A stretch of DNA of 64,000 nucleotides. Origin: Salinigranum rubrum (lineage in GTDB: Archaea; Halobacteriota; Halobacteria; Halobacteriales; Haloferacaceae). Location: assembly GCF_002906575.1 (NCBI RefSeq), contig NZ_CP026311.1, forward strand, positions 1 to 64,000. The letters run 5' to 3'. Every line of letters starts with the position of its first letter. The first letter of the stretch is position 1. The notes beneath the pieces were generated by a model. That model worked only from the letters and a program-made list of their open reading frames with translations, made no database searches and was not told where the DNA came from. The position numbers and the translations under genes are program-made. Shown here piece after piece: positions 1 to 64,000 of this stretch.

Positions 1-2
1 AA

Positions 3-2267
3 CGGATCCCGATTGACGACCTCACGGGCGAGGAGACGCAACTCGCACTCGAGTATCTGAATCTGCTCGACCGGGACGCAACTCGGAAGAACATCGAGTG
101 GGCGGCCTACCAGTTACAGGCCGAAGAACTCCCGTTGGTCTCAGCCATCGAATCCCTCGAAGAGCGCGGGAAACTCGACAAGAAACTCGTCGCGCCCCGT
201 GCGATGGAGCGCCACCCCGAGTTCCAGATTCGCAACGAGAAGGTGACGCAGATTATGACCGTCACGGGCTTCCCCCGGAAGGTCAATCTCGGCTGGCTCG
301 TCCCGCTGACGATTGCGGACGTCGACCTTCGACTGTCGTTCCACATCACGCCGCGTAACCCCGCGAAGACTCGCCAACAACTCCAGCGACGCTACACGCA
401 AACGACGACGTCGCTGGCGCTCAAGAGTCGTAAGGGCCGGACGGACACCCACCAAGACGAACTCGAACGCGAAGACCTCCTGCGCATCCTTCAGGACGTG
501 GTTCGGGGGACGACGAAGGTTTACGACATCGCGATCTACATGGAGTTGATCGCGGATTCCCACGAGGAACTCGACGAGATGCGCGAGCGCGTCGACACCA
601 TCCTCGCCGAACAGGACGTCGAGACGACCATCCTTCGCCACCAGCAAATCGAGGGTAACGGGACGATTGTCCCGCTCGCGACGGACACTATCAAGAACGT
701 CCACCCGATTCAGTTGGAAGCGCTGGCGACGCTGTTCAACCTCGTCGAGCCGCCGATTTACGACGCGGACGGCATCATGATGGGGTTCGACGACACGAGT
801 CGGCCGGTCATCATCGACCGCTATGCACACTCCGGGTACGGAATGGTCATCTCGGGGAAGACGGGCTCAGGGAAGTCCTATGCCCGGAAGCTCGAGATTT
901 ACCGCCGCTTGCTGGCCGACCCGACCGTCCAGTGTGTGCTGTTCGACCCGGCGGGCGACGACTACCCGTTCTTCGCGGAGAAGCTGGGCGGGGAAGTCAT
1001 TCGCTTCGGCGGCGCACAGAAGGTGAACCCGATGGATATCGAACCGCCGTCGGGCGACCTCGGTGCGGCCGAGGATACCTACCCGCTGACGGTTCGCTCG
1101 GTCGTGGAGATGCTGAACACGCACTACGAAGACCGGGGCGGCCTCCCCGCTGCGGAAGAGGGAATGCTGATCCAGGCGGTCCACTACGCGTATCTCTCGA
1201 AGGGGATTGTCCTCGGTGAGTACGAGACATACGCGAACGAATCGCCTATCATCGACGATCTCATCCGGGGCGTCGAGGTCATCACTCACGGTGGCTATGA
1301 GGCGGCGCTCGAGGAGGGCCTCGTCGACGAGGCCGAGTTCGAGCACTTCTGTGAGATGGGCGTGCTCTCTGAGGAGGGCGAGCCAATCACGGACGCCGGG
1401 ATTTCGGTCCCGATGGCGGTGTTCACGCCCTCGGAAAAGCACCAGGAGGTCGGGAAGTCCCTGGAACCCAAATTTGAGTCGTTCAAGCCAGGCGGTATCA
1501 ACTACAACCTGAACGGGACGACGAACCTCGAGTTGAACTCGCGGCTGGTCGTGATGGACATGAGTTCCTTCGCGGACACGGGCGAGATGCCGCTCATCCT
1601 CCACGCGATGTTGCAGTGGGCGTACCTCGAGGCCAAGCGGTCGCCGAATCGCTTCGACGTGACGTTCGACGAGGCCCACTATCTGTTGGGTCGGGAGTCG
1701 ACGCGGGATCTCATCAACCTCTTCATCCGCCACGCCAGGCACTACGATGCCGGGCTGACGCTGATGAGTCAGACCGCACACGAGTTCCTGCGGACGGAAG
1801 AGCGCCGCGAGATTTACGAGAACTGTGACATCAAGATGCTGTTCTATGCGCAGTCGGTCTCGGACGCGACGAAGGAGTACTTCGACCTCTCGCCGGCTGA
1901 AGTGAAGTACCTACAGTCAGCCCCGCGAGGGCAGGAATCCGGGTACTCTGGCTGTCTGTTGTCGACGACGAAACACGGTCGTCGCCGGCTCGAGGTTCAC
2001 TCTGGTGACTTTGAGCACTACATGATCGACAACAACCTCGACCCCTGGACGTACATCGAGGAGCGCGAGGGAACGCGCCGCCCCGAAGATGCCGGACCGG
2101 TCGAGTCCGAGCTGGACCTGACTGATATGCCGGACATCACGAACCGCGAGTTGGATATGCAACTCTCTGGTGAGTTCGCACAAGACCGGGCCGCAGCAGA
2201 GCCGTCGCCGGGATCGGACTCCGTCGATGGCGCTGTGTCGGACGTCCCGGCGTCTGGTGAGCGCTGA
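3..2267 (+). CDS. VirB4/HerA-like conjugation ATPase, 5'-truncated by the window edge
   Basis: The frame is open from the first bases of the window, so the N-terminus lies outside. A Walker A motif GKTGSGKS sits at bases 855-878 and a Walker B-like DEAH (FDEAHYLLG) near 1669-1690, followed by sensor-like LMSQTAHEF. This order and spacing fit the VirB4/TraC branch of the HerA-FtsK ATPases, which power type IV secretion or conjugation at the membrane. The stop codon overlaps the start of the next gene (TGATG), so the two are probably translationally coupled. The membrane protein that follows supports a transfer-channel role. The tail after about residue 690 is acidic and low-complexity. An internal TTG at 135 is not the true start, because convincing coding sequence continues upstream of it. 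Confidence 0.85.
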   Translation, partial: RIPIDDLTGEETQLALEYLNLLDRDATRKNIEWAAYQLQAEELPLVSAIESLEERGKLDKKLVAPRAMERHPEFQIRNEKVTQIMTVTGFPRKVNLGWLVPLTIADVDLRLSFHITPRNPAKTRQQLQRRYTQTTTSLALKSRKGRTDTHQDELEREDLLRILQDVVRGTTKVYDIAIYMELIADSHEELDEMRERVDTILAEQDVETTILRHQQIEGNGTIVPLATDTIKNVHPIQLEALATLFNLVEPPIYDADGIMMGFDDTSRPVIIDRYAHSGYGMVISGKTGSGKSYARKLEIYRRLLADPTVQCVLFDPAGDDYPFFAEKLGGEVIRFGGAQKVNPMDIEPPSGDLGAAEDTYPLTVRSVVEMLNTHYEDRGGLPAAEEGMLIQAVHYAYLSKGIVLGEYETYANESPIIDDLIRGVEVITHGGYEAALEEGLVDEAEFEHFCEMGVLSEEGEPITDAGISVPMAVFTPSEKHQEVGKSLEPKFESFKPGGINYNLNGTTNLELNSRLVVMDMSSFADTGEMPLILHAMLQWAYLEAKRSPNRFDVTFDEAHYLLGRESTRDLINLFIRHARHYDAGLTLMSQTAHEFLRTEERREIYENCDIKMLFYAQSVSDATKEYFDLSPAEVKYLQSAPRGQESGYSGCLLSTTKHGRRRLEVHSGDFEHYMIDNNLDPWTYIEEREGTRRPEDAGPVESELDLTDMPDITNRELDMQLSGEFAQDRAAAEPSPGSDSVDGAVSDVPASGER

Positions 2268-3457
2268 TGGATCCCGCGCTGCTGGTCCTGATGGTTCCGC
2301 AGCTCGCGATGGGGTCGGTAGTGCCGCTCCAGATTCTTGGCCCCGATTCGGTCGCAGAGGCAATCTGGGGATGGCTCATTGATACGCTCAATGCGGCAGC
2401 GTCAGAGATGTCGTCGGCGCTCACTGACGAGCTCCTCAAGGGCCTCCTGAATGTCCCGAACCCACACGGTTCGACAGCGGCGAACGGAGCGTGGACTGGG
2501 ATATTCGAAATTTCGCTGGTCTTGCTCCCGATAATGATCGCGTTGGCGCTCATCGCGTGGCCGTTCAGTGAGGACCGCGAGTCCGGGTTGATGGACCTCG
2601 TGGTCCGGACGGTGATGGTGCTGTTGTTCATCGGGGTTTCCCAGCCTGCCTGGGGATTCGCGATCGACGCGACGAATGCCGTCACGATGGCGATTCTGAA
2701 CCTCGACCCCGACCCGGGAGTAGCGAACTATGGGTACGGTAACGGTCTCGTCGGCGCGCCCACGACGTTCGCCACGTGGACGCTGAAGTTCATCGTCTCG
2801 ATAGTCGCCGCGATTCTCGCGGTGCTGTCGCTCCTACTGGCGTTATTCTTCCTGCTACTGCGCTGGTTCATGATTTGGATGGCCTACATCGGGACGCCGT
2901 TTTTCGCGGTCGTCTGGTTCGTGGGCCGTGGTCCCTTCAAGTCGGTGGGGAGCGTCGGAGCGACGTTCATGCGGATGGGCGTCTTCGCGCTGTTAGCCGG
3001 CCCGATCATCGCCATCATCGTGTTGGCCTTCCAGGTCATCGAACACGGTGGTATCCTCCAGGCCACGGGCGGGAGTTCCGATAGCGCCGGGGCGATGATT
3101 CAGAATGTCGCTGGCGAGACCGGCCTGATCTTCGCCGAACTCGCGTTGATGCTGCTCTTCCCAGTTGTGCTCATCGTGGCGATCTGGAAGCTCATCTCGT
3201 GGGCGGGCCAGCCCATCGGGGTTGGTGAGGCGGCAGCAGTCGCGACGATGGCTGTCACGGCCGCTGTCGGCGGCGCTGTCGCTGGCGCGGCCGGTGGTGC
3301 GGCTGCTGGTGGGTCCGGCGGTGCGGCCTCCGGTGGCGCATCGGGGGTAGCGCGGCGGGCGGTTCGAGTGCCGCGGCCTCGGGCTCGGGAGCGAGCGCGG
3401 GGAGTGCCGGGAGTGCGAACGTCGGGGCCGGCGGGTCCGGCCTCTCGAGTCGCATGA
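2267..3457 (+). CDS. TrbL/VirB6-like polytopic membrane protein (N-terminal part, frameshifted)
   Basis: The first 330 or so residues contain about six hydrophobic segments (near residues 85-105, 115-135, 170-210, 230-252 and 290-312), then a Gly/Ala-rich stretch. A polytopic protein directly after a VirB4 gene is what is expected of the VirB6/TrbL channel component. After about residue 358 the composition turns abruptly to Arg/Pro-rich (ARRAVRVPRPRARERARG), typical of an out-of-frame reading. In the other frame the Gly/Ser/Ala-rich linker continues without a break into the next gene. I therefore think the last 40 or so residues are spurious and that one base is missing from the G run at 3343-3347. 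The start ATG overlaps the upstream stop. Confidence 0.7.
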   Translation: MDPALLVLMVPQLAMGSVVPLQILGPDSVAEAIWGWLIDTLNAAASEMSSALTDELLKGLLNVPNPHGSTAANGAWTGIFEISLVLLPIMIALALIAWPFSEDRESGLMDLVVRTVMVLLFIGVSQPAWGFAIDATNAVTMAILNLDPDPGVANYGYGNGLVGAPTTFATWTLKFIVSIVAAILAVLSLLLALFFLLLRWFMIWMAYIGTPFFAVVWFVGRGPFKSVGSVGATFMRMGVFALLAGPIIAIIVLAFQVIEHGGILQATGGSSDSAGAMIQNVAGETGLIFAELALMLLFPVVLIVAIWKLISWAGQPIGVGEAAAVATMAVTAAVGGAVAGAAGGAAAGGSGGAASGGASGVARRAVRVPRPRARERARGVPGVRTSGPAGPASRVA

Positions 3458-4179
3458 CAGCGCGGGCGAAAGGCGCTGTCAGCAGTGTCAAGCAGAGCGC
3501 ACACCAGCAGGCGACCAAGCGTATCGGCCACTACGGGACGTCGGGAAAGTTGGACTCGGCACAGGCCTCGTTGTCTGAGGCGCAAACCGACCACAATACC
3601 GCGTCGTCGCAGGCGAAGTTCATCCAGAACGCGATGGCGAACGAGGAGATAGACATGGCCGAGGCCAAGAAGCAGGGCTTCCTCAACGCCGAGCCGATGG
3701 AGAACCAGAAGCCGGAGTTCAAGACCGACCCCGATACCCTCGACCGGAAGATGTCGTATATGGGGACGGATGGAGCGAGTCGGTCGGTCAACCTCTCGCA
3801 GAAGTTCCGGGCGGCCAAGGCCGACCAGCAGGATGCCAGCGAGCGCATCACGACCGCCGAGAGCGACATCGCAACGAACGCTGTACGGAACCGCCGTGTG
3901 GAGACCGGCAAGAAGGGCGTGAGCACCGGGAAGAAAGCAGGGACGTTCACGGCGAAGACTGGCGCGGCCGCGATGATCGGCGGGGTTGGCGGCAACTCCT
4001 ACCTCGCGTATTCCGCGGGCCGCCGGGCTGGTAAGCCAATGATCGGCTCGAATAGTCCACAGGAGACGCCAGATCCAAATCGTCGGCTTTCAGAATTTGG
4101 GCAGGCGAGTGCTGGTCAGGCCCAAGCTGCGAAGAGCGGCGACATCGGCTCGGAAAGCTCGAGCGGAGGTCAGTTCTAG
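3454..4179 (+). CDS. Probable C-terminal part of the TrbL-like protein
   Basis: This reads as 241 residues from an ATG that overlaps the previous stop (ATGA). It is hydrophilic, with long helical, probably coiled-coil stretches (for example KLDSAQASLSEAQTDHNTA). The same frame is open upstream of the ATG and encodes a Gly/Ser/Ala-rich linker that matches the composition at the end of the membrane part. The simplest reading is that this is the soluble cytoplasmic tail of a roughly 635-residue TrbL-like protein rather than a separate gene. If the ATGA overlap is genuine, it would be a small coupled accessory protein of the conjugation apparatus. I do not recognise it as an independent family. 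Confidence 0.55.
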   Translation: MTARAKGAVSSVKQSAHQQATKRIGHYGTSGKLDSAQASLSEAQTDHNTASSQAKFIQNAMANEEIDMAEAKKQGFLNAEPMENQKPEFKTDPDTLDRKMSYMGTDGASRSVNLSQKFRAAKADQQDASERITTAESDIATNAVRNRRVETGKKGVSTGKKAGTFTAKTGAAAMIGGVGGNSYLAYSAGRRAGKPMIGSNSPQETPDPNRRLSEFGQASAGQAQAAKSGDIGSESSSGGQF

Positions 4180-4426
4180 AGTCGTCTCGGGCGGTTGGTA
4201 TTCGAAATCGTTCCGTAGCGACCTCGAAAAGCCACTTGACGTTCGTCAAACCCGCTATGGTGGCTCTGCTGCGGGCCGGTGTGGAGTTTAAATACAAATA
4301 CCGGTCTAAGGGTGGTGAGATACCCGGCAAGGCGTCTCACTAATCCCTGGCGCGTTACCAGCGGGTTGTACGGATACTCGCTCGCAGGCCACCCGAACCA
4401 ACCAACGACATCATAGAAAACAACCA
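4180..4426 (+). promoter_or_regulatory. Intergenic region with TATA-like box
   Basis: This 247-bp gap separates the transfer genes from the AAA gene. It contains an AT-rich TATA-like stretch (TTTAAATACAAATA) at about 4287-4300, on the + strand. The box lies well upstream of the ATG at 4427, which implies a leader of roughly 100 nt. No convincing small gene was seen here. Confidence 0.35.
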
Positions 4427-6055
4427 ATGTCACTCAACATCCTTGACCCCACCAACGCAGACATCGTTCCGATTCTAGGAGCGATATTACTCGTCGACCT
4501 CGCATACGCAGCCTTCCACTCTAGGAAGTGGTTCCCGGACTACGGTTGGAAGGGTAGAGCCATCGAAGCGGTTCTCATCACGACGCCCGTCACCTTGTGG
4601 TTCCTAACGATTGGTTCCCAGCCTGGCGATCCAGTTGAGAACTATCTGTCGGCGCTCATATTGAGCTTCGTTGCGATAGTGCTTGCTTTCGTTCTATTCC
4701 TCATTACCGGCCGGGTGCTAGGCCCACCGCCGATTGCGACAGGATGGCTATTCACCATCCCCGCAGTATTTGTACTAGTTGCAGTCGGGGGTATCATCGA
4801 AATGGTCGCCCCGGGAGTAGACGCCACCATGGGCGATTACATCGAGGTCGCTGGGTGGGAGTTGGCGATGACCTTTGGCGCAGCCATAGCACTCGGCTTC
4901 ATCGACAGATGTCGCGAGCAACATAAAGCCGAGTCCGACTCCGACCCCCTGAATCCGCAGTGGGACAAACCATTCCCTGTAAAATCAGCGTCGAGCCCCA
5001 GCTCGAAGACTCGTCGGCCAAGCACTCCCCCCGGCGAACAGACCACGTATGGGCATGGAGCATCCAGCGGGCAGAATTTGGATTCTCAGATCCACAGGTC
5101 TCGACAGCGACTCGCAGACTTGACGTACGATTGGAGAGATTCGGAGACGTCGTTCAGCGATATTGGCGGCTACTACGACCTGAAGAACGCCCTTCGTGAA
5201 GACGTGCTCGAGCCACTCCGAGCGGCACAGCGAGGGGATGATCGCTACTCACGATTCGGTATCGAACCGGAGCGCGGCATCCTCCTGTATGGTCCTCCGG
5301 GGACAGGGAAGACGATGTTCGCGAAAGCGCTCGCCGGAGAATTAAACATCCCGTTCGTGGAGCTGTCGCCGGCGGACGTGACGAGTATGTGGGTCAACGA
5401 AAGCAGCGACCAGGTCAAGACGCTGTTCAGCGAGGCCAACGAGATCGGGCAGTGTATCATCTTCCTCGACGAGGCGGAACATCTCTTCGGCGCTCGCGAA
5501 CACACCGCCAAGAGTGCCCACGCCGAAGACCGGAAGGTCACGAGTGAGTTCCTTGCGCAACTCACGCGGGATGACCGAGAGGCGATTGTGGTCTCGGCCA
5601 CGAACCGACCGGGTGATATCGACCGGGCGATTCTCCGACCGGGTCGCCTGACGGCACACTTCGAGGTTGGCCTCCCCGACGAAGAGGCCCGCCACGCGAT
5701 ACTCAAGACCCATCTCAACGACATACCCTCGAGAGTGTCGGGCGATGAGTTCGCGGCGCTGGCCCGTCACACAGGCGGGTTGACTGGCGCTGATCTCGCG
5801 AATCTCGTCGGGCAGGCTCGCCGGAGTGCGGCACACCGGGACGCGGGCGCGGTCACTCGCGAGGACTTCCCTTCGGAGGACGCTCTCGAGGAGCTGTCGG
5901 CGGAGTTAGCAGCAACGCACGAGACGGGCGAACTCCCAGACGCCGACGACGGGTCGGATACTGAGACTACCGACTCACCGGAAGCGAAAGCGGGCGTGCG
6001 AGCGGATGATGAGGGAGATTCCGGACCCGACGGCCCTGTTCGCGGCTACCAGTAG
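4427..6055 (+). CDS. Membrane-anchored AAA+ ATPase
   Basis: The 542-residue protein starts with about five hydrophobic segments (roughly residues 10-160), then a linker, then one AAA module. Walker A GPPGTGKT is at residues 289-296 and Walker B FLDEAE at about 346-351. ATNRPGDIDRAILRPGR gives the sensor and arginine-finger region. The module resembles FtsH and Cdc48-type unfoldases, but no zinc-protease HEXXH follows, so it is not FtsH. It probably acts at the membrane to remodel or disassemble protein complexes. It lies between transfer genes and replication genes, apparently as a single-gene unit. The C-terminal tail is acidic. Confidence 0.7.
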   Translation: MSLNILDPTNADIVPILGAILLVDLAYAAFHSRKWFPDYGWKGRAIEAVLITTPVTLWFLTIGSQPGDPVENYLSALILSFVAIVLAFVLFLITGRVLGPPPIATGWLFTIPAVFVLVAVGGIIEMVAPGVDATMGDYIEVAGWELAMTFGAAIALGFIDRCREQHKAESDSDPLNPQWDKPFPVKSASSPSSKTRRPSTPPGEQTTYGHGASSGQNLDSQIHRSRQRLADLTYDWRDSETSFSDIGGYYDLKNALREDVLEPLRAAQRGDDRYSRFGIEPERGILLYGPPGTGKTMFAKALAGELNIPFVELSPADVTSMWVNESSDQVKTLFSEANEIGQCIIFLDEAEHLFGAREHTAKSAHAEDRKVTSEFLAQLTRDDREAIVVSATNRPGDIDRAILRPGRLTAHFEVGLPDEEARHAILKTHLNDIPSRVSGDEFAALARHTGGLTGADLANLVGQARRSAAHRDAGAVTREDFPSEDALEELSAELAATHETGELPDADDGSDTETTDSPEAKAGVRADDEGDSGPDGPVRGYQ

Positions 6056-6506
6056 GGAAGACGCTCTCTCACAAGGCCGGGGACTCGGAATGGCGGTGAC
6101 GGGATTTCTGTGGCGTAGCAGCGCGAGGGCGGCCAGGGGGTTAATCCTACGCAACAACTGGACCGGAGGCTGACTTCACTGTGTTGCGTAGGAATCGCTG
6201 ACTCGCCGTTCCCCGCCCGGCGGCTCTGTTCGCGACGTCGGGGGTCCCACGGTTCGCATACTCCCCCACCAACCGCTGTGCAACGGTCGGTGGCAGTACG
6301 GTACTCCGGCGTGGCTGGCAACGAGGCCGCGTATCCCGATGCTTCGATCTCGTCGTCGACTTCATTTCGATAGAGGGGTGTGTCCGCATTCGTGGCTCGT
6401 GACGCTCGGTGGAGATATGCGGGATTGCGGGGAATAGCGACGAAAAGCGCCCGACTACGGGCGATTTCGCTGGCTCGGTTTATATCGAGATAGAGCGTAT
6501 AATTGA
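6056..6506. other. Gene-free stretch with two motifs shared with 50.8-51.4 kb
   Basis: No convincing gene is visible in these 451 bp. The stretch holds an inverted repeat (TCCTACGCAACA / TGTTGCGTAGGA) at 6145-6193 and a motif GTGCAACGGTCGGT at 6278-6291. Both recur, in the same order, around the gene at 50839-51324. It may be the remnant of a lost copy of that gene. A TATA-like box (TTTATATC, 6479-6486) at the right end serves the next gene. Confidence 0.4.
6145..6193. repeat. Inverted repeat TCCTACGCAACA, copy 1
   Basis: Perfect 12-bp arms lie at 6145-6156 and 6182-6193, separated by 25 bp. The same arms occur at 50788-50837 across a gene start, where they look like an operator. Here no gene follows directly. 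Confidence 0.6.
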
Positions 6507-6512
6507 GTGGAC

Positions 6513-7595
6513 ATGAACACCCTCCATGAAGATGCCCAACTACTCCACGAGCAGGTGGCTCCCCACCTCTCGGACGACCAGGCAGATGAGTACGACGTCG
6601 ACGCTCTCGAGACGCTGTTCGATTCCTACGTGAACACGTATCGAGTGCCGAGAAGCGCGGCCTTCGACAGCGTCCGTAACCACGTCCTCAAAGAGGCGGA
6701 TGTGGATACGGAAGCGTTCTGGGCCTCACTCCGAGGCGGCGACCAGGGAACGACCGAGGAACCGCTTCCGCTCGCTGAATGCACCACTGACGGCGCATGG
6801 GTGACGGTGCGAGCGAAAATCGTCGAACTCTGGGACCCCCGTGAGGACTCAATCCACCAGGTTGGTCTCGTCGGTGACGAGAGCGGCCGGTTGAAGTTCG
6901 TCGCGTGGACGAAGTCGAAGCCCCCAGTCCTCAAGGAGGACACGACGTACACGTTCAAGGACGTCGTCGTCGACGAGTATGACGGCAATTACTCGCTGAA
7001 GATTAATTCGCGGAGCGAAATCATCGAGCACGCGAGGGACAGTCCGGAGGCCATCGGCACGGTCGGGACGATGACGACCGCCTATGAGGGTGTGTTCGTT
7101 GCGATACAGAGTCAGTCGGGCCTCATCAAGCGATGCACAGATCCGGAATGTACGCGGGTGATTCAGCAGGGCGAGTGTAGCGAGCACGGCCCGAACGAGG
7201 GTGAGTTCGACCTCCGAATCAAGGGCGTCCTCGACGATGGGGAGTCCGTTCAGGAGTGTCTGTTCACCGCTGGAATGACGGAAGTCGTGACGGGCATCGA
7301 CCTGGAGACGGCGATGGAGATGGCGTCGGACGCGCTCGACCTCACTGTGGTTGAGCGGCGACTGACCGAGATGCTCATCGGCCGCCGATTCACGGTCGAG
7401 GGGCCGCTTCTCGGTCGGTATCTCCTCATCGACGAGGTGACGGATTCATCGAACCGGGCGTTCGCTCAGGGCTACCACGATGCGGTTGATGACTTGCTTT
7501 CTGAGTACGGCTATGATGGGCCGGGCCTGACGGCCGAGAACATCGAGGATCTCCCGCAGACCTATGACGCGCCGGTCGCAGCAGGAGGGAACTAA
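6513..7595 (+). CDS. rpa: Replication protein A (RPA)-like single-strand DNA-binding protein
   Basis: The protein carries an OB-fold region (residues 85-170, WVTVRAKIVELWDP...GLVGDESGRLKFVAW), then a predicted zinc knuckle (CTDPECTRVIQQGECSEH) and a C-terminal helical part, the usual plan of haloarchaeal RPA. It binds single-stranded DNA in replication and repair. An RPA-associated gene follows 5 nt after it, the standard haloarchaeal pair. ATG at 6513 was chosen: the TATA-like box at 6479-6486 predicts transcription starting close to it, so the mRNA is probably leaderless. A GTG two codons upstream (6507) is possible. The location on a plasmid suggests a replicon-specific RPA set. Confidence 0.85.
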   Translation: MNTLHEDAQLLHEQVAPHLSDDQADEYDVDALETLFDSYVNTYRVPRSAAFDSVRNHVLKEADVDTEAFWASLRGGDQGTTEEPLPLAECTTDGAWVTVRAKIVELWDPREDSIHQVGLVGDESGRLKFVAWTKSKPPVLKEDTTYTFKDVVVDEYDGNYSLKINSRSEIIEHARDSPEAIGTVGTMTTAYEGVFVAIQSQSGLIKRCTDPECTRVIQQGECSEHGPNEGEFDLRIKGVLDDGESVQECLFTAGMTEVVTGIDLETAMEMASDALDLTVVERRLTEMLIGRRFTVEGPLLGRYLLIDEVTDSSNRAFAQGYHDAVDDLLSEYGYDGPGLTAENIEDLPQTYDAPVAAGGN

Positions 7596-7600
7596 TACCA

Positions 7601-8398
7601 ATGGCAGCAGCAGACACCACCCCCCAGCAGACGGACGTACCGACTCGCGAAGTCGCCAAGCGCGTCTTCGCCGCAGAGCTGAACACGGCGACCTACACGT
7701 TCAAAACCTCACAAGATGAACGCGCCCCGGTCTACGTTGCGCTCCCGACGGGCGAGCGGGCCAACCGCATCTGTATCGCGGGCACGGTCACGGATATCGA
7801 AGACGTCGGAGAGAGCGCAGAGTACCTCCGCGCTCGCGTCGTCGACCCGACCGGGACGTTCTGGGTGTACGCTGGCGATTACCAGACAGACGCGCTCAAA
7901 CAACTCAAAAAGGTTCAGGCGCCGGAGTTCGTCACGATTGTCGGCAAGCCACGGACCTACAAGACTGACGACGGGTCGGTGAACGTCTCGGTTGTTCCCG
8001 AAGACGTCGGCGTGATCGACCTGGAGACGCGGAACGCGTGGGTGTACGAAACAGCGGCGCGGACGCTCGAGCGCGTTCACTCTGCGCAGGAGACGTCTCC
8101 GAAAGTAGCAGCACTTGCTCGCGAACAGTACGGCCACGATGGGTCGTCGTTCGCGCACGTCGCGGCGTTCGCCCTCCAGGACCTCCTCAATGTGAGCGGT
8201 CACGACGCGGTGAGCGGGACGAGTCTCGACGAAGAGGCGTTCGAGAAGCGTCTGCTTGAAGTCGAGTCTGAGGACTCGGCTGAATCCTCGGGCGACGACG
8301 TCGACGACGCTGCGGATCTCGAGAGCGAGTCGCTGTCACCGGAGGAGCTGGGGAAGCAACTCGGTGACCCATCCGGCGTCGACAGCGAATCCGACTAG
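7601..8398 (+). CDS. rpap: RPA-associated protein (Rpap, COG3390 type)
   Basis: The 265 residues include an OB-fold-like core (RICIAGTVTDIEDVGE...LRARVVDPTGTFWVYAG, residues 55-100) and a winged, acidic C-terminal half. Sequence and position directly behind rpa match the haloarchaeal RPA-associated protein that acts with RPA on single-stranded DNA. The 5-nt spacing indicates one transcript. The last 40 residues are strongly acidic, as is common in halophiles. No defect is seen. Confidence 0.85.
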   Translation: MAAADTTPQQTDVPTREVAKRVFAAELNTATYTFKTSQDERAPVYVALPTGERANRICIAGTVTDIEDVGESAEYLRARVVDPTGTFWVYAGDYQTDALKQLKKVQAPEFVTIVGKPRTYKTDDGSVNVSVVPEDVGVIDLETRNAWVYETAARTLERVHSAQETSPKVAALAREQYGHDGSSFAHVAAFALQDLLNVSGHDAVSGTSLDEEAFEKRLLEVESEDSAESSGDDVDDAADLESESLSPEELGKQLGDPSGVDSESD

Positions 8399-8400
8399 TC

Positions 8401-8778
8401 ATGTTCGGACGGCGTTCCGGAATCAACGGTCGGTTTGATGACCCGCGAGCTCACGACGGGAAGTACCCGCCGGACTGGGATGCTCGGCGAAAAGCGGTCT
8501 ATGAGCGCGATTATTATACCTGCCAGCAGTGTGGGCGACGGAGTGGTTCCCACGCCGGTGATGGTGGGGTCGTATTGCACGCTCATCACCGGCAGTCGCT
8601 TCGTGACGGTGGCTGGCATCATCTCGGGAATTTGGTGACGGTCTGCCAGTACTGCCATGACGGGATTCACGGTCACCCGACGGGGAGTGGCTACGGAGTG
8701 GGTGGGTTCAACGGGCTGCGCGTCCTTCGAACGGCCGGCCGAGCCTTCCTACGAGGCCTCCGGTGGGTGCTGCGATGA
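8401..8778 (+). CDS. HNH endonuclease
   Basis: The 125 residues contain a clear HNH fold with structural zinc ligands: C41 and C44 (CQQC), H62-H63 in LHAHH, N77 in HHLGN, then C82, C85 and H86 (CQYCH). Such proteins nick or cut DNA. Small plasmid- or virus-borne HNH proteins act in restriction, packaging or homing, and the sequence alone does not tell which. The ATG comes 2 nt after the rpap stop, so it is probably the third gene of the rpa operon. The last 30 residues are basic. Confidence 0.85.
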   Translation: MFGRRSGINGRFDDPRAHDGKYPPDWDARRKAVYERDYYTCQQCGRRSGSHAGDGGVVLHAHHRQSLRDGGWHHLGNLVTVCQYCHDGIHGHPTGSGYGVGGFNGLRVLRTAGRAFLRGLRWVLR

Positions 8779-9024
8779 CCGAGACGATGACCGCGATGTC
8801 CGATAGGAAGCTTGGCGTCCTGGCACTGAGCGTCGTAGTCCTGCTCGTGGGCGCGGTGCTCGTCTGGTATTCGTATCAGTGCACGGTCTGTCTCCTCGGC
8901 GACGCAGGACCGAATCCCCCACCGGGACGTGTGAACCGAACATACGCTTTTCGTCCTAGGCTTCATCGCGATAGTCGCCGGCGGTGCCGGACTCGTGTAT
9001 AGTCTCGCCTCGAGATTCGCGTAG
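8775..9024 (+). pseudogene. Small two-helix membrane protein, frameshifted
   Basis: From ATG 8775 the first frame encodes one clear transmembrane helix (LGVLALSVVVLLVGAVLVWY), then loses sense and ends at 9002. In the +1 frame from about 8940 to the stop at 9022-9024 a second helix appears (LFVLGFIAIVAGGAGLVYSL). Removing one base near 8936 joins them into a coherent protein of about 82 residues with two helices. The start overlaps the end of the HNH gene (ATGA). Function is unknown. It may be truly decayed or an artefact of the sequence. Confidence 0.5.
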
Positions 9025-9085
9025 GAAGACACCACAGAATCCAGATCAGGATTCTCGACTAGGCCGTGAACTGGTTCTCGCTATG

Positions 9086-9892
9086 TCAGGCGACGCGTGT
9101 GCCGCCAGGGAGTGGCACAGTTCGTGGGCCGGGTTCGGCCATCACGATGTCGTCGTGGGGTGCTGACCGGACGGCGAAGGTACAGCCGACGACGGGGTCG
9201 AGTTCGTTCATCAGCCCCGGTTCTGTTCGGTAGTAGGCGAACGAGAGTTCTGCAATCTGTTGAACCTCGGCGCGCATTACTTGCGAATGTATCCCGGGAA
9301 GGAGTCGGTCTTCATCGAGCGAGGAGATCGCGAAGTCGATATCGAGGGCTTCGTCGATGTCGATGTCGATGTCGATGTCGGTATCGGCGAACCCATATCT
9401 TGAGCGTCTGTTCTCGTTCCTATCCCCGGCTCCGTCGGGGTCGTCATCGGTGACGTTCTCGTGGGCTCGCTGCGAGTGGTCGTCGTCGACGCCAAACGAT
9501 GAGGGCGACATTGGGTAAGGGTGTCCCGTGGCGGGGCCCTCGAACTCGGGCATCGCGATGCCGATGGCGTCGGTGAGGATCGTCTTTGCGTAGGGCCCGC
9601 TGAAGAACAGGAGGTCCTCGAGGCGGGTTCGGCCGGAGATGCGGTCGACGTCGAGGACCTCGAAGCGGTCGGCCTGCGGTGCGAGCTGGTCGAGGAGGAA
9701 GTGGCCGTCGTTGGCGGCGGAGATAGCGAGTTGAAATTCGTCAAGAGCACGAGCGACGATGATGACGTACTCGGGAGGGTATCCGAGGTCGGTCACGGCG
9801 TGGTAGATGTTCGTGGCGGTGACGGGGGAGTACAGGGGAGTGGTGGATGGCGAATCGGTGTCGAACGGGTCGGTTGGAGTGGGGGTGGTCAT
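9086..9892 (-). CDS. Hypothetical acidic haloarchaeal plasmid protein
   Basis: The 268-residue protein is not recognised. Its N-terminal half (residues 25-125) is regular and conserved-looking (ATNIYHAVTDLGYPPEYVIIVARALDEF). The middle is low-complexity and contains a DI repeat (TDIDIDIDIDEALDID) encoded by a GATGTC microsatellite. The C-terminal half is again regular. It lies alone on the minus strand beside the origin, divergent from orc across an 855-bp origin region. A plasmid-maintenance role would be a guess. Confidence 0.55.
   Translation of the reverse strand: MTTPTPTDPFDTDSPSTTPLYSPVTATNIYHAVTDLGYPPEYVIIVARALDEFQLAISAANDGHFLLDQLAPQADRFEVLDVDRISGRTRLEDLLFFSGPYAKTILTDAIGIAMPEFEGPATGHPYPMSPSSFGVDDDHSQRAHENVTDDDPDGAGDRNENRRSRYGFADTDIDIDIDIDEALDIDFAISSLDEDRLLPGIHSQVMRAEVQQIAELSFAYYRTEPGLMNELDPVVGCTFAVRSAPHDDIVMAEPGPRTVPLPGGTRVA
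9355..9378 (+). repeat. GATGTC hexanucleotide microsatellite
   Basis: About four tandem units of GATGTC lie inside the hypothetical gene on the minus strand and encode an Asp-Ile repeat. Length changes by whole units would stay in frame. Confidence 0.6.
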
Positions 9893-10000
9893 CAGCGAGC
9901 GGTCTAGCCGCGTAATCGCTTATAAACCTCAGCAGGGCAGAAAACTCGAACCAGAGTGGGAAGGTTGTCGGAAGAGATGTCGATCGAGGTCGGACACCCC

Positions 10001-10021
10001 CACCCCTTTTTCGAGTTGTAA
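10001..10021 (-). repeat. Origin recognition box (ORB-like), copy 1, inverted
   Basis: Core CAACTCGAAAAAGGGG read on the minus strand. It is the only copy in this orientation and marks the left border of the box cluster. Confidence 0.75.
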
Positions 10022-10123
10022 CAGAACGAGGGGGGTGGGGGGTCACTGCCGCGTTGCGGCTCGAACAGGCTGTATTCCACGATTCCAGCGGTTACAAACA
10101 CCGTATCGCCCATTTTCAACAGT

Positions 10124-10154
10124 GTACTACAATAAAGGAAACTTTATGTAGTAC
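10124..10154. repeat. Hairpin-forming dyad in the origin
   Basis: Arms GTACTAC(A)ATAAAG and CTTTATGTAGTAC pair with one bulged A around a GAAA loop. It could be a regulatory site or part of the unwinding region. Confidence 0.6.
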
Positions 10155-10193
10155 GGTAGCATACCATAACCGCACTAGATAATACCTACGAAC

Positions 10194-10217
10194 GATACGT
10201 AAGTTTTCTTACGTATC
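10194..10217. repeat. Perfect 10-bp dyad with TTTT loop
   Basis: GATACGTAAG and CTTACGTATC flank a TTTT loop. The dyad lies between the inverted and the direct origin boxes. Confidence 0.65.
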
Positions 10218-10337
10218 CGTGAGTGGTGAGGGGATCGTGGGTTAACCTCTGATAACCGTGCTCTGACGACCTCTCCCGTTCGTCCTTGCTGTTCTGGTCG
10301 TGTTCAACAGCATCTCTCCCCGTGTCATCGCTGTCCG

Positions 10338-10358
10338 TTACAACTCGAAAAAGGGGTG
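10338..10358 (+). repeat. ORB-like box, copy 2
   Basis: Core CAACTCGAAAAAGGGG on the plus strand, followed by a G-rich tail. Confidence 0.75.
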
Positions 10359-10532
10359 GGGGTGTGGGTTGATTCCTCGAGGACGCTTCGTGATCTCCAC
10401 CGAGTGCTGTCCGTGGTTTGCCCTGTGGTCCTGTATTCGAGGCTCGTGTGGAACTCGTTCACCTTATTCTCACCATTTGATACAATCGTCCATCTCGTGA
10501 TTCTCAAAACTGTGTTAGAAGCTCCCAAGACG

Positions 10533-10553
10533 TTACAACTCGAAAAAGGGGTG
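10533..10553 (+). repeat. ORB-like box, copy 3
   Basis: Core CAACTCGAAAAAGGGG on the plus strand, upstream of orc. Confidence 0.75.
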
Positions 10554-10587
10554 TGTCTCAATATTCTATTCAGTCTTTGACAAGACG

Positions 10588-10608
10588 TTACAACGCGAAA
10601 TAGGGGTG
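10588..10608 (+). repeat. ORB-like box, copy 4
   Basis: Core CAACGCGAAATAGGGG on the plus strand. A more degenerate copy (CAAATCGAAATCGG) follows near 10689-10709, just before the orc TATA-like box, where Orc could repress its own gene. Confidence 0.7.
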
Positions 10609-10716
10609 TGCCGCTCCGTCGACAGCGGTTCGAGCCTGAAAAAGAAGAGATAGCCGACTCAGTCACTCCGTCGGTTGAATCTTCGCGTTTACAAATCGAA
10701 ATCGGTGCCCTTCAGT

Positions 10717-10727
10717 TATTTATACTA
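10717..10727 (+). promoter_or_regulatory. TATA-like box of orc
   Basis: TTATTTATACT lies about 25 nt before the ATG at 10748, which predicts a nearly leaderless orc transcript. Confidence 0.5.
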
Positions 10728-10747
10728 GGCCTACAGAGGATGGAGAC

Positions 10748-12178
10748 ATGGGTGATGGACCGCCGGATATAGATAATCAGCCGGAACAGTCTGGTTCTAT
10801 AGACGAAGTTCCGAGAGATGAGGGGAGCAATTCTGACGGGTCCGACACCAGTCAATCTACATTCGGTGATTCGGGGAGCGGCATCTCGATCATGGACGAA
10901 CTCCAATCCGAATCTGTCGAAACCGTCTTCGAGAACAAGGATCTGGTTCGCCCCGACACCATCATCGACGAAGATCGAATCGTTGGTCGCGATGACCAGC
11001 TGAAGACCGTCATCACGAATCTAAAGCCCGCGCTCCAGGGTCAGGGGATTCCGGATATGTTGTTGACCGGACCGTCTGGAACCGGGAAGTCGCTGATTAT
11101 CCACGCGGTCTGTAAGAAAATCGTCGAGCTGAGCGAGGCTCAGGGAATGCGGTTCGGTGTGTTTTCGATAAACTGCGAGGGACCCGGCACCACCAGTCGC
11201 GCTGTCTATCGTCTTATCCAGGAAGCGACGATGAATATCGAGGAGGAACCTGGTGTTCCCGAGAGTGGTGTCTCGACAGACCAGAAACTCGAGCGCCTCT
11301 GGGAAATCATGCGCGAGCACTACGATGGCGTCATCTTCGTTCTCGACGAAATCGACATGCTCGATGGTCCATACTCTGAACCAGAATACAATTCGCTTCT
11401 CTACCAGTTGTCCCGAGCTCGCGATCTCGGTAGCTTTGATGGTCCCGTCTCTGTGACTGCGATTACCAACTACGTCGATTTCATGTCTGATCTCAACAGC
11501 CGCGCAAATAGCTCGTTCAATCCTGACGAGGTTTTCTTCGAGGATTACGATGCGACGCAGCTCCGACACATCCTCCGAAACCGCGAAGACGCATTCAAAC
11601 AGGAAGCTCTCGCGAGTGACGTCGTTCCGCTCGTGGCTGCGTTCGGCTCGCAAACCCATGGTGATGCACGGAAGGCTATCGACCTCCTTCGGTGGTCCGG
11701 CGAATTAGCCGATAAGCAGGGGGATGAACGGGTGTTGGAAACCCACGTCCGGACTGCTCAGGAACGATACGACTCCGATCGAAAATTGCGACACATCGGC
11801 GGGCTGTCGACTCAAAAGAAGCTCTGTATTTTCGCCGTCGCCGCAACGGACTATTATTCAAATGTGAGTGTCGACTGGATTCCCGCTGGCCCTTCCTACA
11901 GTCTCTATCAGTACGTCTGTGATGTCCTCGATTCGGACTCCTATGGACGAGAAACCTTCGTCAACCACGTCACTGAGCAGGCGACCTACGGTATCCTCGA
12001 GTTCGACCGACGTGGTCGTGGGAGGGGCAAAGGCATCCACATGCACTTTGATCTCGCTGAGGACCCCGAGTCAATCATGGAACGAATACTGGAGGACGAC
12101 CGCTTCTCAGAGTTAGAGCGCGAAGAGGAGATGATGCGATCGGTCGCCAAGTCGCAGATGAACTCGTTTCTGAATTGA
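10748..12178 (+). CDS. orc: Orc1/Cdc6-family replication initiator
   Basis: The 476 residues follow the archaeal Orc1/Cdc6 plan: an acidic N-terminal extension of about 60 residues, then an AAA+ module with Walker A GPSGTGKS at residues 108-115 and Walker B VLDEIDML around D200-E201, a sensor region (TAITNYVDFM), the lid, and a C-terminal winged helix (from about residue 370, LSTQKKLCIFAVAATDYYS). The protein binds origin boxes and loads the replicative helicase. Ten near-identical boxes flank the gene, so this Orc very probably serves its own adjacent origin, as in other haloarchaeal replicons. A TATA-like box about 25 nt upstream suggests a short or absent leader, and a degenerate box beside it suggests autoregulation. 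Confidence 0.92.
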   Translation: MGDGPPDIDNQPEQSGSIDEVPRDEGSNSDGSDTSQSTFGDSGSGISIMDELQSESVETVFENKDLVRPDTIIDEDRIVGRDDQLKTVITNLKPALQGQGIPDMLLTGPSGTGKSLIIHAVCKKIVELSEAQGMRFGVFSINCEGPGTTSRAVYRLIQEATMNIEEEPGVPESGVSTDQKLERLWEIMREHYDGVIFVLDEIDMLDGPYSEPEYNSLLYQLSRARDLGSFDGPVSVTAITNYVDFMSDLNSRANSSFNPDEVFFEDYDATQLRHILRNREDAFKQEALASDVVPLVAAFGSQTHGDARKAIDLLRWSGELADKQGDERVLETHVRTAQERYDSDRKLRHIGGLSTQKKLCIFAVAATDYYSNVSVDWIPAGPSYSLYQYVCDVLDSDSYGRETFVNHVTEQATYGILEFDRRGRGRGKGIHMHFDLAEDPESIMERILEDDRFSELEREEEMMRSVAKSQMNSFLN

Positions 12179-12213
12179 AGCGCGATTACGAACTCTCCCC
12201 CACCCTCCGGTCT

Positions 12214-12234
12214 TTACAACACGAAATAGGGGGG
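12214..12234 (+). repeat. ORB-like box, copy 5
   Basis: Core CAACACGAAATAGGGG, plus strand, 35 bp after the orc stop. Confidence 0.75.
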
Positions 12235-12275
12235 TCATCGGACAATACCCTTCGATAGTCATGCCGAATGTCGCG

Positions 12276-12296
12276 TTACAACTCGAAATAGGGGTG
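12276..12296 (+). repeat. ORB-like box, copy 6
   Basis: Core CAACTCGAAATAGGGG, plus strand; spaced 62 bp from copies 5 and 7. Confidence 0.75.
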
Positions 12297-12337
12297 TCCA
12301 CCACCCTGTCCGCTGTTCTTGTGAGTACCCTCTTCGC

Positions 12338-12358
12338 TTACAACTCGAAATAGGGGGG
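12338..12358 (+). repeat. ORB-like box, copy 7
   Basis: Core CAACTCGAAATAGGGG, plus strand. Copies 5, 6 and 7 start exactly 62 bp apart (12214, 12276, 12338). Confidence 0.75.
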
Positions 12359-12494
12359 TGGTCCTTCGAGCGGGTTAACAATTCAATACTCCCGCTGGTT
12401 CTCACACCCCTTTGTTTCTACTCGACACTTTGAGCCAACGACTTCAATATAAGAAACCGGCTTAGATGAGCTGGAAGCCGCGAATTCTCTATAT

Positions 12495-12515
12495 TTACAA
12501 CTCGAAAAAGGGGTG
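12495..12515 (+). repeat. ORB-like box, copy 8
   Basis: Core CAACTCGAAAAAGGGG, plus strand, nearly abutting copy 9. Confidence 0.75.
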
Positions 12516-12517
12516 TG

Positions 12518-12538
12518 TTACAACACGAAATAGGGGTG
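12518..12538 (+). repeat. ORB-like box, copy 9
   Basis: Core CAACACGAAATAGGGG, plus strand. It starts 23 bp after copy 8, about two helical turns. Confidence 0.75.
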
Positions 12539-12560
12539 TCTGCCCACGTCCCTACCCCCT

Positions 12561-12581
12561 TCACAACGCGAAATAGGGGTG
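12561..12581 (+). repeat. ORB-like box, copy 10
   Basis: Core CAACGCGAAATAGGGG, plus strand, the last copy, just before the polB remnant. Confidence 0.7.
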
Positions 12582-12584
12582 TGG

Positions 12585-12857
12585 TCAGCTCCAGTTCGTA
12601 ATGCCGATTATCTGAGTTCCATCGAGTTCTCGTCGAATGTCGGTCCGATCCCAGCCGAACGGAGACAGTATACTCTCGACTGCTCTGACGAGCTGAACCT
12701 CGTAGTAGGAGGCGTCGTAGGTGTTGATATCTTCGTGGGCGAGGGCCACCCGGTCTCGCGAGGATTTCTCGTTGTCGACGACCACGTACTCAATATCCTG
12801 GCCCGGGTGGATAGCAAAGTCCTGATTGCGAGTCCGTTTCAGCGCCGCAACGCTCTA
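12585..12857 (-). pseudogene. Family B DNA polymerase, C-terminal remnant
   Basis: The minus strand from 12854 to the stop at 12585-12587 encodes about 89 residues that read like the C-terminus of archaeal PolB. They include a DIEYVVVDNEKSSRDRVALA-type stretch, a DASYYEVQLVRAVESIL segment and SPFGWDRTDI. An in-frame stop (12855-12857) and the loss of similarity upstream show that the body of the gene is gone. Haloarchaeal plasmids can carry a second polB near the origin, and this looks like the tail of one. It is unlikely to be functional. Confidence 0.6.
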
Positions 12858-12865
12858 CCGAAACT

Positions 12866-12903
12866 ACAAAATATTTTGTTTCAATAATATAATACAGAAT
12901 ATT
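12866..12903. repeat. AT-rich stretch with perfect palindrome
   Basis: ACAAAATATTTTGT (12866-12879) is a perfect 14-bp palindrome, followed by an AT-rich tract up to about 12903. It sits at the right edge of the box cluster and is a candidate duplex-unwinding element. Confidence 0.45.
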
Positions 12904-13014
12904 TCACAACAGGTTACGTAGTCTAATGTGAAACTAGATCCTGAGTAACCACAAGACGGGAAGAGTGTTATCAACAGAACCACTCGAACAGGTCGAAAAT
13001 GGGGTTTGAATGGG

Positions 13015-13024
13015 ATTTTATATA
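13015..13024 (+). promoter_or_regulatory. TATA-like box of the McrB-like gene
   Basis: ATTTTATATA lies about 25-30 nt before ATG 13048. It decides the start: the in-frame TTG at 13006 would be upstream of the box. Confidence 0.5.
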
Positions 13025-13047
13025 CTGCGGGCTACCTGTATTCGACA

Positions 13048-14277
13048 ATGAGTGACTCGTCGGACGATTATACACTTGAAGATGCGAAAGACGAAGTCGG
13101 AATTCTTCGCCGTGTAACCGACGACGTCGTCGAAGCAATCCGGAATGCAGAGAGCGAAGACGTACTGGAGTTTTTGATCGAGGACGAGAAACTCGACGTG
13201 GTCCACGACGGTGAACGTGGTCTGGGTCGGATTCGACGTGCTGTGCTTGAGTCACCGCTGGCTTCAGACCGCCTCAAGCGCGTCGTAAGTCTCCGCGGTG
13301 ACGAAACGCCCGAAGAGATACTCGTTCCGAAAGATGTCGAACGCAACGCCAAAGTCGCCCTTGAAGCCGGGAAGCCCGTCGTCCTGTACGGACCGACCGG
13401 AACAGGGAAGACGACCTTCGCCAAGCAGCTCGCCCGTGAGACCGGTATCGGGTACGCGCTCAACACTGCGACCCCCTCGTGGACGCCGTCGGACATCATC
13501 GGCGGCATCAGCCCGGACTACACCGGTGACTCCCTAAGCTACCGGACGAAACTCGGCTGCGTGTCTGAAGCCGTTCAGCGTGCCCGCCAATTCGACGTCG
13601 AGTACGGCGTCATCCTCGACGAGATCACGCGAGCCGACATCTCGAAGATTTTCGGCCCATTGTACACCGCCATCGAGAATCCCCATCAGACCATCTTCGA
13701 GACCGACGAGGGTGAGACCATTGAACTGGACGAGCGGGTGAACATCATCTGTACGATGAACATGTCCGACCGGACGGTGAACGAACTCGACAACGCGATC
13801 ACCCGCCGGTTCGCCATGATCGAGTTGGACGAGTACGAGGAGGACAAGCGCCGACAGCTGTTCAAAGACTGGATCACCACGCACGTTACCGACCACACGG
13901 ACCTCGGCGAAAGCGAGATTCTCCGTCTGTTCGAGCGGGACTATCAGGGGATCAACCACGGCCACGAATCGACGTCGCAAGGGTCGATTATGCGCTTCGG
14001 CCCGATGCACTATCGCGACGTCGCCGTCTTCCTTGGCGTCGGCTGTCGAGAAGGCGGAGTGTACGAGTATGACCAGACAGATGCGGTCGGACAGGCGTTC
14101 CGGACGTACATCGTTCCGCGACTCCTGAACGCCGCCGCATTCCCGCAGATTGAGCGAATCGCGGAACACTACCGCGCGATGAACGGCGAATTCGAGGAGT
14201 TCGATCTCGCCCCTGCGGCTGAGCTCGCCGAACGGGAACTCGAACAGGAACGACGCCAGATGGGCTCCTACGAGTAA
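13048..14277 (+). CDS. McrB-like AAA+ ATPase/GTPase (MoxR/McrB branch)
   Basis: From ATG 13048 the protein has 409 residues. Walker A GPTGTGKT is at 115-122, Walker B VILDEITRAD around D191-E192, and MNMSDRTVNELDNAITRRF carries the NxxD-type signature and arginine finger seen in McrB. The family forms hexameric motors that drive the partner nuclease McrC along DNA in type IV restriction. The N-terminal 90 residues are short and helical, with no recognisable modified-base reader domain. The stop codon overlaps the ATG of the mcrC-like gene (TAATG). A TATA-like box at 13015 predicts a leaderless transcript, and the operon starts right after the origin. Confidence 0.85.
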   Translation: MSDSSDDYTLEDAKDEVGILRRVTDDVVEAIRNAESEDVLEFLIEDEKLDVVHDGERGLGRIRRAVLESPLASDRLKRVVSLRGDETPEEILVPKDVERNAKVALEAGKPVVLYGPTGTGKTTFAKQLARETGIGYALNTATPSWTPSDIIGGISPDYTGDSLSYRTKLGCVSEAVQRARQFDVEYGVILDEITRADISKIFGPLYTAIENPHQTIFETDEGETIELDERVNIICTMNMSDRTVNELDNAITRRFAMIELDEYEEDKRRQLFKDWITTHVTDHTDLGESEILRLFERDYQGINHGHESTSQGSIMRFGPMHYRDVAVFLGVGCREGGVYEYDQTDAVGQAFRTYIVPRLLNAAAFPQIERIAEHYRAMNGEFEEFDLAPAAELAERELEQERRQMGSYE

Positions 14278-16037
14278 TGAGCACCGTTGACGAAGTCTAC
14301 GAGTACGGGCAGGACACCTTCAATATCCCCGAACGCGGGGAAATCCGGATAGAGGGCTGTCCGTCGTCCATCGGGGACCAACTTCGTCGCGCATCTTTCA
14401 CACAGCAGAGTCCCGGCGTCTTCACGAAGAGTCAAGCAGCACTCGACGGCGAGCAGGAGTACGAAGTCGTCACGGTCACCGTAGACGGCGACGAGAACGA
14501 GGTCCTCCACGTCGAAGCGACGGACATTATTGGCGTCGTGAGCCTCACACCGTCGTCAAAGGTCCAGGTCGATCCGAAGATCGACTGGGAGCACATCTTC
14601 GATATGCTGCTGGCGGTCTACGACCAGAACCGCTCCATCGAATACCACGGGATCCCGCTACAGGACTTCCTCTCCGATGACATCCATCTCGACGATGTCT
14701 TCGTCGTGCTGGCGATCAACTACCTCGATGGGTTAGAGACGATCCACCGGCAGGGGTACATCCGCGACTTGGTTATCCGACGGCTCGACAGTCTGGACGG
14801 TCGGGGAGAAATCGACGTCGAACAGACGCTTATGAACCACGCACGGGGGACGCTGGAGCCACATTGGATCCGCAACGAGACCGAGTACGACAACGCCGCG
14901 AACTCGCTACTCCACTACGCGGGGAAGACGCTGCTTCGGCTCTTTCGGCAGAACTCCCACGAGAACGACCACCCTGCATACGACCGTATCTTCTCAGAGG
15001 TTCACCGAGAGGTGGAGCGCCTGGAGAGTATGGGTGTTAGCAGCGGATTAGACCGGATGGACGCGTATCGACGTCTCTCACTTACCGACCTCCCGAAGCA
15101 ACGCCGGTACTACCAGAAGGCGTTCGACGTTGCCAAAGCGGTGATGTCGTCGTCACTCGGCCAGCAACTCCGAGACGGCCCGCGAGAACTGGTCGTGGAC
15201 TACGTTTTGAATATGGAGTCGCTGTTCGAGCAGTACTCCCAGGTCGTCATTGAGCGGGAGCTCTCGTATATCAAGTCCTACGACCACCTCGGCGGCCTCG
15301 ACGACGTGACGCCTGTCCGATCACCGTCCGTGAACCCGTTTGAGGGTGAGGGCCAGATCTACCACGAACCGGACCACGCGCTACAGGAGGGCGACCAGAC
15401 ACTAGCTGTACTGGACTCGAAGTATTACGCGGAAGGCCACGATCCGGTGAAGGAATCGCCGTCTCGGTCTCGGTTGTTCAGCTACGCCTACCTCCTGCAC
15501 GCTGACCGGCTCGCATTCCTGTGTCCGCTACTCGAACCGAAGCGTCGCCGCGTCGCTCAGACCGGAGCCGAACTGCAGATCGTCTCACCCGAGCAGTCGT
15601 TCACTCTGGACGGATACGGCAATGTCGTCCACAGCTACCTACACGACGTCCTCGTCGAGAAATCTGCTGAACTCGAAGCCTTCCGCGCCGTCGCAGAGAA
15701 TCGCCTGTGTCTCGACGGCGTCGAAGAGACTGCCCTGAGCGAAGCAACGTCGATGAGCGGTCCGTTCACGTTCAAGGATACTCGGGACTTCTCGCTCCGC
15801 GTCCTCAAAGCCGCCGCCGACGAACACTCGTGGGAAGTTCGCAATCGGTACGACCTAGAGCAGGACGGTGACTGGACGCGAGAACAGATCGAGACGCGCT
15901 GTGAACAGCGCTACGAGCATACGACGACGTGTGTACCGGTGTTCTGCCGCGAGCACGGACAGGAGTGGATCGACCTCTACTTCCTCCAGAACGGTTCCGA
16001 TGAAGTGGAGAAGGAAGGACCGCTGAAACTGCTCTGA
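14277..16037 (+). CDS. McrC-like nuclease subunit with PD-(D/E)xK domain
   Basis: The 586 residues match McrC: an N-terminal beta-rich domain (residues 1-100), a helical middle (IPLQDFLSDDIHLDDVFVVL; YAGKTLLRLFRQ), and a nuclease core with D366 (YHEPDHAL) and D380-x-K382 in LAVLDSKYY. In McrBC complexes this subunit stimulates the motor and cuts DNA. It is longer than typical McrC (about 350-450 residues). The extra 200 C-terminal residues (from about 430) have no recognised domain. It overlaps the upstream McrB-like gene by one base. Target (modified DNA or otherwise) cannot be read from the sequence. Confidence 0.8.
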   Translation: MSTVDEVYEYGQDTFNIPERGEIRIEGCPSSIGDQLRRASFTQQSPGVFTKSQAALDGEQEYEVVTVTVDGDENEVLHVEATDIIGVVSLTPSSKVQVDPKIDWEHIFDMLLAVYDQNRSIEYHGIPLQDFLSDDIHLDDVFVVLAINYLDGLETIHRQGYIRDLVIRRLDSLDGRGEIDVEQTLMNHARGTLEPHWIRNETEYDNAANSLLHYAGKTLLRLFRQNSHENDHPAYDRIFSEVHREVERLESMGVSSGLDRMDAYRRLSLTDLPKQRRYYQKAFDVAKAVMSSSLGQQLRDGPRELVVDYVLNMESLFEQYSQVVIERELSYIKSYDHLGGLDDVTPVRSPSVNPFEGEGQIYHEPDHALQEGDQTLAVLDSKYYAEGHDPVKESPSRSRLFSYAYLLHADRLAFLCPLLEPKRRRVAQTGAELQIVSPEQSFTLDGYGNVVHSYLHDVLVEKSAELEAFRAVAENRLCLDGVEETALSEATSMSGPFTFKDTRDFSLRVLKAAADEHSWEVRNRYDLEQDGDWTREQIETRCEQRYEHTTTCVPVFCREHGQEWIDLYFLQNGSDEVEKEGPLKLL

Positions 16038-16061
16038 ACAGTAGTTCCGTCCGACAGTCTC

Positions 16062-16067
16062 TTTATA
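16062..16067 (+). promoter_or_regulatory. TATA-like box of the FokI-like nuclease gene
   Basis: TTTATA is about 29-34 nt before ATG 16096. The third gene of the cluster can therefore be transcribed separately as a leaderless mRNA. Confidence 0.5.
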
Positions 16068-16095
16068 CCTGGTTTCACACTAATCAAATAGTTGA

Positions 16096-18456
16096 ATGAG
16101 TAACGAGATGACATCACATGACCCTCTTTCGAACGATGACGGGTTCTGGGGTCTGCTGCTCGGGAAGAAGTATGATAAAATCCCGGAGTCAGAACGGACG
16201 CTTGAAAATCTCGTATCGGACTTCTACGTTGGGCGAACGAAACGGATTGACTCCCGGTTTGAGTCAGTCGACGACCTACTCGCAGAATTAAACGACCAAT
16301 CGCCAGATCGTGCACAACAGCTTCTACTCACCATCTGGGCAGAAGAAAAATGGGCTCAAAAGAGCAGCGGTGGCAACGGTTTCCAGGTGGAAACTAACTT
16401 CGAGGACGAACTCCGACGACTCGAAGATGAGGGTCTCTTCGTCGAAGAGTTGATTGACGGTTTTACACTGGTGTGGCCGAGCAAAGAGGTTCGTGTGACC
16501 ACTCGGGAAGACGACCGTGTCCGAAGTCGACTGTTCGAGCGCGCCCACCCACTATTCGTTCGGAAAAATGGTGGCGGTGAGGTAGAGGTACGAGGTGCAA
16601 AGAATCGAATCAAGAAATTCTCAAAGACCTTTACGGATAGTGATGGAGTTGACAGAATAGAACGATCTCAAACGACTCAGGAGGTCATTGATGGACTTGC
16701 GTCGATCTTCAACGATGAGATTGAAGCGCTCACACTCACCGAGGTAGAGTTCCAACGAACCTATCTCCCCGATGGATCGTCCCTCTCCCTCAGCAACCCT
16801 ACGGGTGTTCGAAATGACCTCAACTCAGAGGCCGTCTTTCAGGAACTAGTCGATCTACAGAGCTTATCCGAACTATCCCATCTCGGCTTCAACCACAACA
16901 AGACGGGGAAGAAGGTCGAGCTGAAAGTAGAGCGTGAAGAAACAGGATTTTACTTTGAGATCCAGGATCGGTACCTGCCCGAGTCAGAAAAGGAGGCAAT
17001 TCGATTACTGATCGAGGACAAACTGGGCATCTCGTTCGATAGCATCTATCCATATGACGTCCAGCTACGAGATTCATACATCTTCCACCAGATTCTCACT
17101 GGGGCAGTTGAGACGTATAACCGATATTTCGAGGATTTACCGGAAGAAGAGCAGTCACTTCTGAACGAATTCATCGACGTAGCCGAGATTGACACATTTG
17201 AGTGCTATCGCTGTCACGAGGTGTATGAGGAAGAAAAGCCGGACAAGTGCGACGAATGTGAAGGTGATAGCTTCAGGGACGACATCCGACGGGAGGTCAG
17301 CGTTGACGATGAGGCGATCCATGAAGCAGCATTTGAGTCGCTAAAAGAGATCCGTGATACGCTTTCAGATAATGGTATCAACTTCTTGGACGTCTCAATC
17401 GATGCGTATGAGACGAAACACAACGACTACATCCGAGCCACATTCCAGGAAGTGGCGAGTGCAGGAAAAGAAGCCAACACACACCGATATGAGTACATCA
17501 ACTATTGTCTCGGAAACGGCCGCCTTCCTCGACGAATTAATCAATACCTGCTAAACTCGGTTCTCGTCGTTTACGGGAAAGCGTATCTCAACGGGCGAGA
17601 ACACTTCGGGACTATTGACCTACACGACCTGTTGATGACTGATTCTCCAGAGGATCTTCTTACCTCAGCGATTCGTGACAGCAAATCCCAGTTCAGAAAC
17701 CGAATTATTGGTCGGGCGGACGAAGCGTTCGAACGCCTTCAGGACCTACATCAGCGCGGTGCAGCAGGCGAATTCGACGACCTCTCACAGGAGGAGCGGG
17801 AGGAACTGAAGGAGGATTACGATTACAACGAGTTTGAACGGGACGTGTTCTATCTCCTGAAATTTATGTTCCTCTTCACCGAGCGGTGGGGTCGAGAAGG
17901 AGAGACAGAAACAGATGGCTGTCTCGTAATTCCTGAAGACGACGGTTACTTCATCGCAAGTTACGACCCGAAACTCACCTACACAAAGAAGGGATACGAT
18001 CTCGATGCCGGTGAGAAAAACAAAGCTGCTTGGTATATGGTTACGGAAAACCTCGGCGGTGCTCTCTCAGTTTCGCTCTCAGATGACGAAAACCTGGACG
18101 CCCACCTCTTCGTCTCGAACAAATTTCGAGAAGGTCAATTCCCCTATGTCGCCTCTCGTGTACAGGAGTGGTTCGAGCAGAGTGAAGATGTGGAGACGGG
18201 AGATATCCCAGTTGCATTCCTCCCTCTCGAATCATTGTTGTCGCTTTACGATACCTTCGACCGACACTACGATCCGATAATCGAATACCCCTCAGTGAAA
18301 GCTGCATTCAGAAGGGCATTCATAGAGAAGATCAGGAGCGGAGAGGACGGATACTCTGTTGTGGACACCGACGCCTGCGACGCCGTCGAAGAGCGAGTAC
18401 TGCAGGCTTTGAAAGGGACTACCCGGAGTAGAACCCTCAAAGACCACACTGAATAG
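16096..18456 (+). CDS. Large protein with zinc ribbon and FokI-like C-terminal nuclease domain
   Basis: 786 residues; not a family I can name. Residues 370-388 carry a zinc ribbon (CYRC...CDEC). The region from about 600 to 720 resembles the FokI cleavage domain in motif order: TDGCLV (D607), then Y-D624-P-K626, then KKGYDL followed by a long helix, then HLFVSNKF (670-677), matching FokI's PDG, DTK, GGYNL and FLFVSGHF. These would be the PD-(D/E)xK metal ligands. The N-terminal 350 residues are helical and charged, with no clear domain. It follows the McrBC-like pair by 58 bp in the same direction but has its own TATA-like box. I infer a DNA-cutting effector working with, or next to, McrBC. 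An independent restriction enzyme is the alternative. Confidence 0.65.
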   Translation: MSNEMTSHDPLSNDDGFWGLLLGKKYDKIPESERTLENLVSDFYVGRTKRIDSRFESVDDLLAELNDQSPDRAQQLLLTIWAEEKWAQKSSGGNGFQVETNFEDELRRLEDEGLFVEELIDGFTLVWPSKEVRVTTREDDRVRSRLFERAHPLFVRKNGGGEVEVRGAKNRIKKFSKTFTDSDGVDRIERSQTTQEVIDGLASIFNDEIEALTLTEVEFQRTYLPDGSSLSLSNPTGVRNDLNSEAVFQELVDLQSLSELSHLGFNHNKTGKKVELKVEREETGFYFEIQDRYLPESEKEAIRLLIEDKLGISFDSIYPYDVQLRDSYIFHQILTGAVETYNRYFEDLPEEEQSLLNEFIDVAEIDTFECYRCHEVYEEEKPDKCDECEGDSFRDDIRREVSVDDEAIHEAAFESLKEIRDTLSDNGINFLDVSIDAYETKHNDYIRATFQEVASAGKEANTHRYEYINYCLGNGRLPRRINQYLLNSVLVVYGKAYLNGREHFGTIDLHDLLMTDSPEDLLTSAIRDSKSQFRNRIIGRADEAFERLQDLHQRGAAGEFDDLSQEEREELKEDYDYNEFERDVFYLLKFMFLFTERWGREGETETDGCLVIPEDDGYFIASYDPKLTYTKKGYDLDAGEKNKAAWYMVTENLGGALSVSLSDDENLDAHLFVSNKFREGQFPYVASRVQEWFEQSEDVETGDIPVAFLPLESLLSLYDTFDRHYDPIIEYPSVKAAFRRAFIEKIRSGEDGYSVVDTDACDAVEERVLQALKGTTRSRTLKDHTE

Positions 18457-18530
18457 GTGCGGTCAATTCTGCGCCCCTTCTCGAAATAGTACGCCCGGAC
18501 TACGTACAGGGTGATAACCGATTCTGAGGA

Positions 18531-18914
18531 CTAAAACGGCGCGACGAGCCACTCTCCACCTTCTTTCCGTTCGAGTTGTGGACCAAAGACCTGCTGGAGC
18601 GAGTAGAGTTCGTCATCGTACCGAAGGTCGTAGGTCTTCCCGCTTCGATGAAACGACCCTTCGACGACGAACTGTATCGTGGGACTTTGATACTCCAAAT
18701 CGTTCGCACGTTGATCCATCTCACGGGCGAGTTCGTTCGCCAGATCCTCGTCACTCAGGGCATCCGCGAGTCCGACGACACTCACTTTCTCGGGCACGTT
18801 ATCTTTCTTGAGCCGCTGGAGGAACTCCTTCACGGGGATCTGGTGTTCGAAGGTCTCATAGGCATCTTCGATGACGAGATTGTACTGTCCGGGTATCTGT
18901 CCGGGGCCTGCCAT
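18531..18914 (-). CDS. Hypothetical protein, 127 aa
   Basis: Not recognised. It is a compact acidic protein with a helix-rich N-terminal part (TFEHQIPVKEFLQRLKK) and a beta-like C-terminal part (IQFVVEGSFHRSGKTYDLRY). It points towards the end of the FokI-like gene and lies downstream of the GmrSD-like gene on the same strand. The 118-bp gap from the GmrSD stop suggests it could be on that transcript. It may be an accessory or immunity-type protein, but nothing in it shows this. Confidence 0.5.
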   Translation of the reverse strand: MAGPGQIPGQYNLVIEDAYETFEHQIPVKEFLQRLKKDNVPEKVSVVGLADALSDEDLANELAREMDQRANDLEYQSPTIQFVVEGSFHRSGKTYDLRYDDELYSLQQVFGPQLERKEGGEWLVAPF

Positions 18915-19032
18915 TACCTATAGCACGTTGCCGAGGGGTCAAAAAGGGGTGCGGTACCTCAATCGTCACGTCGGAGGTCTTACAGGGAGTTAACGCGTCG
19001 AAGTGAGTTATACCGACCGCGGTAGTTGGGCG

Positions 19033-19815
19033 TTAGGTCGGGAGACCACTGCCAAGCGCCTCGTCGGTGGGCGACCAAGTATGCTTGTTCTGCTCAGCGA
19101 GGCCAACGTTCTGGAGACGGCTAAGAATCGAACCTACCTCGTTTCGTTCTGTGCCGTTCGAGTTTGGTTCTTCGAACGGTGAGTCTGGAAGCTCGGTCGC
19201 GTCCCCGTGGATAACACGACGGACCGCCGCACCAGTGTTCTGGCGGAGTGCCTTGAGAACGAACTGTTCCTCCTTCGTAAGCCGGTCAATCGCGTCCGCC
19301 GGCTCTTCAACGTCTCCAAGCCGTGTCTCGGGCGTCGCCCATTCGTCGAGGACAAAGTCGATTATCGTCTCCTCGCGGTGCTCGATGTTTTCTACAGACC
19401 ACTCGTCGTAGTTGTTCTGGATATCCCATTGCACCCAGAGCTTCGACTCCACGTATCCCTCATCACACTTGGTCTCGAATGTAGCGTTCCCCCACTTCGA
19501 GTTCCACGGTCTGCTCGCAAGCGTGAGATTCCCGAGTCGATCAACATATGCGTCGTACCGCGCTTCAGGACTGGGATACTCGTCGGCATCCTCGAGGGGT
19601 AGTTCGTCGGGACTCTGTGGCCAAATGTGTTCGACCGTGTATTCGTTGCTCATCGCTTCCGTGAGCGATGGTCCACCGCGCTCACCCTTCTCGTCAGCTC
19701 GGTGTTCGTTGTAGAAGTAGAAGAGATACCGAAGGTCCTGCGAGCTCGCTTTCGAGTACAGATCCGCGGCTGAAAGGGATCGTCGAAACTGTGAGTCGTC
19801 CTCGTATCGATTCAT
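19033..19815 (-). CDS. GmrSD-like protein, C-terminal part (DUF1524 HNH), frameshifted
   Basis: The reading carries the DUF1524 (GmrD) nuclease signature: YTVEHIWPQSP followed by DRLGNLTLASRPWNSKWGN, an H...N...H-type His-Me finger. It is the second half of a DUF262-DUF1524 type IV restriction enzyme of the kind that cuts glucosylated or otherwise modified DNA using NTP. The N-terminal half is in another frame. The two meet near 19826-19838 and removing one base there restores ...DIWVS-K-VVSLMNRYEDD. The apparent ATG (MNRYEDD) is therefore internal. A winged-helix-like tail follows from about residue 165. Confidence 0.75.
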   Translation of the reverse strand: MNRYEDDSQFRRSLSAADLYSKASSQDLRYLFYFYNEHRADEKGERGGPSLTEAMSNEYTVEHIWPQSPDELPLEDADEYPSPEARYDAYVDRLGNLTLASRPWNSKWGNATFETKCDEGYVESKLWVQWDIQNNYDEWSVENIEHREETIIDFVLDEWATPETRLGDVEEPADAIDRLTKEEQFVLKALRQNTGAAVRRVIHGDATELPDSPFEEPNSNGTERNEVGSILSRLQNVGLAEQNKHTWSPTDEALGSGLPT

Positions 19816-19825
19816 TAGGGAGACG

Positions 19826-21163
19826 ACTTTGGCTCACCCAGATATCGGCTGGACTGTCTTCGCTGATGTTTCGCGTGCGGACGTAGAGGCTGGACTCACC
19901 CGTGTGACTTCGATGGTTACCAATCGAGTAGACGCGGAAGATGTACGTCTCAATCGCGTTCAGGAGCTCCCGCCTGCCATCGTCATCAAGATTCGGCCAC
20001 GCTTTGAGGAGCAACGGGTAGAACTTCGTCGCGTGACGGAGGCGGTGTATCCGCTGGACGAGGGTCGAAATTTCGTCATCACCGGTACAGTCTAACACCT
20101 TCGATAACGCGTTGAATCCGCGTTCCAAGCTGTTGGTGTAGTCTTTGATGTATTCCAAGCACGCTCGTGGATCTTCCTGTCGAAGCTTGCGGATGTGCTC
20201 TTTCAGCTCGCTAAGGAAGGCGGGATCACTGTACTCGTCGGAGTTCGACCAGTCAAAATACGAAATGAAATGGTAGCGCTGGACTGCATCATCGCTAATA
20301 TCGGTGACGTACGGTGACTCCAGCATCGTCTGGTGGTCGTTGTACATCTCCCCGAACGATTGTCGGATTCGGCGGATGGTTGCTTGTGCTTCGCTCTCAG
20401 TATCCGCAGCGAGGTATGCCATCCGCATCAAGAACGACTTCGTCTTATCGAACGTAGAGAGCGACCGACCTCGGTCGTTGACGCTATCGAAGATGAGCGT
20501 CGCCTTCTCAGGATTGGCTGCGTCAACAACGTACACCATCAGTTCGAGTTCGAGGATGGTTTCCCAGAGTTGCTTGAGTTCCGTAGCGACGTCCACGGGA
20601 TCGACATCGGGGGATGCGGTGAGATCGTCGAGTTGGTCGTCAAAGTATTCCTTCGCCTCGATCATCTTTCGCTGAGACGGGCGGTCCGGTTCGTGAACGT
20701 CGTGGCCCGTGAGTAGCCATTCGAGGTACTTGTTGTCCTCCTCATCGAGGAGCTGGAGCTGGTAGATGTTGTCCTCAACGAGAAGTGTCTCGCGCATCTC
20801 TTCGACGTCGGCGAGTATCTCGGCCTCGTGATCCGTCTCCGGTGCGATTTCCTCCAGGCACTCCGTCATCGAGCGAACCAGCAGCGCAAGCGAGGTGAGA
20901 CGTTGTTGGCCGTCGATAAGGAGGTTGATGGGTTTTTCTCTCGAGGAGCCGTAGCCACCGGTACTCCCACCACTTTCCGTTTCGTCCGTCTTCTGGATGA
21001 TGATCGTTCCGAAGTAGTGCTGTTTGTCCGGGGGAAGCGTGTAGAGATCTGTCCAGAGGTCATCCCACTCCGGTTCAGTCCACGAGTAGTAGCGCTGATA
21101 CTCCGGAACGTGGAATACCCCTGCCGTCGTCAGTTCCTCCAACGACTTCTTTCCCGATTCCAT
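19826..21163 (-). CDS. GmrSD-like protein, N-terminal part (DUF262), frameshifted
   Basis: This is the DUF262 (GmrS/ParB-like NTPase) half: VPEYQRYYSW near the N-terminus and INLLIDGQQRLTSL about residue 80 (the DGQQR motif), then FDSVNDRGRSLSTFDKTKSF. The frame continues formally to 19694, but after about 19835 it no longer makes sense and the DUF1524 half takes over in another frame. Joined, the protein would be about 700 residues, the normal size of a fused GmrSD. The start ATG at 21163 fits the family start just before the VPEYQR motif. Either a pseudogene or a sequence error. Confidence 0.75.
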
Positions 21164-21382
21164 ATGGTCGTGTGTTCAGAGAAGATAGAATGTTCCCGGG
21201 GTGGTATTCGCTCCAACAGCGTATCTTGGTAAGCCATCCAAAGTTCTATATGCTGGCGTATAGTAGGTAGAGTTGAGCGCAGAGGTGCTGCGTGGAGCCT
21301 GTGTGACCATGGCCCGCAAGCTTGGCGGCGCAAGCCAATAGGCGTCGAAGACGGACGTGGGCACAGGAAACGCACCTGACTT

Positions 21383-22192
21383 CTACACTTCAGAGAGACG
21401 GGTAGCGAGTTCTTCATAGCCTTCTCTCCGAGCATACTGCACAATTGGCCGGACAGAGGATTCGAACTGAACTGGTTCACCGCCGCCCATCACACCCTCG
21501 AACCAACAGGTCATCCGGGTTGGAACGGTTTCGGCTCTCCGGTGCTCAATTGGCTCGGTGTATACGGGCGTAGAGGAGTTCACGATCTCGTTGTATGCGG
21601 GCCCCCAGAGATGGTTGAATTCCTCTTTGGTCACTGGGGCAGTCGGCGTCACCTCAGAACAGTGGCGAGGATGGTCGATCTGGTATGCAAGATGACTCGC
21701 ACAGAGGTCGGCGAGCAGGGATGTAGGATAATACAGTTCTGACTGGATACAGGTAGCCATCGGTGGACAGCTACCTGAGATTCCTGTGATTGCCCGCCCA
21801 AACCGCTCTGCCTTGTCCTCGTTACCGTCGAGAATCACGAGTGCATCTTCGACTCCCACCTGTTCAGCGAGAACAGCAGATTGGACTGCCTCAACACGCT
21901 CAGGATCAGAACCGTCTCGTCCGAGATGAGTCGTGGCCTTTAGATACTGGCTGTTGTCCTGAACGACTGTCTCGAAGAATCCAATGCTGTCTTCGTACGT
22001 CAAGTCGTGCGATTTGTCTCGGAAGGGAAAGAACGGGTATCCTTGGGCCGCAGTATAGATACTGTCCAGAATAGCCAGCTCATCAGTACGATTCGCACTG
22101 ACGGCAACGGTGATAGTGATGTCACCGATAGTACTCGCATCGATTGCGATGGATCGTTCGTAGGCTGCTTCGCCGGCACGAAATGGACGCAC
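21383..22192 (-). CDS. Hypothetical protein, possibly RNase H-fold (DUF3800-like)
   Basis: 269 residues, GTG start. The order SIAIDAS near the N-terminus, ALVILDGNEDKAERFGRA in the middle and YYPTSLLADLCASHLAYQID later recalls the RNase H-like DUF3800 family (early Asp, mid Asp, late ADLxA). The match is by eye and weak. It sits alone between GmrSD and the DUF1156 methylase, all on the minus strand, with a 121-bp gap to the methylase end. It has no signal peptide or membrane segment. Confidence 0.45.
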   Translation of the reverse strand: MRPFRAGEAAYERSIAIDASTIGDITITVAVSANRTDELAILDSIYTAAQGYPFFPFRDKSHDLTYEDSIGFFETVVQDNSQYLKATTHLGRDGSDPERVEAVQSAVLAEQVGVEDALVILDGNEDKAERFGRAITGISGSCPPMATCIQSELYYPTSLLADLCASHLAYQIDHPRHCSEVTPTAPVTKEEFNHLWGPAYNEIVNSSTPVYTEPIEHRRAETVPTRMTCWFEGVMGGGEPVQFESSVRPIVQYARREGYEELATRLSEV

Positions 22193-22313
22193 AGATTACT
22201 CGAAACTATTCCTTATTGTTTCTTGAGCGTTCCGTTTACTGATTGTGTCGCCCCACCGTAGGGCGTCGATCATACCACGGTCGTGAAGCGGGGGAACGTA
22301 GGTAAACGTCCAA

Positions 22314-24977
22314 TCAGTAGCTCGTGATGTCCCGATCTCCAAGCACCCGCGTGTACGTGTCATCGCCGGTCACGTCGGCGAGCCGTCCCGCGAGTTCGCG
22401 CAGGTCGTCATCGACGTCCCACTTCTCGACGTAGTTCTGGACTGCCTGCCCCTTCTCGTAGCGGTAGCGGAGGAACTGGAGCTTGTCAAGGTTCGAGAGG
22501 TGGTCGCCGCCGTCGCCGTTGACGCGCTCCTGAATGTACGCTTGGCGCTTCTCGTTGTCCCAGGTGCCGAGTTCGAAGCCGTCGTCCTGGTTGTACAGGC
22601 GCGTCTCCTTGAGATCCTCCGGGGTGGCATTCGTCCCGCGACAGAGCTTGTTGACGTCATCGTAGGAGACGTCGGGCGTGTCGAGCAAGTCGATGAACAC
22701 GTCCTCGACGCCGATATCGCTGGCCTCCTGGATGATGCCATAGATTTCTTGGACGACATCCTTCGCGTCCATAATCTCGCCGTCACGCTGCACCTTCCCG
22801 TGGTGCTTGGAGTACTCACGGAAACACGCGCCCATCTCCATCACGCCAATGTCGCCACGGGAGAGGTCACGGTTCTCTTCGAGTTGGGTGCGGGTACGGC
22901 GGGCCGTACGGTAGATGTCGCGGCGGAGGGAGTTCCACGAGGCTGGCTCGGTGTCGTCGATGGGTCGGGCGACGACGGTGATGTCGAATGAGACTGCTTC
23001 ACCCGTGATGAATTTATTAGAGTCTGCACTAATTGGATACGTCGCTGTAACCTCGAATCCGTTAGCACATAGCGAGGCAAGCAATTCGCCCCACGACTCT
23101 GAGTCAGAGTGGTGGTAAGTGAATGCTAGCACCCCATCGTCTTTTAACGCCCGTCGGATTACAGCGAAGGCTTGCCCAATCTCAGTTTCGAAGTCCTCGG
23201 CAGTCTTGTCCAGATACGGGTTAGTTACGATTGACTCGGCACGAGGCGTCTGGTCTTGATCGAACCCAGGGTATTCATCTTCAAGCAAAATCTTCTGCCA
23301 GACGTAAAAATAGTCTGAGACCTCCGAGTAGATGATATTGTCGTAGTATGGTGGGTCAGTAATTACTGCGTCAAATTCGTCCTCGAAATCGAGGTTCCGC
23401 ATATCGCCTTGATAAAGAGTGGACTCCTCACCAATTGGCTGTGCGAACTTTCCCGTCTCTTGAGTTTCCCCATCTTCGATGAATCGTTCTGTCGGAGAAG
23501 CCCCATACTCAACTCCTCTCAACACTTTATCGACAGAGTTTGAGAACGTACCTCGGCCTGCTGAAGCACCCCAGACGTTATTTTCGATGGCTTCTGAAGT
23601 CGGCACGAACGAATTCATTCGAAAAACGCCCTCAATCTTGTTCGCAGGTTGGTTGTAGATACAGAACATGTTTTGGAACATGAGTGAGTCTGTTAGAGCC
23701 AAGAGAAGGTAGTCCCGCAGTGAGGGGTCTATATCTTCGATAGACCGCATAATCTTCGCAACCGAGAGTAGCTGGCGCTCGTTGTGCATATCGGTCCAGT
23801 ACTCGTATCCGTGGTCAAAGACATCATTTCCAGCCAGTTCAGATGACGCAGTAATCGCTCCTTCTGGGATTTTTTCGCCAGGAACGTACTCATGGAGGTC
23901 GTCGCTACTTTCCCACTCTTCGATTGCTTCGTCTAGAAGATCGATATCTGCCTCTTCAACACGTTTGTATCCTTTATACTCACTTCGCTCTTCACCGGCG
24001 GTCTCACAGTGTTCGCAGAAGTATTCGACCGCGTACAGACGGAGGTCTGGTGAACCCTGTTCTTGGATAGCATCCGTGATTGCGTACTTCTGTCCACAGT
24101 CAGGGCAGTTGTACTTCCCTCCTCGAGATACATTCCCGTTCTTCGGAATGAAACTATGGCCACAAGCATCGCAAAGGCTCTCTGACTGCCAGTCGTCCAC
24201 GAGAGTCACCGCCCCACAGCCCGGGCACAGAACGTTGTATTTGTCATCATTCTCGTAGCGTCCCTTCGCCACGCGATAGTCCTTGAATAGTGGAACCGTG
24301 TGCCCGCATGAAACGCAGTCCAATTCTTTCACCCAGAAATTGTACATCACGTCGGCGTCGTGGTCGCCGTTCGGGCAGGGCGTTTTGTAGTACTCCGTGA
24401 TCTCGTCCGCGACGTCCTCCTTCACCTGCTCGAATGCTTCCTCAAGCTCTTCGACGTCGGTTTGGCCAGCTTCGAGTTCTTTCTTCGTGACGAACCACGC
24501 GACAGGGTTCAGGTCATTGCCGACGACTTCAGCGCCGAAGCGCGACGCCTCAACGAGCGACGTGCCGCCACCCATGAATGGGTCGAGAATCTTCTTGTCC
24601 TCGACGCGGACATCCTTGGGGTAGAGCTCCCAGAGGCTCTCAGGGTCTGCCATATCAACGCGGTCAAGGATGGAAGCGATATCTAACTCACTGGAACCAT
24701 CGTCATTCCAGTTCGCAAGCGTCTCCCCGTTATTACCTGGCTCAAACACATCCACTGTATCTGGATCGTGAAGAAGAGAGTAGAGCGAGATTGCACGGAA
24801 AACACACCCCAGGCGACGGGCCCACCACTTGTGCATTGTGTAAATAGGACGGTAGTACATCTTCGCTCGCCCCTCTCGTTCCGCCAACTCGTTCACGCGC
24901 TCGATGGGGAACCCGCGTTCGATGGGGAGTTCCGTCCGCTCCTGCCGACCCTGTGAAGATCCAGATTGCTCAGACAT
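22314..24977 (-). CDS. DUF1156 (COG1743-type) DNA methylase with zinc ribbons
   Basis: The 887-residue protein opens with IERGFPIERVNELAEREGRA and YRPIYTMHKWWARRLG, the DUF1156 signature. An SAM-binding motif (LDPFMGGGTSLVEASRFGA) follows at about 131-149, then a cluster of zinc-ribbon pairs (CVSC, CPGC, CDAC, CPDC, CEHC) around residues 215-330, then the catalytic ITDPPYYDNI at about 535-545. It is predicted to modify DNA at an amino group (N4-cytosine or N6-adenine) and to mark host DNA. In many genomes this family neighbours a DUF499 ATPase and a helicase in a defence cassette. Both are present here, but a two-gene block on the opposite strand separates it from DUF499. Confidence 0.88.
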   Translation of the reverse strand: MSEQSGSSQGRQERTELPIERGFPIERVNELAEREGRAKMYYRPIYTMHKWWARRLGCVFRAISLYSLLHDPDTVDVFEPGNNGETLANWNDDGSSELDIASILDRVDMADPESLWELYPKDVRVEDKKILDPFMGGGTSLVEASRFGAEVVGNDLNPVAWFVTKKELEAGQTDVEELEEAFEQVKEDVADEITEYYKTPCPNGDHDADVMYNFWVKELDCVSCGHTVPLFKDYRVAKGRYENDDKYNVLCPGCGAVTLVDDWQSESLCDACGHSFIPKNGNVSRGGKYNCPDCGQKYAITDAIQEQGSPDLRLYAVEYFCEHCETAGEERSEYKGYKRVEEADIDLLDEAIEEWESSDDLHEYVPGEKIPEGAITASSELAGNDVFDHGYEYWTDMHNERQLLSVAKIMRSIEDIDPSLRDYLLLALTDSLMFQNMFCIYNQPANKIEGVFRMNSFVPTSEAIENNVWGASAGRGTFSNSVDKVLRGVEYGASPTERFIEDGETQETGKFAQPIGEESTLYQGDMRNLDFEDEFDAVITDPPYYDNIIYSEVSDYFYVWQKILLEDEYPGFDQDQTPRAESIVTNPYLDKTAEDFETEIGQAFAVIRRALKDDGVLAFTYHHSDSESWGELLASLCANGFEVTATYPISADSNKFITGEAVSFDITVVARPIDDTEPASWNSLRRDIYRTARRTRTQLEENRDLSRGDIGVMEMGACFREYSKHHGKVQRDGEIMDAKDVVQEIYGIIQEASDIGVEDVFIDLLDTPDVSYDDVNKLCRGTNATPEDLKETRLYNQDDGFELGTWDNEKRQAYIQERVNGDGGDHLSNLDKLQFLRYRYEKGQAVQNYVEKWDVDDDLRELAGRLADVTGDDTYTRVLGDRDITSY

Positions 24978-25271
24978 TATTCAGTATGTAGAAGCGATAA
25001 CGCAGGAACCCCATAAGTGTGCGTTCTTTCCACCAACAAACAGCTCCAGCGAGAACTCTACCCATTGTTCGGCAGTATCTCTAATACTCAGATAAAGCAA
25101 CTGAGAGACGGACGAAAGCAATTGAACGTAGTCTTGAAATCAACCACGTCGGGATCAGTGGAAGTTCTTTCGTAGTGTACGCTGTTCTAGCTTTCAAGAG
25201 GAATTTAGCGATACAGGGAACTGTTATCACGTTCGAGTGTCAGTTCGCGGTATACAGACTCCGAGAGAACG
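24978..25271. other. Divergent intergenic region
   Basis: These 294 bp lie between the start of the DUF1156 methylase and the start of the AAA gene on the other strand. They are moderately AT-rich and must hold both promoters. I see no gene, and no clear repeat that would mark the border of the AAA-DUF6414 insertion. Confidence 0.3.
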
Positions 25272-26498
25272 ATGGTTGATAATCTAATTCTCACTGTGAA
25301 GGATGTCGTTGAAGATGGAAACGAACTGGTAGTCGCATTTGGCAATCAGAACACAATTCTAGTGTACAATGACACGGGGGAAGATCCATCTCCCGGAGCA
25401 ACGGTGCGGCTTGATGAAGAACAGATCAATGCGGTGGAGGTGATCCAACCAGATGGATCTGATTCAGGAAACTTAGTCGGAGTCGTCAAGCGAGTATCTT
25501 CTGAGAAAATAATTGTTCAGACAGAGAATACACATCTCAGCGTGTTCTATCCCGATGAATTGGATCTACGTGTTGAGGACACTATTGAATTGGATTCTAC
25601 TTCTGGAAGAGTGCTGGGTAAGATTGAGGATATTGACCCACCAACATTTGATTCTTCGAGCGAATCTTCCGATTTAAGTCGCTACCGAACAGAGAATCCG
25701 GACAATTCTTTCGACGATATTGGTGGGTTAGAAACCATCAAGGAACGAGTTAAAGAGGTAGTCGAATTGCCATTAAGCAAAAGCGACGAGTTTAGCGAGA
25801 TCGGAGCAGATCCTCCAACCGGTGTTCTATTCCACGGACCACCAGGAACAGGTAAGACGCTGTTCGCAAGGGCTGTTGCTGATAGTCTAGAAGACGGAAC
25901 GTTCTATAATATAAATGGTCCTGAAGTGCTTAGCAGATGGTATGGAGAAAGTGAACGAGAAATTCGGCGGATCTTTGAGGATGCTAGTCAGAGAGACGGG
26001 CCATCAATAATATTCATTGACGAAATAGAAAGCATTGCCTCTTCGCGGGAAGGGTCAAGAGAGGTCAACCGTCGAATTGTAACTCAACTGTTGACGGTGA
26101 TGGATGGGTTCGATGAATTCGAAGATGTGATTGTTATCGCTGCGACAAACCGTCCGGAGGATATTGATCAAGCATTACGCCGTCCGGGTAGGTTCGACCG
26201 TGAAGTAGAATTCCCTTCTGAGTTACCAATGGAGGACCGAGTTGATATATTGGAAACCGTCTCAGAACAGGAGGAAATGAATGTCGCAGATTCCGTCGAC
26301 TTCACCGGAATTGCAGAGGAGACCGAAGAATGGACCGGTGCTGAATTAAAGCGACTGTTGAATGATGCAGCAGTTTCGGGTGTAAAGGACAGCCGAACAA
26401 CGATTATACCGGAAGATTTGGCACTAGCATTAAGACGGATCGAACGATCACGACGTGGGAAGCAAAATGAATCCGGGGGTAAGGAGAACAATGCCTGA
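25272..26498 (+). CDS. Cdc48-like single-module AAA+ ATPase
   Basis: The 408 residues consist of a beta-rich, OB-like N-terminal part (1-125) and one AAA module: DIGGLETIKERVKEVVELPL, Walker A GPPGTGKT at 189-196, Walker B IIFIDEIES, ATNRPEDIDQALRRPGRFDR, and the C-terminal four-helix lid. It looks like one half of Cdc48/VAT or a proteasome-activating nucleotidase lacking the coiled coil, so it probably unfolds proteins. Codon use is noticeably more AT-rich than in the flanking methylase and DUF499 genes, suggesting separate acquisition. The next gene overlaps its end by 8 nt and very likely forms a functional pair with it. Confidence 0.8.
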   Translation: MVDNLILTVKDVVEDGNELVVAFGNQNTILVYNDTGEDPSPGATVRLDEEQINAVEVIQPDGSDSGNLVGVVKRVSSEKIIVQTENTHLSVFYPDELDLRVEDTIELDSTSGRVLGKIEDIDPPTFDSSSESSDLSRYRTENPDNSFDDIGGLETIKERVKEVVELPLSKSDEFSEIGADPPTGVLFHGPPGTGKTLFARAVADSLEDGTFYNINGPEVLSRWYGESEREIRRIFEDASQRDGPSIIFIDEIESIASSREGSREVNRRIVTQLLTVMDGFDEFEDVIVIAATNRPEDIDQALRRPGRFDREVEFPSELPMEDRVDILETVSEQEEMNVADSVDFTGIAEETEEWTGAELKRLLNDAAVSGVKDSRTTIIPEDLALALRRIERSRRGKQNESGGKENNA

Positions 26499-27741
26499 TA
26501 TGCCAATGTGGGTCCCCTCTTTCCTGACATCAGAGAGCGAAGATGAAGGTGAGTTGCCTCTGCGCGAGTTCATATATCTTGACGAAGTGAGTGTAGTCAG
26601 CTTGTTAGCCTCGTTGACGCGGGAAGTAACAGAGGCTCGCACAGATATTGATATGACAGAGAATCGAAAGCGGTGGAGGTTTCGACTGAAAGCTGCTCTT
26701 TCACATCTCCCGGTTGTTGGGGGCGGAAGTGCGAGTCGTGAGACAGTGAGTGTCGATAGAGATACTGAGGAAGTTGTTCGTCGGTCTCAGATCGAGTCTA
26801 AATTCGATGAATTATATGCTGAAACATCTCCCCATCTCCAGTTGACCGAGAAGGATACTAAGTCAGGAGTCTCCGTATCTAACCTCTCTAAAGGAGGTCT
26901 CTTGGAGGTAGATGTAGAATTTTCTGGTCATGAGTTATTCCACTACTACAAAGCATTCCAATATCTGATTGATGTTGCTGAAGACGCTGAATACGAGTTT
27001 GATAATCAAGAGAAGCAGGCTATCGAGTTGATGGGCTCACTTTTTGGAGATCAAATCCCCGTCGTTGGTGAATTAGAGGATTATGTATTGGTTGACGGTG
27101 CAATTCAAGACAAAGATGAGAATGGAGACAGGGAAGATGCTGAAAGTCTCTGGATTGCTGGTACTCTGGACCCAGAGATGCTTTGGCAAGAGCCTAGCCA
27201 GTTCTTATACGAGGAAAACGAGTTTACAGCGTACGTTAGAGTATCCGAAGCGCAGATTCAGAAGGACTGGGATCCAATTAAGTTGACTCGCGTTATCAAA
27301 AGTATCTCGAAACCGATTGGGAATCAATTGAGTTCCGTTATTGATGCTGCATTTTCACAAGCGAAAGAGGAGTTCGATACTGCCGGGTTAGAAGAAGATG
27401 ATCCCGATGATATCGTAAGGGAACATCACAACCAGTACTTTGATTACATTGAGGAAGATGGGAATCTGAGTCTGTCTTCAGATCGCCGCGAAGAGTTATT
27501 GGTCACCGCATATAGTGAAACAACAATACAACCGGATGAGTCGAATTTTGAACTTGAAACCCGGTTGCTGAGGGAGCTAACTCAAGTGGTGGAGGACGAC
27601 GCAGACGTGAACTTAGACCGTGATACCCTTGCTCAGCGAAGATCCAGAATCATCAATAACGAGGAAGGGGTTGCAGATTCCGACTCAAACACGTCCAATC
27701 GAAATTATCTAGAGGTGAGTTTTGTTGCAGTTTACTGGTGA
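26491..27741 (+). CDS. DUF6414-like partner protein of the AAA ATPase
   Basis: 416 residues from ATG 26491, chosen because a good ribosome-binding site (AAGGAG, 26481-26486) precedes it and it overlaps the AAA stop by 8 nt. The segment REFIYLDEVSVVSLLASLTREVTE near the N-terminus recalls DUF6414, a family of unknown function. The rest is an alpha/beta protein with no catalytic motif I can name. It shares the AT-rich codon use of the AAA gene. Immediately after the stop, another frame (LLQFTGEGDLSDLDQ... up to the stop near 27892) is open for about 55 residues, so a short C-terminal extension may have been cut off. I infer a sensor or effector handled by the ATPase. Confidence 0.6.
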   Translation: MPDMPMWVPSFLTSESEDEGELPLREFIYLDEVSVVSLLASLTREVTEARTDIDMTENRKRWRFRLKAALSHLPVVGGGSASRETVSVDRDTEEVVRRSQIESKFDELYAETSPHLQLTEKDTKSGVSVSNLSKGGLLEVDVEFSGHELFHYYKAFQYLIDVAEDAEYEFDNQEKQAIELMGSLFGDQIPVVGELEDYVLVDGAIQDKDENGDREDAESLWIAGTLDPEMLWQEPSQFLYEENEFTAYVRVSEAQIQKDWDPIKLTRVIKSISKPIGNQLSSVIDAAFSQAKEEFDTAGLEEDDPDDIVREHHNQYFDYIEEDGNLSLSSDRREELLVTAYSETTIQPDESNFELETRLLRELTQVVEDDADVNLDRDTLAQRRSRIINNEEGVADSDSNTSNRNYLEVSFVAVYW

Positions 27742-27903
27742 GGGTGATCTGAGTGATCTTGATCAATCTCCCACAAGGGAGACCTCAGCCAGCACTAATC
27801 GGGGAACCGTCCTGAGGAATATGCTGGATGAGACGGACGGTGACGAAGTCCTCGTCGAAGCCATAATCAGAAACGCTGACACCGACCAGTAGGAGAAGCA
27901 GAA

Positions 27904-29514
27904 CTACTTCTGGAAGCTGATCTCGATCTTTAGGCTCGACGCCTCTTCCGGCATCCGCTCAAACAGGTCCTGTACCTTCGTGTAGTCCTGTTCGGACCGC
28001 AACGTCAAGCTGACCTGCGTCCGCTCGACGTCGGCGGTCCCCTGAAGAGCACCGGGAACACCCTCCCTGTCGGGTAGCATGAAGGTGACGTCGCCGTACT
28101 CGACGCTCCCCGTCTGGTGGTTGTTCCGCCACTTGCTCCGCATCGCGGCAACGTCGTCGCCGTTGTACTCGAAGCGCCACGTATCAGCCTCTGTGTCAGC
28201 CTTCCGGAACGGATACCCAGGCACCCAGTCGGTGGCCTTGTCCGACCCAGTCGTGTTGACGACGTACTCCGGTTCCTCGTCCTTCCCGATGTTCTCCAGC
28301 AAGAACGTCCGTACCATGTACTCGGTGACGCTGTCGTCGAAGCGGTCGGTGACCTTATTGACCGTGAACTGGTCACCCGATTCTAAGTCCTCGATGTACG
28401 CCAGAATCTGGTCACCGATTCGGTCGGAGACCGTTGGGACGATCTTGACTGTTGTCGGCTCCCGGTCGCCGAGCGATCCGAGATACCGACCGCCGGCCTC
28501 CAGTACGTAGTCGTCGACGAGGAACTCGTTGACCGCCTCACGAGCAACCGATTCAGTTTCGTCCGGCGGCAGGAACACCGCTTCGTCCGACCGAACCTCC
28601 CCGATGATCGTGTCGAGATTGGCGTACCCATCGTCGTCGATATGCTTCTCGATACGATCCACGAGGGACGACGCACCGACGACCTCCGCACCGCCGACGT
28701 CGCGGAGCGTCGCGTCGGACTGCGGCTTGTCGAGAATCTCGTTCCCTTTCACGATGACGTACTGGTCCTCACGGGCGAGCCGGCCGATAGCCCGCATCAC
28801 GACGTCGTGGCTGTCGCCGTCGATCCAGATCTCGCCGTCTTCGACGAGTTCCAGTTCGAAGTCGCCGATGTCGAGTGCAGTTGTCCCGCTCCCGAAGCGC
28901 TGGCGGAGCTCCTGCTCAGCGTCATCGACGCCCCACACGTCCACGTCGTCCTGCTGAACGAGTACAGTGTCCAGCGAGCTTCCCGAAAGGTCGTCGCGGA
29001 ACCCGCCGGTGTCACGGGCAAGTACCGGCTTGCCGTCGAGCGCTTCGACGGTCGCGTTCAACACGTCGTTGGCGCTGCCGGGAATCGGGAGCTCCGGGTC
29101 ACGGAGGAACTGCTCGTAGATGTCCTCGACCGAGATTTCCCCACGTCGCTCCAGAAGGTCCTCGGCGATGTCCCAGACGTGCGACTGGAGGTCGAACGGG
29201 TCAGCTGCCGCAGAGTCCGCAATGTTCGAGGCGTCGAGTTCCGCCTCGTCGAGGACGAACACATCGAGATCCATCGGCTCCACTTTCGCCCACTCGTCAT
29301 CGTCCATCAGATTGTCGCCGTCGATCACATCGCCGTACAGGAGTTGAAGCTCTTCACGGAGTTCGTTCTCCTCCTGCTCCATCATACTGCGAATCGAGGT
29401 GCGGATTTCGTCGTCGAGAGACTCGTCGGCGAGTACCTGTCGCGCGCCCTCAATGTACCGCGCCTTGTCGATGTACCGTGTGCCGGACTCGATGGCCTTG
29501 TCCCCGAGGGCTGG
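27904..29514 (-). CDS. DUF499 (COG1483-type) ATPase, C-terminal part, frameshifted
   Basis: This frame continues the DUF499 protein after the break near 29510: LGDKAIESGTRYIDKARYIE, then long helices with acidic linkers and several winged-helix-like repeats down to a final beta-rich domain (VERTQVSLTLRSEQDYTKVQ). The open frame reaches upstream to 29592, but only the part after about 29514 belongs to the protein. Adding one C to the CCC at the junction restores FVQPLGDKAIESG. Together with the N-terminal part the protein would be about 1,070 residues, the usual size for this family. The stop lies 162 bp from the end of the DUF6414-like gene, which converges on it. Confidence 0.75.
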   Translation of the reverse strand, partial: PALGDKAIESGTRYIDKARYIEGARQVLADESLDDEIRTSIRSMMEQEENELREELQLLYGDVIDGDNLMDDDEWAKVEPMDLDVFVLDEAELDASNIADSAAADPFDLQSHVWDIAEDLLERRGEISVEDIYEQFLRDPELPIPGSANDVLNATVEALDGKPVLARDTGGFRDDLSGSSLDTVLVQQDDVDVWGVDDAEQELRQRFGSGTTALDIGDFELELVEDGEIWIDGDSHDVVMRAIGRLAREDQYVIVKGNEILDKPQSDATLRDVGGAEVVGASSLVDRIEKHIDDDGYANLDTIIGEVRSDEAVFLPPDETESVAREAVNEFLVDDYVLEAGGRYLGSLGDREPTTVKIVPTVSDRIGDQILAYIEDLESGDQFTVNKVTDRFDDSVTEYMVRTFLLENIGKDEEPEYVVNTTGSDKATDWVPGYPFRKADTEADTWRFEYNGDDVAAMRSKWRNNHQTGSVEYGDVTFMLPDREGVPGALQGTADVERTQVSLTLRSEQDYTKVQDLFERMPEEASSLKIEISFQK

Positions 29515-31118
29515 ACGAACACGAGTGTATTGCGCCACTCGCGTCCGCGACCGTCGTTCGTGATGACCTTCTTCACCTCGTCCTGGGTCCACTGGCCGTC
29601 CTTCACGACGACCTTCACCTCACGGTCATCCGGAATGTCCCGCATATCGTTCGTCCGGAACCCGACCGGGTGCGCGTTCGAGCCGAAGATATCCGTGATG
29701 AAGTCCGCAATCTCGGCCTTCGCCGACGTCTCCGACACATCCACAGCTGCGTTCCGGATGAGTGCGTTCGGGTTCTGCCGGTCACGGATGGCGTACTTCC
29801 CGTTCAGCTTGTGGAGGTGCCATGCAACGCCGTGCAATCGTTCAAGGTTGAGGACGACGTCGGAAACGAGGTCACCTGTCTGGTAGGCACCCATCACAAT
29901 CTCCGACACCTCCGCACCCTCGCCTTCGCTCGGCTTCAACGAGTAGAGGAGAATCGTGTTCAGGATGCGACGACCGTGGGGCACTTCATCCGTGTCAACA
30001 CGACTTTTGATGTCACCGGTAGCGGCGTTCAGTCGTTCGTAGTTGATTTTCGCCAGTTCGTCCTCGAACTCGATGGCGTCGATGTCGCCGTGTGTGATCA
30101 GGTCCGTCTGATCCTGCATCTGCAAGAGAACCTTCGAGAAGAGGTAGATCATCCCGCGCGTGTTCTGGTTGCCCTCATCGGCGTAGTAGCGTGTCTCAAG
30201 CGCGTCCAGAAGCACAGGATGGAACGGATAGAGATCGTGCATCTCCGACAGCAAGTCGTCGGGGAGATCGACGTGCCCGTCTGCTTGGTCATACGCGTCG
30301 AAGTACCCGTTGACGATCTCGCGGGCCGCACTCTCGTTTACGGAGTCGATCAGGCGGTGGCGCAGGACCTCGCGCTTGTCCACCTGGTTGTTCATGTTGA
30401 CCTCGACCGCCTGTTCCCGATTCAGAATGTCGTGAACCTCAGATCCTTCGCGGAGCACAGAGACGATGGTGTAGAGTTCGAGATCCGAGAGCGCGGTCGA
30501 TTCGAGCAGTGACTGGAGGAATGCCTTGTTTGCGCTCTTTCGATCACCCTGAAGCGTATCAAACCAGTCCTCCAATTCGTCCACGAAGAATGCGACAGTG
30601 GTGTCGCCGACGGCCTCCTGAATCGTCTGCATATCGGGATAGCCGCCCGACTCGAACGTTCCGGGATCGTAATCAAGCGCCTCGAAGAACGGTTCCCAGA
30701 GGTATTCGTACTGCTCGTTCTGCATCGCAACCGTGATCGGCGTCGCCGACTCCGGAAGCGCAGCGTCGAACCCTTCAACCGAATCACTTGCCCACGCACC
30801 CGCGGCGTCGGGATCATCGAAACAGTGGTACAGCGCCACCATCTGGTGAGACTTCCCACTGCCGTACGGGCCATAGAGGATGTGCGTGCCTCGCGGGTCG
30901 TCCCCAGTCAAGGAATCACGAAGAATCGAGAGGGCCTCTCGAAGGCCCTGAGTCATCAGCGTCCGTTCGAAAAAGAGTGCTGCGTCAGACTCGAACTCGT
31001 CGTCGTCATCAACATTGTAGAGTTTTACCTGCCCGTCGATCTGTCCTTCTTCCCGAAGCTCGCGGCTGAGGGTCACCGTGTCTTCGAGCGTATTTGGTAA
31101 GGATCCCGTCTGTGCCAT
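29505..31118 (-). CDS. DUF499 (COG1483-type) ATPase, N-terminal part, frameshifted
   Basis: From ATG 31118 the protein begins AQTGSLPNTLEDTVTLSREL and has a P-loop YGPYGSGKSHQMVALY at about residues 80-95, with FFVDELEDWFD as Walker B. It is the AAA-type ATPase half of DUF499, typically found with a DUF1156 methylase and a helicase. The frame runs formally to 29382, but the last 45 residues (SGTRPSSPAHGTSTRRG...) are out of frame. An upstream in-frame start at 31151 exists but adds a non-conserved extension. The P-loop part is intact, so if the frameshift is a sequencing error the ATPase is functional. Confidence 0.78.
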
Positions 31119-31173
31119 CTTGATACTTAAACAAACTTCAGTGGCACCCAATAAACACTATGGTCCCGCGAAT

Positions 31174-31746
31174 TCAGCGGCTTTGTGAGTCGTCTTCGGA
31201 CATATCGGGAGGAATCGGAGTGTGTGTGCAATTCGGCCGACTGGGGATTGTTACGGGCGTGTCGTAGTTCTCGTTATCATACCGTTCTTTCAATCGGTTA
31301 AGTAACGGGTCAATTTCCCACGTATTGCCAGCTAGTTTCCTGGTACACTCTGACCCTCTGTTTTCGTGTGGTGAATGTGGAATATAGCATTCCGAGTACC
31401 CGAGGTCCTTCAGCTGTAGAAATGTCCCGTGGTTGTAGAAGCGAACAGCTTGCATTCGAATCAAGGCCTCATTCCAATCGCTGCTAAACGTATTATTATC
31501 GTGTGAATGCGGCGATTCGCGCCGTGGAAGCTCCTGTAGAACACGTTCATATGCCTCTTGATATTCAATTTTGCAGTCAAAGAAGTCGATGAGAATATCT
31601 CGTGCAGTTTGTTCTCGGTCACCACCTTCTACCCTCTTTCCATAGATTGGGCGACCAGGAATGATGTCGGCGATCTGCGTTTGAAGGGCATCGTTACTTC
31701 GGATTGCTTCGGGGATTTCTAAGTAGTGACTGGCCCACTGGGTCAT
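31174..31746 (-). CDS. Hypothetical protein, 190 aa, Cys/His-rich C-terminus
   Basis: Not firmly recognised. The C-terminal part (HSPHENRGSECTRKLAGN ... RPNCTHTPIPP) is arranged like the C-terminal domain of phage Mu gpF/SPP1 gp7-type head-morphogenesis proteins, where a Cys-x-x-Leu-x-Gly is followed by a Pro-rich Asn-Cys-x-His. It lies directly upstream of DUF499 on the same strand (55-bp gap), so it may be the first gene of that operon. It could be a defence accessory that borrowed a viral fold. The role is unknown. Confidence 0.45.
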   Translation of the reverse strand: MTQWASHYLEIPEAIRSNDALQTQIADIIPGRPIYGKRVEGGDREQTARDILIDFFDCKIEYQEAYERVLQELPRRESPHSHDNNTFSSDWNEALIRMQAVRFYNHGTFLQLKDLGYSECYIPHSPHENRGSECTRKLAGNTWEIDPLLNRLKERYDNENYDTPVTIPSRPNCTHTPIPPDMSEDDSQSR

Positions 31747-31900
31747 CTTTGATTACCTACCATAATGTTATTTCACACCCACTTAGTGATTCGGTGGGAG
31801 TTCAGCTGCATATTTTCACTTCCGAAATGGAGACACAGCTGCTTGGTTGCTGATTGGTAGTCACAAAACGTATTTCACGCACACCTGCTTCTACGAACAT

Positions 31901-33655
31901 ATGAGCGGGTACGACCTCGTCGATATCGAGGTCACACACGAATCTGCTGACGATCTTCTGGATTCGCTGTCTGAGGACGGTACTGATGGGAGTCATCTGC
32001 AGAGTATCCAAGCAGTCCGTCTGCAAGCAGGCCAGCCGGATTCAGAACTCCGGTCACTGAAAGAGTTGGACGAGAATGCCGTCAAACTTCTCGAACATCA
32101 AGTGGATGCAGCCTACCGGGCTCTCTTCGAGATGGACGGAAAAGCACTCCTAGCTGACGAGGTCGGCCTCGGGAAGACTATCGAGGTCGGAATGATTCTC
32201 AAAGAGATGCACTTCCGTGAAACGGACGAATCCGTCCTTATCCTCACTCCCGCACAGCTGGCCAAACAGTGGCAGGCTGAACTCCGAGAGAAATTCGGTC
32301 TTGACTTCGTCTGCAACTACGACGACGAATTCGAGGACTTCGACGCCCACGATTACATCATTGCGAGCATCGACACTGCGAAGAGCGAGCGACATCGTCA
32401 GACGGTTCTTGATCGGAACTGGGACGTTCTGGTACTTGACGAGGCCCACTATGTCAAAAACGAAGAGACGGACCGTTACGACCTGATTGACCGGCTTTCC
32501 TACAACTATGCGTTCTTCCTGACGGCGACGCCGATTCAGAACGAACTGACTGACCTGTACAACGTCGTCTCGCTACTCCGCCCTGGGCTGTTCGGTACGC
32601 GTGACGTCTTCCATCACTACTTCGTCAACAGCAATCAGGAGACGCTGGTGAATCGAGACGAACTACAGGATCGGCTGAACAAGGTTATGATCCGAAACCG
32701 ACGGGAAGACACGGATATCGACTTCACAGACCGGACAATCGACACACGGACGTTCGATCCAACCCCAAAGGAACGCGAACTCTATCAGGCAGTCTCAGAC
32801 TACGTCAAAGGGGCGTACAGTCAGGACCAGGGTCAAAAGCTCGTACTGATGCTCCTTCAGAAGGAGGTCGTCAGCAGCCCGGTCGCACTCAAGAAGACCA
32901 TCGAGAAGCGACTCTACGACCAGTCGGAGCTCACGCACGCGGACGAACTGGAGTCGATCTTAGATCTGATCGATGAGATCGATACCGTGACTAAACAGGA
33001 ACGACTCTTGGATATCGTCGAAGAAGCCCGCGACAACGTCGAGATGGGGAGAGTCATCGTCTTCACCCAGTTCCGAGCAACCCAACAGCAGATCCTCGAC
33101 AGGCTCGCCTCGGAGGGATACACAGTACACGCGTTCCACGGCGGGCACACAAGCAGCGAGAAGGAGCAAATTGTCGAGGACTTCGAAGAAGAAGGCGGAA
33201 TCCTCGTCTCAACCGACGCCATGAGTGAAGGCCGTAACCTACAGTTTTGCAATATATTAGTTAATTTAGACTTGCCGTGGAATCCGATGCGTGTTGAACA
33301 ACGTATCGGACGTGTACACCGGATCGGCCAGAAGCGAGACGTATTCATCTTCAATATGGCGTTGAAAGATACGGTCGAAGAGTACGTACTGGAGCGGTTG
33401 TACCACAAGATTGATCTCTTCCAGCAGAGCGTCGGAGAACTGAGCTCAATCTTGAGCCGCTTGGAAGAGTCGGGGACAAGCTTCGAAGACGAGATCTTCG
33501 AACGGTTGGTGGCCGCTGATTCCGAAGTCGATCTTGAGAACGACTTCGATGCGATGGCAGTTGACCTCCAGGAACAGCGCGAACTCGCCGACAAACTTGA
33601 GGAGTTCAATAGCGGCGTGTTCGAAGGATTCGACCTGGGGGAGAGCGATGACTGA
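31901..33655 (+). CDS. SNF2-family helicase
   Basis: 584 residues from ATG 31901. Helicase motifs are in order: DEVGLGKT (residues 86-93), DEAH (180-183, VLDEAHYVKN), TATPIQNELTDLYN, then FTQFRATQQQIL, STDAMSEGRNLQ and the final QRIGRVHRIGQ. This is a Swi2/Snf2 double-stranded DNA translocase of the RapA/HepA-like bacterial-archaeal group. Such translocases serve as the DNA-scanning motor in defence cassettes with DUF1156 and DUF499. It diverges from the DUF499 operon and overlaps the next gene by 8 nt. The protein is complete. Confidence 0.88.
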   Translation: MSGYDLVDIEVTHESADDLLDSLSEDGTDGSHLQSIQAVRLQAGQPDSELRSLKELDENAVKLLEHQVDAAYRALFEMDGKALLADEVGLGKTIEVGMILKEMHFRETDESVLILTPAQLAKQWQAELREKFGLDFVCNYDDEFEDFDAHDYIIASIDTAKSERHRQTVLDRNWDVLVLDEAHYVKNEETDRYDLIDRLSYNYAFFLTATPIQNELTDLYNVVSLLRPGLFGTRDVFHHYFVNSNQETLVNRDELQDRLNKVMIRNRREDTDIDFTDRTIDTRTFDPTPKERELYQAVSDYVKGAYSQDQGQKLVLMLLQKEVVSSPVALKKTIEKRLYDQSELTHADELESILDLIDEIDTVTKQERLLDIVEEARDNVEMGRVIVFTQFRATQQQILDRLASEGYTVHAFHGGHTSSEKEQIVEDFEEEGGILVSTDAMSEGRNLQFCNILVNLDLPWNPMRVEQRIGRVHRIGQKRDVFIFNMALKDTVEEYVLERLYHKIDLFQQSVGELSSILSRLEESGTSFEDEIFERLVAADSEVDLENDFDAMAVDLQEQRELADKLEEFNSGVFEGFDLGESDD

Positions 33656-34811
33656 CGCTTCGATTTCTGTCACGCAATCTGTGGTAGAGCAATTCACAGA
33701 ACAGTATCTCCAATCTATCGGCTGTTCCATCGAGCAAAGTGACGATCACTGGCTGGTGTCGGTACCCAATGACATAGACACCGAGATCACCAACGGGAGA
33801 CACACGCTCATCCGGGGGGAGGGTACTCCAGACGATGACGATGATAGAACGAAACGGCTGCATCCGGAGAGTGCGTTCTTTCAACAGCTACTACGTGAGG
33901 CGGGTGAACGATCGCCGTCTGGCAAGCTGTCGATAGAGAGTGAATCTGACATCGAGAGTCCGGAATGGATCCAAAACAGCTCTGTCGAGGTACAGAGCGC
34001 ACAGTTCACTCCGTATTACGACCGCACAGCCATCGTGGTTCTCTTTCGTGTCGGTATCGAGACCGTCAGTGAATACCAGCAAGAGCTTCTCCGCGCCGTT
34101 GCTGTAGACACGCGGTCAGAGGAGAGCCTTCCTAAACTGGCGGAGACATTCCTCGCCACCACCACAGTAGAGAGCGAGAGGACCTCTGATGGCGATGTAC
34201 AGCTGACCAAGACAGATGTGCGGCCTCTCCTCGAAACAGCCCGGGAACAGTTGCTGGAAAGCGTACAGGGGCAGCTCGACGACATTCATCGAGAAGCCTC
34301 GCGTGCGGCAGATTCAGAAGTTGAAGAGTACCGTCAGATGCAACAACAGCGTATCCAGGAGCTACAGGAAGAACACTCGAACCTGTCGTCGAAAATCAAC
34401 GAACTGAGTGAGAAGATCAACACAGGAGACGAGGATTCACGCGTCCAAGCGTTGCGAGAACGGAAAGAACTCAAATCGGAGTACGAGGAACTCGACGAGA
34501 CGCTCAACGAATTACAGGAGCGCCGTGACAGTGGATTTCCCAATCGACAACGAGAAATCCGAGAGCGGCACTCACTCGACGTGCAGGTCACACCACTTAC
34601 TCTGACGGAAGTTGAGTACGAGCGAGGCGAAATCGATTTCGAACTTATCGACGGTAGCATACATCAAACCGTTACTCTCGGATACGGGAGTGGGATCGGT
34701 GTAGCCGATACTGTTCGATGTTCGTCGTGTGAACGGGAACTCACCGAACGCAACCCGCTTCAAACGATTTCAGATGGACTCAAATGCCAGAGTTGTACCA
34801 AAGAGCGGTGA
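33648..34811 (+). CDS. Coiled-coil zinc-finger partner of the SNF2 helicase
   Basis: 387 residues from ATG 33648, overlapping the helicase stop by 8 nt, so they are co-translated. An N-terminal alpha/beta domain (1-180) is followed by a long coiled coil (about 205-315; LQEEHSNLSSKINELSEKI and similar heptads), a small beta domain and a C-terminal zinc finger (CSSC ... CQSC). I know no named family for it. The architecture suggests a dimeric DNA- or protein-binding adaptor for the helicase. Confidence 0.65.
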   Translation: MTDASISVTQSVVEQFTEQYLQSIGCSIEQSDDHWLVSVPNDIDTEITNGRHTLIRGEGTPDDDDDRTKRLHPESAFFQQLLREAGERSPSGKLSIESESDIESPEWIQNSSVEVQSAQFTPYYDRTAIVVLFRVGIETVSEYQQELLRAVAVDTRSEESLPKLAETFLATTTVESERTSDGDVQLTKTDVRPLLETAREQLLESVQGQLDDIHREASRAADSEVEEYRQMQQQRIQELQEEHSNLSSKINELSEKINTGDEDSRVQALRERKELKSEYEELDETLNELQERRDSGFPNRQREIRERHSLDVQVTPLTLTEVEYERGEIDFELIDGSIHQTVTLGYGSGIGVADTVRCSSCERELTERNPLQTISDGLKCQSCTKER

Positions 34812-34985
34812 TACGGCGACCCCTCGATAGTTCAATAGAGCAAAGCCGCGGAGCGAATAGAGCTAGTACACTGATTCGTCAAGGAAGCCGCTGAACGAGC
34901 TGGATATCCGGAACTGAAGGCAACGCCAGGGCTACCGAAGTGAGAATTTGCTGAAAAGATTCGAAACCTCGACGAAGTGGCGCGG

Positions 34986-35090
34986 TTAGTCTTGGAGTGT
35001 GGCGACTGTTCGGCCCGTTTCCTCGGCTTCTTCGCTGCACGACATATTGTACGTCGCGAGCGCTTCTTCAACCGCCTCATCAAGACTCAT
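34986..35090 (-). CDS. Possible 34-aa small protein
   Basis: MSLDEAVEEALATYNMSCSE... ends at 34986. A TATA-like box (TTTATAC on the minus strand, about 35121-35127) lies about 30 nt before the ATG, the spacing of a leaderless haloarchaeal gene. The N-terminus resembles small antitoxin-type helices, but that is only an impression. The rest of the 34812-35289 gap holds a + strand open frame (about 35140-35343) without start codon that reads like a protein C-terminus and may be a remnant. Confidence 0.35.
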   Translation of the reverse strand: MSLDEAVEEALATYNMSCSEEAEETGRTVATLQD

Positions 35091-35289
35091 TGGTCAACCT
35101 AATTTTGACTCTTCTACCGTATAAACGCATGCATAGCACCAGACAAGTAACAAGCAGCCTCAGTTCCTCTCAACCGGGGCTGAACGCGCGGATATCCTTC
35201 TCTGCTCTGAAGAACCCGTTCCCGCCGAACAACTTGGCCTCGAACGAATTTCGGTTATCTTCAAGGAGATATCTGGATTTGCGGTACGA

Positions 35290-38151
35290 CTACTCGAGAA
35301 CGCTGGCTTCCGAACGCTGTTTTTGACTAATCAGCGCGACTAGCTCCGCTTTTGAGAGTGGATCAATATCAACACGGACCCCTTGTGCAGTATAGAAGAT
35401 CCCTGCGGTCACCTCTCGACCAGAGAACCATTCATTCAGCACGTGATAGTACACGCTGAGTTGCTTCCGATACTCATCCTCGGCGTGCCGCCCGAGGTCG
35501 GTTTTGAAGTCGATAATCTCGACGGCATCGGGACGAAGGTGAACGAGGTCGACGATTCCTGAAATGGTGACCTGCTCTCCGTCGACCGTGAGTGGCAGAT
35601 ACGCATCCTCCTCAACTCGCAGCTGCCCATCGAGCGAGTCTATGAACGACTTGATGCGACGTTCGTCGTCGTTCGAGGGCTCGATGTCCCCTTCCAGTAC
35701 GTAGCGCTCAGCGAACTCGTGGGTCTGCGTTCCGAACGCGGTCCCTCTTCCGTCGTCGACGTCCTCGAACACATCGTCACGCATCAGCGTATGCGGTGAG
35801 TGACCGACTGGACCATCCGGCGTCGGCACAGCAATCTGCAAGTGTGCCTGTGTCGTCTCGTCGATGTCGTCTTCCTGAACGTCGGGCTCCAATTCCTCGA
35901 GGTCGACTGGAAGCTCTTCGATGAACGTGTTCGGGCTCTCGCCTGCAGCGAACACAAGGTGGCTCTCAGCCCGCGTCATCGCGACGTAGAGCAAGCGTCG
36001 TTCCTCATCGTATCCACGCGGCAGGCACTTTCGAAGGACGTCGGCCCGCCAGTTGTCGTGGATGTGAGGATACCCGTGATCGTCGGCGTAGAGTTTTCGC
36101 TGGCGTAGCCCGATCGGATCGTCGAACGTGATCGCGTTACTGTTCCCGCCTGACGGTGGGAAGCGATGGGTGTTCATGTTCGCGAGCACGACGATGGGGT
36201 GTTCGAGTCCCTTTGCCGCGTGGATGGTCTGGACCGTCACCGAATTCATCCCGGCACTCGCGTGGACCTCGTGAGTGCTTCCGTCCTCGATTCCCCGTTC
36301 GATGAACCTGATGAGGTCACCTCGTGTCAGCGTCGTCGCGCTGTGGACGGACTGTATCGTCGTCAGCAGCACGTCGGCATACGCCCCGTTGTAGTCGTAC
36401 CGGGAGAACACGCTTTGGGCAACCCCACCGACCGTCTCCAGCGACGTAAGCTCCGACTTGAACGCCAGCATGTTGGCGGGATACGCCTCGCAATTGAGGA
36501 CGTGTTTGACCTCGTCGAGCATGTAGCCCGCTTCCTCAAGGACGACGGCCCACCCTCGCTCAGAATCGGATTCGAGAATCCGCAGCCACGCCAGCAGCAG
36601 CTTCGCCGGGTCAGACCGGAACAACTCGATGCCACCCTCGTACGCCATCGGCAGCCCGTACTCCTCGGCGACAGAGAGGAGTTCCCGACCGAAGTCACGA
36701 GTCCGGGTGAGGACGGCGATGTCACCGTACTCCGGGAGACGGAGTTCGTCGTCTTCTTCGACCTGATACGCCTCGTTCCCGACGATGTGCTGTATCTTGG
36801 TCAGAACAGCCTCGTGTTCGTCTTCGTGTTGAATCGCCTCGATGCGGGAGTTCTCGTGCGCGGCGTTCGAGGAGAGCGATACGATACGGTCTCGGACGGT
36901 CGCCTCGTCGATGTCGTCCTTGCTCGCAGCGGGCGTGACCAGACTGTGCTCGGAGAAGTCGAGGATGGCCTGCGTCGACCGGTAGTTCTCGACGAGTTCG
37001 ATGTCGATGATCGGGCGTGTCGCCCACGAGACTCGCTCGTGGTCCTCGTTGAGTTCGTCGACGAATCGGTCCAGTCGAGATTCGAACTCGGTGATATTCT
37101 CGACGGCAGCGTACTGGAACGAGTAGATACTCTGTTTCCAGTCGCCGACCACACAGACGTTGTTCGTGTCCGCGAGCAGGAGTGCGAGTTTGAACTGGAT
37201 TTCGCTGGAGTCCTGGAACTCGTCGATCATCACGTACTCGAACGCGACGTCGTCGCGGAGTCGGTGGTCGTCACTGAGCAGAACGAACGCGAACAGCTGG
37301 AGGAAGCCGAAGTTGAGGTAGTTCCGACTGAGTGCGAACTCCAGGTACTCGTGGTAGACGTCATGGACGAAGTTCTTGAGGCCCTCTCGCTGTTCGTCAA
37401 ACGCCAGTCGTGCGACAGCAGCAGGAACTTGTTTCTCGCCCCATCCGCCACGAATCTCATCTTCCTCGGGTGCGTCTGGGAGGTAGCACTTGTCGTTTCC
37501 GTAGCCTCCGAGCTTCGAGCGCAACTTGGACTGCTTGTTCCCGTCGTTCCGGGGCTGATTCAGTTCGTCGAAGATCTCACGGAACGCCTCGAAGTCACCA
37601 TCCAAATGCCGCTCGCCGTTCCTGTACCAGCCATTAGCTGTCGGGAACACACCTTTCGCCGCAAGCTGATTGATCAACCCGAGGAATTCGACTGGTTCCG
37701 CGACGGGGCGGAAGAAGTCGTCATACTCGGGGTGATCGTCGCTGAACTGATGGATGAACTCGCGGAACTGCGCCTTCTCGACGTTCTCGTCTTCGAGGAC
37801 GCGTGTGGACCCCGTAATCCGGTCGTCGATACCGAGGTGCGTCGGTGCCTCGAAGCCGTGCTCCATGAGGATGTCGTGACAGAGGCTGTGGAACGTCTGT
37901 ATCGGTGCGTCCGAGAGTTCACGCATCCCGTAGTCACAGTTGGCGACGATCCGCTCTCGCATCTCCGTCGCCGCGTTGTTGGTGAACGTCACGAGGAGGA
38001 CGTCCTCCGGTTCGACGTCGTCCTGGTCGACGATCTCTGCGTAGCGACGGGTGACGGTAAACGTCTTTCCGGTCCCCGCGCCGGCGTCGACGACGTGGAT
38101 ACCCTCTGTGCTATCGATGAGATCCTGCTGTTGGTCGTTCGGCGCAGTCAT
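35290..38151 (-). CDS. AddA/UvrD-like helicase with C-terminal RecB-type nuclease
   Basis: 953 residues from ATG 38151, which overlaps the upstream gene's stop (ATGA). The order is superfamily 1 helicase: Q-motif MTAPNDQQQDLIDS, Walker A GAGTGKTFTVTRR, FVMIDEFQDSS-type Walker B (YVMIDEFQDSSEIQ), SIYSFQYAAV, then HAAKGLEHPIVVLANM and VAMTRAESHLVFA. At the end lies a RecB-family PD-(D/E)xK nuclease (VEIIDFKTDLGRH ... QLSVYYHVL). It pairs with the upstream AddB-like gene to unwind and trim DNA ends. In haloarchaea such pairs occur both for repair and in defence islands. The gene itself is intact; its partner is broken by an IS. Confidence 0.85.
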   Translation of the reverse strand: MTAPNDQQQDLIDSTEGIHVVDAGAGTGKTFTVTRRYAEIVDQDDVEPEDVLLVTFTNNAATEMRERIVANCDYGMRELSDAPIQTFHSLCHDILMEHGFEAPTHLGIDDRITGSTRVLEDENVEKAQFREFIHQFSDDHPEYDDFFRPVAEPVEFLGLINQLAAKGVFPTANGWYRNGERHLDGDFEAFREIFDELNQPRNDGNKQSKLRSKLGGYGNDKCYLPDAPEEDEIRGGWGEKQVPAAVARLAFDEQREGLKNFVHDVYHEYLEFALSRNYLNFGFLQLFAFVLLSDDHRLRDDVAFEYVMIDEFQDSSEIQFKLALLLADTNNVCVVGDWKQSIYSFQYAAVENITEFESRLDRFVDELNEDHERVSWATRPIIDIELVENYRSTQAILDFSEHSLVTPAASKDDIDEATVRDRIVSLSSNAAHENSRIEAIQHEDEHEAVLTKIQHIVGNEAYQVEEDDELRLPEYGDIAVLTRTRDFGRELLSVAEEYGLPMAYEGGIELFRSDPAKLLLAWLRILESDSERGWAVVLEEAGYMLDEVKHVLNCEAYPANMLAFKSELTSLETVGGVAQSVFSRYDYNGAYADVLLTTIQSVHSATTLTRGDLIRFIERGIEDGSTHEVHASAGMNSVTVQTIHAAKGLEHPIVVLANMNTHRFPPSGGNSNAITFDDPIGLRQRKLYADDHGYPHIHDNWRADVLRKCLPRGYDEERRLLYVAMTRAESHLVFAAGESPNTFIEELPVDLEELEPDVQEDDIDETTQAHLQIAVPTPDGPVGHSPHTLMRDDVFEDVDDGRGTAFGTQTHEFAERYVLEGDIEPSNDDERRIKSFIDSLDGQLRVEEDAYLPLTVDGEQVTISGIVDLVHLRPDAVEIIDFKTDLGRHAEDEYRKQLSVYYHVLNEWFSGREVTAGIFYTAQGVRVDIDPLSKAELVALISQKQRSEASVLE

Positions 38152-38446
38152 CGCGAACCACCCTCCAGGATGCAATCGCGGTTGTCCACGTACCGATAGT
38201 TTGGATCGCCGCCGAGTCCCTGAACCGGGAAGCGCTCATCACCGGCACGACGGTCGTTCAACTCCGAAAGGCGCTCTCGGACGAACTGCTCGAATGCGTC
38301 CACGTCGCCAGTGAAATAGTTCTGGTTGCGAATACGGAGCAAGTGTCTCAGCGCCTGCTTACAGCCCTTTTTCACGTACTTGTAGTCGCCAACGCTCTCC
38401 TTCATCTGTTCCGTCAGTAGGCGAGCAAACATAGAGTCCAAGAGTT
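38148..38446 (-). pseudogene. AddB-like nuclease, C-terminal fragment cut off by IS insertion
   Basis: This is the last part of the AddB-like protein (LLDSMFARLLTEQMKES...). If the IS and one copy of its 8-bp target duplication are removed, the frame joins exactly to the N-terminal part (RDKSELL-DSMFARLL). The apparent ORF start within the IS is therefore meaningless. The stop overlaps the ATG of the AddA-like gene. Confidence 0.8.
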
Positions 38447-39377
38447 TGCTCTGTTGAATAGATGCTGAGTCACGGTTACAGCGGCTCACACAGTGGTTCT
38501 ATGTTGATGATGGCGAACATCAGGACGATCTCACGAAACTGTCGATACCAGCCCAGCGCTCGCACGGCATCGCCGAGCGAGCGCTTGGTTGTCGAGTACG
38601 AGGTTTCGGCCATCCAGCGCTGAGAGTAGCCTTTTGCCCGAATGAGTGCGTTGTTTGTGGCTGCTTTCGGTGACGATCCGCGGTAGTGAACGAGGTACTC
38701 AACGTCGTGTGCGGCGACCTCGTACTCGGTGTGCCAGTCTTGAAATCCGTTGTCGGCGGCGACGGTCAGCAGGTCGTCCGCGTTCCGGCGGACGACCTGC
38801 GGCCCGGTCTTCGTATCGTGTTTCCACCGAGCTGTGATGTGGACGTCAAGAACAGCAAGCGATTCCACATCAGTCAAAGTCGTTACTTTCAGCGTCTGTA
38901 CCGTGCTTCCTGCCCGCTGGCGGAAATACGATGACGCACGCCGGCGGTCGAAGAACGTGCTGTCCAGAGCAGCGTGTCCAGACTGCGGGTGCTGCTGCGC
39001 GGAAACGCGCAGCAGCGCCCGCCACACCCACATTTTCAGCCGATCGAACGACTTGTAGATCGTGCTGTGGTCAGGAAGGTCGTCTCGACCGAGCCCGAGT
39101 ACAGCACGTATCTCAGCCATGTACTCCAGCCGATTCGGCGTTTCACGGTAGCTATGGCCCTCTTCGAGCCGAAAGCAGTGTAGAACGACGTGGATCCAGC
39201 GGGCGAACCCGCCGCTGGCGGGCTCGCCCGCGTGCTTCCCCAACGCTTGTTTGGCTAGGTGACGACACCGTTCAACGAAGTCGAGGAGGTCGACTTCCAT
39301 AAGTCAGAATCGAGTTCCTCGGCTTCACCCTTCTAAAGCAGCGATATCGACAGATTAGATCGCTATTCAACAGAGCA
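38447..39377 (-). mobile_element. IS5-family insertion sequence, complete, with 8-bp target duplication
   Basis: The 931-bp element is bounded by 15-bp inverted repeats TGCTCTGTTGAATAG (38447-38461) and its complement (39363-39377). It is flanked by the direct repeat CAAGAGTT at 38439-38446 and 39378-39385. It carries one intact transposase gene. The exact target duplication and clean ends indicate a recent insertion. Confidence 0.92.
38476..39300 (-). CDS. IS5-family transposase
   Basis: 274 residues with the DDE fold of haloarchaeal IS5-type elements: HAALDSTFFDRRRAS (first Asp), LTVAADNGFQDWHTEY (second Asp) and the Glu in RWMAETSYSTTKRSLG, ending GWYRQFREIVLMFAIINIE. It cuts and pastes the element ends. 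The gene is complete and fills almost the whole IS. It also serves as an internal reference for the decayed relative at 51.5-52.4 kb. Confidence 0.92.
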   Translation of the reverse strand: MEVDLLDFVERCRHLAKQALGKHAGEPASGGFARWIHVVLHCFRLEEGHSYRETPNRLEYMAEIRAVLGLGRDDLPDHSTIYKSFDRLKMWVWRALLRVSAQQHPQSGHAALDSTFFDRRRASSYFRQRAGSTVQTLKVTTLTDVESLAVLDVHITARWKHDTKTGPQVVRRNADDLLTVAADNGFQDWHTEYEVAAHDVEYLVHYRGSSPKAATNNALIRAKGYSQRWMAETSYSTTKRSLGDAVRALGWYRQFREIVLMFAIINIEPLCEPL

Positions 39378-41675
39378 CAAGAGTTCACTCTTGTCTCTCG
39401 TCTCCGGGAACTCGTGTACGTCCAAGAACTCCGAGTACTCTTCGTACTCCACCTTGGAGAAGGTCTTGTTGCAGTCGTTCGCGGCGTCTTCCTGCAGTTC
39501 GGTGAAGGTGTCTCGCCTCGCGATGTATCCCTCGTACGTAACGGGATAATACGTCACCGTCGTGAGGCAGTCCTCGAGGGACCCATTCCCCGCCACCACA
39601 TCGTCGAGCGTTTCGAGGAAGTGGAAGAACGTGAATCGCAATTCCTCGTCCGGGCGCTCGGTTCGCTGATGTGCGAGATACAGCAATGCCTGGAAGTTCG
39701 GTTTGTCGCTCGGTGGGTCGAGCGCCGAGTGTTTGACGATGGAGTATGCCGACTTCTTTGCGCCACTCTTGTAGTCGAGGAGTCGGGCGGGGTTGTGAAC
39801 GAGGTCGATCTTGCCCTTCAATCCGAGGTCGGTATTCTCAAACCAGCGTTCAGTGTGCGACGCATCGATGGGGCGGTCGTAATACTCTGCGAAGAGATTC
39901 TCTCCCCAGCCACTGTCCGGCGTCGTCAAGCCATCACCCTGCGGCGGGTTTGCATCGAGGAACTCGACGATAGTCTGGAGGCCGACACGGTACTTGGTGA
40001 GTCGAACCTCCCGATCGACGCCTCGGAGGAACGGGTCAACCTCGTCGAGAATGACTGCTGCGACCTCATCGAGTGTGTCCGTCGTGATGACGTCCGGATG
40101 CGAGACGTAGAACTCTGCGAAGTCGTGGAACAGGTTCCCTTCCCTGAAGTGTTCCTTGTCCGGATTGTCGACGAGTCGGCTGAAGAAGTAATCACGGGGG
40201 GAGTTGACGTAGGTATTCAGACTCGACTGGCTCAGTGCGGTGATCTCCTCAGGAGGGACGTCGAGGGGTTCTCTTTCGAACCCATCCTGTGCCGTTCGAT
40301 ATGCTCGTGAATGCTGCAGTGAGTCCAGGTCACTGAATCGGTCGAACTCCTCGTCGAACAGTTCCTCGAAGTACAGGCACGGAGTGACGGGCGTTCCACC
40401 GGCGGTGTCCTGCACGAGGTAGTACTGGTCGACGCCGTTCTGCAGGAGGAGTTGGAACTGCCGGATGTTCCGCTCGAACTCTTGATCTCGGTCGACCCAC
40501 GGGCGACGAGGCGACGAATGCGTCCATTCTTCGTCGAGCCCGAGATAGAACACGACGGCGCGGTCAACGTGCGCGGCAGATTTCGCATCGGCCAGCAGAA
40601 CACCCTCATTTTCCCGGTCTACGGGGACTTCGTACGACTGTAGATAGAACTCGAGTCGGTCAACTGCCGGTTCGGTGACGGCGTCGTCAAGGAGGCCAAG
40701 TGTCGAGAGTTCCTCTCTGAAGTCTTCGATTGTGGCGTCCGTGACTGCTTCGTATTCGTCGATGGCTTCCTCGAACGTGCGGGAACGAATCTCATCACGG
40801 AACTCGAGGATCCAGTCTACTTCCGGGCGGTCAAGGTCGTAGAGACGCTTCTCGTCGTGTTCAATATCGACGGGCATCCCGAGCTGGGTGAGGAGTGGTC
40901 GAACGTCGCCTACTCGCGTATCCCGGCCAGCGTGGGCACTTCGAAGGAGCTGTAGGAATGCGCGGTGACGAGCATCGTCATTGAACCCCGGACCACCGTA
41001 ATATGGAATCTCTGCAGCTTCCAGCGCCGACTCAATGAGCGAGGAATACTGACTAGCTGCATCGAGGACGACAGCCACGTCGTCGGCGTTCTCCGGTGTG
41101 ACCGTATCGAGGACCGCGTCGACGATTGCGGCCGGTGAGTCGAGAATGCGGAAGGATGGATGATCGAATGACTCCTCGGTGAACGGGTCAACCGTCTCGT
41201 AGTCTGGGGGAAGGATCGAGCGTTCGAGTTCGGTAAGCTGCTTGAAGCCGACAACAGCGACCGACGTGTCGGCTTCGATACTGTACTCAGTGAGACGGTT
41301 AGACGTCGTGTCCATCTCTGCGATACAGTCGACAGCAGTGTGCGTTGCCGTCGTCGCGAACTGCTCGTAGTCCAGAATAGCGTCAGCCGTCCCCTGATAC
41401 TCCCAGCACTGGAGGATGTTCCCGACCGCATAGGACGTCTCCTTCCAGTTGAGGTCAGTCGTCTGAATGATTTCGAGGAACGCGAGTCGATCCTCGGCCT
41501 GTTCTCGGCGTCGGGCAGCCAGGCGCCGTGGTGTGATCGCGAATGGCCCGAAGTGAGGTTGGTCAAGACGCCTGTTCAGGGCACTCGCCATCGGCGCATC
41601 CGGCACGAGCACAAGGTCGAAATCCTTGCATTCCTCGTAGAGAGAATCGATAGACTTCGCTCGTGTAATTGACAC
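39378..41675 (-). pseudogene. AddB-like nuclease, N-terminal part, interrupted by IS
   Basis: 766 codons from a GTG at 41675 (SITRAKSIDSLYEE...) to the IS junction. The beginning (LVLVPDAPMASALNRRL ... TPRRLAARRREQAEDRLAFLE) and the nuclease core (LGLKGKIDLVHNPARLLDYKSG, a PD-(D/E)xK motif) are typical of the archaeal AddB-like partner of UvrD/AddA helicases. The reading runs formally to 39363, using IS sequence for the last residues. Without the IS the protein would be about 860 residues. The nuclease motif lies before the break, so a truncated product could keep part of its activity, but pairing with the helicase is doubtful. It diverges from the CBASS gene with only about 30 bp between starts. 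Confidence 0.85.
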
Positions 41676-41704
41676 GGACTAGCGAACTCAAGTGGATTGT
41701 AAAT

Positions 41705-42664
41705 ATGTATCGCTGGGCAGACATTCGGGAGTATGATAACAACCAGGCACATCGGACTACACAACAGATGATATCTCGTGCAAAACTGAACCGTTGGACA
41801 CATTCAGAAACCGCAAATCAAGAAGAAGCTCGAGATACCAACCGCGAACTCCGGGATGATCTAGAAGAAGGTGGCCTCCAGGGTGTCAGTGAAGGGTTAG
41901 AATTCGCCACCCTCCTCCAAGGTTCGTACCGGAATACGACCATGGTGTACAATTCCGGTGACGTAGACATTCTTGTTATCCGGACAGACACCTTCCATGC
42001 GGATTTTTCTCACGTCCCTGATCACGCCGCCAGCCATGCCCCTGATCGAAATCCACAGCAGATGTTCGAGGAGCATGCCGAAGGCGTGTATCGAACCCTC
42101 CAAGCTCAATACGGGACACGCAATGTCGAACGTGGTGAGAAGGCAATCGAAGTAGACAGTGATGAGTTGCCCCTTGGAGCCGATGTTGTTCCCTGTCTCC
42201 AGTATCGACGATTTTGGTCACACCAGCCAGGAAACCACATGAAAGGAATTGTATTCTGGACTCCAGACGGGACGAAGATCATCAATTTCCCACGCCGTCA
42301 TCGGATCATGGGCACCAGGTACAACGAATATACAAACGGGAACTACAAACCAACAATCCGTATTTTCAAGAACTTCAGGAATACACTCGCAGAGAACGGC
42401 GCTATTGAGAAAGAGAACGCCGCGTCATACTTCATCGAGTGTCTCCTCTCAAACGTCGAGACTGCCACAATCGCAAAGGATGATATTCGCGATCGAGTGG
42501 AAGGAATTCTCGACGAACTCGAAGCCGACGCTGCAGAAGAGTTCCCGGACTATACTGTACAGCATGGGATGCAACCGTTGTTTGGTGACGAGACGACCCA
42601 ATGGGATGTCGAACACGCCAGAGCGTTCGTCACCGAGGCCAGACGCTTCTATGAAGAGGATTAG
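41705..42664 (+). CDS. CBASS CD-NTase (cyclic nucleotide synthase), cassette 1
   Basis: 319 residues from ATG 41705. The nucleotidyltransferase active site is readable: G73-S74 in LLQGSYRNTT, D86 and D88 in GDVDILV, and a third Asp at D160 (GADVVPCLQY). Further in, RIFKNFRNTL and ASYFIECLLSN match the second domain of CD-NTases. The enzyme makes a cyclic oligonucleotide on infection, which activates the effector next door. The effector follows 5 bp downstream. An upstream in-frame start (41669) would overlap the divergent AddB-like gene. No Cap2/Cap3 ubiquitin-like genes are present, so this is a minimal (type I) CBASS. Confidence 0.85.
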   Translation: MYRWADIREYDNNQAHRTTQQMISRAKLNRWTHSETANQEEARDTNRELRDDLEEGGLQGVSEGLEFATLLQGSYRNTTMVYNSGDVDILVIRTDTFHADFSHVPDHAASHAPDRNPQQMFEEHAEGVYRTLQAQYGTRNVERGEKAIEVDSDELPLGADVVPCLQYRRFWSHQPGNHMKGIVFWTPDGTKIINFPRRHRIMGTRYNEYTNGNYKPTIRIFKNFRNTLAENGAIEKENAASYFIECLLSNVETATIAKDDIRDRVEGILDELEADAAEEFPDYTVQHGMQPLFGDETTQWDVEHARAFVTEARRFYEED

Positions 42665-42669
42665 TAGCG

Positions 42670-43317
42670 ATGCATACCTACTCAACAGACAACGACAATA
42701 GGCCGACTGTATACGGTATTCTTGGATTCGCAGCCTATGCAGCTGCCCTTGCCGTGGGATGGCTTTCAACAATGCTCAGTGCAGTCATACCAGCAGTCGC
42801 GGGCATTACGATCTCCTGGGGTGTGGGATTTACTCTCCTTACAGCGACGTTTAGTCGGTTTATCTGGAAAACAAGAATCGCCCGCGCAACAGGAGCGTCA
42901 AAAGTTCCTGATTTCAACGGCGAGTGGGCGGGATATGTGAAAACCTCGTATGAGGGCGTCATTCCGGATGATGCACTTCACGCGTCGAACGACCCGAACG
43001 CGGAAATGCAGCGGGTCGCAGCGACGCTACGAATCACTCAGACATGGCGGAAAATTAGCATCCACCTGGAGACCGACAATTCCGAGTCAGACAGTACTGG
43101 CGCAACCGTATTGACTGAAGATGGGCGTTGGCCGAGCCTCAACTACCAGTATGAGAACGACCCAGACCCAGATTCAGCGTCTTCGATGACAAGACACTAC
43201 GGAACCGCGGACTTAGCTTTAAAAACAGACTCTGACGAAACAATACTAGAGGGATTCTATTACACAGGTCCTGGTCGTGAGAACTACGGAGAGATGTACT
43301 TCGTGAAATCGGAGTGA
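42670..43317 (+). CDS. Cap15-like CBASS effector (2TM plus beta-barrel), cassette 1
   Basis: 215 residues: two transmembrane helices (about 17-36 and 40-60, GILGFAAYAAALAVGWL and IPAVAGITISWGVGFTLL), then a beta-strand-rich cytosolic domain with VPDFNGEWAGYV and many aromatic beta segments. This is the S-2TM-beta (Cap15) plan, an effector whose barrel binds the cyclic dinucleotide and whose helices then damage the membrane. It is 5 bp behind its CD-NTase. The stop is 4 bp from the stop of the second cassette's effector. Confidence 0.8.
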   Translation: MHTYSTDNDNRPTVYGILGFAAYAAALAVGWLSTMLSAVIPAVAGITISWGVGFTLLTATFSRFIWKTRIARATGASKVPDFNGEWAGYVKTSYEGVIPDDALHASNDPNAEMQRVAATLRITQTWRKISIHLETDNSESDSTGATVLTEDGRWPSLNYQYENDPDPDSASSMTRHYGTADLALKTDSDETILEGFYYTGPGRENYGEMYFVKSE

Positions 43318-43321
43318 ATGC

Positions 43322-43939
43322 TCAGTTCACTCTGTACAGTTCCAGTATCCCATGGGTTCCCCGCTGATCAGGGCGGTTGTAGTACTTTCCTTCAAGTTTG
43401 TCTTCGCGCTCATCGTATTCTAAGATAGCAGTCCCATAATGTGGGTCAAGCTCTTCGTTGGTGGTACTCCCATCATTCCAGTAGTTATACGAGAGTGTCG
43501 GCCAGGCTTTTTCTTTGACCAAGATCGTCGCTGCTCGGCTATGTGAAGGTGACTCCGGCCCATCCAATGAAACACGTATCTTATCCCAGGTCTGGTTAAT
43601 CTCGATACTGGTTTCCTGCTTTGTCAGTCCCTCAATCTGGCGTCCATTATCAACAATCTGCTCGTCGGGGATGAGATCCGCGTCAACGGAAGTGTACAGA
43701 TGCCCTTCCCATGTACCATTCAAGTTCGGAACAGCGACTAATCCCTTATCGTGTAACAATTCCCACTTCCAGAGGTACCTCGTGAACCCGATGTAGAGTG
43801 CGGATGAGACAACGCCCATCGAAAGTCCGAGTACAGGACCAAAAGCGCTGATTCCTCCAAGGTAAATCACTGCCGTAGCGATACCGATTACGATGTATCG
43901 CTGATGGCGATTCGGTTGGTCAGTGGAAAAGTTGTGCAT
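43322..43939 (-). CDS. Cap15-like CBASS effector (2TM plus beta-barrel), cassette 2
   Basis: 205 residues with the same plan as its convergent neighbour: MH-(N)FSTD..NR start, two helices (about 16-55), then VPNLNGTWEGHLYTS and a beta-rich domain with ISLEINQTWDKI-like strands. The two effectors are clearly related but diverged. The start ATG lies inside the last codons of the CD-NTase gene (20-nt overlap), so translation is coupled. It is predicted to bind the second cassette's own nucleotide. Confidence 0.8.
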   Translation of the reverse strand: MHNFSTDQPNRHQRYIVIGIATAVIYLGGISAFGPVLGLSMGVVSSALYIGFTRYLWKWELLHDKGLVAVPNLNGTWEGHLYTSVDADLIPDEQIVDNGRQIEGLTKQETSIEINQTWDKIRVSLDGPESPSHSRAATILVKEKAWPTLSYNYWNDGSTTNEELDPHYGTAILEYDEREDKLEGKYYNRPDQRGTHGILELYRVN

Positions 43940-44861
43940 TCTTTCGTTTGCTGTACCAGTCGTCCCACATTTCTCGGAGACGGGTTATGAGTTCGTCTGC
44001 TTCGTCAGTACTCCACTGCGTGTTGCTATCGCCAAATAGAGATTCCATTTCGGAAACCTGGTCAAAGGTCGAAAAGTCCGCGTTGTCTAAGTACGATAGC
44101 GTTTCATCGAATCGATCTGACCGGCTGGTCCGCTTTAGGATACTCTCTGGAACGTTGTAGATGAGACACTCGATCCCGTACGAGTGAGCATCAATCGTCC
44201 AAAGAGTATCGAAATGGTTGTTGTAGTAATAGCGTGCGTTCTTGAATATACGGACGGTCTCCTTGTAGTTCGAGTGCATTTCCCGTCCATTCTCGCGGTG
44301 AATCTTAGGGAAGTTGATTACACGATCGTTGTCGTACTGCGGCATGAAGTGCATTCCCTTGTCGATTTCCGCATCTTCATCGCCGCCTTCGGGATACGTC
44401 CGGTAGACACGGTACTCACCACACGCGACCACATCAACGTCGACATCAAGTAGTGATGTTTTCTCCTTGTTGATTTTGATTGCCTTATTACCGGGAGTAA
44501 CAGCTGAACTGCCAAACTTGATCCTGAGTGCTGTTAACACGTCATCGTAGAAATCACGATGGTCATAATCGGCGTCATCGTGGTCATCATTGTATCGTTC
44601 CTCCTCCTCTTCACTTAGCTCCTCAAGGTCGGAGCGCCATGCGGACGTGATTTTCGCGACGACGTCTACGTCGCTCGACCCTCGAGTGTGAGTCGTGTTC
44701 GCATATGAACCCTGTAGATAGACTTCGTAATCTTCGTCCGCTTGTTCCAGAGGGGAGCGTTCGCTCATTAAGGCACGGCGAGTCTTATCTCGTGCATCAG
44801 CCGATCCCTTGTCAGCTCCGGTACCATGCCAGTCATTAAATTTGCTTTCAGGAATCGGCAT
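43920..44861 (-). CDS. CBASS CD-NTase, cassette 2
   Basis: 313 residues from ATG 44861 (MPIPESKFNDWHGTG). Active-site motifs are YLQGSYANTTHTRG, SSDVDVVAKI and LLDVDVDVVACGEY; RIFKNARYYYN and HSYGIECLIYN correspond to the second domain. It differs strongly from the cassette 1 enzyme outside the motifs and has an acidic insert (EELSEEEEERYNDDHDD). A longer start at 44927 is possible, but its extra residues look non-conserved. It forms an operon with the Cap15-like gene. Confidence 0.85.
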   Translation of the reverse strand: MPIPESKFNDWHGTGADKGSADARDKTRRALMSERSPLEQADEDYEVYLQGSYANTTHTRGSSDVDVVAKITSAWRSDLEELSEEEEERYNDDHDDADYDHRDFYDDVLTALRIKFGSSAVTPGNKAIKINKEKTSLLDVDVDVVACGEYRVYRTYPEGGDEDAEIDKGMHFMPQYDNDRVINFPKIHRENGREMHSNYKETVRIFKNARYYYNNHFDTLWTIDAHSYGIECLIYNVPESILKRTSRSDRFDETLSYLDNADFSTFDQVSEMESLFGDSNTQWSTDEADELITRLREMWDDWYSKRKNAQLFH

Positions 44862-45313
44862 TTTAGCGACTTCCCTCTGAAGGCAGAATGGACGGGAGAG
44901 CCTCGATACGGCTATTGATGACACCATCCTCGCGGTGTATAATGTCGTCGGGAATCATCTGTATTCTATCTCCGGATGAGTTCTGATGGGAGACAAGAAT
45001 TGGTACGAACGCCTGATAGTTAAACGCTCGCGAAACAGGGTGAAAGTGATAAAAGGCCCATAGACCTCTGTAACCCCGATTTTCATTAGATTCGATGAGA
45101 TGTATACCATCTTCGCTTTCCTGGCCGAGATTTTGTAAGAAATTTGTATAGCGACATATGATTTATAGCTGTTCTGAAGTGGAGAATTCGACGGCAATAG
45201 GACTTCTATCAGCTGTATTGGCCCGTATGACGGTCTCGTATAAGTGCTTACGTTTAGCGCGATAAACGTAAACAGATTCAAGGAGGTGGCCGCCGTCTGC
45301 CACAGCGACCACG
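44862..45313. other. Gene-free region with a 9-bp inverted repeat before the integrase
   Basis: No gene is supported in these 452 bp. A perfect inverted repeat TTACGTTTA / TAAACGTAA (45248-45256 and 45263-45271, 6-bp loop) lies between a TATA-like CGTATAAG (about 45237-45244) and the integrase ATG, and could be an operator or a recombinase arm site. It marks the right border of the defence island. Confidence 0.45.
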
Positions 45314-46606
45314 ATGACACCGCCCAAACCCCAGGATACAGACCCTCAAGACGGCACTCCAGAGTCACGGGGGGACGCGGTGGCCGTCCTCGACGTCCTC
45401 GAGGACTACCTTACTGACAAAGGGAAAGGACGAGATGGCGAGAGCGGACAGTATCGACGACACGCCGACCGCGAAGTGAATCGTTTCGTGGAGTTCCTCG
45501 CCGGCGACCGATCGACGTCGTCGGTGACCTTCGGGGAGCTGACCGTCGAATCCTTCCGGGAGTACGCTCGCTACCTCTCTCGACAGGGGTGGACTGAGGG
45601 CACAGTCCGGAACTACTACGCCCACGTCTCCGGGTTCTGTGGGTGGGCGGCACGTGAGGGCTATCTGTCGGGGAATCCCGCCCAACGCCGTCGTGCGAAA
45701 GAGCCACTGCCCGAGGACACCGGGCGAAAGAGCGGGGAACAGCAGGCGTGGACGGCCGAGCAGCGCGAGCAACTCCTCTCGTACGTCGACGCACGAGCAC
45801 ACGAGGCAATTGACGACGTCGCGAGCGACCGCCAGGCCGCAATCAAAGCCTGTCGCGACCGGGCGCTCGTCTACGTCCTCTGCTTTACCGGGGTTCGGGG
45901 TGCGGAGATACTGGCCGACGACGGTGATGATCGACGCGGTCGGGATGGTCTCCGTTGGGCGGACGTCGCCCTCGAGGACAACAGTATCCAGGTCCTTGGG
46001 AAGAGCGGGAAGTGGGACGATAGACCACTTCCTGAGCCAGCAGTACCCTCGATTGAGCGCGTTCGGAGTGTGCTCGCTCCTTCGAGTGAGAACTGGCCGG
46101 TGTTTCCGACACTCGATTACCCGACGCTCGTACAGACGTTCACACTGGCGATGACTAGTCGGGGATACGACATCGGAGAGGTCGAGAACCTCCGCCGAGA
46201 GCAGGTGAACGACGGTGAGGCGTCCGTTATCGAACTCCTCGCGGACTATGACATCGCACCACCGGCGTTGACGACCCACGGCGCTCGGGCGGTTCTGAAA
46301 CGTCTCACGGACGAGGCGGGCATCGAACTGGACGACAAGCACGGGTATCTCGCGCCGCACGGGGCCCGACGCGGTGTTGGTGAGGTCCTCGTCAGGGCGT
46401 ATGGCCACGCTGAGGCGGCTCGCTACCTCGACAATTCCGAGGAGATCGTTCGCGAACACTACTCACATATCGAGGCCGGAGAGCTGGCCGACCGCGCTGA
46501 AGCTGCCTTCGCCGAACACCGTGAGAAACAACGACGCCCAGCTAAGAGGGGAGCTGAGGAACACACAGAGGACAGTGGGGTGGATACAGAGTCGGAGACA
46601 GGGTAA
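45314..46606 (+). CDS. Tyrosine recombinase/integrase
   Basis: 430 residues with an N-terminal SAM-like core-binding domain (about 25-115, VEFLAGDRSTSSVTF; YYAHVSGFCGWAAREG) and a catalytic domain. Readable active-site residues are the first Arg in FTGVRGAEIL, the H-x-x-R block in LAPHGARRGVGEVLV, and the final Tyr in EHYSHIEAGELAD. These enzymes integrate plasmids or viruses or resolve dimers. The C-terminal tail is charged. A motif shared with two other places follows the stop (46631-46645). Confidence 0.88.
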   Translation: MTPPKPQDTDPQDGTPESRGDAVAVLDVLEDYLTDKGKGRDGESGQYRRHADREVNRFVEFLAGDRSTSSVTFGELTVESFREYARYLSRQGWTEGTVRNYYAHVSGFCGWAAREGYLSGNPAQRRRAKEPLPEDTGRKSGEQQAWTAEQREQLLSYVDARAHEAIDDVASDRQAAIKACRDRALVYVLCFTGVRGAEILADDGDDRRGRDGLRWADVALEDNSIQVLGKSGKWDDRPLPEPAVPSIERVRSVLAPSSENWPVFPTLDYPTLVQTFTLAMTSRGYDIGEVENLRREQVNDGEASVIELLADYDIAPPALTTHGARAVLKRLTDEAGIELDDKHGYLAPHGARRGVGEVLVRAYGHAEAARYLDNSEEIVREHYSHIEAGELADRAEAAFAEHREKQRRPAKRGAEEHTEDSGVDTESETG

Positions 46607-46627
46607 GACATCTCATAATTCCCTCTC

Positions 46628-46647
46628 AACCGTGTGCAACGGTCGGT
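46628..46647 (+). repeat. Shared motif GTGCAACGGTCGGT, copy 2
   Basis: Located just behind the integrase stop. Related copies occur at 6274-6291 and 51343-51360, always on the + strand and in gene-free DNA. Confidence 0.45.
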
Positions 46648-46692
46648 AGCCGTTTCCCCGCTCGCTCAATCAGAATTCCGCGCCTGTCCGTC

Positions 46693-47169
46693 TCAGTAGC
46701 GATCGAGCAGTTCTTCGATGTACGCGTCGAGGTCGTCGTGGTTGAGTCCGGCTCTCATGACCGCTTCGAGGAAGTGCTTGTGTTTCTCGATCTCCCCCTT
46801 GTCTTCCATGACTCGTTGGGCATTCGCTTTCGTGTATGCTTGATTTAGTTCCTCTTGGAACTCTTCAGTGAGGTACACAGCGTACTTCGTCCGGGTTCTG
46901 CGGGTGCTGTTCGGGTCGGGGTCGGGGCCCCGGGTCTTCTCTGTAGAACTTGTCTCACCCCCGGAACTTGTCGAACTCGTAGAACTCGTAGAACCCGTGT
47001 CACCTGTCTCCACTCGTTCTCCTTCATCACCGGCTTCATCATCGGTCTCCTGGGGCCGCTTCCCGACCCGACCACTGAGAGCGTTGCCGAGAGCGTCATC
47101 AAAATCTCCGCCGGACTGCTGATCAGCGTCTTCGGATTCGGTTTCCTCTTCGGGTTCTCGGTCAGTCAT
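46693..47169 (-). CDS. ParA partner protein (probable centromere-binding)
   Basis: 158 residues: an acidic disordered first half with a Ser/Thr repeat (TGSTSSTSSTSSGG) and a basic helical C-terminal domain (RTRTKYAVYLTEEFQEELNQAYTK...). It overlaps parA by 4 nt and so is the second gene of the partition operon, the place of the ParB/CopG-type adaptor. The C-terminal part could be a ribbon-helix-helix domain. The Ser/Thr repeat is encoded by 9-bp units (TAGAACTCG-like) that resemble the repeats upstream of parA, so part of the centromere may lie inside the gene. Confidence 0.6.
   Translation of the reverse strand: MTDREPEEETESEDADQQSGGDFDDALGNALSGRVGKRPQETDDEAGDEGERVETGDTGSTSSTSSTSSGGETSSTEKTRGPDPDPNSTRRTRTKYAVYLTEEFQEELNQAYTKANAQRVMEDKGEIEKHKHFLEAVMRAGLNHDDLDAYIEELLDRY
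46971..46997. repeat. Tandem 9-bp repeats inside the ParA-partner gene
   Basis: Three adjacent units, TCGAACTCG, TAGAACTCG and TAGAACCCG, with related TGTAGAACTTG and CGGAACTTG just to the left. They resemble the GTAGAAC/GTTCTAC elements upstream of parA. Confidence 0.55.
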
Positions 47170-47972
47170 GCGAAGTAGTCCTCCACGGCACGTGCGAGGC
47201 CATCGTAGGTCTCACGGACTTCCTCGGCCTTCTGTTCACGATGGCGATTCTCCGGTTCATAGGTGTAGATACTGTGGTTTTGAGCAAACGCGCCTTCGAT
47301 GGCGACTGTCTCTGGGATGGTGAACGTGTGCTCTTCGCCGATGTTCTTGTGGAACCACTCGAGGCGGTCCTCACTGATGTTGTTCCGAGTTACAGCATTG
47401 ACCACCGCTCCTATGATCCCGATATCTGTTTGGAACTCGCGTTCGAGCTGGTTGATTTCCTGCGTAAGGAGATTCATCGAGAACGTCGCGATTGGATCTG
47501 CACGTGAGACGAACAAGACATTGCGTGCGGCCAACAGCGCGCCGTCTGCGAGGGGTCCCATATTGGGCGGTGAATCAATGAGCACGTAGTCGTAGTCGTG
47601 CTCAATTCGGTCGAGTACCATTCCCAGGCGCTCCTGAGTCCGGCTGAGTGACCAGAGCTCACGTTCGAGCTGGAAATTGCTCCCGTGGGCTGGTAGGACG
47701 TCGAACTCGCTGTGTGAGACGATGAGGTCATTTACCTCGTCGAATCGGTCAATATCCGTCATGATGTCGTAGAGGGACCGATCCTCACTCACGTAGTATT
47801 CGCGCAAACCCAGCGTGATGGTGATGAACCCCTGGGGGTCTGCATCGACGACGAGCACGTCGCTATCCTCCTCAAGTCCCTCAGAGACGGCGAGCGCCCC
47901 TGCGAGATTGATCGTCGTCGTACTCTTTCCGACACCGCCTTTCTGCATCGAGATCGAGAGCCGATGTGTCAT
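47166..47972 (-). CDS. parA: ParA-family partition ATPase
   Basis: 268 residues with the deviant Walker A KGGVGKST (residues 11-18), VVDADPQGFITITLGL (A') and YVLIDSPPNMGPLA (Walker B), the hallmarks of Soj/ParA ATPases. It positions plasmid copies by forming ATP-dependent patches on nucleoid DNA, stimulated by the partner bound to the centromere. It lacks an N-terminal HTH, so it is of the small (type Ib-like) ParA class. Iteron-like repeats fill the promoter side. Confidence 0.92.
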   Translation of the reverse strand: MTHRLSISMQKGGVGKSTTTINLAGALAVSEGLEEDSDVLVVDADPQGFITITLGLREYYVSEDRSLYDIMTDIDRFDEVNDLIVSHSEFDVLPAHGSNFQLERELWSLSRTQERLGMVLDRIEHDYDYVLIDSPPNMGPLADGALLAARNVLFVSRADPIATFSMNLLTQEINQLEREFQTDIGIIGAVVNAVTRNNISEDRLEWFHKNIGEEHTFTIPETVAIEGAFAQNHSIYTYEPENRHREQKAEEVRETYDGLARAVEDYFA

Positions 47973-48214
47973 GGGTATCTCGTGTCCTCTGTAGAACCTG
48001 TGTGATACAGGTACTTCCCGTTCTACAGGTTATGTGGAGAGGTACTCGTAGAACGCGTATAAATCTACGTCAGACACGTTCTTTGGGTTATACACGATAT
48101 ACAGGTAACACGGGTTCTTCGAGTTATACGCAAAGATTCGTGCTCCTCCTTGGCCTTACTACCGTAATACAAACGTTCCACACGGAACCCGTGTTCTACG
48201 GGTTCTTCGACTAG
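47973..48214. repeat. Iteron-rich region upstream of parA (candidate parS and promoter)
   Basis: GTAGAAC at 47991 and 48048 and its complement GTTCTAC at 48020 and 48193 alternate with longer related units ending in GTTATAC (48075-48093, 48109-48129) and GGTTCTTCGA (48201-48210). A minus-strand TATA (GATTTATACG, about 48055-48064) is embedded. This is the usual layout for a partition site that also lets the partner protein repress the par operon. Confidence 0.6.
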
Positions 48215-48651
48215 ATGCGTTTCTGGCGGCTCATAGGCCGAGTGGCTAAACAAATGTAGCGTAGTCCGCCGATTTACCTCACCACCGAAAGGATATACAG
48301 CGTGAATCCTTATGTTGAGTTGGCCAAGACTACGATGCCCGGATAGGAGCGTCTGTGCGGACAGGTGACGAGGCAGAGATTGCCCCAACATACGGGGTGA
48401 CCTCCCGCTGTCACGCTGACATCTTTAGGAGGGTGTTCCAGTGGAATCTCGCGGGTGGTGCCGTGGGAAGCCACTCCGTTACAGACGCCCCGGTAAGTGC
48501 CGTAGTCTGGTCATCCTCCAGTCGCGTCTCGGCGTGAATACACGGTTTTGTGGGGGGAGAGGACTCGAGAGCGCGAATCCCTTTTTGTCGTCTCGTCGCG
48601 TAAAGTATCTGAGCGACGCGAGCTCGCCGCCACCCTCCGAAAACCTCCACC
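48215..48651. other. Gene-free stretch
   Basis: No gene, repeat or RNA is supported in these 437 bp between the par repeats and the CoiA-like gene. Confidence 0.3.
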
Positions 48652-49884
48652 ATGCCATACCTCGCGATGTGTCCGAACGGCGACCGGGTTCTCCCCCTGG
48701 ACGTCAGAGATGATGACACGATTCTGTGCCCACTTTGCGAAGAGTCACTCGGCGTTCGCCGATCACACTACAACCGGGGGCGCTTTGTCTCGAAGCATTT
48801 CGTCCATCCGCGAGGCTCGGAGTGTCCGGGCGAGTCGAATCTACACGCCAAACTCAAGACCATCGCGGCGATGAAACTCCGCGAGGTATTCGAGACAGCA
48901 TCTGTGGATCACGAGCGGCAAATCCCCGGGACGAATCGAATTGCGGATGTCGTCGCGACGTTCTCCACCGAGCTGTACCCCTTTGGGAAGGGACTCATCG
49001 TCGAGATTCAGCACAAACACGACGAGAAAGAGATCGGCCCGATCACTGGGGAATATCTGAACGCGGGGTACTCGGTGTTCTGGGCGTACCAGTCCGATTT
49101 CGAGGGGCACGACATGACGTTCGCCGAACACCGCGTCAAGCGCCCCTGGCCCCACGCGGTCCCACTCGTCGAGGGAGTCGACGGCTATCCTGCCCCCGTG
49201 CAACGATTGTTGGACCCCGAACCGGCCGAGGAAGTGCGCCTGGAGGTGCCGTTCCCGATGGAGTATCTGCGGGCCCACGCGCTCGAGGTCATCCCGCCGC
49301 TGCGCGGCTACTACGATGCAGGGCGATCTCCGGAGGGCTGGGAGCGAATCGACACGGTCTCGCTCCACGGCAAAGGCCGCGAGCGAGCGTGGGTGAACGT
49401 CCTGCGCTCGCCGTCGAACCACATCTTCCTCGAGTTCTGGAAGAAGGACACTGAGGAAGGCGAATCGGAGTATCTCATCACTCACATCGGGAGTGAGTTC
49501 CCGGAGCGATTCGAGGCGTTCATGGAGGATGCTCGGACGTGGTTTTCTTCGGAGGACGTCGACCAGCAGGTTGCACACTGGGTGGGTGGTGCGTCGTTGA
49601 GTTTCCGAGGGACGACGCTGTGCGAGTCGTGGTTGTCGCTGGTGAAGGTCCCGTTCGGCCCGGTGAAGTTCGTGGTCGCCCGCCGAGACACGAAGGGAAA
49701 CACGCGGACATGGGCGGTGAACTACCGCAGCGGCGATCTCGGTCGGTTGGCGTCGTTGCGACACCCGATTCGGCGCTTATTCGGAGACGTCACAGACACG
49801 GCCGCTGCTGTGACGGAGACGGGGGCCTCGACGGCGGCTCGCGAACGGATGGCGGGCAATTCTACGGACGTAGTTCGCGACTAG
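48652..49884 (+). CDS. CoiA-like competence/nuclease-fold protein
   Basis: 410 residues. The N-terminus has a zinc ribbon (CPNGD; CPLCEESLGVRRSHY) and the pattern FVSKHFVHP...CPGESNLHAKLK, then the CoiA-type PD-(D/E)xK core NRIADVVATF...GLIVEIQHKH (D, E-x-Q and K as metal ligands). CoiA proteins process incoming DNA in competence, and related plasmid proteins are common in haloarchaea. The C-terminal half (from about 200) has no named domain. A single-gene unit next to the partition operon, in the opposite direction. Confidence 0.8.
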   Translation: MPYLAMCPNGDRVLPLDVRDDDTILCPLCEESLGVRRSHYNRGRFVSKHFVHPRGSECPGESNLHAKLKTIAAMKLREVFETASVDHERQIPGTNRIADVVATFSTELYPFGKGLIVEIQHKHDEKEIGPITGEYLNAGYSVFWAYQSDFEGHDMTFAEHRVKRPWPHAVPLVEGVDGYPAPVQRLLDPEPAEEVRLEVPFPMEYLRAHALEVIPPLRGYYDAGRSPEGWERIDTVSLHGKGRERAWVNVLRSPSNHIFLEFWKKDTEEGESEYLITHIGSEFPERFEAFMEDARTWFSSEDVDQQVAHWVGGASLSFRGTTLCESWLSLVKVPFGPVKFVVARRDTKGNTRTWAVNYRSGDLGRLASLRHPIRRLFGDVTDTAAAVTETGASTAARERMAGNSTDVVRD

Positions 49885-50321
49885 AGCTCGTCCCAGGCTG
49901 GTGGTTCGGGTGACCTAGGGACACCAGTTGGCCCGTGTTCGTGGACGAGTGCGAGGACATCTGCCGATGGCGACGGTGAGATGCCCGACGCACGCGATTC
50001 CGACTCCGTTTCCGTCTCTGTCTGCGTCTGTGCGTTGGACTCGATGTGAATCTGAACCGGGGGTTCGGCCGGGTTCTCGGTCGGGATCTCTACATCGACT
50101 GGTAGCGTCTCCCCGCGCTCTTCGTAGATGGCGTCGCGGCGCTCGGTGAGCCGGCGGATGATGCCTCCTCGATTTCGGTGCGCTCGTTCGTACTCGAGGT
50201 ACTGTTCGACGGTTTCGACTTCTCCCATCATCGTGATTCCGGGGGTGATGACGCGATAGTTCGATGTATCGAGGAGTTTCTCCGGCGGGAGTTGTTCGAG
50301 GACGGCGGCGTCGTGGCTCAT
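49881..50321 (-). CDS. Hypothetical plasmid protein, 146 aa
   Basis: From ATG 50321: MSHDAAVLEQLPPEKLLDTSNYRVITPG... A compact helical part (residues 30-75, VETVEQYLEYERAHRNRGGIIRRLTERR) is followed by an acidic, TQTETETESES-type tail. Codons upstream of this ATG belong to a neighbouring reading frame and are not coding in this frame. It forms an operon with the gene at 50326-50736. Function unknown. Its stop overlaps the end of the CoiA-like gene by 4 bp on the other strand. Confidence 0.55.
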   Translation of the reverse strand: MSHDAAVLEQLPPEKLLDTSNYRVITPGITMMGEVETVEQYLEYERAHRNRGGIIRRLTERRDAIYEERGETLPVDVEIPTENPAEPPVQIHIESNAQTQTETETESESRASGISPSPSADVLALVHEHGPTGVPRSPEPPAWDEL

Positions 50322-50325
50322 CGGG

Positions 50326-50736
50326 TCACACCCGTGCTCGCTCGTGTTCGCTGGGGCTGGTCGCGTTCGCTGGGCCGAAGCGTCCCCACGCATTGAGGTG
50401 CGAGCAGGCATCCTCGACGACGTGTTCGATTGCCCGTTTGGTCGAGTCGGCTTCGGGTGGGCGTTCGACGATACGTGCGAGTTCGAGGGCGTCCTCGAGG
50501 CGGATGTGTGGGTGTGCTCGGTAGAGGGCTTCGACGACGGCCTTCGCGAGGGCTTCCGGGTCGTCTGTGTGGCGGTCTGTCTCGTCGAAGCGTGCCCTGA
50601 CGACGGCACTGAGGTGTTGCACACGGCGGGTGCGGGCGATGCTGGCGTCGACGGAGTCCATGTCCGGAGTCGGGGCGGGCGGCGTCGGCTGGTGGTCGGT
50701 CGTGCTTCGGCTGGCGGTGGCGATTTTGGTATCCAT
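50326..50736 (-). CDS. Hypothetical plasmid protein, 136 aa
   Basis: Helical protein (ASIARTRRVQHLSAVVRARF; PEALAKAVVEALYRAHPHIRLEDALELARIVER) with flexible ends. Not recognised. It is followed 4 bp later by the 146-aa gene and transcribed divergently from the 50839 gene, with the inverted repeat between them. A plasmid-maintenance role is possible but not shown. Confidence 0.55.
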   Translation of the reverse strand: MDTKIATASRSTTDHQPTPPAPTPDMDSVDASIARTRRVQHLSAVVRARFDETDRHTDDPEALAKAVVEALYRAHPHIRLEDALELARIVERPPEADSTKRAIEHVVEDACSHLNAWGRFGPANATSPSEHERARV

Positions 50737-50787
50737 CGGGCAATTCCCTCACCGATTCCGGGGGCGACAAACGGGGCGCAAGTTCCT

Positions 50788-50837
50788 TTCCTACGCAACA
50801 ATTATATTGAGTCCTTACGTTGTGCGTTGCGTAGGAA
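50788..50837. promoter_or_regulatory. Inverted-repeat operator around a promoter, copy 2 of the TCCTACGCAACA element
   Basis: TTCCTACGCAAC (50788-50799) and GTTGCGTAGGAA (50826-50837) flank an AT-rich promoter-like stretch (AATTATATTGAG). The right arm ends directly at the ATG 50839. A protein bound here would block transcription of this gene and possibly of the divergent one. Confidence 0.65.
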
Positions 50838-50838
50838 A

Positions 50839-51324
50839 ATGGCCTCGGACTCCCCCGACAGCACCGACGAAGATTACCCTGAGCCTCCGGATGAGCTGGC
50901 GAATTGGGTCGTGGACCCGCTTCAATCCCAGAGCATCCCGAAGCTTGAGCGGGTGATCGAGTACGCCGAGGAGTTAATCGCCCACAAGTCGCGACCCGTC
51001 TCTGTTGCGGGGGCGGACGAGAGCGAGGACGCAGACAGCACTGGTGAGGGTCGGGGCGGTGGAACGGTTGGTACGCTGCCACAGAAGGACCAGCCTGCTC
51101 CGGAGCGCCGGCATCGACAGAAGGAGTTTGAGGAGATGTCGAAGTCGGAGCGTATTGCGCTCTCGGATGAGGAGTTGCGACGGTACGGAACGGTCGAGAT
51201 TCGGAAACTCGACTGTGGCCCTGGCTGCAAGCAGTGTCCACACGGCCCGTATCGCTACTGTGTCTTCAGGAACAGCAAGGGGACGGTGACCTCGAAGTAC
51301 GCGGGCAAAGCGAGCGGTGAGTAG
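50839..51324 (+). CDS. Small protein with CxxCPHGPY motif (DUF6788-like)
   Basis: 161 residues from ATG 50839. The C-terminal motif LDCGPGCKQCPHGPYRYCVF recalls the DUF6788-type Cys-rich domain seen in haloarchaeal plasmid and virus proteins; the function is unknown, probably zinc-binding. The N-terminal part contains a helix (IPKLERVIEYAEELIAHK). The perfect inverted repeat spanning its promoter suggests autoregulation. The motif GTGTGCACCGATCGGT follows the stop. Confidence 0.6.
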   Translation: MASDSPDSTDEDYPEPPDELANWVVDPLQSQSIPKLERVIEYAEELIAHKSRPVSVAGADESEDADSTGEGRGGGTVGTLPQKDQPAPERRHRQKEFEEMSKSERIALSDEELRRYGTVEIRKLDCGPGCKQCPHGPYRYCVFRNSKGTVTSKYAGKASGE

Positions 51325-51342
51325 GGGTATCTCTCCCACTTC

Positions 51343-51360
51343 CCGTGTGCACCGATCGGT
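51343..51360 (+). repeat. Shared motif, copy 3 (GTGTGCACCGATCGGT)
   Basis: Located 18 bp after the stop of the preceding gene. It differs from the other two copies at a few positions. Nothing else is visible in the 187 bp up to the IS. Confidence 0.4.
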
Positions 51361-51511
51361 AAATCCTGAGCCAGTCCTCCGAGGTAGCGCCCTCGCTTAT
51401 TCGCCGGACTTTTTCGACGACCTAAGTTCTCCACCGATCGGACACCGCCATGCCGACGCGTTCCCAATAGACGGCCAAGCTCACCTTCGACTCGGTAGCA
51501 TATTACGCCAT

Positions 51512-52446
51512 TCTGCTTTGTTGAATCCGCAGAAGGCGGCAGGATAGCGTCGCTCTGAAGGTGGAAGCGAAGCGGAAGAGCCGAATGTGCCTAACCTACT
51601 CTTCCGCTTCGTTAAGCAAGCTGCGTCGCTGGCTCAAAAGCGCAGTGCCGCCAGTCCAACGGCGGTGAGTGATCCGACTGGCAACGGATTTCCCGGTTAG
51701 AAGCATGTCACGCTCCACTTTTTGCGGGTTCACATGGACGCGACGTACCGCGAGATCGTGGATTGGGCGAGTGAAATGGATCGTGTTCGTGGTCTGTTAC
51801 AGCTCGCTCGAACGGCATTTCCCGCACCCCCAACGCTGTACCGGTCGTTTGAGTACCCATGTCTGTGTGGCGCGGCTTCCTTCGTGAATCCGCGACCATC
51901 TGCGATCCGGGCTCGCACGGTGCCATCGATGCCACGTTCTTCGACCGCGAAACGGCATCGAGACACTACCAACACCGCTCGGATCGACACATACGCACGC
52001 CCAAAACGACGGCGCTCGTCGATACAGATTCGTGTGCCATCCTCGATGTTCACTGCTCGGCACACTGGCCTCACGACACCCAAACTGGCCGTCGAGTTGC
52101 CCTTCGCAACACCGAGAAAATTGAGAATCTCGCCGGCGACAAAGGCTACGACGACCAATCTCTCCGGGACGCCCTCCGTTCAGAGGGCGTCCGGCCCTTG
52201 CTGCGTCATCGGTTGTTCGCTGCGTACGATCACGCGCACAACGCACGGTTGGACAGCGAGCTATACGGCCAGCGCTGGATGGCCGAGACCGCCTTTTCGG
52301 CCATCAATCGTCGGTTCGGCCCCGCTTTCCACCCTCGCGCTTAGTACCGCGAGTTCCGCGAACTCGTGTTGACCGCCACCGTCTACAACCTCGAACAGGC
52401 TCTCATACAGTGACCCCGACGCCATCATCGGATTCAACAAAGCAGA
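51512..52446 (+). mobile_element. Decayed IS5-family insertion sequence
   Basis: Perfect 18-bp terminal inverted repeats TCTGCTTTGTTGAATCCG (51512-51529) and its complement (52429-52446) bound a 935-bp element. No clear target duplication is visible. The transposase gene carries two in-frame TAG codons and a frameshift, so the element can move only if supplied in trans. Confidence 0.88.
51587..52413 (+). pseudogene. IS5-family transposase, inactivated
   Basis: Starting from GTG 51587 (PNLLFRFVKQAASLAQKR) the frame has a TAG at 51698-51700, then continues with MDATYREIVDWASEMDRVRG to about 51856, where a frameshift is needed to reach MSVWRGFLRES...AIDATFFDRE (first Asp). It goes on through LAGDKGYDD and RWMAETAFSAINRR to a second TAG at 52342-52344, after which YREFRELVLTATVYNLEQA continues in frame to the stop at 52411-52413. 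Alignment with the intact transposase at 38.5-39.3 kb puts Trp at both TAG positions. Definitely related, certainly not translated as one chain without suppression. Confidence 0.88.
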
Positions 52447-52705
52447 CCAGCCGTTAATCGAACTCCGCGAGTGTGTGTACTGTTCCGTTCGGTTAGTGAC
52501 GAACCACCGAGGGCGATCAGGACACAGTACATTCTGTCTCTATGGGCGAGAGCCTGATCTCGACTGGGACGACGTGTATTTCCAAGCCAGTCCTCCCGAG
52601 TGCGATCACTATCTCTACAACGAGGATGCGATCGAAGATTACTGCCCCAAGTGCGGTGCGACGATGGAATCCCCAACTACAACTCTCCGCGATTACACCA
52701 GCTGA
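52447..52705 (+). pseudogene. Zinc-ribbon protein fragment abutting the IS
   Basis: Directly after the IS an open frame runs LIELRECVYCSVRLVTNH ... PPECDHYLYNEDAIEDYCPKCGATMESP to the stop at 52703-52705. Three Cys pairs or Cys/His groups suggest a zinc-binding protein. Its start may have been removed by the IS; a GTG at 52475 is the first usable start inside. The following 250 bp up to the regulator gene hold nothing else I can support. Confidence 0.35.
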
Positions 52706-52924
52706 ATTCCGCCGTAAAGGGAGCAGATCACTCACGCCTGATCGCTGATCTCGTTGTGAGCTTATGGTGGACGCTTGACTTGTCTGGCACCTTAGTCCGG
52801 ACTTCAGACGGCAGGTGGACGATCCAACGGTCGTCTTATCGTATCTGCGTATCACCTCCAAAACAAAGAGTACGAACAGCGAAAGACGCTATTAAACGAG
52901 ATACTTAGGAAAACGGTACAGGCA

Positions 52925-52948
52925 AATTATAAATTTAGCCACGTCTAA
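52925..52948 (+). promoter_or_regulatory. Promoter and probable operator of the DtxR-family gene
   Basis: ATTATAAATT (TATA) overlaps TTAGCCACGTCTAA (52935-52948), a TTAG-N6-CTAA dyad of the type bound by DtxR/MntR-family repressors. This suggests autoregulation. Confidence 0.45.
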
Positions 52949-52958
52949 TTACTTTCCA

Positions 52959-53636
52959 ATGCTGAGTGCGATCATGGAGGATTATCTCAAAGCGATCTAT
53001 TACCTTCAGGAAGAGACGGACGACCGAGTGCGAACCTCGGCTCTAGCTGAGTACATGGACGTTCAACAACCCTCCGTCACCAGTATGGTGAAAAAATTGG
53101 CTGAGCGTGATTTGATACATCATGAGCCCTACAAGGGGGTTGAACTCACAGACACCGGCATTCCTATCGCTCTCGAAGTCATTCGCCACCACCGGCTTTT
53201 AGAACGGTATCTGACGGAACACCTCGAGTACGATTGGGCTGAGGTGCACGACGAAGCAGATCGCCTCGAACACCACATCAGCAATCAATTCGCCGACCGA
53301 ATAGCAGAGCAGTTAGGGGATCCCGCAGTTGACCCACATGGCGACCCGATTCCCACCGCGGGGCTGGATATTTCTGCACCAAAATGCGGTGATACACTCG
53401 CCGAACATCACGTAGGCGACAGCGTTCGAATCGAACGGGTGCCAGATGAAGACGCTGATCTACTCCGATATCTGTCCGACCACGGAATTCACCCGGGAAC
53501 TGAAGTGAGAATCGTTGAAGTCACCTCATTTGGCATGGTGACACTTGATCCCGACGGTGGCGACGAACCAGTTGCACTTCCCGAGAAGGTTGCCCGCTCT
53601 ATATCCGCTCAATCTCTGTCTGAGGATACAAGCTAA
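52959..53636 (+). CDS. DtxR/MntR-family metal-dependent transcription regulator
   Basis: 225 residues: N-terminal winged helix (MEDYLKAIYYLQEETDD...TSMVKKLAERDLI), the metal-binding dimerisation domain with HHRLLERYLTEHL and HDEADRLEHHISNQF (His/Glu ligands), and a C-terminal FeoA/SH3-like domain (GDSVRIERVPDEDADLLRYL). With bound Fe or Mn such proteins repress uptake genes. ATG 52959 is about 25-30 nt behind a TATA box. Dyads of matching sequence lie at its own promoter and at the promoter of the copper/metal operon downstream, making it the likely regulator of that operon. Confidence 0.88.
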   Translation: MLSAIMEDYLKAIYYLQEETDDRVRTSALAEYMDVQQPSVTSMVKKLAERDLIHHEPYKGVELTDTGIPIALEVIRHHRLLERYLTEHLEYDWAEVHDEADRLEHHISNQFADRIAEQLGDPAVDPHGDPIPTAGLDISAPKCGDTLAEHHVGDSVRIERVPDEDADLLRYLSDHGIHPGTEVRIVEVTSFGMVTLDPDGGDEPVALPEKVARSISAQSLSEDTS

Positions 53637-53674
53637 CCTAGTCGGGACCTCGTCTGCCAAGGTATTAGTTTAGA

Positions 53675-53718
53675 GCCAATCTAAGTTTAGATAGGTCAAA
53701 TTTATACATTAGATTGGC
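53675..53718 (+). promoter_or_regulatory. Nested operators around the TATA box of the multicopper oxidase operon
   Basis: GCCAATCTAA (53675-53684) and TTAGATTGGC (53709-53718) form a perfect 10-bp inverted repeat that brackets TTTATAC (53701-53707). Inside it ATCTAAGTTTAGAT (53679-53692) is a further perfect dyad. Occupation by the DtxR-type regulator would block TBP access. Confidence 0.65.
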
Positions 53719-53765
53719 CAAGAGGCTCCTATGGGCACCCAGAGGCTTGACCAGCGGAGGAGACG

Positions 53766-55025
53766 ATGCCATCGATAGATTACGACACTGCAGCAGACGT
53801 CACAAAACGGCTCGAAGAGCGACTAGTCGAATCACTCACCGGTGAGACGAGTGTCAGTCGCCGCACGGTACTCGGCGGTCTCGGTGTTGCCGGGAGTGCA
53901 GCCGTCGGACTCGGAAGTTCTCGGGCAAGTGCCACCTCCGATCACGACGATGAGGATGAACATGGTAACTTCGGTGCGGTGGGTGAATACGAGGATTTGG
54001 ATTTCGATCCTCACGAGTTCCTCACCGCATTCAATACCGGAGACAGCGGGCAGGATAACGTCCCCCAACAGGTCTACGAAGAGGATGGCCGGACCGTGCG
54101 GGAGTTCGAGTTTACCGCCGTCGACACCACGATAGCAATCGCGCCGGGCGTCGAGTTCCAGGCGTGGGCGTACAACGGCCAGGTGCCGGGGCCGACGATC
54201 CGTGCCGTTGAAGGCGACCTTATTCGCGTCAAATTCACCAACCTGGGACGACACGCACACACGATCCATCCACACCTGAAGAACCTCAACCCGCGAATGG
54301 ACGGGATCCCCCAGAACGGGCCTGGCGTCCTCGATACGGGCGAGTCATTCACCTACGAGTGGATCGCCCAACCCGCCGGCACACACTTCTATCACTGCCA
54401 CTCACTCCCGTTGAAAGAGCACATCCATCGCGGACTCTACGGCACGATCATCGTTGATCCGGACCCCGAACGCGTTAGGGAGAATCCACGCGAGTACGTC
54501 AACTACCCGGGCCCGATTACCGATGACTTCCGAGAGCAGCTCGTCGAAGAGGCGAAGAGCCGGAATCACGAGTACGCCGAAAACGACGCCGTCAACGAGA
54601 TGGTCATGGTGATGAACTCGTTCGACACCAACTTCGACGGCGGTAACGAGGTCTACGCGGCGAACACACGAGCGTTCGGATACGGAGTCGGTGACACCGA
54701 CGGCGAGGGCAACTGGACGGCGGGTGAGACGAAACGCCCCATCCAGATCGACAAGAACCAACGCCAGCGCGTGTACCTCTCCAATGCAACGGAGTTCGAC
54801 CTCATCAACTCGTTCCACACGCATTCGCAGTTCTTCGACTACTACGACCACGGGACGACGCTGACGCCGACGAATAAGACCGTGGACACGATCATGCAAT
54901 GCCAGGCGCAGCGTGGTATCATCGAGATTGACTACTCCGATCATGAGCCGGGCCTGTACATGTTCCACGCCCACCAGTCTGAGTTCGCCGAACTCGGCTG
55001 GATGAGCTTCTTCGAGGTGGTCTAA
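53766..55025 (+). CDS. Tat-exported multicopper oxidase
   Basis: 419 residues. A twin-arginine signal (SVSRRTVLGGLGVAG, RR at 32-33) precedes two cupredoxin domains. Copper ligands are readable: HTIHPH, HFYHCHSLP (His-Cys-His of the type 1/type 3 site), NSFHTHSQFF and the final YMFHAHQSEFAELG. The family oxidises metal ions or phenols, or reduces nitrite. The motif set fits a laccase-like or two-domain oxidase. A strong Shine-Dalgarno (GGAGGAG, 53757-53763) precedes ATG 53766. The ZIP-like gene starts 1 bp after its stop. Confidence 0.88.
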   Translation: MPSIDYDTAADVTKRLEERLVESLTGETSVSRRTVLGGLGVAGSAAVGLGSSRASATSDHDDEDEHGNFGAVGEYEDLDFDPHEFLTAFNTGDSGQDNVPQQVYEEDGRTVREFEFTAVDTTIAIAPGVEFQAWAYNGQVPGPTIRAVEGDLIRVKFTNLGRHAHTIHPHLKNLNPRMDGIPQNGPGVLDTGESFTYEWIAQPAGTHFYHCHSLPLKEHIHRGLYGTIIVDPDPERVRENPREYVNYPGPITDDFREQLVEEAKSRNHEYAENDAVNEMVMVMNSFDTNFDGGNEVYAANTRAFGYGVGDTDGEGNWTAGETKRPIQIDKNQRQRVYLSNATEFDLINSFHTHSQFFDYYDHGTTLTPTNKTVDTIMQCQAQRGIIEIDYSDHEPGLYMFHAHQSEFAELGWMSFFEVV

Positions 55026-55026
55026 C

Positions 55027-56277
55027 ATGGCGGATAAGACACGAGACACGACGACGGACGGTGGTGTAACGGCTGACGAAGAGATCACACAACCGCTCGG
55101 GCTTCCGCGATGGGTCAGCGCGTTACTCCCGATCGTGTTGCTCGTACTCGTCCTGGGTGTGTTCGCATTCACGTCCCCGCTCGCCGGAGTTCAGAGCGGC
55201 GAACCACTTCCCGACGTGACGATCACGCACACGACTCTTCCGAGCGACGAAACGGTCGTCCTGCACGTGACGAACAACGGGCCCGAATCTGTGACGATAT
55301 CACAGGTTCTCGTCGACGAGGCCTACTGGGATTTCCGAGTCGAAGGAGCCGGTGGTGACCAAACACTCGCCCCGATGGAGAGCGCACAGATCGTGATTCC
55401 GTATCACTGGAATCCGGGGTGGGACCTCGGAGTCACCCTCGTACTATCTGATGGAGCAACGTTCCATAATACGATCGTCGCGCCGAGTCAATCACCCGGG
55501 TTTAGCCTCGGGCTGCTCGGGACGCTTGCAGTCATCGGGCTGTTCGTGGGCGTGATCCCAGTCGCATTAGGGATGCTGTGGTTCCCCTACATCAAGACGA
55601 TGAGCGATCGGTGGCTGCACGCCGTGCTCCTGTTTGCGGCCGGCGTACTGGGCTTCTTGGCGTTCGACGCCGGGTTTGAGGCGTTCGAGCTCGCCGAGAG
55701 GATTCCAGGCGCATACGAGGGCAACCTCTTGGTCGTCTTCGGGATATTCGGCGCACTATTACTCGTACAGGCGATCAGTGCGTGGCGTGAGGGCCGTGTC
55801 GCTGCTGGTGACAGTCGGGCGAGTAGCGGCCTCTGGATCGCCTATCTGGTCGCGATAGGGATCGGCCTGCACAACCTTGCGGAAGGACTTGCTATCGGGA
55901 GTTCGTTCGCACTCGGGCGCGTGTCACTCGGCGCATTCCTCGTGATCGGGTTCATGCTCCACAACGTGACGGAAGGTCCGGCTGTCGTCGCGCCGGTCGC
56001 CCGCGGGGAACGCCCTTCGCTCAAGCACTTCGCCGCACTCGGCGTCATCGCCGGCGCACCCGTCATCCTCGGGGGCTGGATCGGTAGTCTTGCATACTCG
56101 CCGACGATCGGGGCCTTCTTCCTCGCGATCGGGGTTGGCGCAATCCTGCAGGTCGACTGGGAGATCGCGCGAATGGTTCGCGATGCCGGCGGTCGCGTGG
56201 CGAGCGCGACGAACCTGCTCGCGTTCCTGTTCGGCCTCGCCATCATGTACGTGACCGATCTCTTCGTTGTCCTCTAA
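55027..56277 (+). CDS. ZIP-family metal transporter with N-terminal extracytoplasmic domain
   Basis: 416 residues: one N-terminal helix (28-50), a beta-rich domain outside the membrane (60-150), then about eight helices with the ZIP signatures GIGLHNLAEGLAIGSSF and FMLHNVTEGPAVVAPV, whose His and Glu bind the metal in transit. It probably moves divalent metal (Zn, Fe or Mn, possibly Cu-linked) across the cytoplasmic membrane. It is translated directly after the oxidase. The extra N-terminal domain is unusual for ZIP proteins and could receive metal from the oxidase or halocyanin. Confidence 0.82.
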   Translation: MADKTRDTTTDGGVTADEEITQPLGLPRWVSALLPIVLLVLVLGVFAFTSPLAGVQSGEPLPDVTITHTTLPSDETVVLHVTNNGPESVTISQVLVDEAYWDFRVEGAGGDQTLAPMESAQIVIPYHWNPGWDLGVTLVLSDGATFHNTIVAPSQSPGFSLGLLGTLAVIGLFVGVIPVALGMLWFPYIKTMSDRWLHAVLLFAAGVLGFLAFDAGFEAFELAERIPGAYEGNLLVVFGIFGALLLVQAISAWREGRVAAGDSRASSGLWIAYLVAIGIGLHNLAEGLAIGSSFALGRVSLGAFLVIGFMLHNVTEGPAVVAPVARGERPSLKHFAALGVIAGAPVILGGWIGSLAYSPTIGAFFLAIGVGAILQVDWEIARMVRDAGGRVASATNLLAFLFGLAIMYVTDLFVVL

Positions 56278-56302
56278 TAGGATAACACTCGTTTCCGTTA
56301 CA

Positions 56303-56725
56303 ATGGTCTCGAAGTTCTACAACCGACGATCGATATTGCGGCTCAGCACCGCGACCCTAGCGACTCTCAGCACCGCCGGGTGTCTAGGTGGACAGTCATC
56401 ATCGGCCCAGACTGTCACGATGCCCGGTGATCTCAAATTTGAGCCGAAGACCGCGACGATCGAACCTGGTGAGACGGTTACATGGACGAACGAGAGTGAC
56501 ATCGATCACACGGTCACAGCCTATGAAGACGAGATTCCAGACGACGCCGCGTACTTCGCAAGTGGTGGCTTCGAGTCAGAGCGTGTTGCGAGGAATCGGG
56601 TCACCGAGGGACTCATCGCTCCGGGCGAGAACTACGAGCACACGTTCGATCAACCTGGAACGTACGGGTACTTTTGTATCCCACACGAGAGTTCTGGGAT
56701 GGTCGGGACAGTTCGAGTGAAGTAA
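56303..56725 (+). CDS. Halocyanin-like blue copper lipoprotein
   Basis: 140 residues from ATG 56303. A lipoprotein signal (STAGC at the cleavage site, about residue 25) is followed by one plastocyanin-like domain: VTMPGDLKFEPKTATIEPGETVTWTN, the first copper His in DIDHTVTAY, and YFCIPHESSGMVG with the Cys, His and Met ligands. It is a membrane-anchored electron carrier outside the cell. It is the third gene of the oxidase-transporter operon (25-bp gap) and the natural redox partner of the oxidase. Confidence 0.9.
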   Translation: MVSKFYNRRSILRLSTATLATLSTAGCLGGQSSSAQTVTMPGDLKFEPKTATIEPGETVTWTNESDIDHTVTAYEDEIPDDAAYFASGGFESERVARNRVTEGLIAPGENYEHTFDQPGTYGYFCIPHESSGMVGTVRVK

Positions 56726-56771
56726 TCGAACAATCAAGTTCTCGTTCCGACGAAACACATCCGCAAACTCG

Positions 56772-57290
56772 TCACGAGCCCTCCGCCAGTAGGTTATCGA
56801 CGAGGCGGGTGAACCGGTCGATCATCCGATCGGGCAGCGAGGGTGTAATCTCTTCGAGGAGACGAGCGGTTTCAGTCGGCGTGGCTGCGACCAGCGTCAC
56901 GTGATTATTGACATCTCGGTGTTTCTCGATGAGATTTTGCTCCATCAAATGATTCAAGTGCCACTCGAGAGTCCCCCGAGCAATCCCGAGAGACTCTGTG
57001 ACAGCGTCCGGTCTGGATGGCCCCTGTTCGAGAACGCAGAATAAAATGTCGCGTGCTGTTTCCCGGCGAATGACAGCGATTGCTCCCCGCTCCCACGCAT
57101 CATATTCAGGTGTGTAATAGTGGGTCCGGCCATAGAGAGGTAATTCGACTACTCTCTCTTGATTCTGGAGTTCCCTGAGATGGTACTGTACCTGTCCTGG
57201 TGCGAGGTCTAGTCTCCGCGTGAGTGCGTTGAAGTGTTCTCCAGGGTGGGTGGCAATACACTCGTGAATCCGGTCACGTTGGTGTGTCAT
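56772..57290 (-). CDS. Winged-helix transcription regulator
   Basis: 172 residues with two winged-helix units: HFNALTRRLDLAPGQVQYHLRELQNQERVV and GPSRPDAVTESLGIARGTLEWHLNHLMEQNLI. This tandem form is common among haloarchaeal ArsR/MarR-like regulators. It overlaps the upstream membrane gene by 4 nt (ATGA) and converges on the halocyanin gene. A role in sensing metal or redox state is likely only from context. Confidence 0.8.
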   Translation of the reverse strand: MTHQRDRIHECIATHPGEHFNALTRRLDLAPGQVQYHLRELQNQERVVELPLYGRTHYYTPEYDAWERGAIAVIRRETARDILFCVLEQGPSRPDAVTESLGIARGTLEWHLNHLMEQNLIEKHRDVNNHVTLVAATPTETARLLEEITPSLPDRMIDRFTRLVDNLLAEGS

Positions 57291-57625
57291 GTATCCAAAT
57301 TGGTCTCGTTCGAAATAGTTCGAGAGTGATAGACCGCAGCAATGACGAGCGCGACAAGAATGACATCAAGTCCGTGTTCGAGAAGGTGATGCTCGGCTTG
57401 TGAAAACAGGCCGACGATGGTGATCCCCGCAACTGCAGAGCGTCCAAAGAGGGCAGCTATCGCAGCGACGACTAACAGATATGGACGGGATTGGCGCTGA
57501 ACGAACGCGCCGATCGCAAGTCCCAGAAGCACCGCTGTACCAGCAGCTGCGATGGTGATCACCGCGAGCAACGGAAGGGACCACGGATCGATGAACCCAC
57601 TATGAAGTGGGACAAATCCCGCCAT
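57287..57625 (-). CDS. Small membrane protein, about 4 TM
   Basis: 112 residues, mostly hydrophobic: segments around 15-40, 48-65, 66-78 and 85-100 (PLLAVITIAAAGTAVLLGLAIGA, YLLVVAAIAALFGRSAVAG, LDVILVALVIAAVY). It is the first gene of a two-gene unit with the winged-helix regulator, a pairing often seen in haloarchaea. It may be a membrane sensor for the regulator. Family not identified. Confidence 0.7.
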   Translation of the reverse strand: MAGFVPLHSGFIDPWSLPLLAVITIAAAGTAVLLGLAIGAFVQRQSRPYLLVVAAIAALFGRSAVAGITIVGLFSQAEHHLLEHGLDVILVALVIAAVYHSRTISNETNLDT

Positions 57626-57793
57626 GTGGTCTGAATTTGAAACGCAGTTACCTGAGAACGTCGATTCGAATTATCCCCAGATATTAGAATTGTAGAGTGT
57701 GGTTGGTGGTTTCAAACCTCTTCAGTGGGTGCAGTCTCAGGTATGAACCACGATTGACTCACTTTTTGTCCTTCAGAATCACGACATACACAT

Positions 57794-58381
57794 ATGTTCT
57801 CGTTCTCAGATCGCGCGCTGCTGACGGCGGTCGTCGCGGATGCCAAGCTGATTCTCGGGTATGCCATCAGTGCGGTGCATCCTGACCGTCGGGTGTGTCC
57901 CATCGGCGACAACTCGTGGCGGTAGTGGTTCAATTGGTCAGCGCTCTCCGTCGTGTTCGCTGTGTTTCCCGTGCTGGCCGCGCTCGATCAAGACTCGTTC
58001 ATCTTCACCGAACGCTGGAACAAACTCGCAGGTAGCGGTATCGCCGCAATCGGGATGGGATTTGCCCTCTCCACCCTCTTCGAACTCGGGTGGATGGAAA
58101 GCAGTGGAAGAGAAGGGGAACTTCGGACGGACGGTATCTACCAGTACACGCGTAACCCACAGAGCGTGGGCTTCATTACGTTCATCGTCGGCGCGATCAT
58201 TGCAGTGAACTCCCGGAAACTGGCTGTACACGGCATCTTGACCATCCTTGTGTACGCACTGTTCCCGTTTGCCGAGGAACCGTGGCTGCGAGAGCGGTAT
58301 GGCCAGGAATACGATGAATACCGCGAGCGGACCTCCCGATTTATCGGGTGGAACTTGGTGAAGAAGCTCTTCACCAGATAG
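57794..58381 (+). pseudogene. Isoprenylcysteine carboxyl methyltransferase-like membrane protein with in-frame TAG
   Basis: The frame from ATG 57794 (MFSFSDRALLTAVVADAKL) meets a TAG at 57923-57925 and then continues without any change of frame into WFNWSALSVVFAVFPVLAAL and the ICMT/PEMT signature (GREGELRTDGIYQYTRNPQSVGFI ... FAEEPWLRERYGQEYDEYRERTSRFI). The catalytic part lies after the stop; internal starts such as GTG 57953 could make a shortened, still plausible protein of 142 residues. The family methylates membrane-embedded substrates with SAM. Either a nonsense mutation, or a sequence error, or a genuine shorter gene. Confidence 0.6.
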
Positions 58382-58457
58382 TCCGCTACCGGCCTTGAGG
58401 GGGGATTCAAGAACTCTACCAGAACCGCTTTTCCGTTGACTGCCTAACTGTCGGGTA

Positions 58458-59765
58458 ATGAGTGATGAGAGAGGTATCCCTCGCCGAGAATTCCTCAAGT
58501 CGGCCATCGCTATCGGAGGAGCAGCGGCATTTAGTGCCTGTCTAGGCCGTGAAGAGGTCGATGTCCCGATGGGCCCGGACGATCTCTCGTCGTATCCACA
58601 ACGTCAACACGCTTGGAATGAGGTCCTCCCACAGGACGACCATGGGAACGTCATCGCTCCGAGCCATCGTGTGCTCCTCTATTTGAATTACCGACGAGAC
58701 GGACAACCGAACGAAGACGACCGTGAACAGGTTGAGACAGCTCTCCGTGGTATCGAACACGCCTACGAACGAAGCGGGGACGGGTTATTGCTCACGGTGA
58801 GTTATTCTTCGGCATACTTCGACCGATTCGACGATTCGCTTCCCGACGACGTTGACCTCCCCGATCCGGAAGCACTTGCTCCGTTTGAGGAACCCGAGTT
58901 CGATACGCCCGATGCGGTCGTCCATCTCGCAAGTAACACGGCACAGGTGGTGCTCGGTGCCGAAGAAGCCCTCAAAGGGAACAAATCGACCCTCAACGGT
59001 GTCGATCAGCCTGTCGCTGCACTGACCGATGTCTTCTCACTCGCCGACCGCCGAACTGGATTTATCGGGGATGGACTCCCGGCGGAGAATGCAGACGATG
59101 CGGAGGGTATTCCGGCCGACAAAGTCCCGGAGGACGCACCCCTGTTTATGGGATTCAAATCGGGATTCAAAAAGAACCAGGCCAGTGAAGATCGCGTGAC
59201 GATCCAGTCGGGACCGTTCACCGGTGGCACGACTCAACATATCTCCAAGCTCCGACTGAACCTCAACCAGTGGTACAACCAAGACGACCGCTGGCAGCGT
59301 GAGGCGAAGATGTTCTGCCCGTATCACGCCGAGAACGACGTTATTGAAGGTGCCGGCGACAATCTCGGCGACAGTAGCAAAATCGACGACTGTCAGCCAA
59401 CGGATGAGACGGCCCGCGAGATGGGCGTCGTCGGTCACTCCCAGAAATCTGCCCGCGCTCGCGACGATGATGATTCGCCCCTCATCCTGCGGCGCGACTT
59501 CGATTCAACTGATGGTGGAACTGCCAGCCTCCATTTCCTCGCGCTCCAGCGAGGGATCACCGATTTCGTCGACACGAGAGAAGCGATGAACGGAACTGAT
59601 GTCACCGAGCAGTCAGCCGTCGGTCAACGGAACAACAACGGCATCCTACAGTACATCCGTACTGAGCGGCGCGGTAATTTTCTCGTCCCTCCGCGGTCGT
59701 TGCGCGCGCTGCCACCTGCCCAGCCGACTGGGGACGCACAGGAGGTGACGCATGAATCGTCGTGA
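58458..59765 (+). CDS. Tat-exported DyP-type peroxidase-like protein (DUF7405-like)
   Basis: 435 residues. A Tat lipoprotein-like signal (IPRREFLKSAIAIGGAAAFSAC) is followed by a large domain containing RVLLYLNYRRDG, FMGFKSGFKKNQASEDRV and GGTTQHISKLRLNLNQWY. The pattern suggests the haloarchaeal relatives of DyP peroxidases used with iron uptake (EfeB-like). The classical GxxDG is not obvious. It is followed by iron-transport-type lipoprotein genes, as in EfeUOB-like systems. The end overlaps the start of the next gene. Confidence 0.65.
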   Translation: MSDERGIPRREFLKSAIAIGGAAAFSACLGREEVDVPMGPDDLSSYPQRQHAWNEVLPQDDHGNVIAPSHRVLLYLNYRRDGQPNEDDREQVETALRGIEHAYERSGDGLLLTVSYSSAYFDRFDDSLPDDVDLPDPEALAPFEEPEFDTPDAVVHLASNTAQVVLGAEEALKGNKSTLNGVDQPVAALTDVFSLADRRTGFIGDGLPAENADDAEGIPADKVPEDAPLFMGFKSGFKKNQASEDRVTIQSGPFTGGTTQHISKLRLNLNQWYNQDDRWQREAKMFCPYHAENDVIEGAGDNLGDSSKIDDCQPTDETAREMGVVGHSQKSARARDDDDSPLILRRDFDSTDGGTASLHFLALQRGITDFVDTREAMNGTDVTEQSAVGQRNNNGILQYIRTERRGNFLVPPRSLRALPPAQPTGDAQEVTHESS

Positions 59766-60811
59766 CGTACTTCGAGCGGTCGGGGCACGTCACTCATGGG
59801 GCTCGCGGGTTGTACCGGCCTGTTCGAGACGCGATCAGCGCAGGCGCCACCGCTCCCCGAAAACCGCCCGGACGCAGTCTACTATCCGACCCACTACGAG
59901 GGCATGAAAATGCCTGGAATGAAAGAACAGGGCGGGTACAAGTGTGCACTCACGTACTCGTATGCGCACCGGTTCTGGCTGATGAAGCCGAATGGAATCA
60001 CGAAGGTCGAGATTCAACCCGAGGACTCGATCCATCTCATGCCGGTCGTTTGGGAGACACAGACGGGGATTATCCCACCCGATATCAACCCGCAGCTCAC
60101 GATTACACAGAACGGGGAGTCGATTGATCAGTTCGCGCCGTGGCCGATGCTCTCCCAGCCGATGGGTTTTCACTTCGGTGATAACGCACAACTCCAGGGC
60201 GACGGCACGTACACTGTCGAGGTGAGCATCGGCGGGCCGTCGACGCGACGGACTGGGTCGCTGGCTGAGAATCAGGGGAACGCATCGTTCACGTTCGAGT
60301 TCGAGTTCAGCGAATCGGCGCTCAACGAGATCTCATACACGGACATCCCCGACGACAGGGAAGGCACGGAGGGTGCTGTCGACCTGATGGACATGGAGAT
60401 GTTACCGAACTCGCAAGTGCCGACACCTGACGCGCTCCCTGGGGACGTTCGTGGTTCGGGGATGAGTGGGGATGCGAAGTTCGTGGTTACGATCCTCGAA
60501 GACGCGTCACGTTTCGGTGGTGACGAGGAACAGACGTATCTTGCAGTATCACCACGCACGCCCTACAATCGCACGATGCTGCCGATGATGTCGCTATCGG
60601 GGGACTGCGGCGGAACGGTACGTCGGTATTCGACGGCATTCTGCAGGCGACGATCGATCCCGAGCTACGGTATCACTACGGCGCCGTCGTCTCGGACGTC
60701 CAGTCGGGTGATGACCTTACGATCACGGTCGATTCGCCCCCACAAACAGCTCGCCATGAAGGGTACGAGACAGCCTTCGTTGATATGCCAGATGTGCAGG
60801 TGACGTTGTAG
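59751..60811 (+). pseudogene. Iron-transport-type (P19/DUF7350-like) lipoprotein, two frameshifts
   Basis: The start ATG 59751 (MNRRDVLRAVG) and the lipobox stretch (TSLMGLAGC) are in different frames; one extra G in the GGGG at about 59785-59790 joins them. The body (PDAVYYPTHYEGMKMPGMKEQ, SIHLMPVVWET, QPMGFHFGDN, VDLMDMEM) has the Met/His-rich sites of P19-type iron-binding proteins. Near 60599-60604 (GGGGG) the frame shifts again: the correct end, FDGILQATIDPEL...ETAFVDMPDVQVTL, stops at 60809-60811. The apparent continuous reading 59796-60803 is wrong at both ends. Repaired, it equals its paralogue 61041-62111 in length, about 350 residues. Confidence 0.75.
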
Positions 60812-60851
60812 TTTCAAAGGTGTCTTTAGAATCCCAACCGAAGCCAAACCT

Positions 60852-60938
60852 ATGGAAGAGAAGCACCTCCTACTGGTGACGTTACTTGGCGTTGTCTCAC
60901 TCCTGGTACTCACCGGATTCGTCGTTCGCCTGGCGTAG
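60852..60938 (+). CDS. Possible 28-aa single-helix membrane miniprotein
   Basis: MEEKHLLLVTLLGVVSLLVL... ends with an Arg-containing tail at TAG 60936-60938. The protein is one transmembrane helix with a charged N-terminus. It lies between two related lipoprotein genes on the same strand. Small size limits confidence, but the reading is coherent. Confidence 0.45.
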   Translation: MEEKHLLLVTLLGVVSLLVLTGFVVRLA

Positions 60939-61040
60939 ACAGTCACAGAATGGCCGAGGCTGGCAGTTACAGAAACTCCCGGTTGACGACAGCGAGGTCG
61001 ACTCAATGAATCTACCAAACATAGTATCTCAGAGGGGCAT

Positions 61041-62111
61041 ATGAATCGGCGAACGTTTCTCAAACAGGGGACTGCTCTCTCAGGTGGCCTAGTGCTGTCT
61101 GGTTGCCTGGGGCGGCTCGGATTCGAGACGCAGTCTGCATGGCGTGATCCTCCGCTCGTGGAGGATCGACCTGACGCGGTCTACTATCCGGCAATCATCG
61201 AAGGGATGGGAATGTACGGAACGACGACGGCAGGCAGTCTCGGATTTGCACTGATGCACTCCTTCCCGCACCGTTTCTGGAACCTCACTGGCTCACGAAA
61301 GACGAAAGTCGTCGTTCAGTCGGATGATTCGGTGCATCTGATGGCGAGTGTCTGGGACACCGAGACGGAGACGATCCTCCCGGTCGACGTCTCTGTCGAA
61401 ATCAGTAACAGCGACGGTCGAGTGTCCTCGACCAACCTCTGGCCGATGATCTCGCCGAATATGGGGTTCCACTACGGCGACAATATCGCTCTCCCGGGGG
61501 AAGGACAGTACGATGTGACGCTCCAGGTCGGCCCCTTGCAGACAGCTCGTACGAATCCATTCCATGGGCGATTTACAGAGGGACAGTCTGCCACGATGCA
61601 GTTCACGTTCGATACGGATGAGACGTACAATTTGGAGATTCGCCGGTTAGGCGACAAAGCAGGCACCCGTGGGACAGTTGATCTAATGGACATGGAAATG
61701 GTCCCTGAACCGGTCGTACCGACAAAATCCGACCTTCCTGGTCGACTTCTCCATGAAGGGCAATCCGGTGATGCGACGATAGTCGTTGCTCTCGTTGACG
61801 GTGACCATCGGTTTAGCGATAGTGACGGTCCCTTCCTGATCGTCTCTCCTCGAACACCTTACAATCGCGTGATGCTCCCGAGGATGGCTCTTTCAGCAAC
61901 ACTCAACCGAGGAGGAGACACAATCACACAAGGGACACTCCAAGCGTCTCTCGATCCCGACCTCGGGAGTTTCTATGGGATGGGTCTTGATGAACTCAAG
62001 ACGGGCGATACGGTCAGAATCACCGTAGAGACACCACCTCAACTGGCGCGGCACGATGGCTACGAAACCGCGTTCCTCGATATGGAGCCGATTGAGTTCA
62101 CTGTCGAGTGA
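61041..62111 (+). CDS. Iron-transport-type (P19/DUF7350-like) lipoprotein, intact paralogue
   Basis: 356 residues. MNRRTFLKQGTALSGGLVLSGCLG is a Tat-type signal ending in a lipobox (LSGC). The mature part has the same landmarks as the preceding gene: RPDAVYYPAIIEGMGMYG, SVHLMASVWDTE, NMGFHYGDN, VDLMDMEMVPEP and the ending YETAFLDMEPIEFTV. The Met/His sites suggest binding of ferrous iron or copper outside the membrane, as in P19. It serves as the reference for repairing the upstream copy. No matching permease (FTR1-like) is in the window unless the polytopic protein downstream acts so. Confidence 0.75.
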   Translation: MNRRTFLKQGTALSGGLVLSGCLGRLGFETQSAWRDPPLVEDRPDAVYYPAIIEGMGMYGTTTAGSLGFALMHSFPHRFWNLTGSRKTKVVVQSDDSVHLMASVWDTETETILPVDVSVEISNSDGRVSSTNLWPMISPNMGFHYGDNIALPGEGQYDVTLQVGPLQTARTNPFHGRFTEGQSATMQFTFDTDETYNLEIRRLGDKAGTRGTVDLMDMEMVPEPVVPTKSDLPGRLLHEGQSGDATIVVALVDGDHRFSDSDGPFLIVSPRTPYNRVMLPRMALSATLNRGGDTITQGTLQASLDPDLGSFYGMGLDELKTGDTVRITVETPPQLARHDGYETAFLDMEPIEFTVE

Positions 62112-62173
62112 TCCCTTTCTGGTCACGCTCTGACCATAGTGTGCGACCAGTGGTCCCCTCGAAACCACCAGAA

Positions 62174-63685
62174 TCAGGGTAGATAAGGGGGCGTCGCTCC
62201 GGGAAGTGAGAGAATCCAGAGGCTAATGACGGTGTAACCGATCATCACAATAATGAACGGGTACTGGCTCCGGATCGCGACGAGACGACTCGAGAAGAGT
62301 TCGTAGGCGGTCGCGTGCGCTGCCCAGATAGCGAGGAGATGCCCGACGAGCACGTAGGCGATACTCAAGCCCTCGAACCATCCAGGTGGAGATAATGTCA
62401 GGGGATTCGCTGGGGGCGACAGTGGGGAGACAATCGCCATCCCTAGGGCTGGACTGAGGGATACGGCCAGTCCGGTGTAGTGAGCGAGGTGATATCCCGC
62501 TGCGATGGCCAATAGCGAGGGTGCAAACCGAAAGGCGATGCGTTTTGCTGTAATGTATGTCCCAGTCCGTCGCCGAGAGAGTATACCAGCATACCAATAC
62601 GCGGCGAAGAAAACGACGTAGCCACTGACGAAAAGGAGTGTGTAGATGAGAATCGCACGAATCTGTACGGCTCCCACTCCAATATTAGAGAGGCTGACGA
62701 GTGCCTCGATAGTTGCTGCGCCCGTCTGCGTCGTGATGAAGCCGCTGTACGTGAGCTCCCAGATTAGCGCAATGACGAACGCGACATCGGAGGTGTCCGT
62801 GATTACGTCTGAATCAGTCAGGTCGCTACCGGGCAGTTTTACGGTGAGCTTCCCATCCCGCCGTTTTACAGGAGCGACAGCCCCGAAAAATCGGAACAGG
62901 ACGGATAACGGATCTGCGTTCCCGAACCATGCGTTGGGACCGACGAGTACAGCGCCTGCAATTGTGACGACACTGTAGCCGAGGATCGCAATCGAAAGAG
63001 TTGACGGAATCGTGCTGACAGGGAAAACCACCTCAATCCACACGAGAAGTAATAGGCCACCAACAGCTGGCCATCGGGCTAATTCTTCTGGATACGTCCG
63101 GTATCCAGTTGGGAGTAGCGAGACGATTCCTCGCCAGGGGTTCAGCACTGGCCAGAGATTGCCTCCGAGATACGTGAGCATCGGCAAGCCTGCACGAACG
63201 ACGACGAACGTGACGAGGATGGTGAAGCTCGCTGTCGGGAGTTGTGGGCCCGTCACTCCGAGGTACACTGCCAGTCCGAGGACGACGATTCCGAGTCCAC
63301 GTCCGATCCACACACTAGGTGTTCGCCAGTCATCAATTGTTGGACCAGGAAACGACCAGCTGTGGAGATAACGGATAAACGCCCGATCAGTGACGAAACT
63401 TGCAAGCAGGGCAGAGGCGCCAATCGTAGCGCCGCCAGTGGCGAGATACAGCCATCGGGGAATGGCAAGTGTATCCCGTGGCTGCTTCGAGAGCGTCATT
63501 CCGTTCCCGGCAGCGACTGTTTCGGCAAACAGCGTCAATACCGAGACCCAGGTTACAAACTGAACCAGGAGTCTGAGCTTTGTGTTCGATACGACCCAAT
63601 TATGGAGTCTCGACTCTGGCCCTGACTCTGTGTGCCCCTCTCTGCGTGCTCCAGAGTTCGTGTCTGAGTCAGGCGACGATGGCAT
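62174..63685 (-). CDS. Polytopic membrane protein, about 12 TM
   Basis: 503 residues from ATG 63685 (MPSSPDSDTNSGARREG). Roughly twelve hydrophobic segments, with conserved-looking loops GGNLWPVLNPWRGIVSLLP and GPNAWFGNADPLSVLFRFFG. Not a transporter family I can name; proteins of this kind occur beside metal and redox genes in haloarchaea and actinobacteria. The start overlaps the end of the zinc-finger/TM gene (17 nt), so the two are co-translated. It converges on the lipoprotein gene and may move the metal bound by it; that is inference only. Confidence 0.65.
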   Translation of the reverse strand: MPSSPDSDTNSGARREGHTESGPESRLHNWVVSNTKLRLLVQFVTWVSVLTLFAETVAAGNGMTLSKQPRDTLAIPRWLYLATGGATIGASALLASFVTDRAFIRYLHSWSFPGPTIDDWRTPSVWIGRGLGIVVLGLAVYLGVTGPQLPTASFTILVTFVVVRAGLPMLTYLGGNLWPVLNPWRGIVSLLPTGYRTYPEELARWPAVGGLLLLVWIEVVFPVSTIPSTLSIAILGYSVVTIAGAVLVGPNAWFGNADPLSVLFRFFGAVAPVKRRDGKLTVKLPGSDLTDSDVITDTSDVAFVIALIWELTYSGFITTQTGAATIEALVSLSNIGVGAVQIRAILIYTLLFVSGYVVFFAAYWYAGILSRRRTGTYITAKRIAFRFAPSLLAIAAGYHLAHYTGLAVSLSPALGMAIVSPLSPPANPLTLSPPGWFEGLSIAYVLVGHLLAIWAAHATAYELFSSRLVAIRSQYPFIIVMIGYTVISLWILSLPGATPPYLP

Positions 63686-63935
63686 ATAGGAATAAGAAAC
63701 CGAAGTACAGGAGCACAAGGGCTCCAAGTGCTTTCAGACGCAGCGTGCGTAACTCGTCTTCTTCGTCCGCTCGAGCAGAGAGGAATGCGTCTTCCTCGTC
63801 GACATCCAACTCTTGGGGATGTTCTAAGCCTTTGTGGAGGACGAGGCGGTCGGTCGTTGGGAACGGATGCCCACAGTAATCACACTCCCCTGCAGGTGAG
63901 TCACGCCGTGGAACCGTAGTGCCTTCGTATGACAT
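63669..63935 (-). CDS. Zinc-finger protein with C-terminal TM helix
   Basis: 88 residues: a C2H2-type finger (CDYCGHPFPTTDRLVLHKGLEH, Cys-x2-Cys ... His-x4-His), an acidic linker and one C-terminal helix (LKALGALVLLYFGFLFLYAIVA). It is the first gene of the two-gene unit with the polytopic protein. A membrane-tethered finger could be an assembly or regulatory subunit. The remaining 65 bp of the window hold nothing else supportable. Confidence 0.75.
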   Translation of the reverse strand: MSYEGTTVPRRDSPAGECDYCGHPFPTTDRLVLHKGLEHPQELDVDEEDAFLSARADEEDELRTLRLKALGALVLLYFGFLFLYAIVA

Positions 63936-64000
63936 ACTCTCGAAAGCTGTTAATCGGCCGTAGGCCAGTCAGCGTTGAAACCGTTCTGGTTCGACGTTCG

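What the first reader, a model, noticed from the sequence alone, without database searches (positions are those of the whole stretch)
46940..48212. Centromere-like repeats both upstream of parA and inside its partner gene
GTAGAAC/GTTCTAC-type units fill the parA promoter side and reappear as 9-bp tandem units within the partner gene, where they encode its Ser/Thr linker. One DNA repeat may thus serve as binding site and as protein linker, a dual use rarely noted.
Basis: partly seen in the sequence, partly recalled or inferred. Interest (0 to 1): 0.55.

Follow-up and report, generated by a model that had tools for sequence, protein, structure and literature searches.

The report
Partition gene whose linker encodes centromere
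In a widespread family of salt-loving archaeal plasmid-segregation genes, the DNA that codes for a floppy stretch of the segregation protein appears to double as a set of binding sites, probably the protein's own, and the two change together between plasmids.

Summary
Confirmed and extended. The window holds a haloarchaeal parA and an overlapping partner gene. Units of 9 bp (ACGGGTTCT type) lie around the parA promoter and recur as four contiguous in-frame 9-mers (two imperfect), plus one more, in the partner's Ser/Thr linker. Relatives occur in at least 185 of 392 genomes searched in the order. In diverged relatives the upstream unit differs and the linker often carries that same different unit, so the residues change.

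Over 120 loci, linker DNA matches its own parA-upstream DNA more than synonymous recodings, other groups' upstream DNA, or parA (6465 vs 3728-4400, 2730, 2945; without the largest clade 2863 vs 2174-2290, 1610, 1819). Group permutation P = 5e-5. Upstream DNA has a 9-bp period. In the largest clade, linker amino acids vary more and synonymous sites less than in the C-domain; the window's closest relatives lack that signal.

Best reading: linker-coding DNA is selected as binding sites, probably the partner's own. Binding, fold and partition role are inferred. Embedded sites have precedents (lambda O, SCP2 ParT); a family-wide array that rewrites the linker looks new.

The parts
47166..47972 (-). 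parA, 268 aa Walker-type ATPase (AAA_31)
   Evidence: PF13614, E 2.5e-33
46693..47169 (-). partner gene, 158 aa; acidic N-terminal part, Ser/Thr linker, conserved C-terminal domain; overlaps parA by 4 nt
   Evidence: relatives in at least 185 of 392 order genomes
46963..46998 (-). linker array: four contiguous in-frame 9-bp units ACGGGTTCT/ACGAGTTCT/ACGAGTTCG/ACAAGTTCC (TGS-TSS-TSS-TSS), the last two imperfect
   Evidence: first two also by motif scan; first three by pattern
46945..46953 (-). further in-frame unit ACAAGTTCT (TSS)
48184..48206 (.). upstream cluster: AGAACCCGT (48198-48206) and AGAACACGG (48189-48197) on -, 9 bp apart, plus an opposite-strand unit (48184-48192)
   Evidence: partly 42
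48110..48118 (-). upstream unit AGAACCCGT
48074..48082 (-). upstream unit AGAACGTGT
48058..48075 (-). promoter-like element GTCTGAC-N6-TTATA shared by many par operons whose repeats differ; units adjoin it on both sides
48050..48058 (+). upstream unit AGAACGCGT next to the TATA-like box
48007..48033 (-). upstream units ATAACCTGT (48025-48033) and AGTACCTGT (48007-48015), 18 bp apart
47993..48001 (+). upstream unit AGAACCTGT nearest parA
46696..46893 (-). C-terminal domain of the partner (residues about 93-158): short segment before a conserved Tyr, then predicted helices; candidate DNA-binding domain
   Evidence: alignments; AF2 model mean pLDDT 66.7

Best explanation
This is a ParA-type partition operon of a haloarchaeal replicon whose small partner protein most likely binds 9-bp, direction-bearing units as its centromere/operator. 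One array surrounds the parA promoter; a second lies about 1 kb away inside the partner's own gene, where 9 bp = 3 codons lets any number of units sit in frame. The encoded Thr/Ser/Asp/Glu/Asn-rich tripeptides form a flexible linker between the N-terminal region and the C-terminal domain. SHOWN: units in both places, 9-bp period in non-coding and linker DNA, covariation of linker and upstream units across diverged systems, synonymous constraint in the largest clade. INFERRED: the partner is the binder, its C-terminal domain is ribbon-helix-helix-like, the units work in repression of parAB and in building the segregation complex, and the two arrays bracket the operon.
For: 120 distinct loci in 14 groups: 6465 linker-part 9-mers match the own upstream DNA, vs 3728 (synonymous resampling), 4400 (synonymous permutation within the linker part), 2730 (upstream of other groups), 2945 (parA/C-domain windows); own exceeds each control in 13 of 14 groups. 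Without the largest clade, 63 loci: 2863 vs 2174, 2290, 1610, 1819. One representative per group, 18 groups, 12 random draws: permutation P = 5e-5 (floor of the test) in 12 of 12; own upstream is the best match in 6 to 12 of 18 groups, chance 1. Dinucleotide-shuffled upstream DNA reaches the observed value in 5 or fewer of 100 shuffles at 22 of 40 selected loci. Autocorrelation of non-coding upstream DNA peaks at lags 9, 18, 27, 36 (0.327, 0.320, 0.303, 0.289; other lags 0.23-0.28); lag 9 is the top of lags 4-14 in 10 of 14 groups upstream, 13 of 14 in the linker part, 2 of 14 in parA and 2 of 14 in the C-domain. Largest clade, 31 gap-free loci: linker amino-acid diversity 0.158 vs 0.059, synonymous diversity 0.083 vs 0.211. 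Three of the four partner loci read in the window's own genome (five matched; one was not listed) carry three different units (ACGGGTTCT, GAAACGAAC, TCAGATACA), each matching its own upstream. The MPRG subfamily has no 9-bp period either upstream (lag 9 0.246) or in the linker part (0.312, no higher than lags 3, 12, 18), and 11 of its 13 genes show no clear excess over synonymous permutation.
Against: No binding data. The fold is not established: 2 of 26 members hit Pfam RHH_7, best 1.3e-3, 0 of 21 with C-domains alone; AF2 model weak; Foldseek and VIA-align gave no usable match. Group g13 shows no excess, g8 and g10 little; outside the largest clade only 23 of 63 loci pass the strict permutation at 10 of 200 or fewer, 17 of 63 the resampling at 2 of 200, 28 of 63 the swap at 5%. 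L012, one of my by-eye examples, does not pass alone (28 vs 26.9), nor does L016 by permutation. Two MPRG genes (L164, L174) do show an excess. Synonymous diversity is not lower in the N-part of g1 (ratio 1.02) and g5 (1.08) and is higher in g3 (1.97); not lower in the linker of the window and its three closest genes (0.197 vs 0.177). The 57 g0 loci are one clade and dominate the raw totals.
Confidence: 0.75

Rival explanations
1. The linker is selected only as a flexible hydrophilic protein segment; its DNA resembles the upstream repeats because both arose by duplication or slippage from one ancestral array, with no present function in the linker DNA.
For: Linkers are low-complexity and tandem; local duplication is a common source of such repeats; synonymous diversity is not reduced in the window's own closest relatives nor in g1, g3, g5 as a whole.
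Against: Units differ between groups yet match within loci; excess over synonymous recoding with the protein held fixed; in g0 amino acids vary more but synonymous sites less than in the C-domain, the reverse of protein-only selection.
Confidence: 0.15
2. The units are recognised at both places by something other than the partner (ParA, a host factor, or the neighbouring tyrosine recombinase).
For: Binding is untested; a recombinase gene adjoins par in the window and in L009, L010 and L012; ParA-type proteins bind DNA.
Against: L011 and L014-L016 have no recombinase annotated in the stretch shown, although these records begin at par, so mainly one side is seen; a single host factor would not explain three different units in one genome.
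Confidence: 0.15
3. Selection acts on the RNA (translation or mRNA binding by the partner), not on duplex DNA.
For: Synonymous constraint cannot by itself tell DNA from RNA.
Against: Matching units lie upstream of the TATA-like box (48110-48206, box at 48058-48075) and in both orientations, so many are probably not in the parA transcript. Transcript starts were not mapped here.
Confidence: 0.06

Closest known systems
pSM19035 ParABS (delta ParA, omega ribbon-helix-helix ParB, 7-bp heptad parS arrays)
   Same: Small partner, short non-palindromic tandem units in direct and inverted order overlapping the par promoters; one unit per dimer, at least four contiguous units needed for full ParA activation (PMC9499535, passages read).
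   Different: Unit is 9 bp, not 7; here an array also lies inside the partner's coding sequence as its linker; no sequence relation was detected, and omega itself was not compared directly.
SegAB of Sulfolobales
   Same: Archaeal ParA homologue plus small partner with unstructured N-terminus, sites upstream of the ATPase gene (PMC12284271, passages and section 7 read).
   Different: SegB sites are 13-bp palindromes scattered over the chromosome; the window has no excess of that motif and none in this locus. Large Metallosphaera SegBs have 14-aa tandem repeats that section 7 discusses as protein; whether these encode sites was not tested here.
Phage lambda O protein / ori inside gene O
   Same: Replicon protein whose own binding iterons lie inside its gene; extra iterons add residues to the protein (PMC4488673, PMC7466680, passages read).
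   Different: Replication initiator, 19-bp iterons, DNA bound by its amino-terminal half; here partition, with 9-bp units that rewrite the linker across a family.
SCP2 ParATS (Streptomyces)
   Same: parS lies inside the coding sequence of the centromere-binding protein ParT; the authors recoded it without changing the protein (PMC12260392, passages read).
   Different: One 18-bp inverted repeat, a ParB-like protein; no array shared with the parA promoter is mentioned in the three passages read.
repABC replicons
   Same: Some parS sites were hypothesised to be positively selected although inside coding sequences (PMC9040568, passages read).
   Different: Sites downstream of repC; not a linker-coding tandem array of the binder's own gene.

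Membership tests
ParA-type (Walker) partition operon | deviant Walker A ATPase of the ParA/AAA_31 family | tested here: met
   PF13614 E 2.5e-33, KGGVGKST near the N-terminus
ParA-type (Walker) partition operon | small gene for a partner directly downstream, co-oriented | tested here: met
   4-nt overlap in the window; 152 of 176 loci with a partner hit have ParA by the first motif, 17 of 19 retried by a looser motif
ParA-type (Walker) partition operon | cis site needed for stable inheritance | not testable with these tools
   arrays present, function untested
Ribbon-helix-helix centromere-binding protein (omega/ParG/SegB type) | ribbon-helix-helix fold of the partner | tested here: inconclusive
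   RHH_7 weak in 2 of 26, in 0 of 21 C-domains; weak AF2 model with helices 14-33, 42-52, 59-69 after a short non-helical segment; no usable fold match
Ribbon-helix-helix centromere-binding protein (omega/ParG/SegB type) | array of short repeats at the par promoter | tested here: met
SegAB | 13-bp TCTAGA-S-TCTAGA palindrome upstream of the ATPase gene | tested here: not met
   8 matches with up to 3 mismatches in the window, 14.4 expected, none between 42267 and 57157
Self-embedded site (lambda O / ParT type) | binding site of the product inside its own gene | tested here: inconclusive
   embedded units and their selection supported; binding by the product untested

The most novel reading that the evidence does not exclude
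A self-encoding centromere: across haloarchaeal plasmids the sequence of the partition protein's linker is largely dictated by the DNA specificity of the same protein. When the binding specificity shifts, the array is rewritten in the non-coding DNA and in the gene, and the linker changes residue by residue as a by-product, with the CG or CA core of the unit kept at codon positions 2-3 in the groups read by eye.
Probability: 0.5. Interest if true: 0.85.

Novelty: new variant of a known kind. Interest (0 to 1): 0.72.

Why it matters
Partition specificity sets which plasmids can share a cell. If protein linker and centromere are one DNA sequence, specificity and linker must evolve together, which gives a natural series of matched protein/site pairs, several in one genome, for reading a recognition code. 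It also warns that low-complexity linkers may be shaped by DNA, not protein, selection, and it offers parS candidates for a very widespread archaeal family (at least 185 of 392 genomes searched in the order) for which the listings of my paper searches showed no study.

Tried and rejected
Structure: AF2 of the C-domain with the six sequences allowed by the tool gave a weak model; Foldseek and VIA-align found nothing usable (an absence there excludes no fold). Profile searches of the PDB, NCBIfam and Pfam did not name the partner; PHROGs has relatives of unknown function (phrog_26668, 19 of 21 members). Viral contigs: in four scans no stretch passed as a relative. The single genome-contig scan gave 5 loci, so most loci come from the genome search.

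A per-locus 9-mer motif finder run on 21 loci gave a clear unit for the window, L009, L010, L012, L015, L045, L093 and a few others, but picked compositional or palindromic motifs in several loci (such as L046, L127, L128, L145); I relied on k-mer matching with controls instead. Synonymous-diversity tests by group were mixed and negative for the window's closest relatives.

Of 152 loci, 121 had distinct partner genes and L011 was dropped for only 95 nt of upstream DNA, leaving 120. The synonymous test used the 31 of 57 g0 loci of equal length. The dinucleotide-shuffle control used 40 selected loci of 137; the group permutation left out loci with under 300 nt upstream except L014.

Literature: the listings showed by title and abstract no report of this haloarchaeal partner family or of a linker-coding centromere; I read passages (of one also a section) of 9 papers; the library lacks most subscription papers. 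That a parS also lies in B. subtilis spo0J is recalled, not read.

Full report
What was checked. The finding claims that GTAGAAC/GTTCTAC units lie upstream of parA and recur as 9-bp tandem units in the partner gene's Ser/Thr linker. Both are there. The window is from contig C3 of a 4.97-Mb, 6-contig genome; the closest partners in the plasmid collection are on haloarchaeal plasmids of Salinirubellus salinus (92.5% identity) and Haloplanus sp. GDY1 (78.9%). parA is 47166-47972 (-), the partner 46693-47169 (-), overlapping by 4 nt. The linker reads ACG GGT TCT ACG AGT TCT ACG AGT TCG ACA AGT TCC, then after three codons ACA AGT TCT. In the window 9 of 19 matches to ACRNGTTCTAC (up to 1 mismatch) fall within 46943-48208, against 7.1 expected in all 64 kb. 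In the own genome the exact core TTCTACRNGTT has 21 places, 5 on the 198-kb contig C3, 4 of these in this locus (reversed-pattern control 11 places).

The decisive comparison. Reading relatives side by side showed that in diverged systems the upstream unit is different and the linker carries the same different unit: ACGGGTGAT/ACGGGTAAT type in Haladaptatus (linker T-G-D/H; L011, L014), CGGATAAT in Haloarcula pelagica (T-D-N; L012), ACGCAAATT type in Halobaculum magnesiiphilum (T-Q-I; L015). The largest clade has GAAACGAAC (E-T-N), and another replicon of the window's own genome has TCAGATACA (S-D-T). The linker residues follow the DNA unit. In the units read by eye a CG or CA dinucleotide sits at codon positions 2-3 of a Thr or Ser codon.

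Statistics. A profile of 26 partners found relatives at E <= 1e-5 in 185 of 392 genomes of the order; only the best first-look candidates of each genome were scored, so this is a lower bound. From 180 sequences (179 loci, some overlapping, and the window), 176 had a partner hit, 152 also a ParA by motif, 121 distinct partner genes, 120 with at least 120 nt of upstream DNA, in 14 groups at 60% C-domain identity. The statistic is the number of linker-part 9-mers with at most one mismatch to the own upstream DNA (up to 450 nt), both strands. Total 6465; synonymous resampling from the locus's own codons 3728; synonymous permutation within the linker part 4400; upstream DNA of other groups 2730; windows of parA and the C-domain 2945. 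Own exceeds each control in 13 of 14 groups; g13 is the exception, and g8 and g10 are marginal. By locus, 72 of 120 pass the synonymous resampling at 2 of 200 or fewer, 76 of 120 the permutation at 10 of 200 or fewer, 85 of 120 the swap at 5% or less. Most of this comes from one clade, g0 (57 loci). Without it, 63 loci give 2863 against 2174, 2290, 1610 and 1819, and 17, 23 and 28 of 63 pass the three criteria. So outside g0 the excess is there in sum, but many single loci do not carry it alone; L012, an example above, is one of these (28 against 26.9 by permutation), while its sister L050 passes (41 against 27.5; 6 of 200). For the window: 60 against 30.2, 34.0, 27.3 and 29.8. To weigh clades equally I drew one representative per group (18 groups, including added ones) and permuted upstream regions among linkers: P = 5e-5, the floor, in 12 of 12 draws; own upstream was the best match in 6 to 12 of 18 groups where chance gives 1. 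Dinucleotide-shuffled upstream DNA gives 23.8 (largest 48) for the window's 60; at 22 of 40 selected loci 5 or fewer of 100 shuffles reach the observed value.

Nine-base period. Averaged over 14 groups, non-coding upstream DNA (last 300 nt) has autocorrelation 0.327, 0.320, 0.303 and 0.289 at lags 9, 18, 27 and 36 against 0.23-0.28 elsewhere, and no 3-base period. The linker part has 0.408, 0.403, 0.380 and 0.361 at the same lags, above its 3-base background of about 0.30. Lag 9 is the highest of lags 4-14 in 10 of 14 groups upstream and 13 of 14 in the linker part, but in 2 of 14 in parA and 2 of 14 in the C-domain, whose averages show the 3-base period only. A non-coding 9-base period cannot come from codons.

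Selection on DNA. In 31 equal-length g0 loci, linker codons 15-57 have amino-acid diversity 0.158 (C-domain 0.059) but synonymous diversity 0.083 (C-domain 0.211); for residues with four or more codons 0.092 against 0.290. Several Thr positions are ACG in 29 to 31 of 31. Results the other way: over whole N-terminal parts the synonymous ratio N/C is 0.64 (g0), 0.65 (g6), 0.79 (g2), 0.92 (g4), 1.02 (g1), 1.08 (g5, the window's group) and 1.97 (g3), and 1.12 in the MPRG subfamily. In the window and its three closest relatives the linker is not depressed (23 of 117 = 0.197 against 66 of 372 = 0.177). The claim of synonymous constraint therefore rests on g0, with weaker support in g6 and g2.

Internal controls. 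The MPRG subfamily (304-aa ParA, gap of 2 nt) has no 9-bp period upstream (lag 9 0.246) and none above the codon background in the linker part (lag 9 0.312; lags 3, 12 and 18 0.35, 0.355, 0.316). Of its 13 genes scored, 2 exceed the synonymous permutation clearly (L164 and L174; 1 and 2 of 200) and 11 do not. The own genome had five profile matches, four of them listed: C3 (window), C5 (L177) and C4 (L178) each match their own upstream DNA (60, 52 and 66; 0 of 100 shuffles each), and C2 (L179, MPRG type) does not (19; 75 of 100). L178 passes the synonymous permutation less clearly (14 of 200), its relative L141 clearly (0 of 200). So three replicons of one cell carry three different units, as expected if the units set partition specificity.

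Mechanism. By established knowledge of ParA systems, a partner gene behind parA with a repeat array at the promoter is most likely the centromere-binding protein and repressor. In pSM19035 each omega dimer binds one 7-bp unit and at least four contiguous units are needed for full ParA activation (PMC9499535, passages); the window's linker carries four contiguous units, two of them imperfect. I infer that the partner binds both arrays and that they bracket the operon. The C-domain has a short segment around an invariant Tyr followed by helices, compatible with a ribbon-helix-helix protein but not shown: Pfam, PDB-profile and fold searches were weak or empty. The SegB palindrome of Sulfolobales is not in this locus.

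Known or new. Sites of a protein inside its own gene are known: lambda ori in gene O, where extra iterons add residues (PMC4488673, PMC7466680), parS inside SCP2 parT (PMC12260392), parS in coding sequences of repABC replicons (PMC9040568), all seen as passages. I found no account of a tandem array that makes up a partition protein's linker and is rewritten with the binding unit across a family; the searches are listed under Tried and rejected and the library is incomplete. I rate it a new variant of a known kind.

Noticed in passing
window 48058-48075 (-); upstream of parA in many loci: A strand-specific element GTCTGAC just upstream of a TATA-like box is present in 68 of 137 par loci (reverse complement in 2), in at least half the loci of 14 of 19 groups, although the 9-bp units differ; it is absent from all 57 g0 loci. 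Perhaps a shared promoter element of a host regulator.
   Followed up: partly
G000 C1:208501, C1:867348, C1:4224501, C2:115214 (L180, L181, L184, L185): The exact GTCTGACNNNNNNTTAWR element has 9 places in the genome (reversed control 0). Three precede par operons; of the other six, four precede ORFs (a CopG-type ribbon-helix-helix protein, a DUF7518 protein, a GTPase, another ParA) and two (L182, L183) none that I could see. It might link plasmid partition to host cell-cycle control. The four papers listed for this 7-mer with haloarchaea do not suggest it by title or abstract.
   Followed up: partly
window 45314-46606; L009, L010, L012: A phage-integrase SAM-like recombinase gene adjoins the par pair in the window and three related plasmids, perhaps for dimer resolution.
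   Followed up: no
PMC12284271, section 7: Large Metallosphaera SegB proteins have 14-aa tandem repeats between N-terminus and ribbon-helix-helix domain, discussed there as a beta-helix; the DNA could be checked for embedded SegB sites.
   Followed up: no
partner N-termini in A2: Many partners begin with a short conserved stretch with Leu and Arg (such as MSDPKDELGQRFEDRR), a candidate ParA-activating motif by analogy (recalled); the g0 clade has a different one (WGDASGIEGNY).
   Followed up: no
MPRG-type loci (e.g. L179, L151): Upstream DNA of the 13 MPRG loci has a raised autocorrelation at lag 12 (0.314) rather than 9 (0.246); these loci are close relatives, so it may be one sequence feature, or a different unit length.
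   Followed up: no
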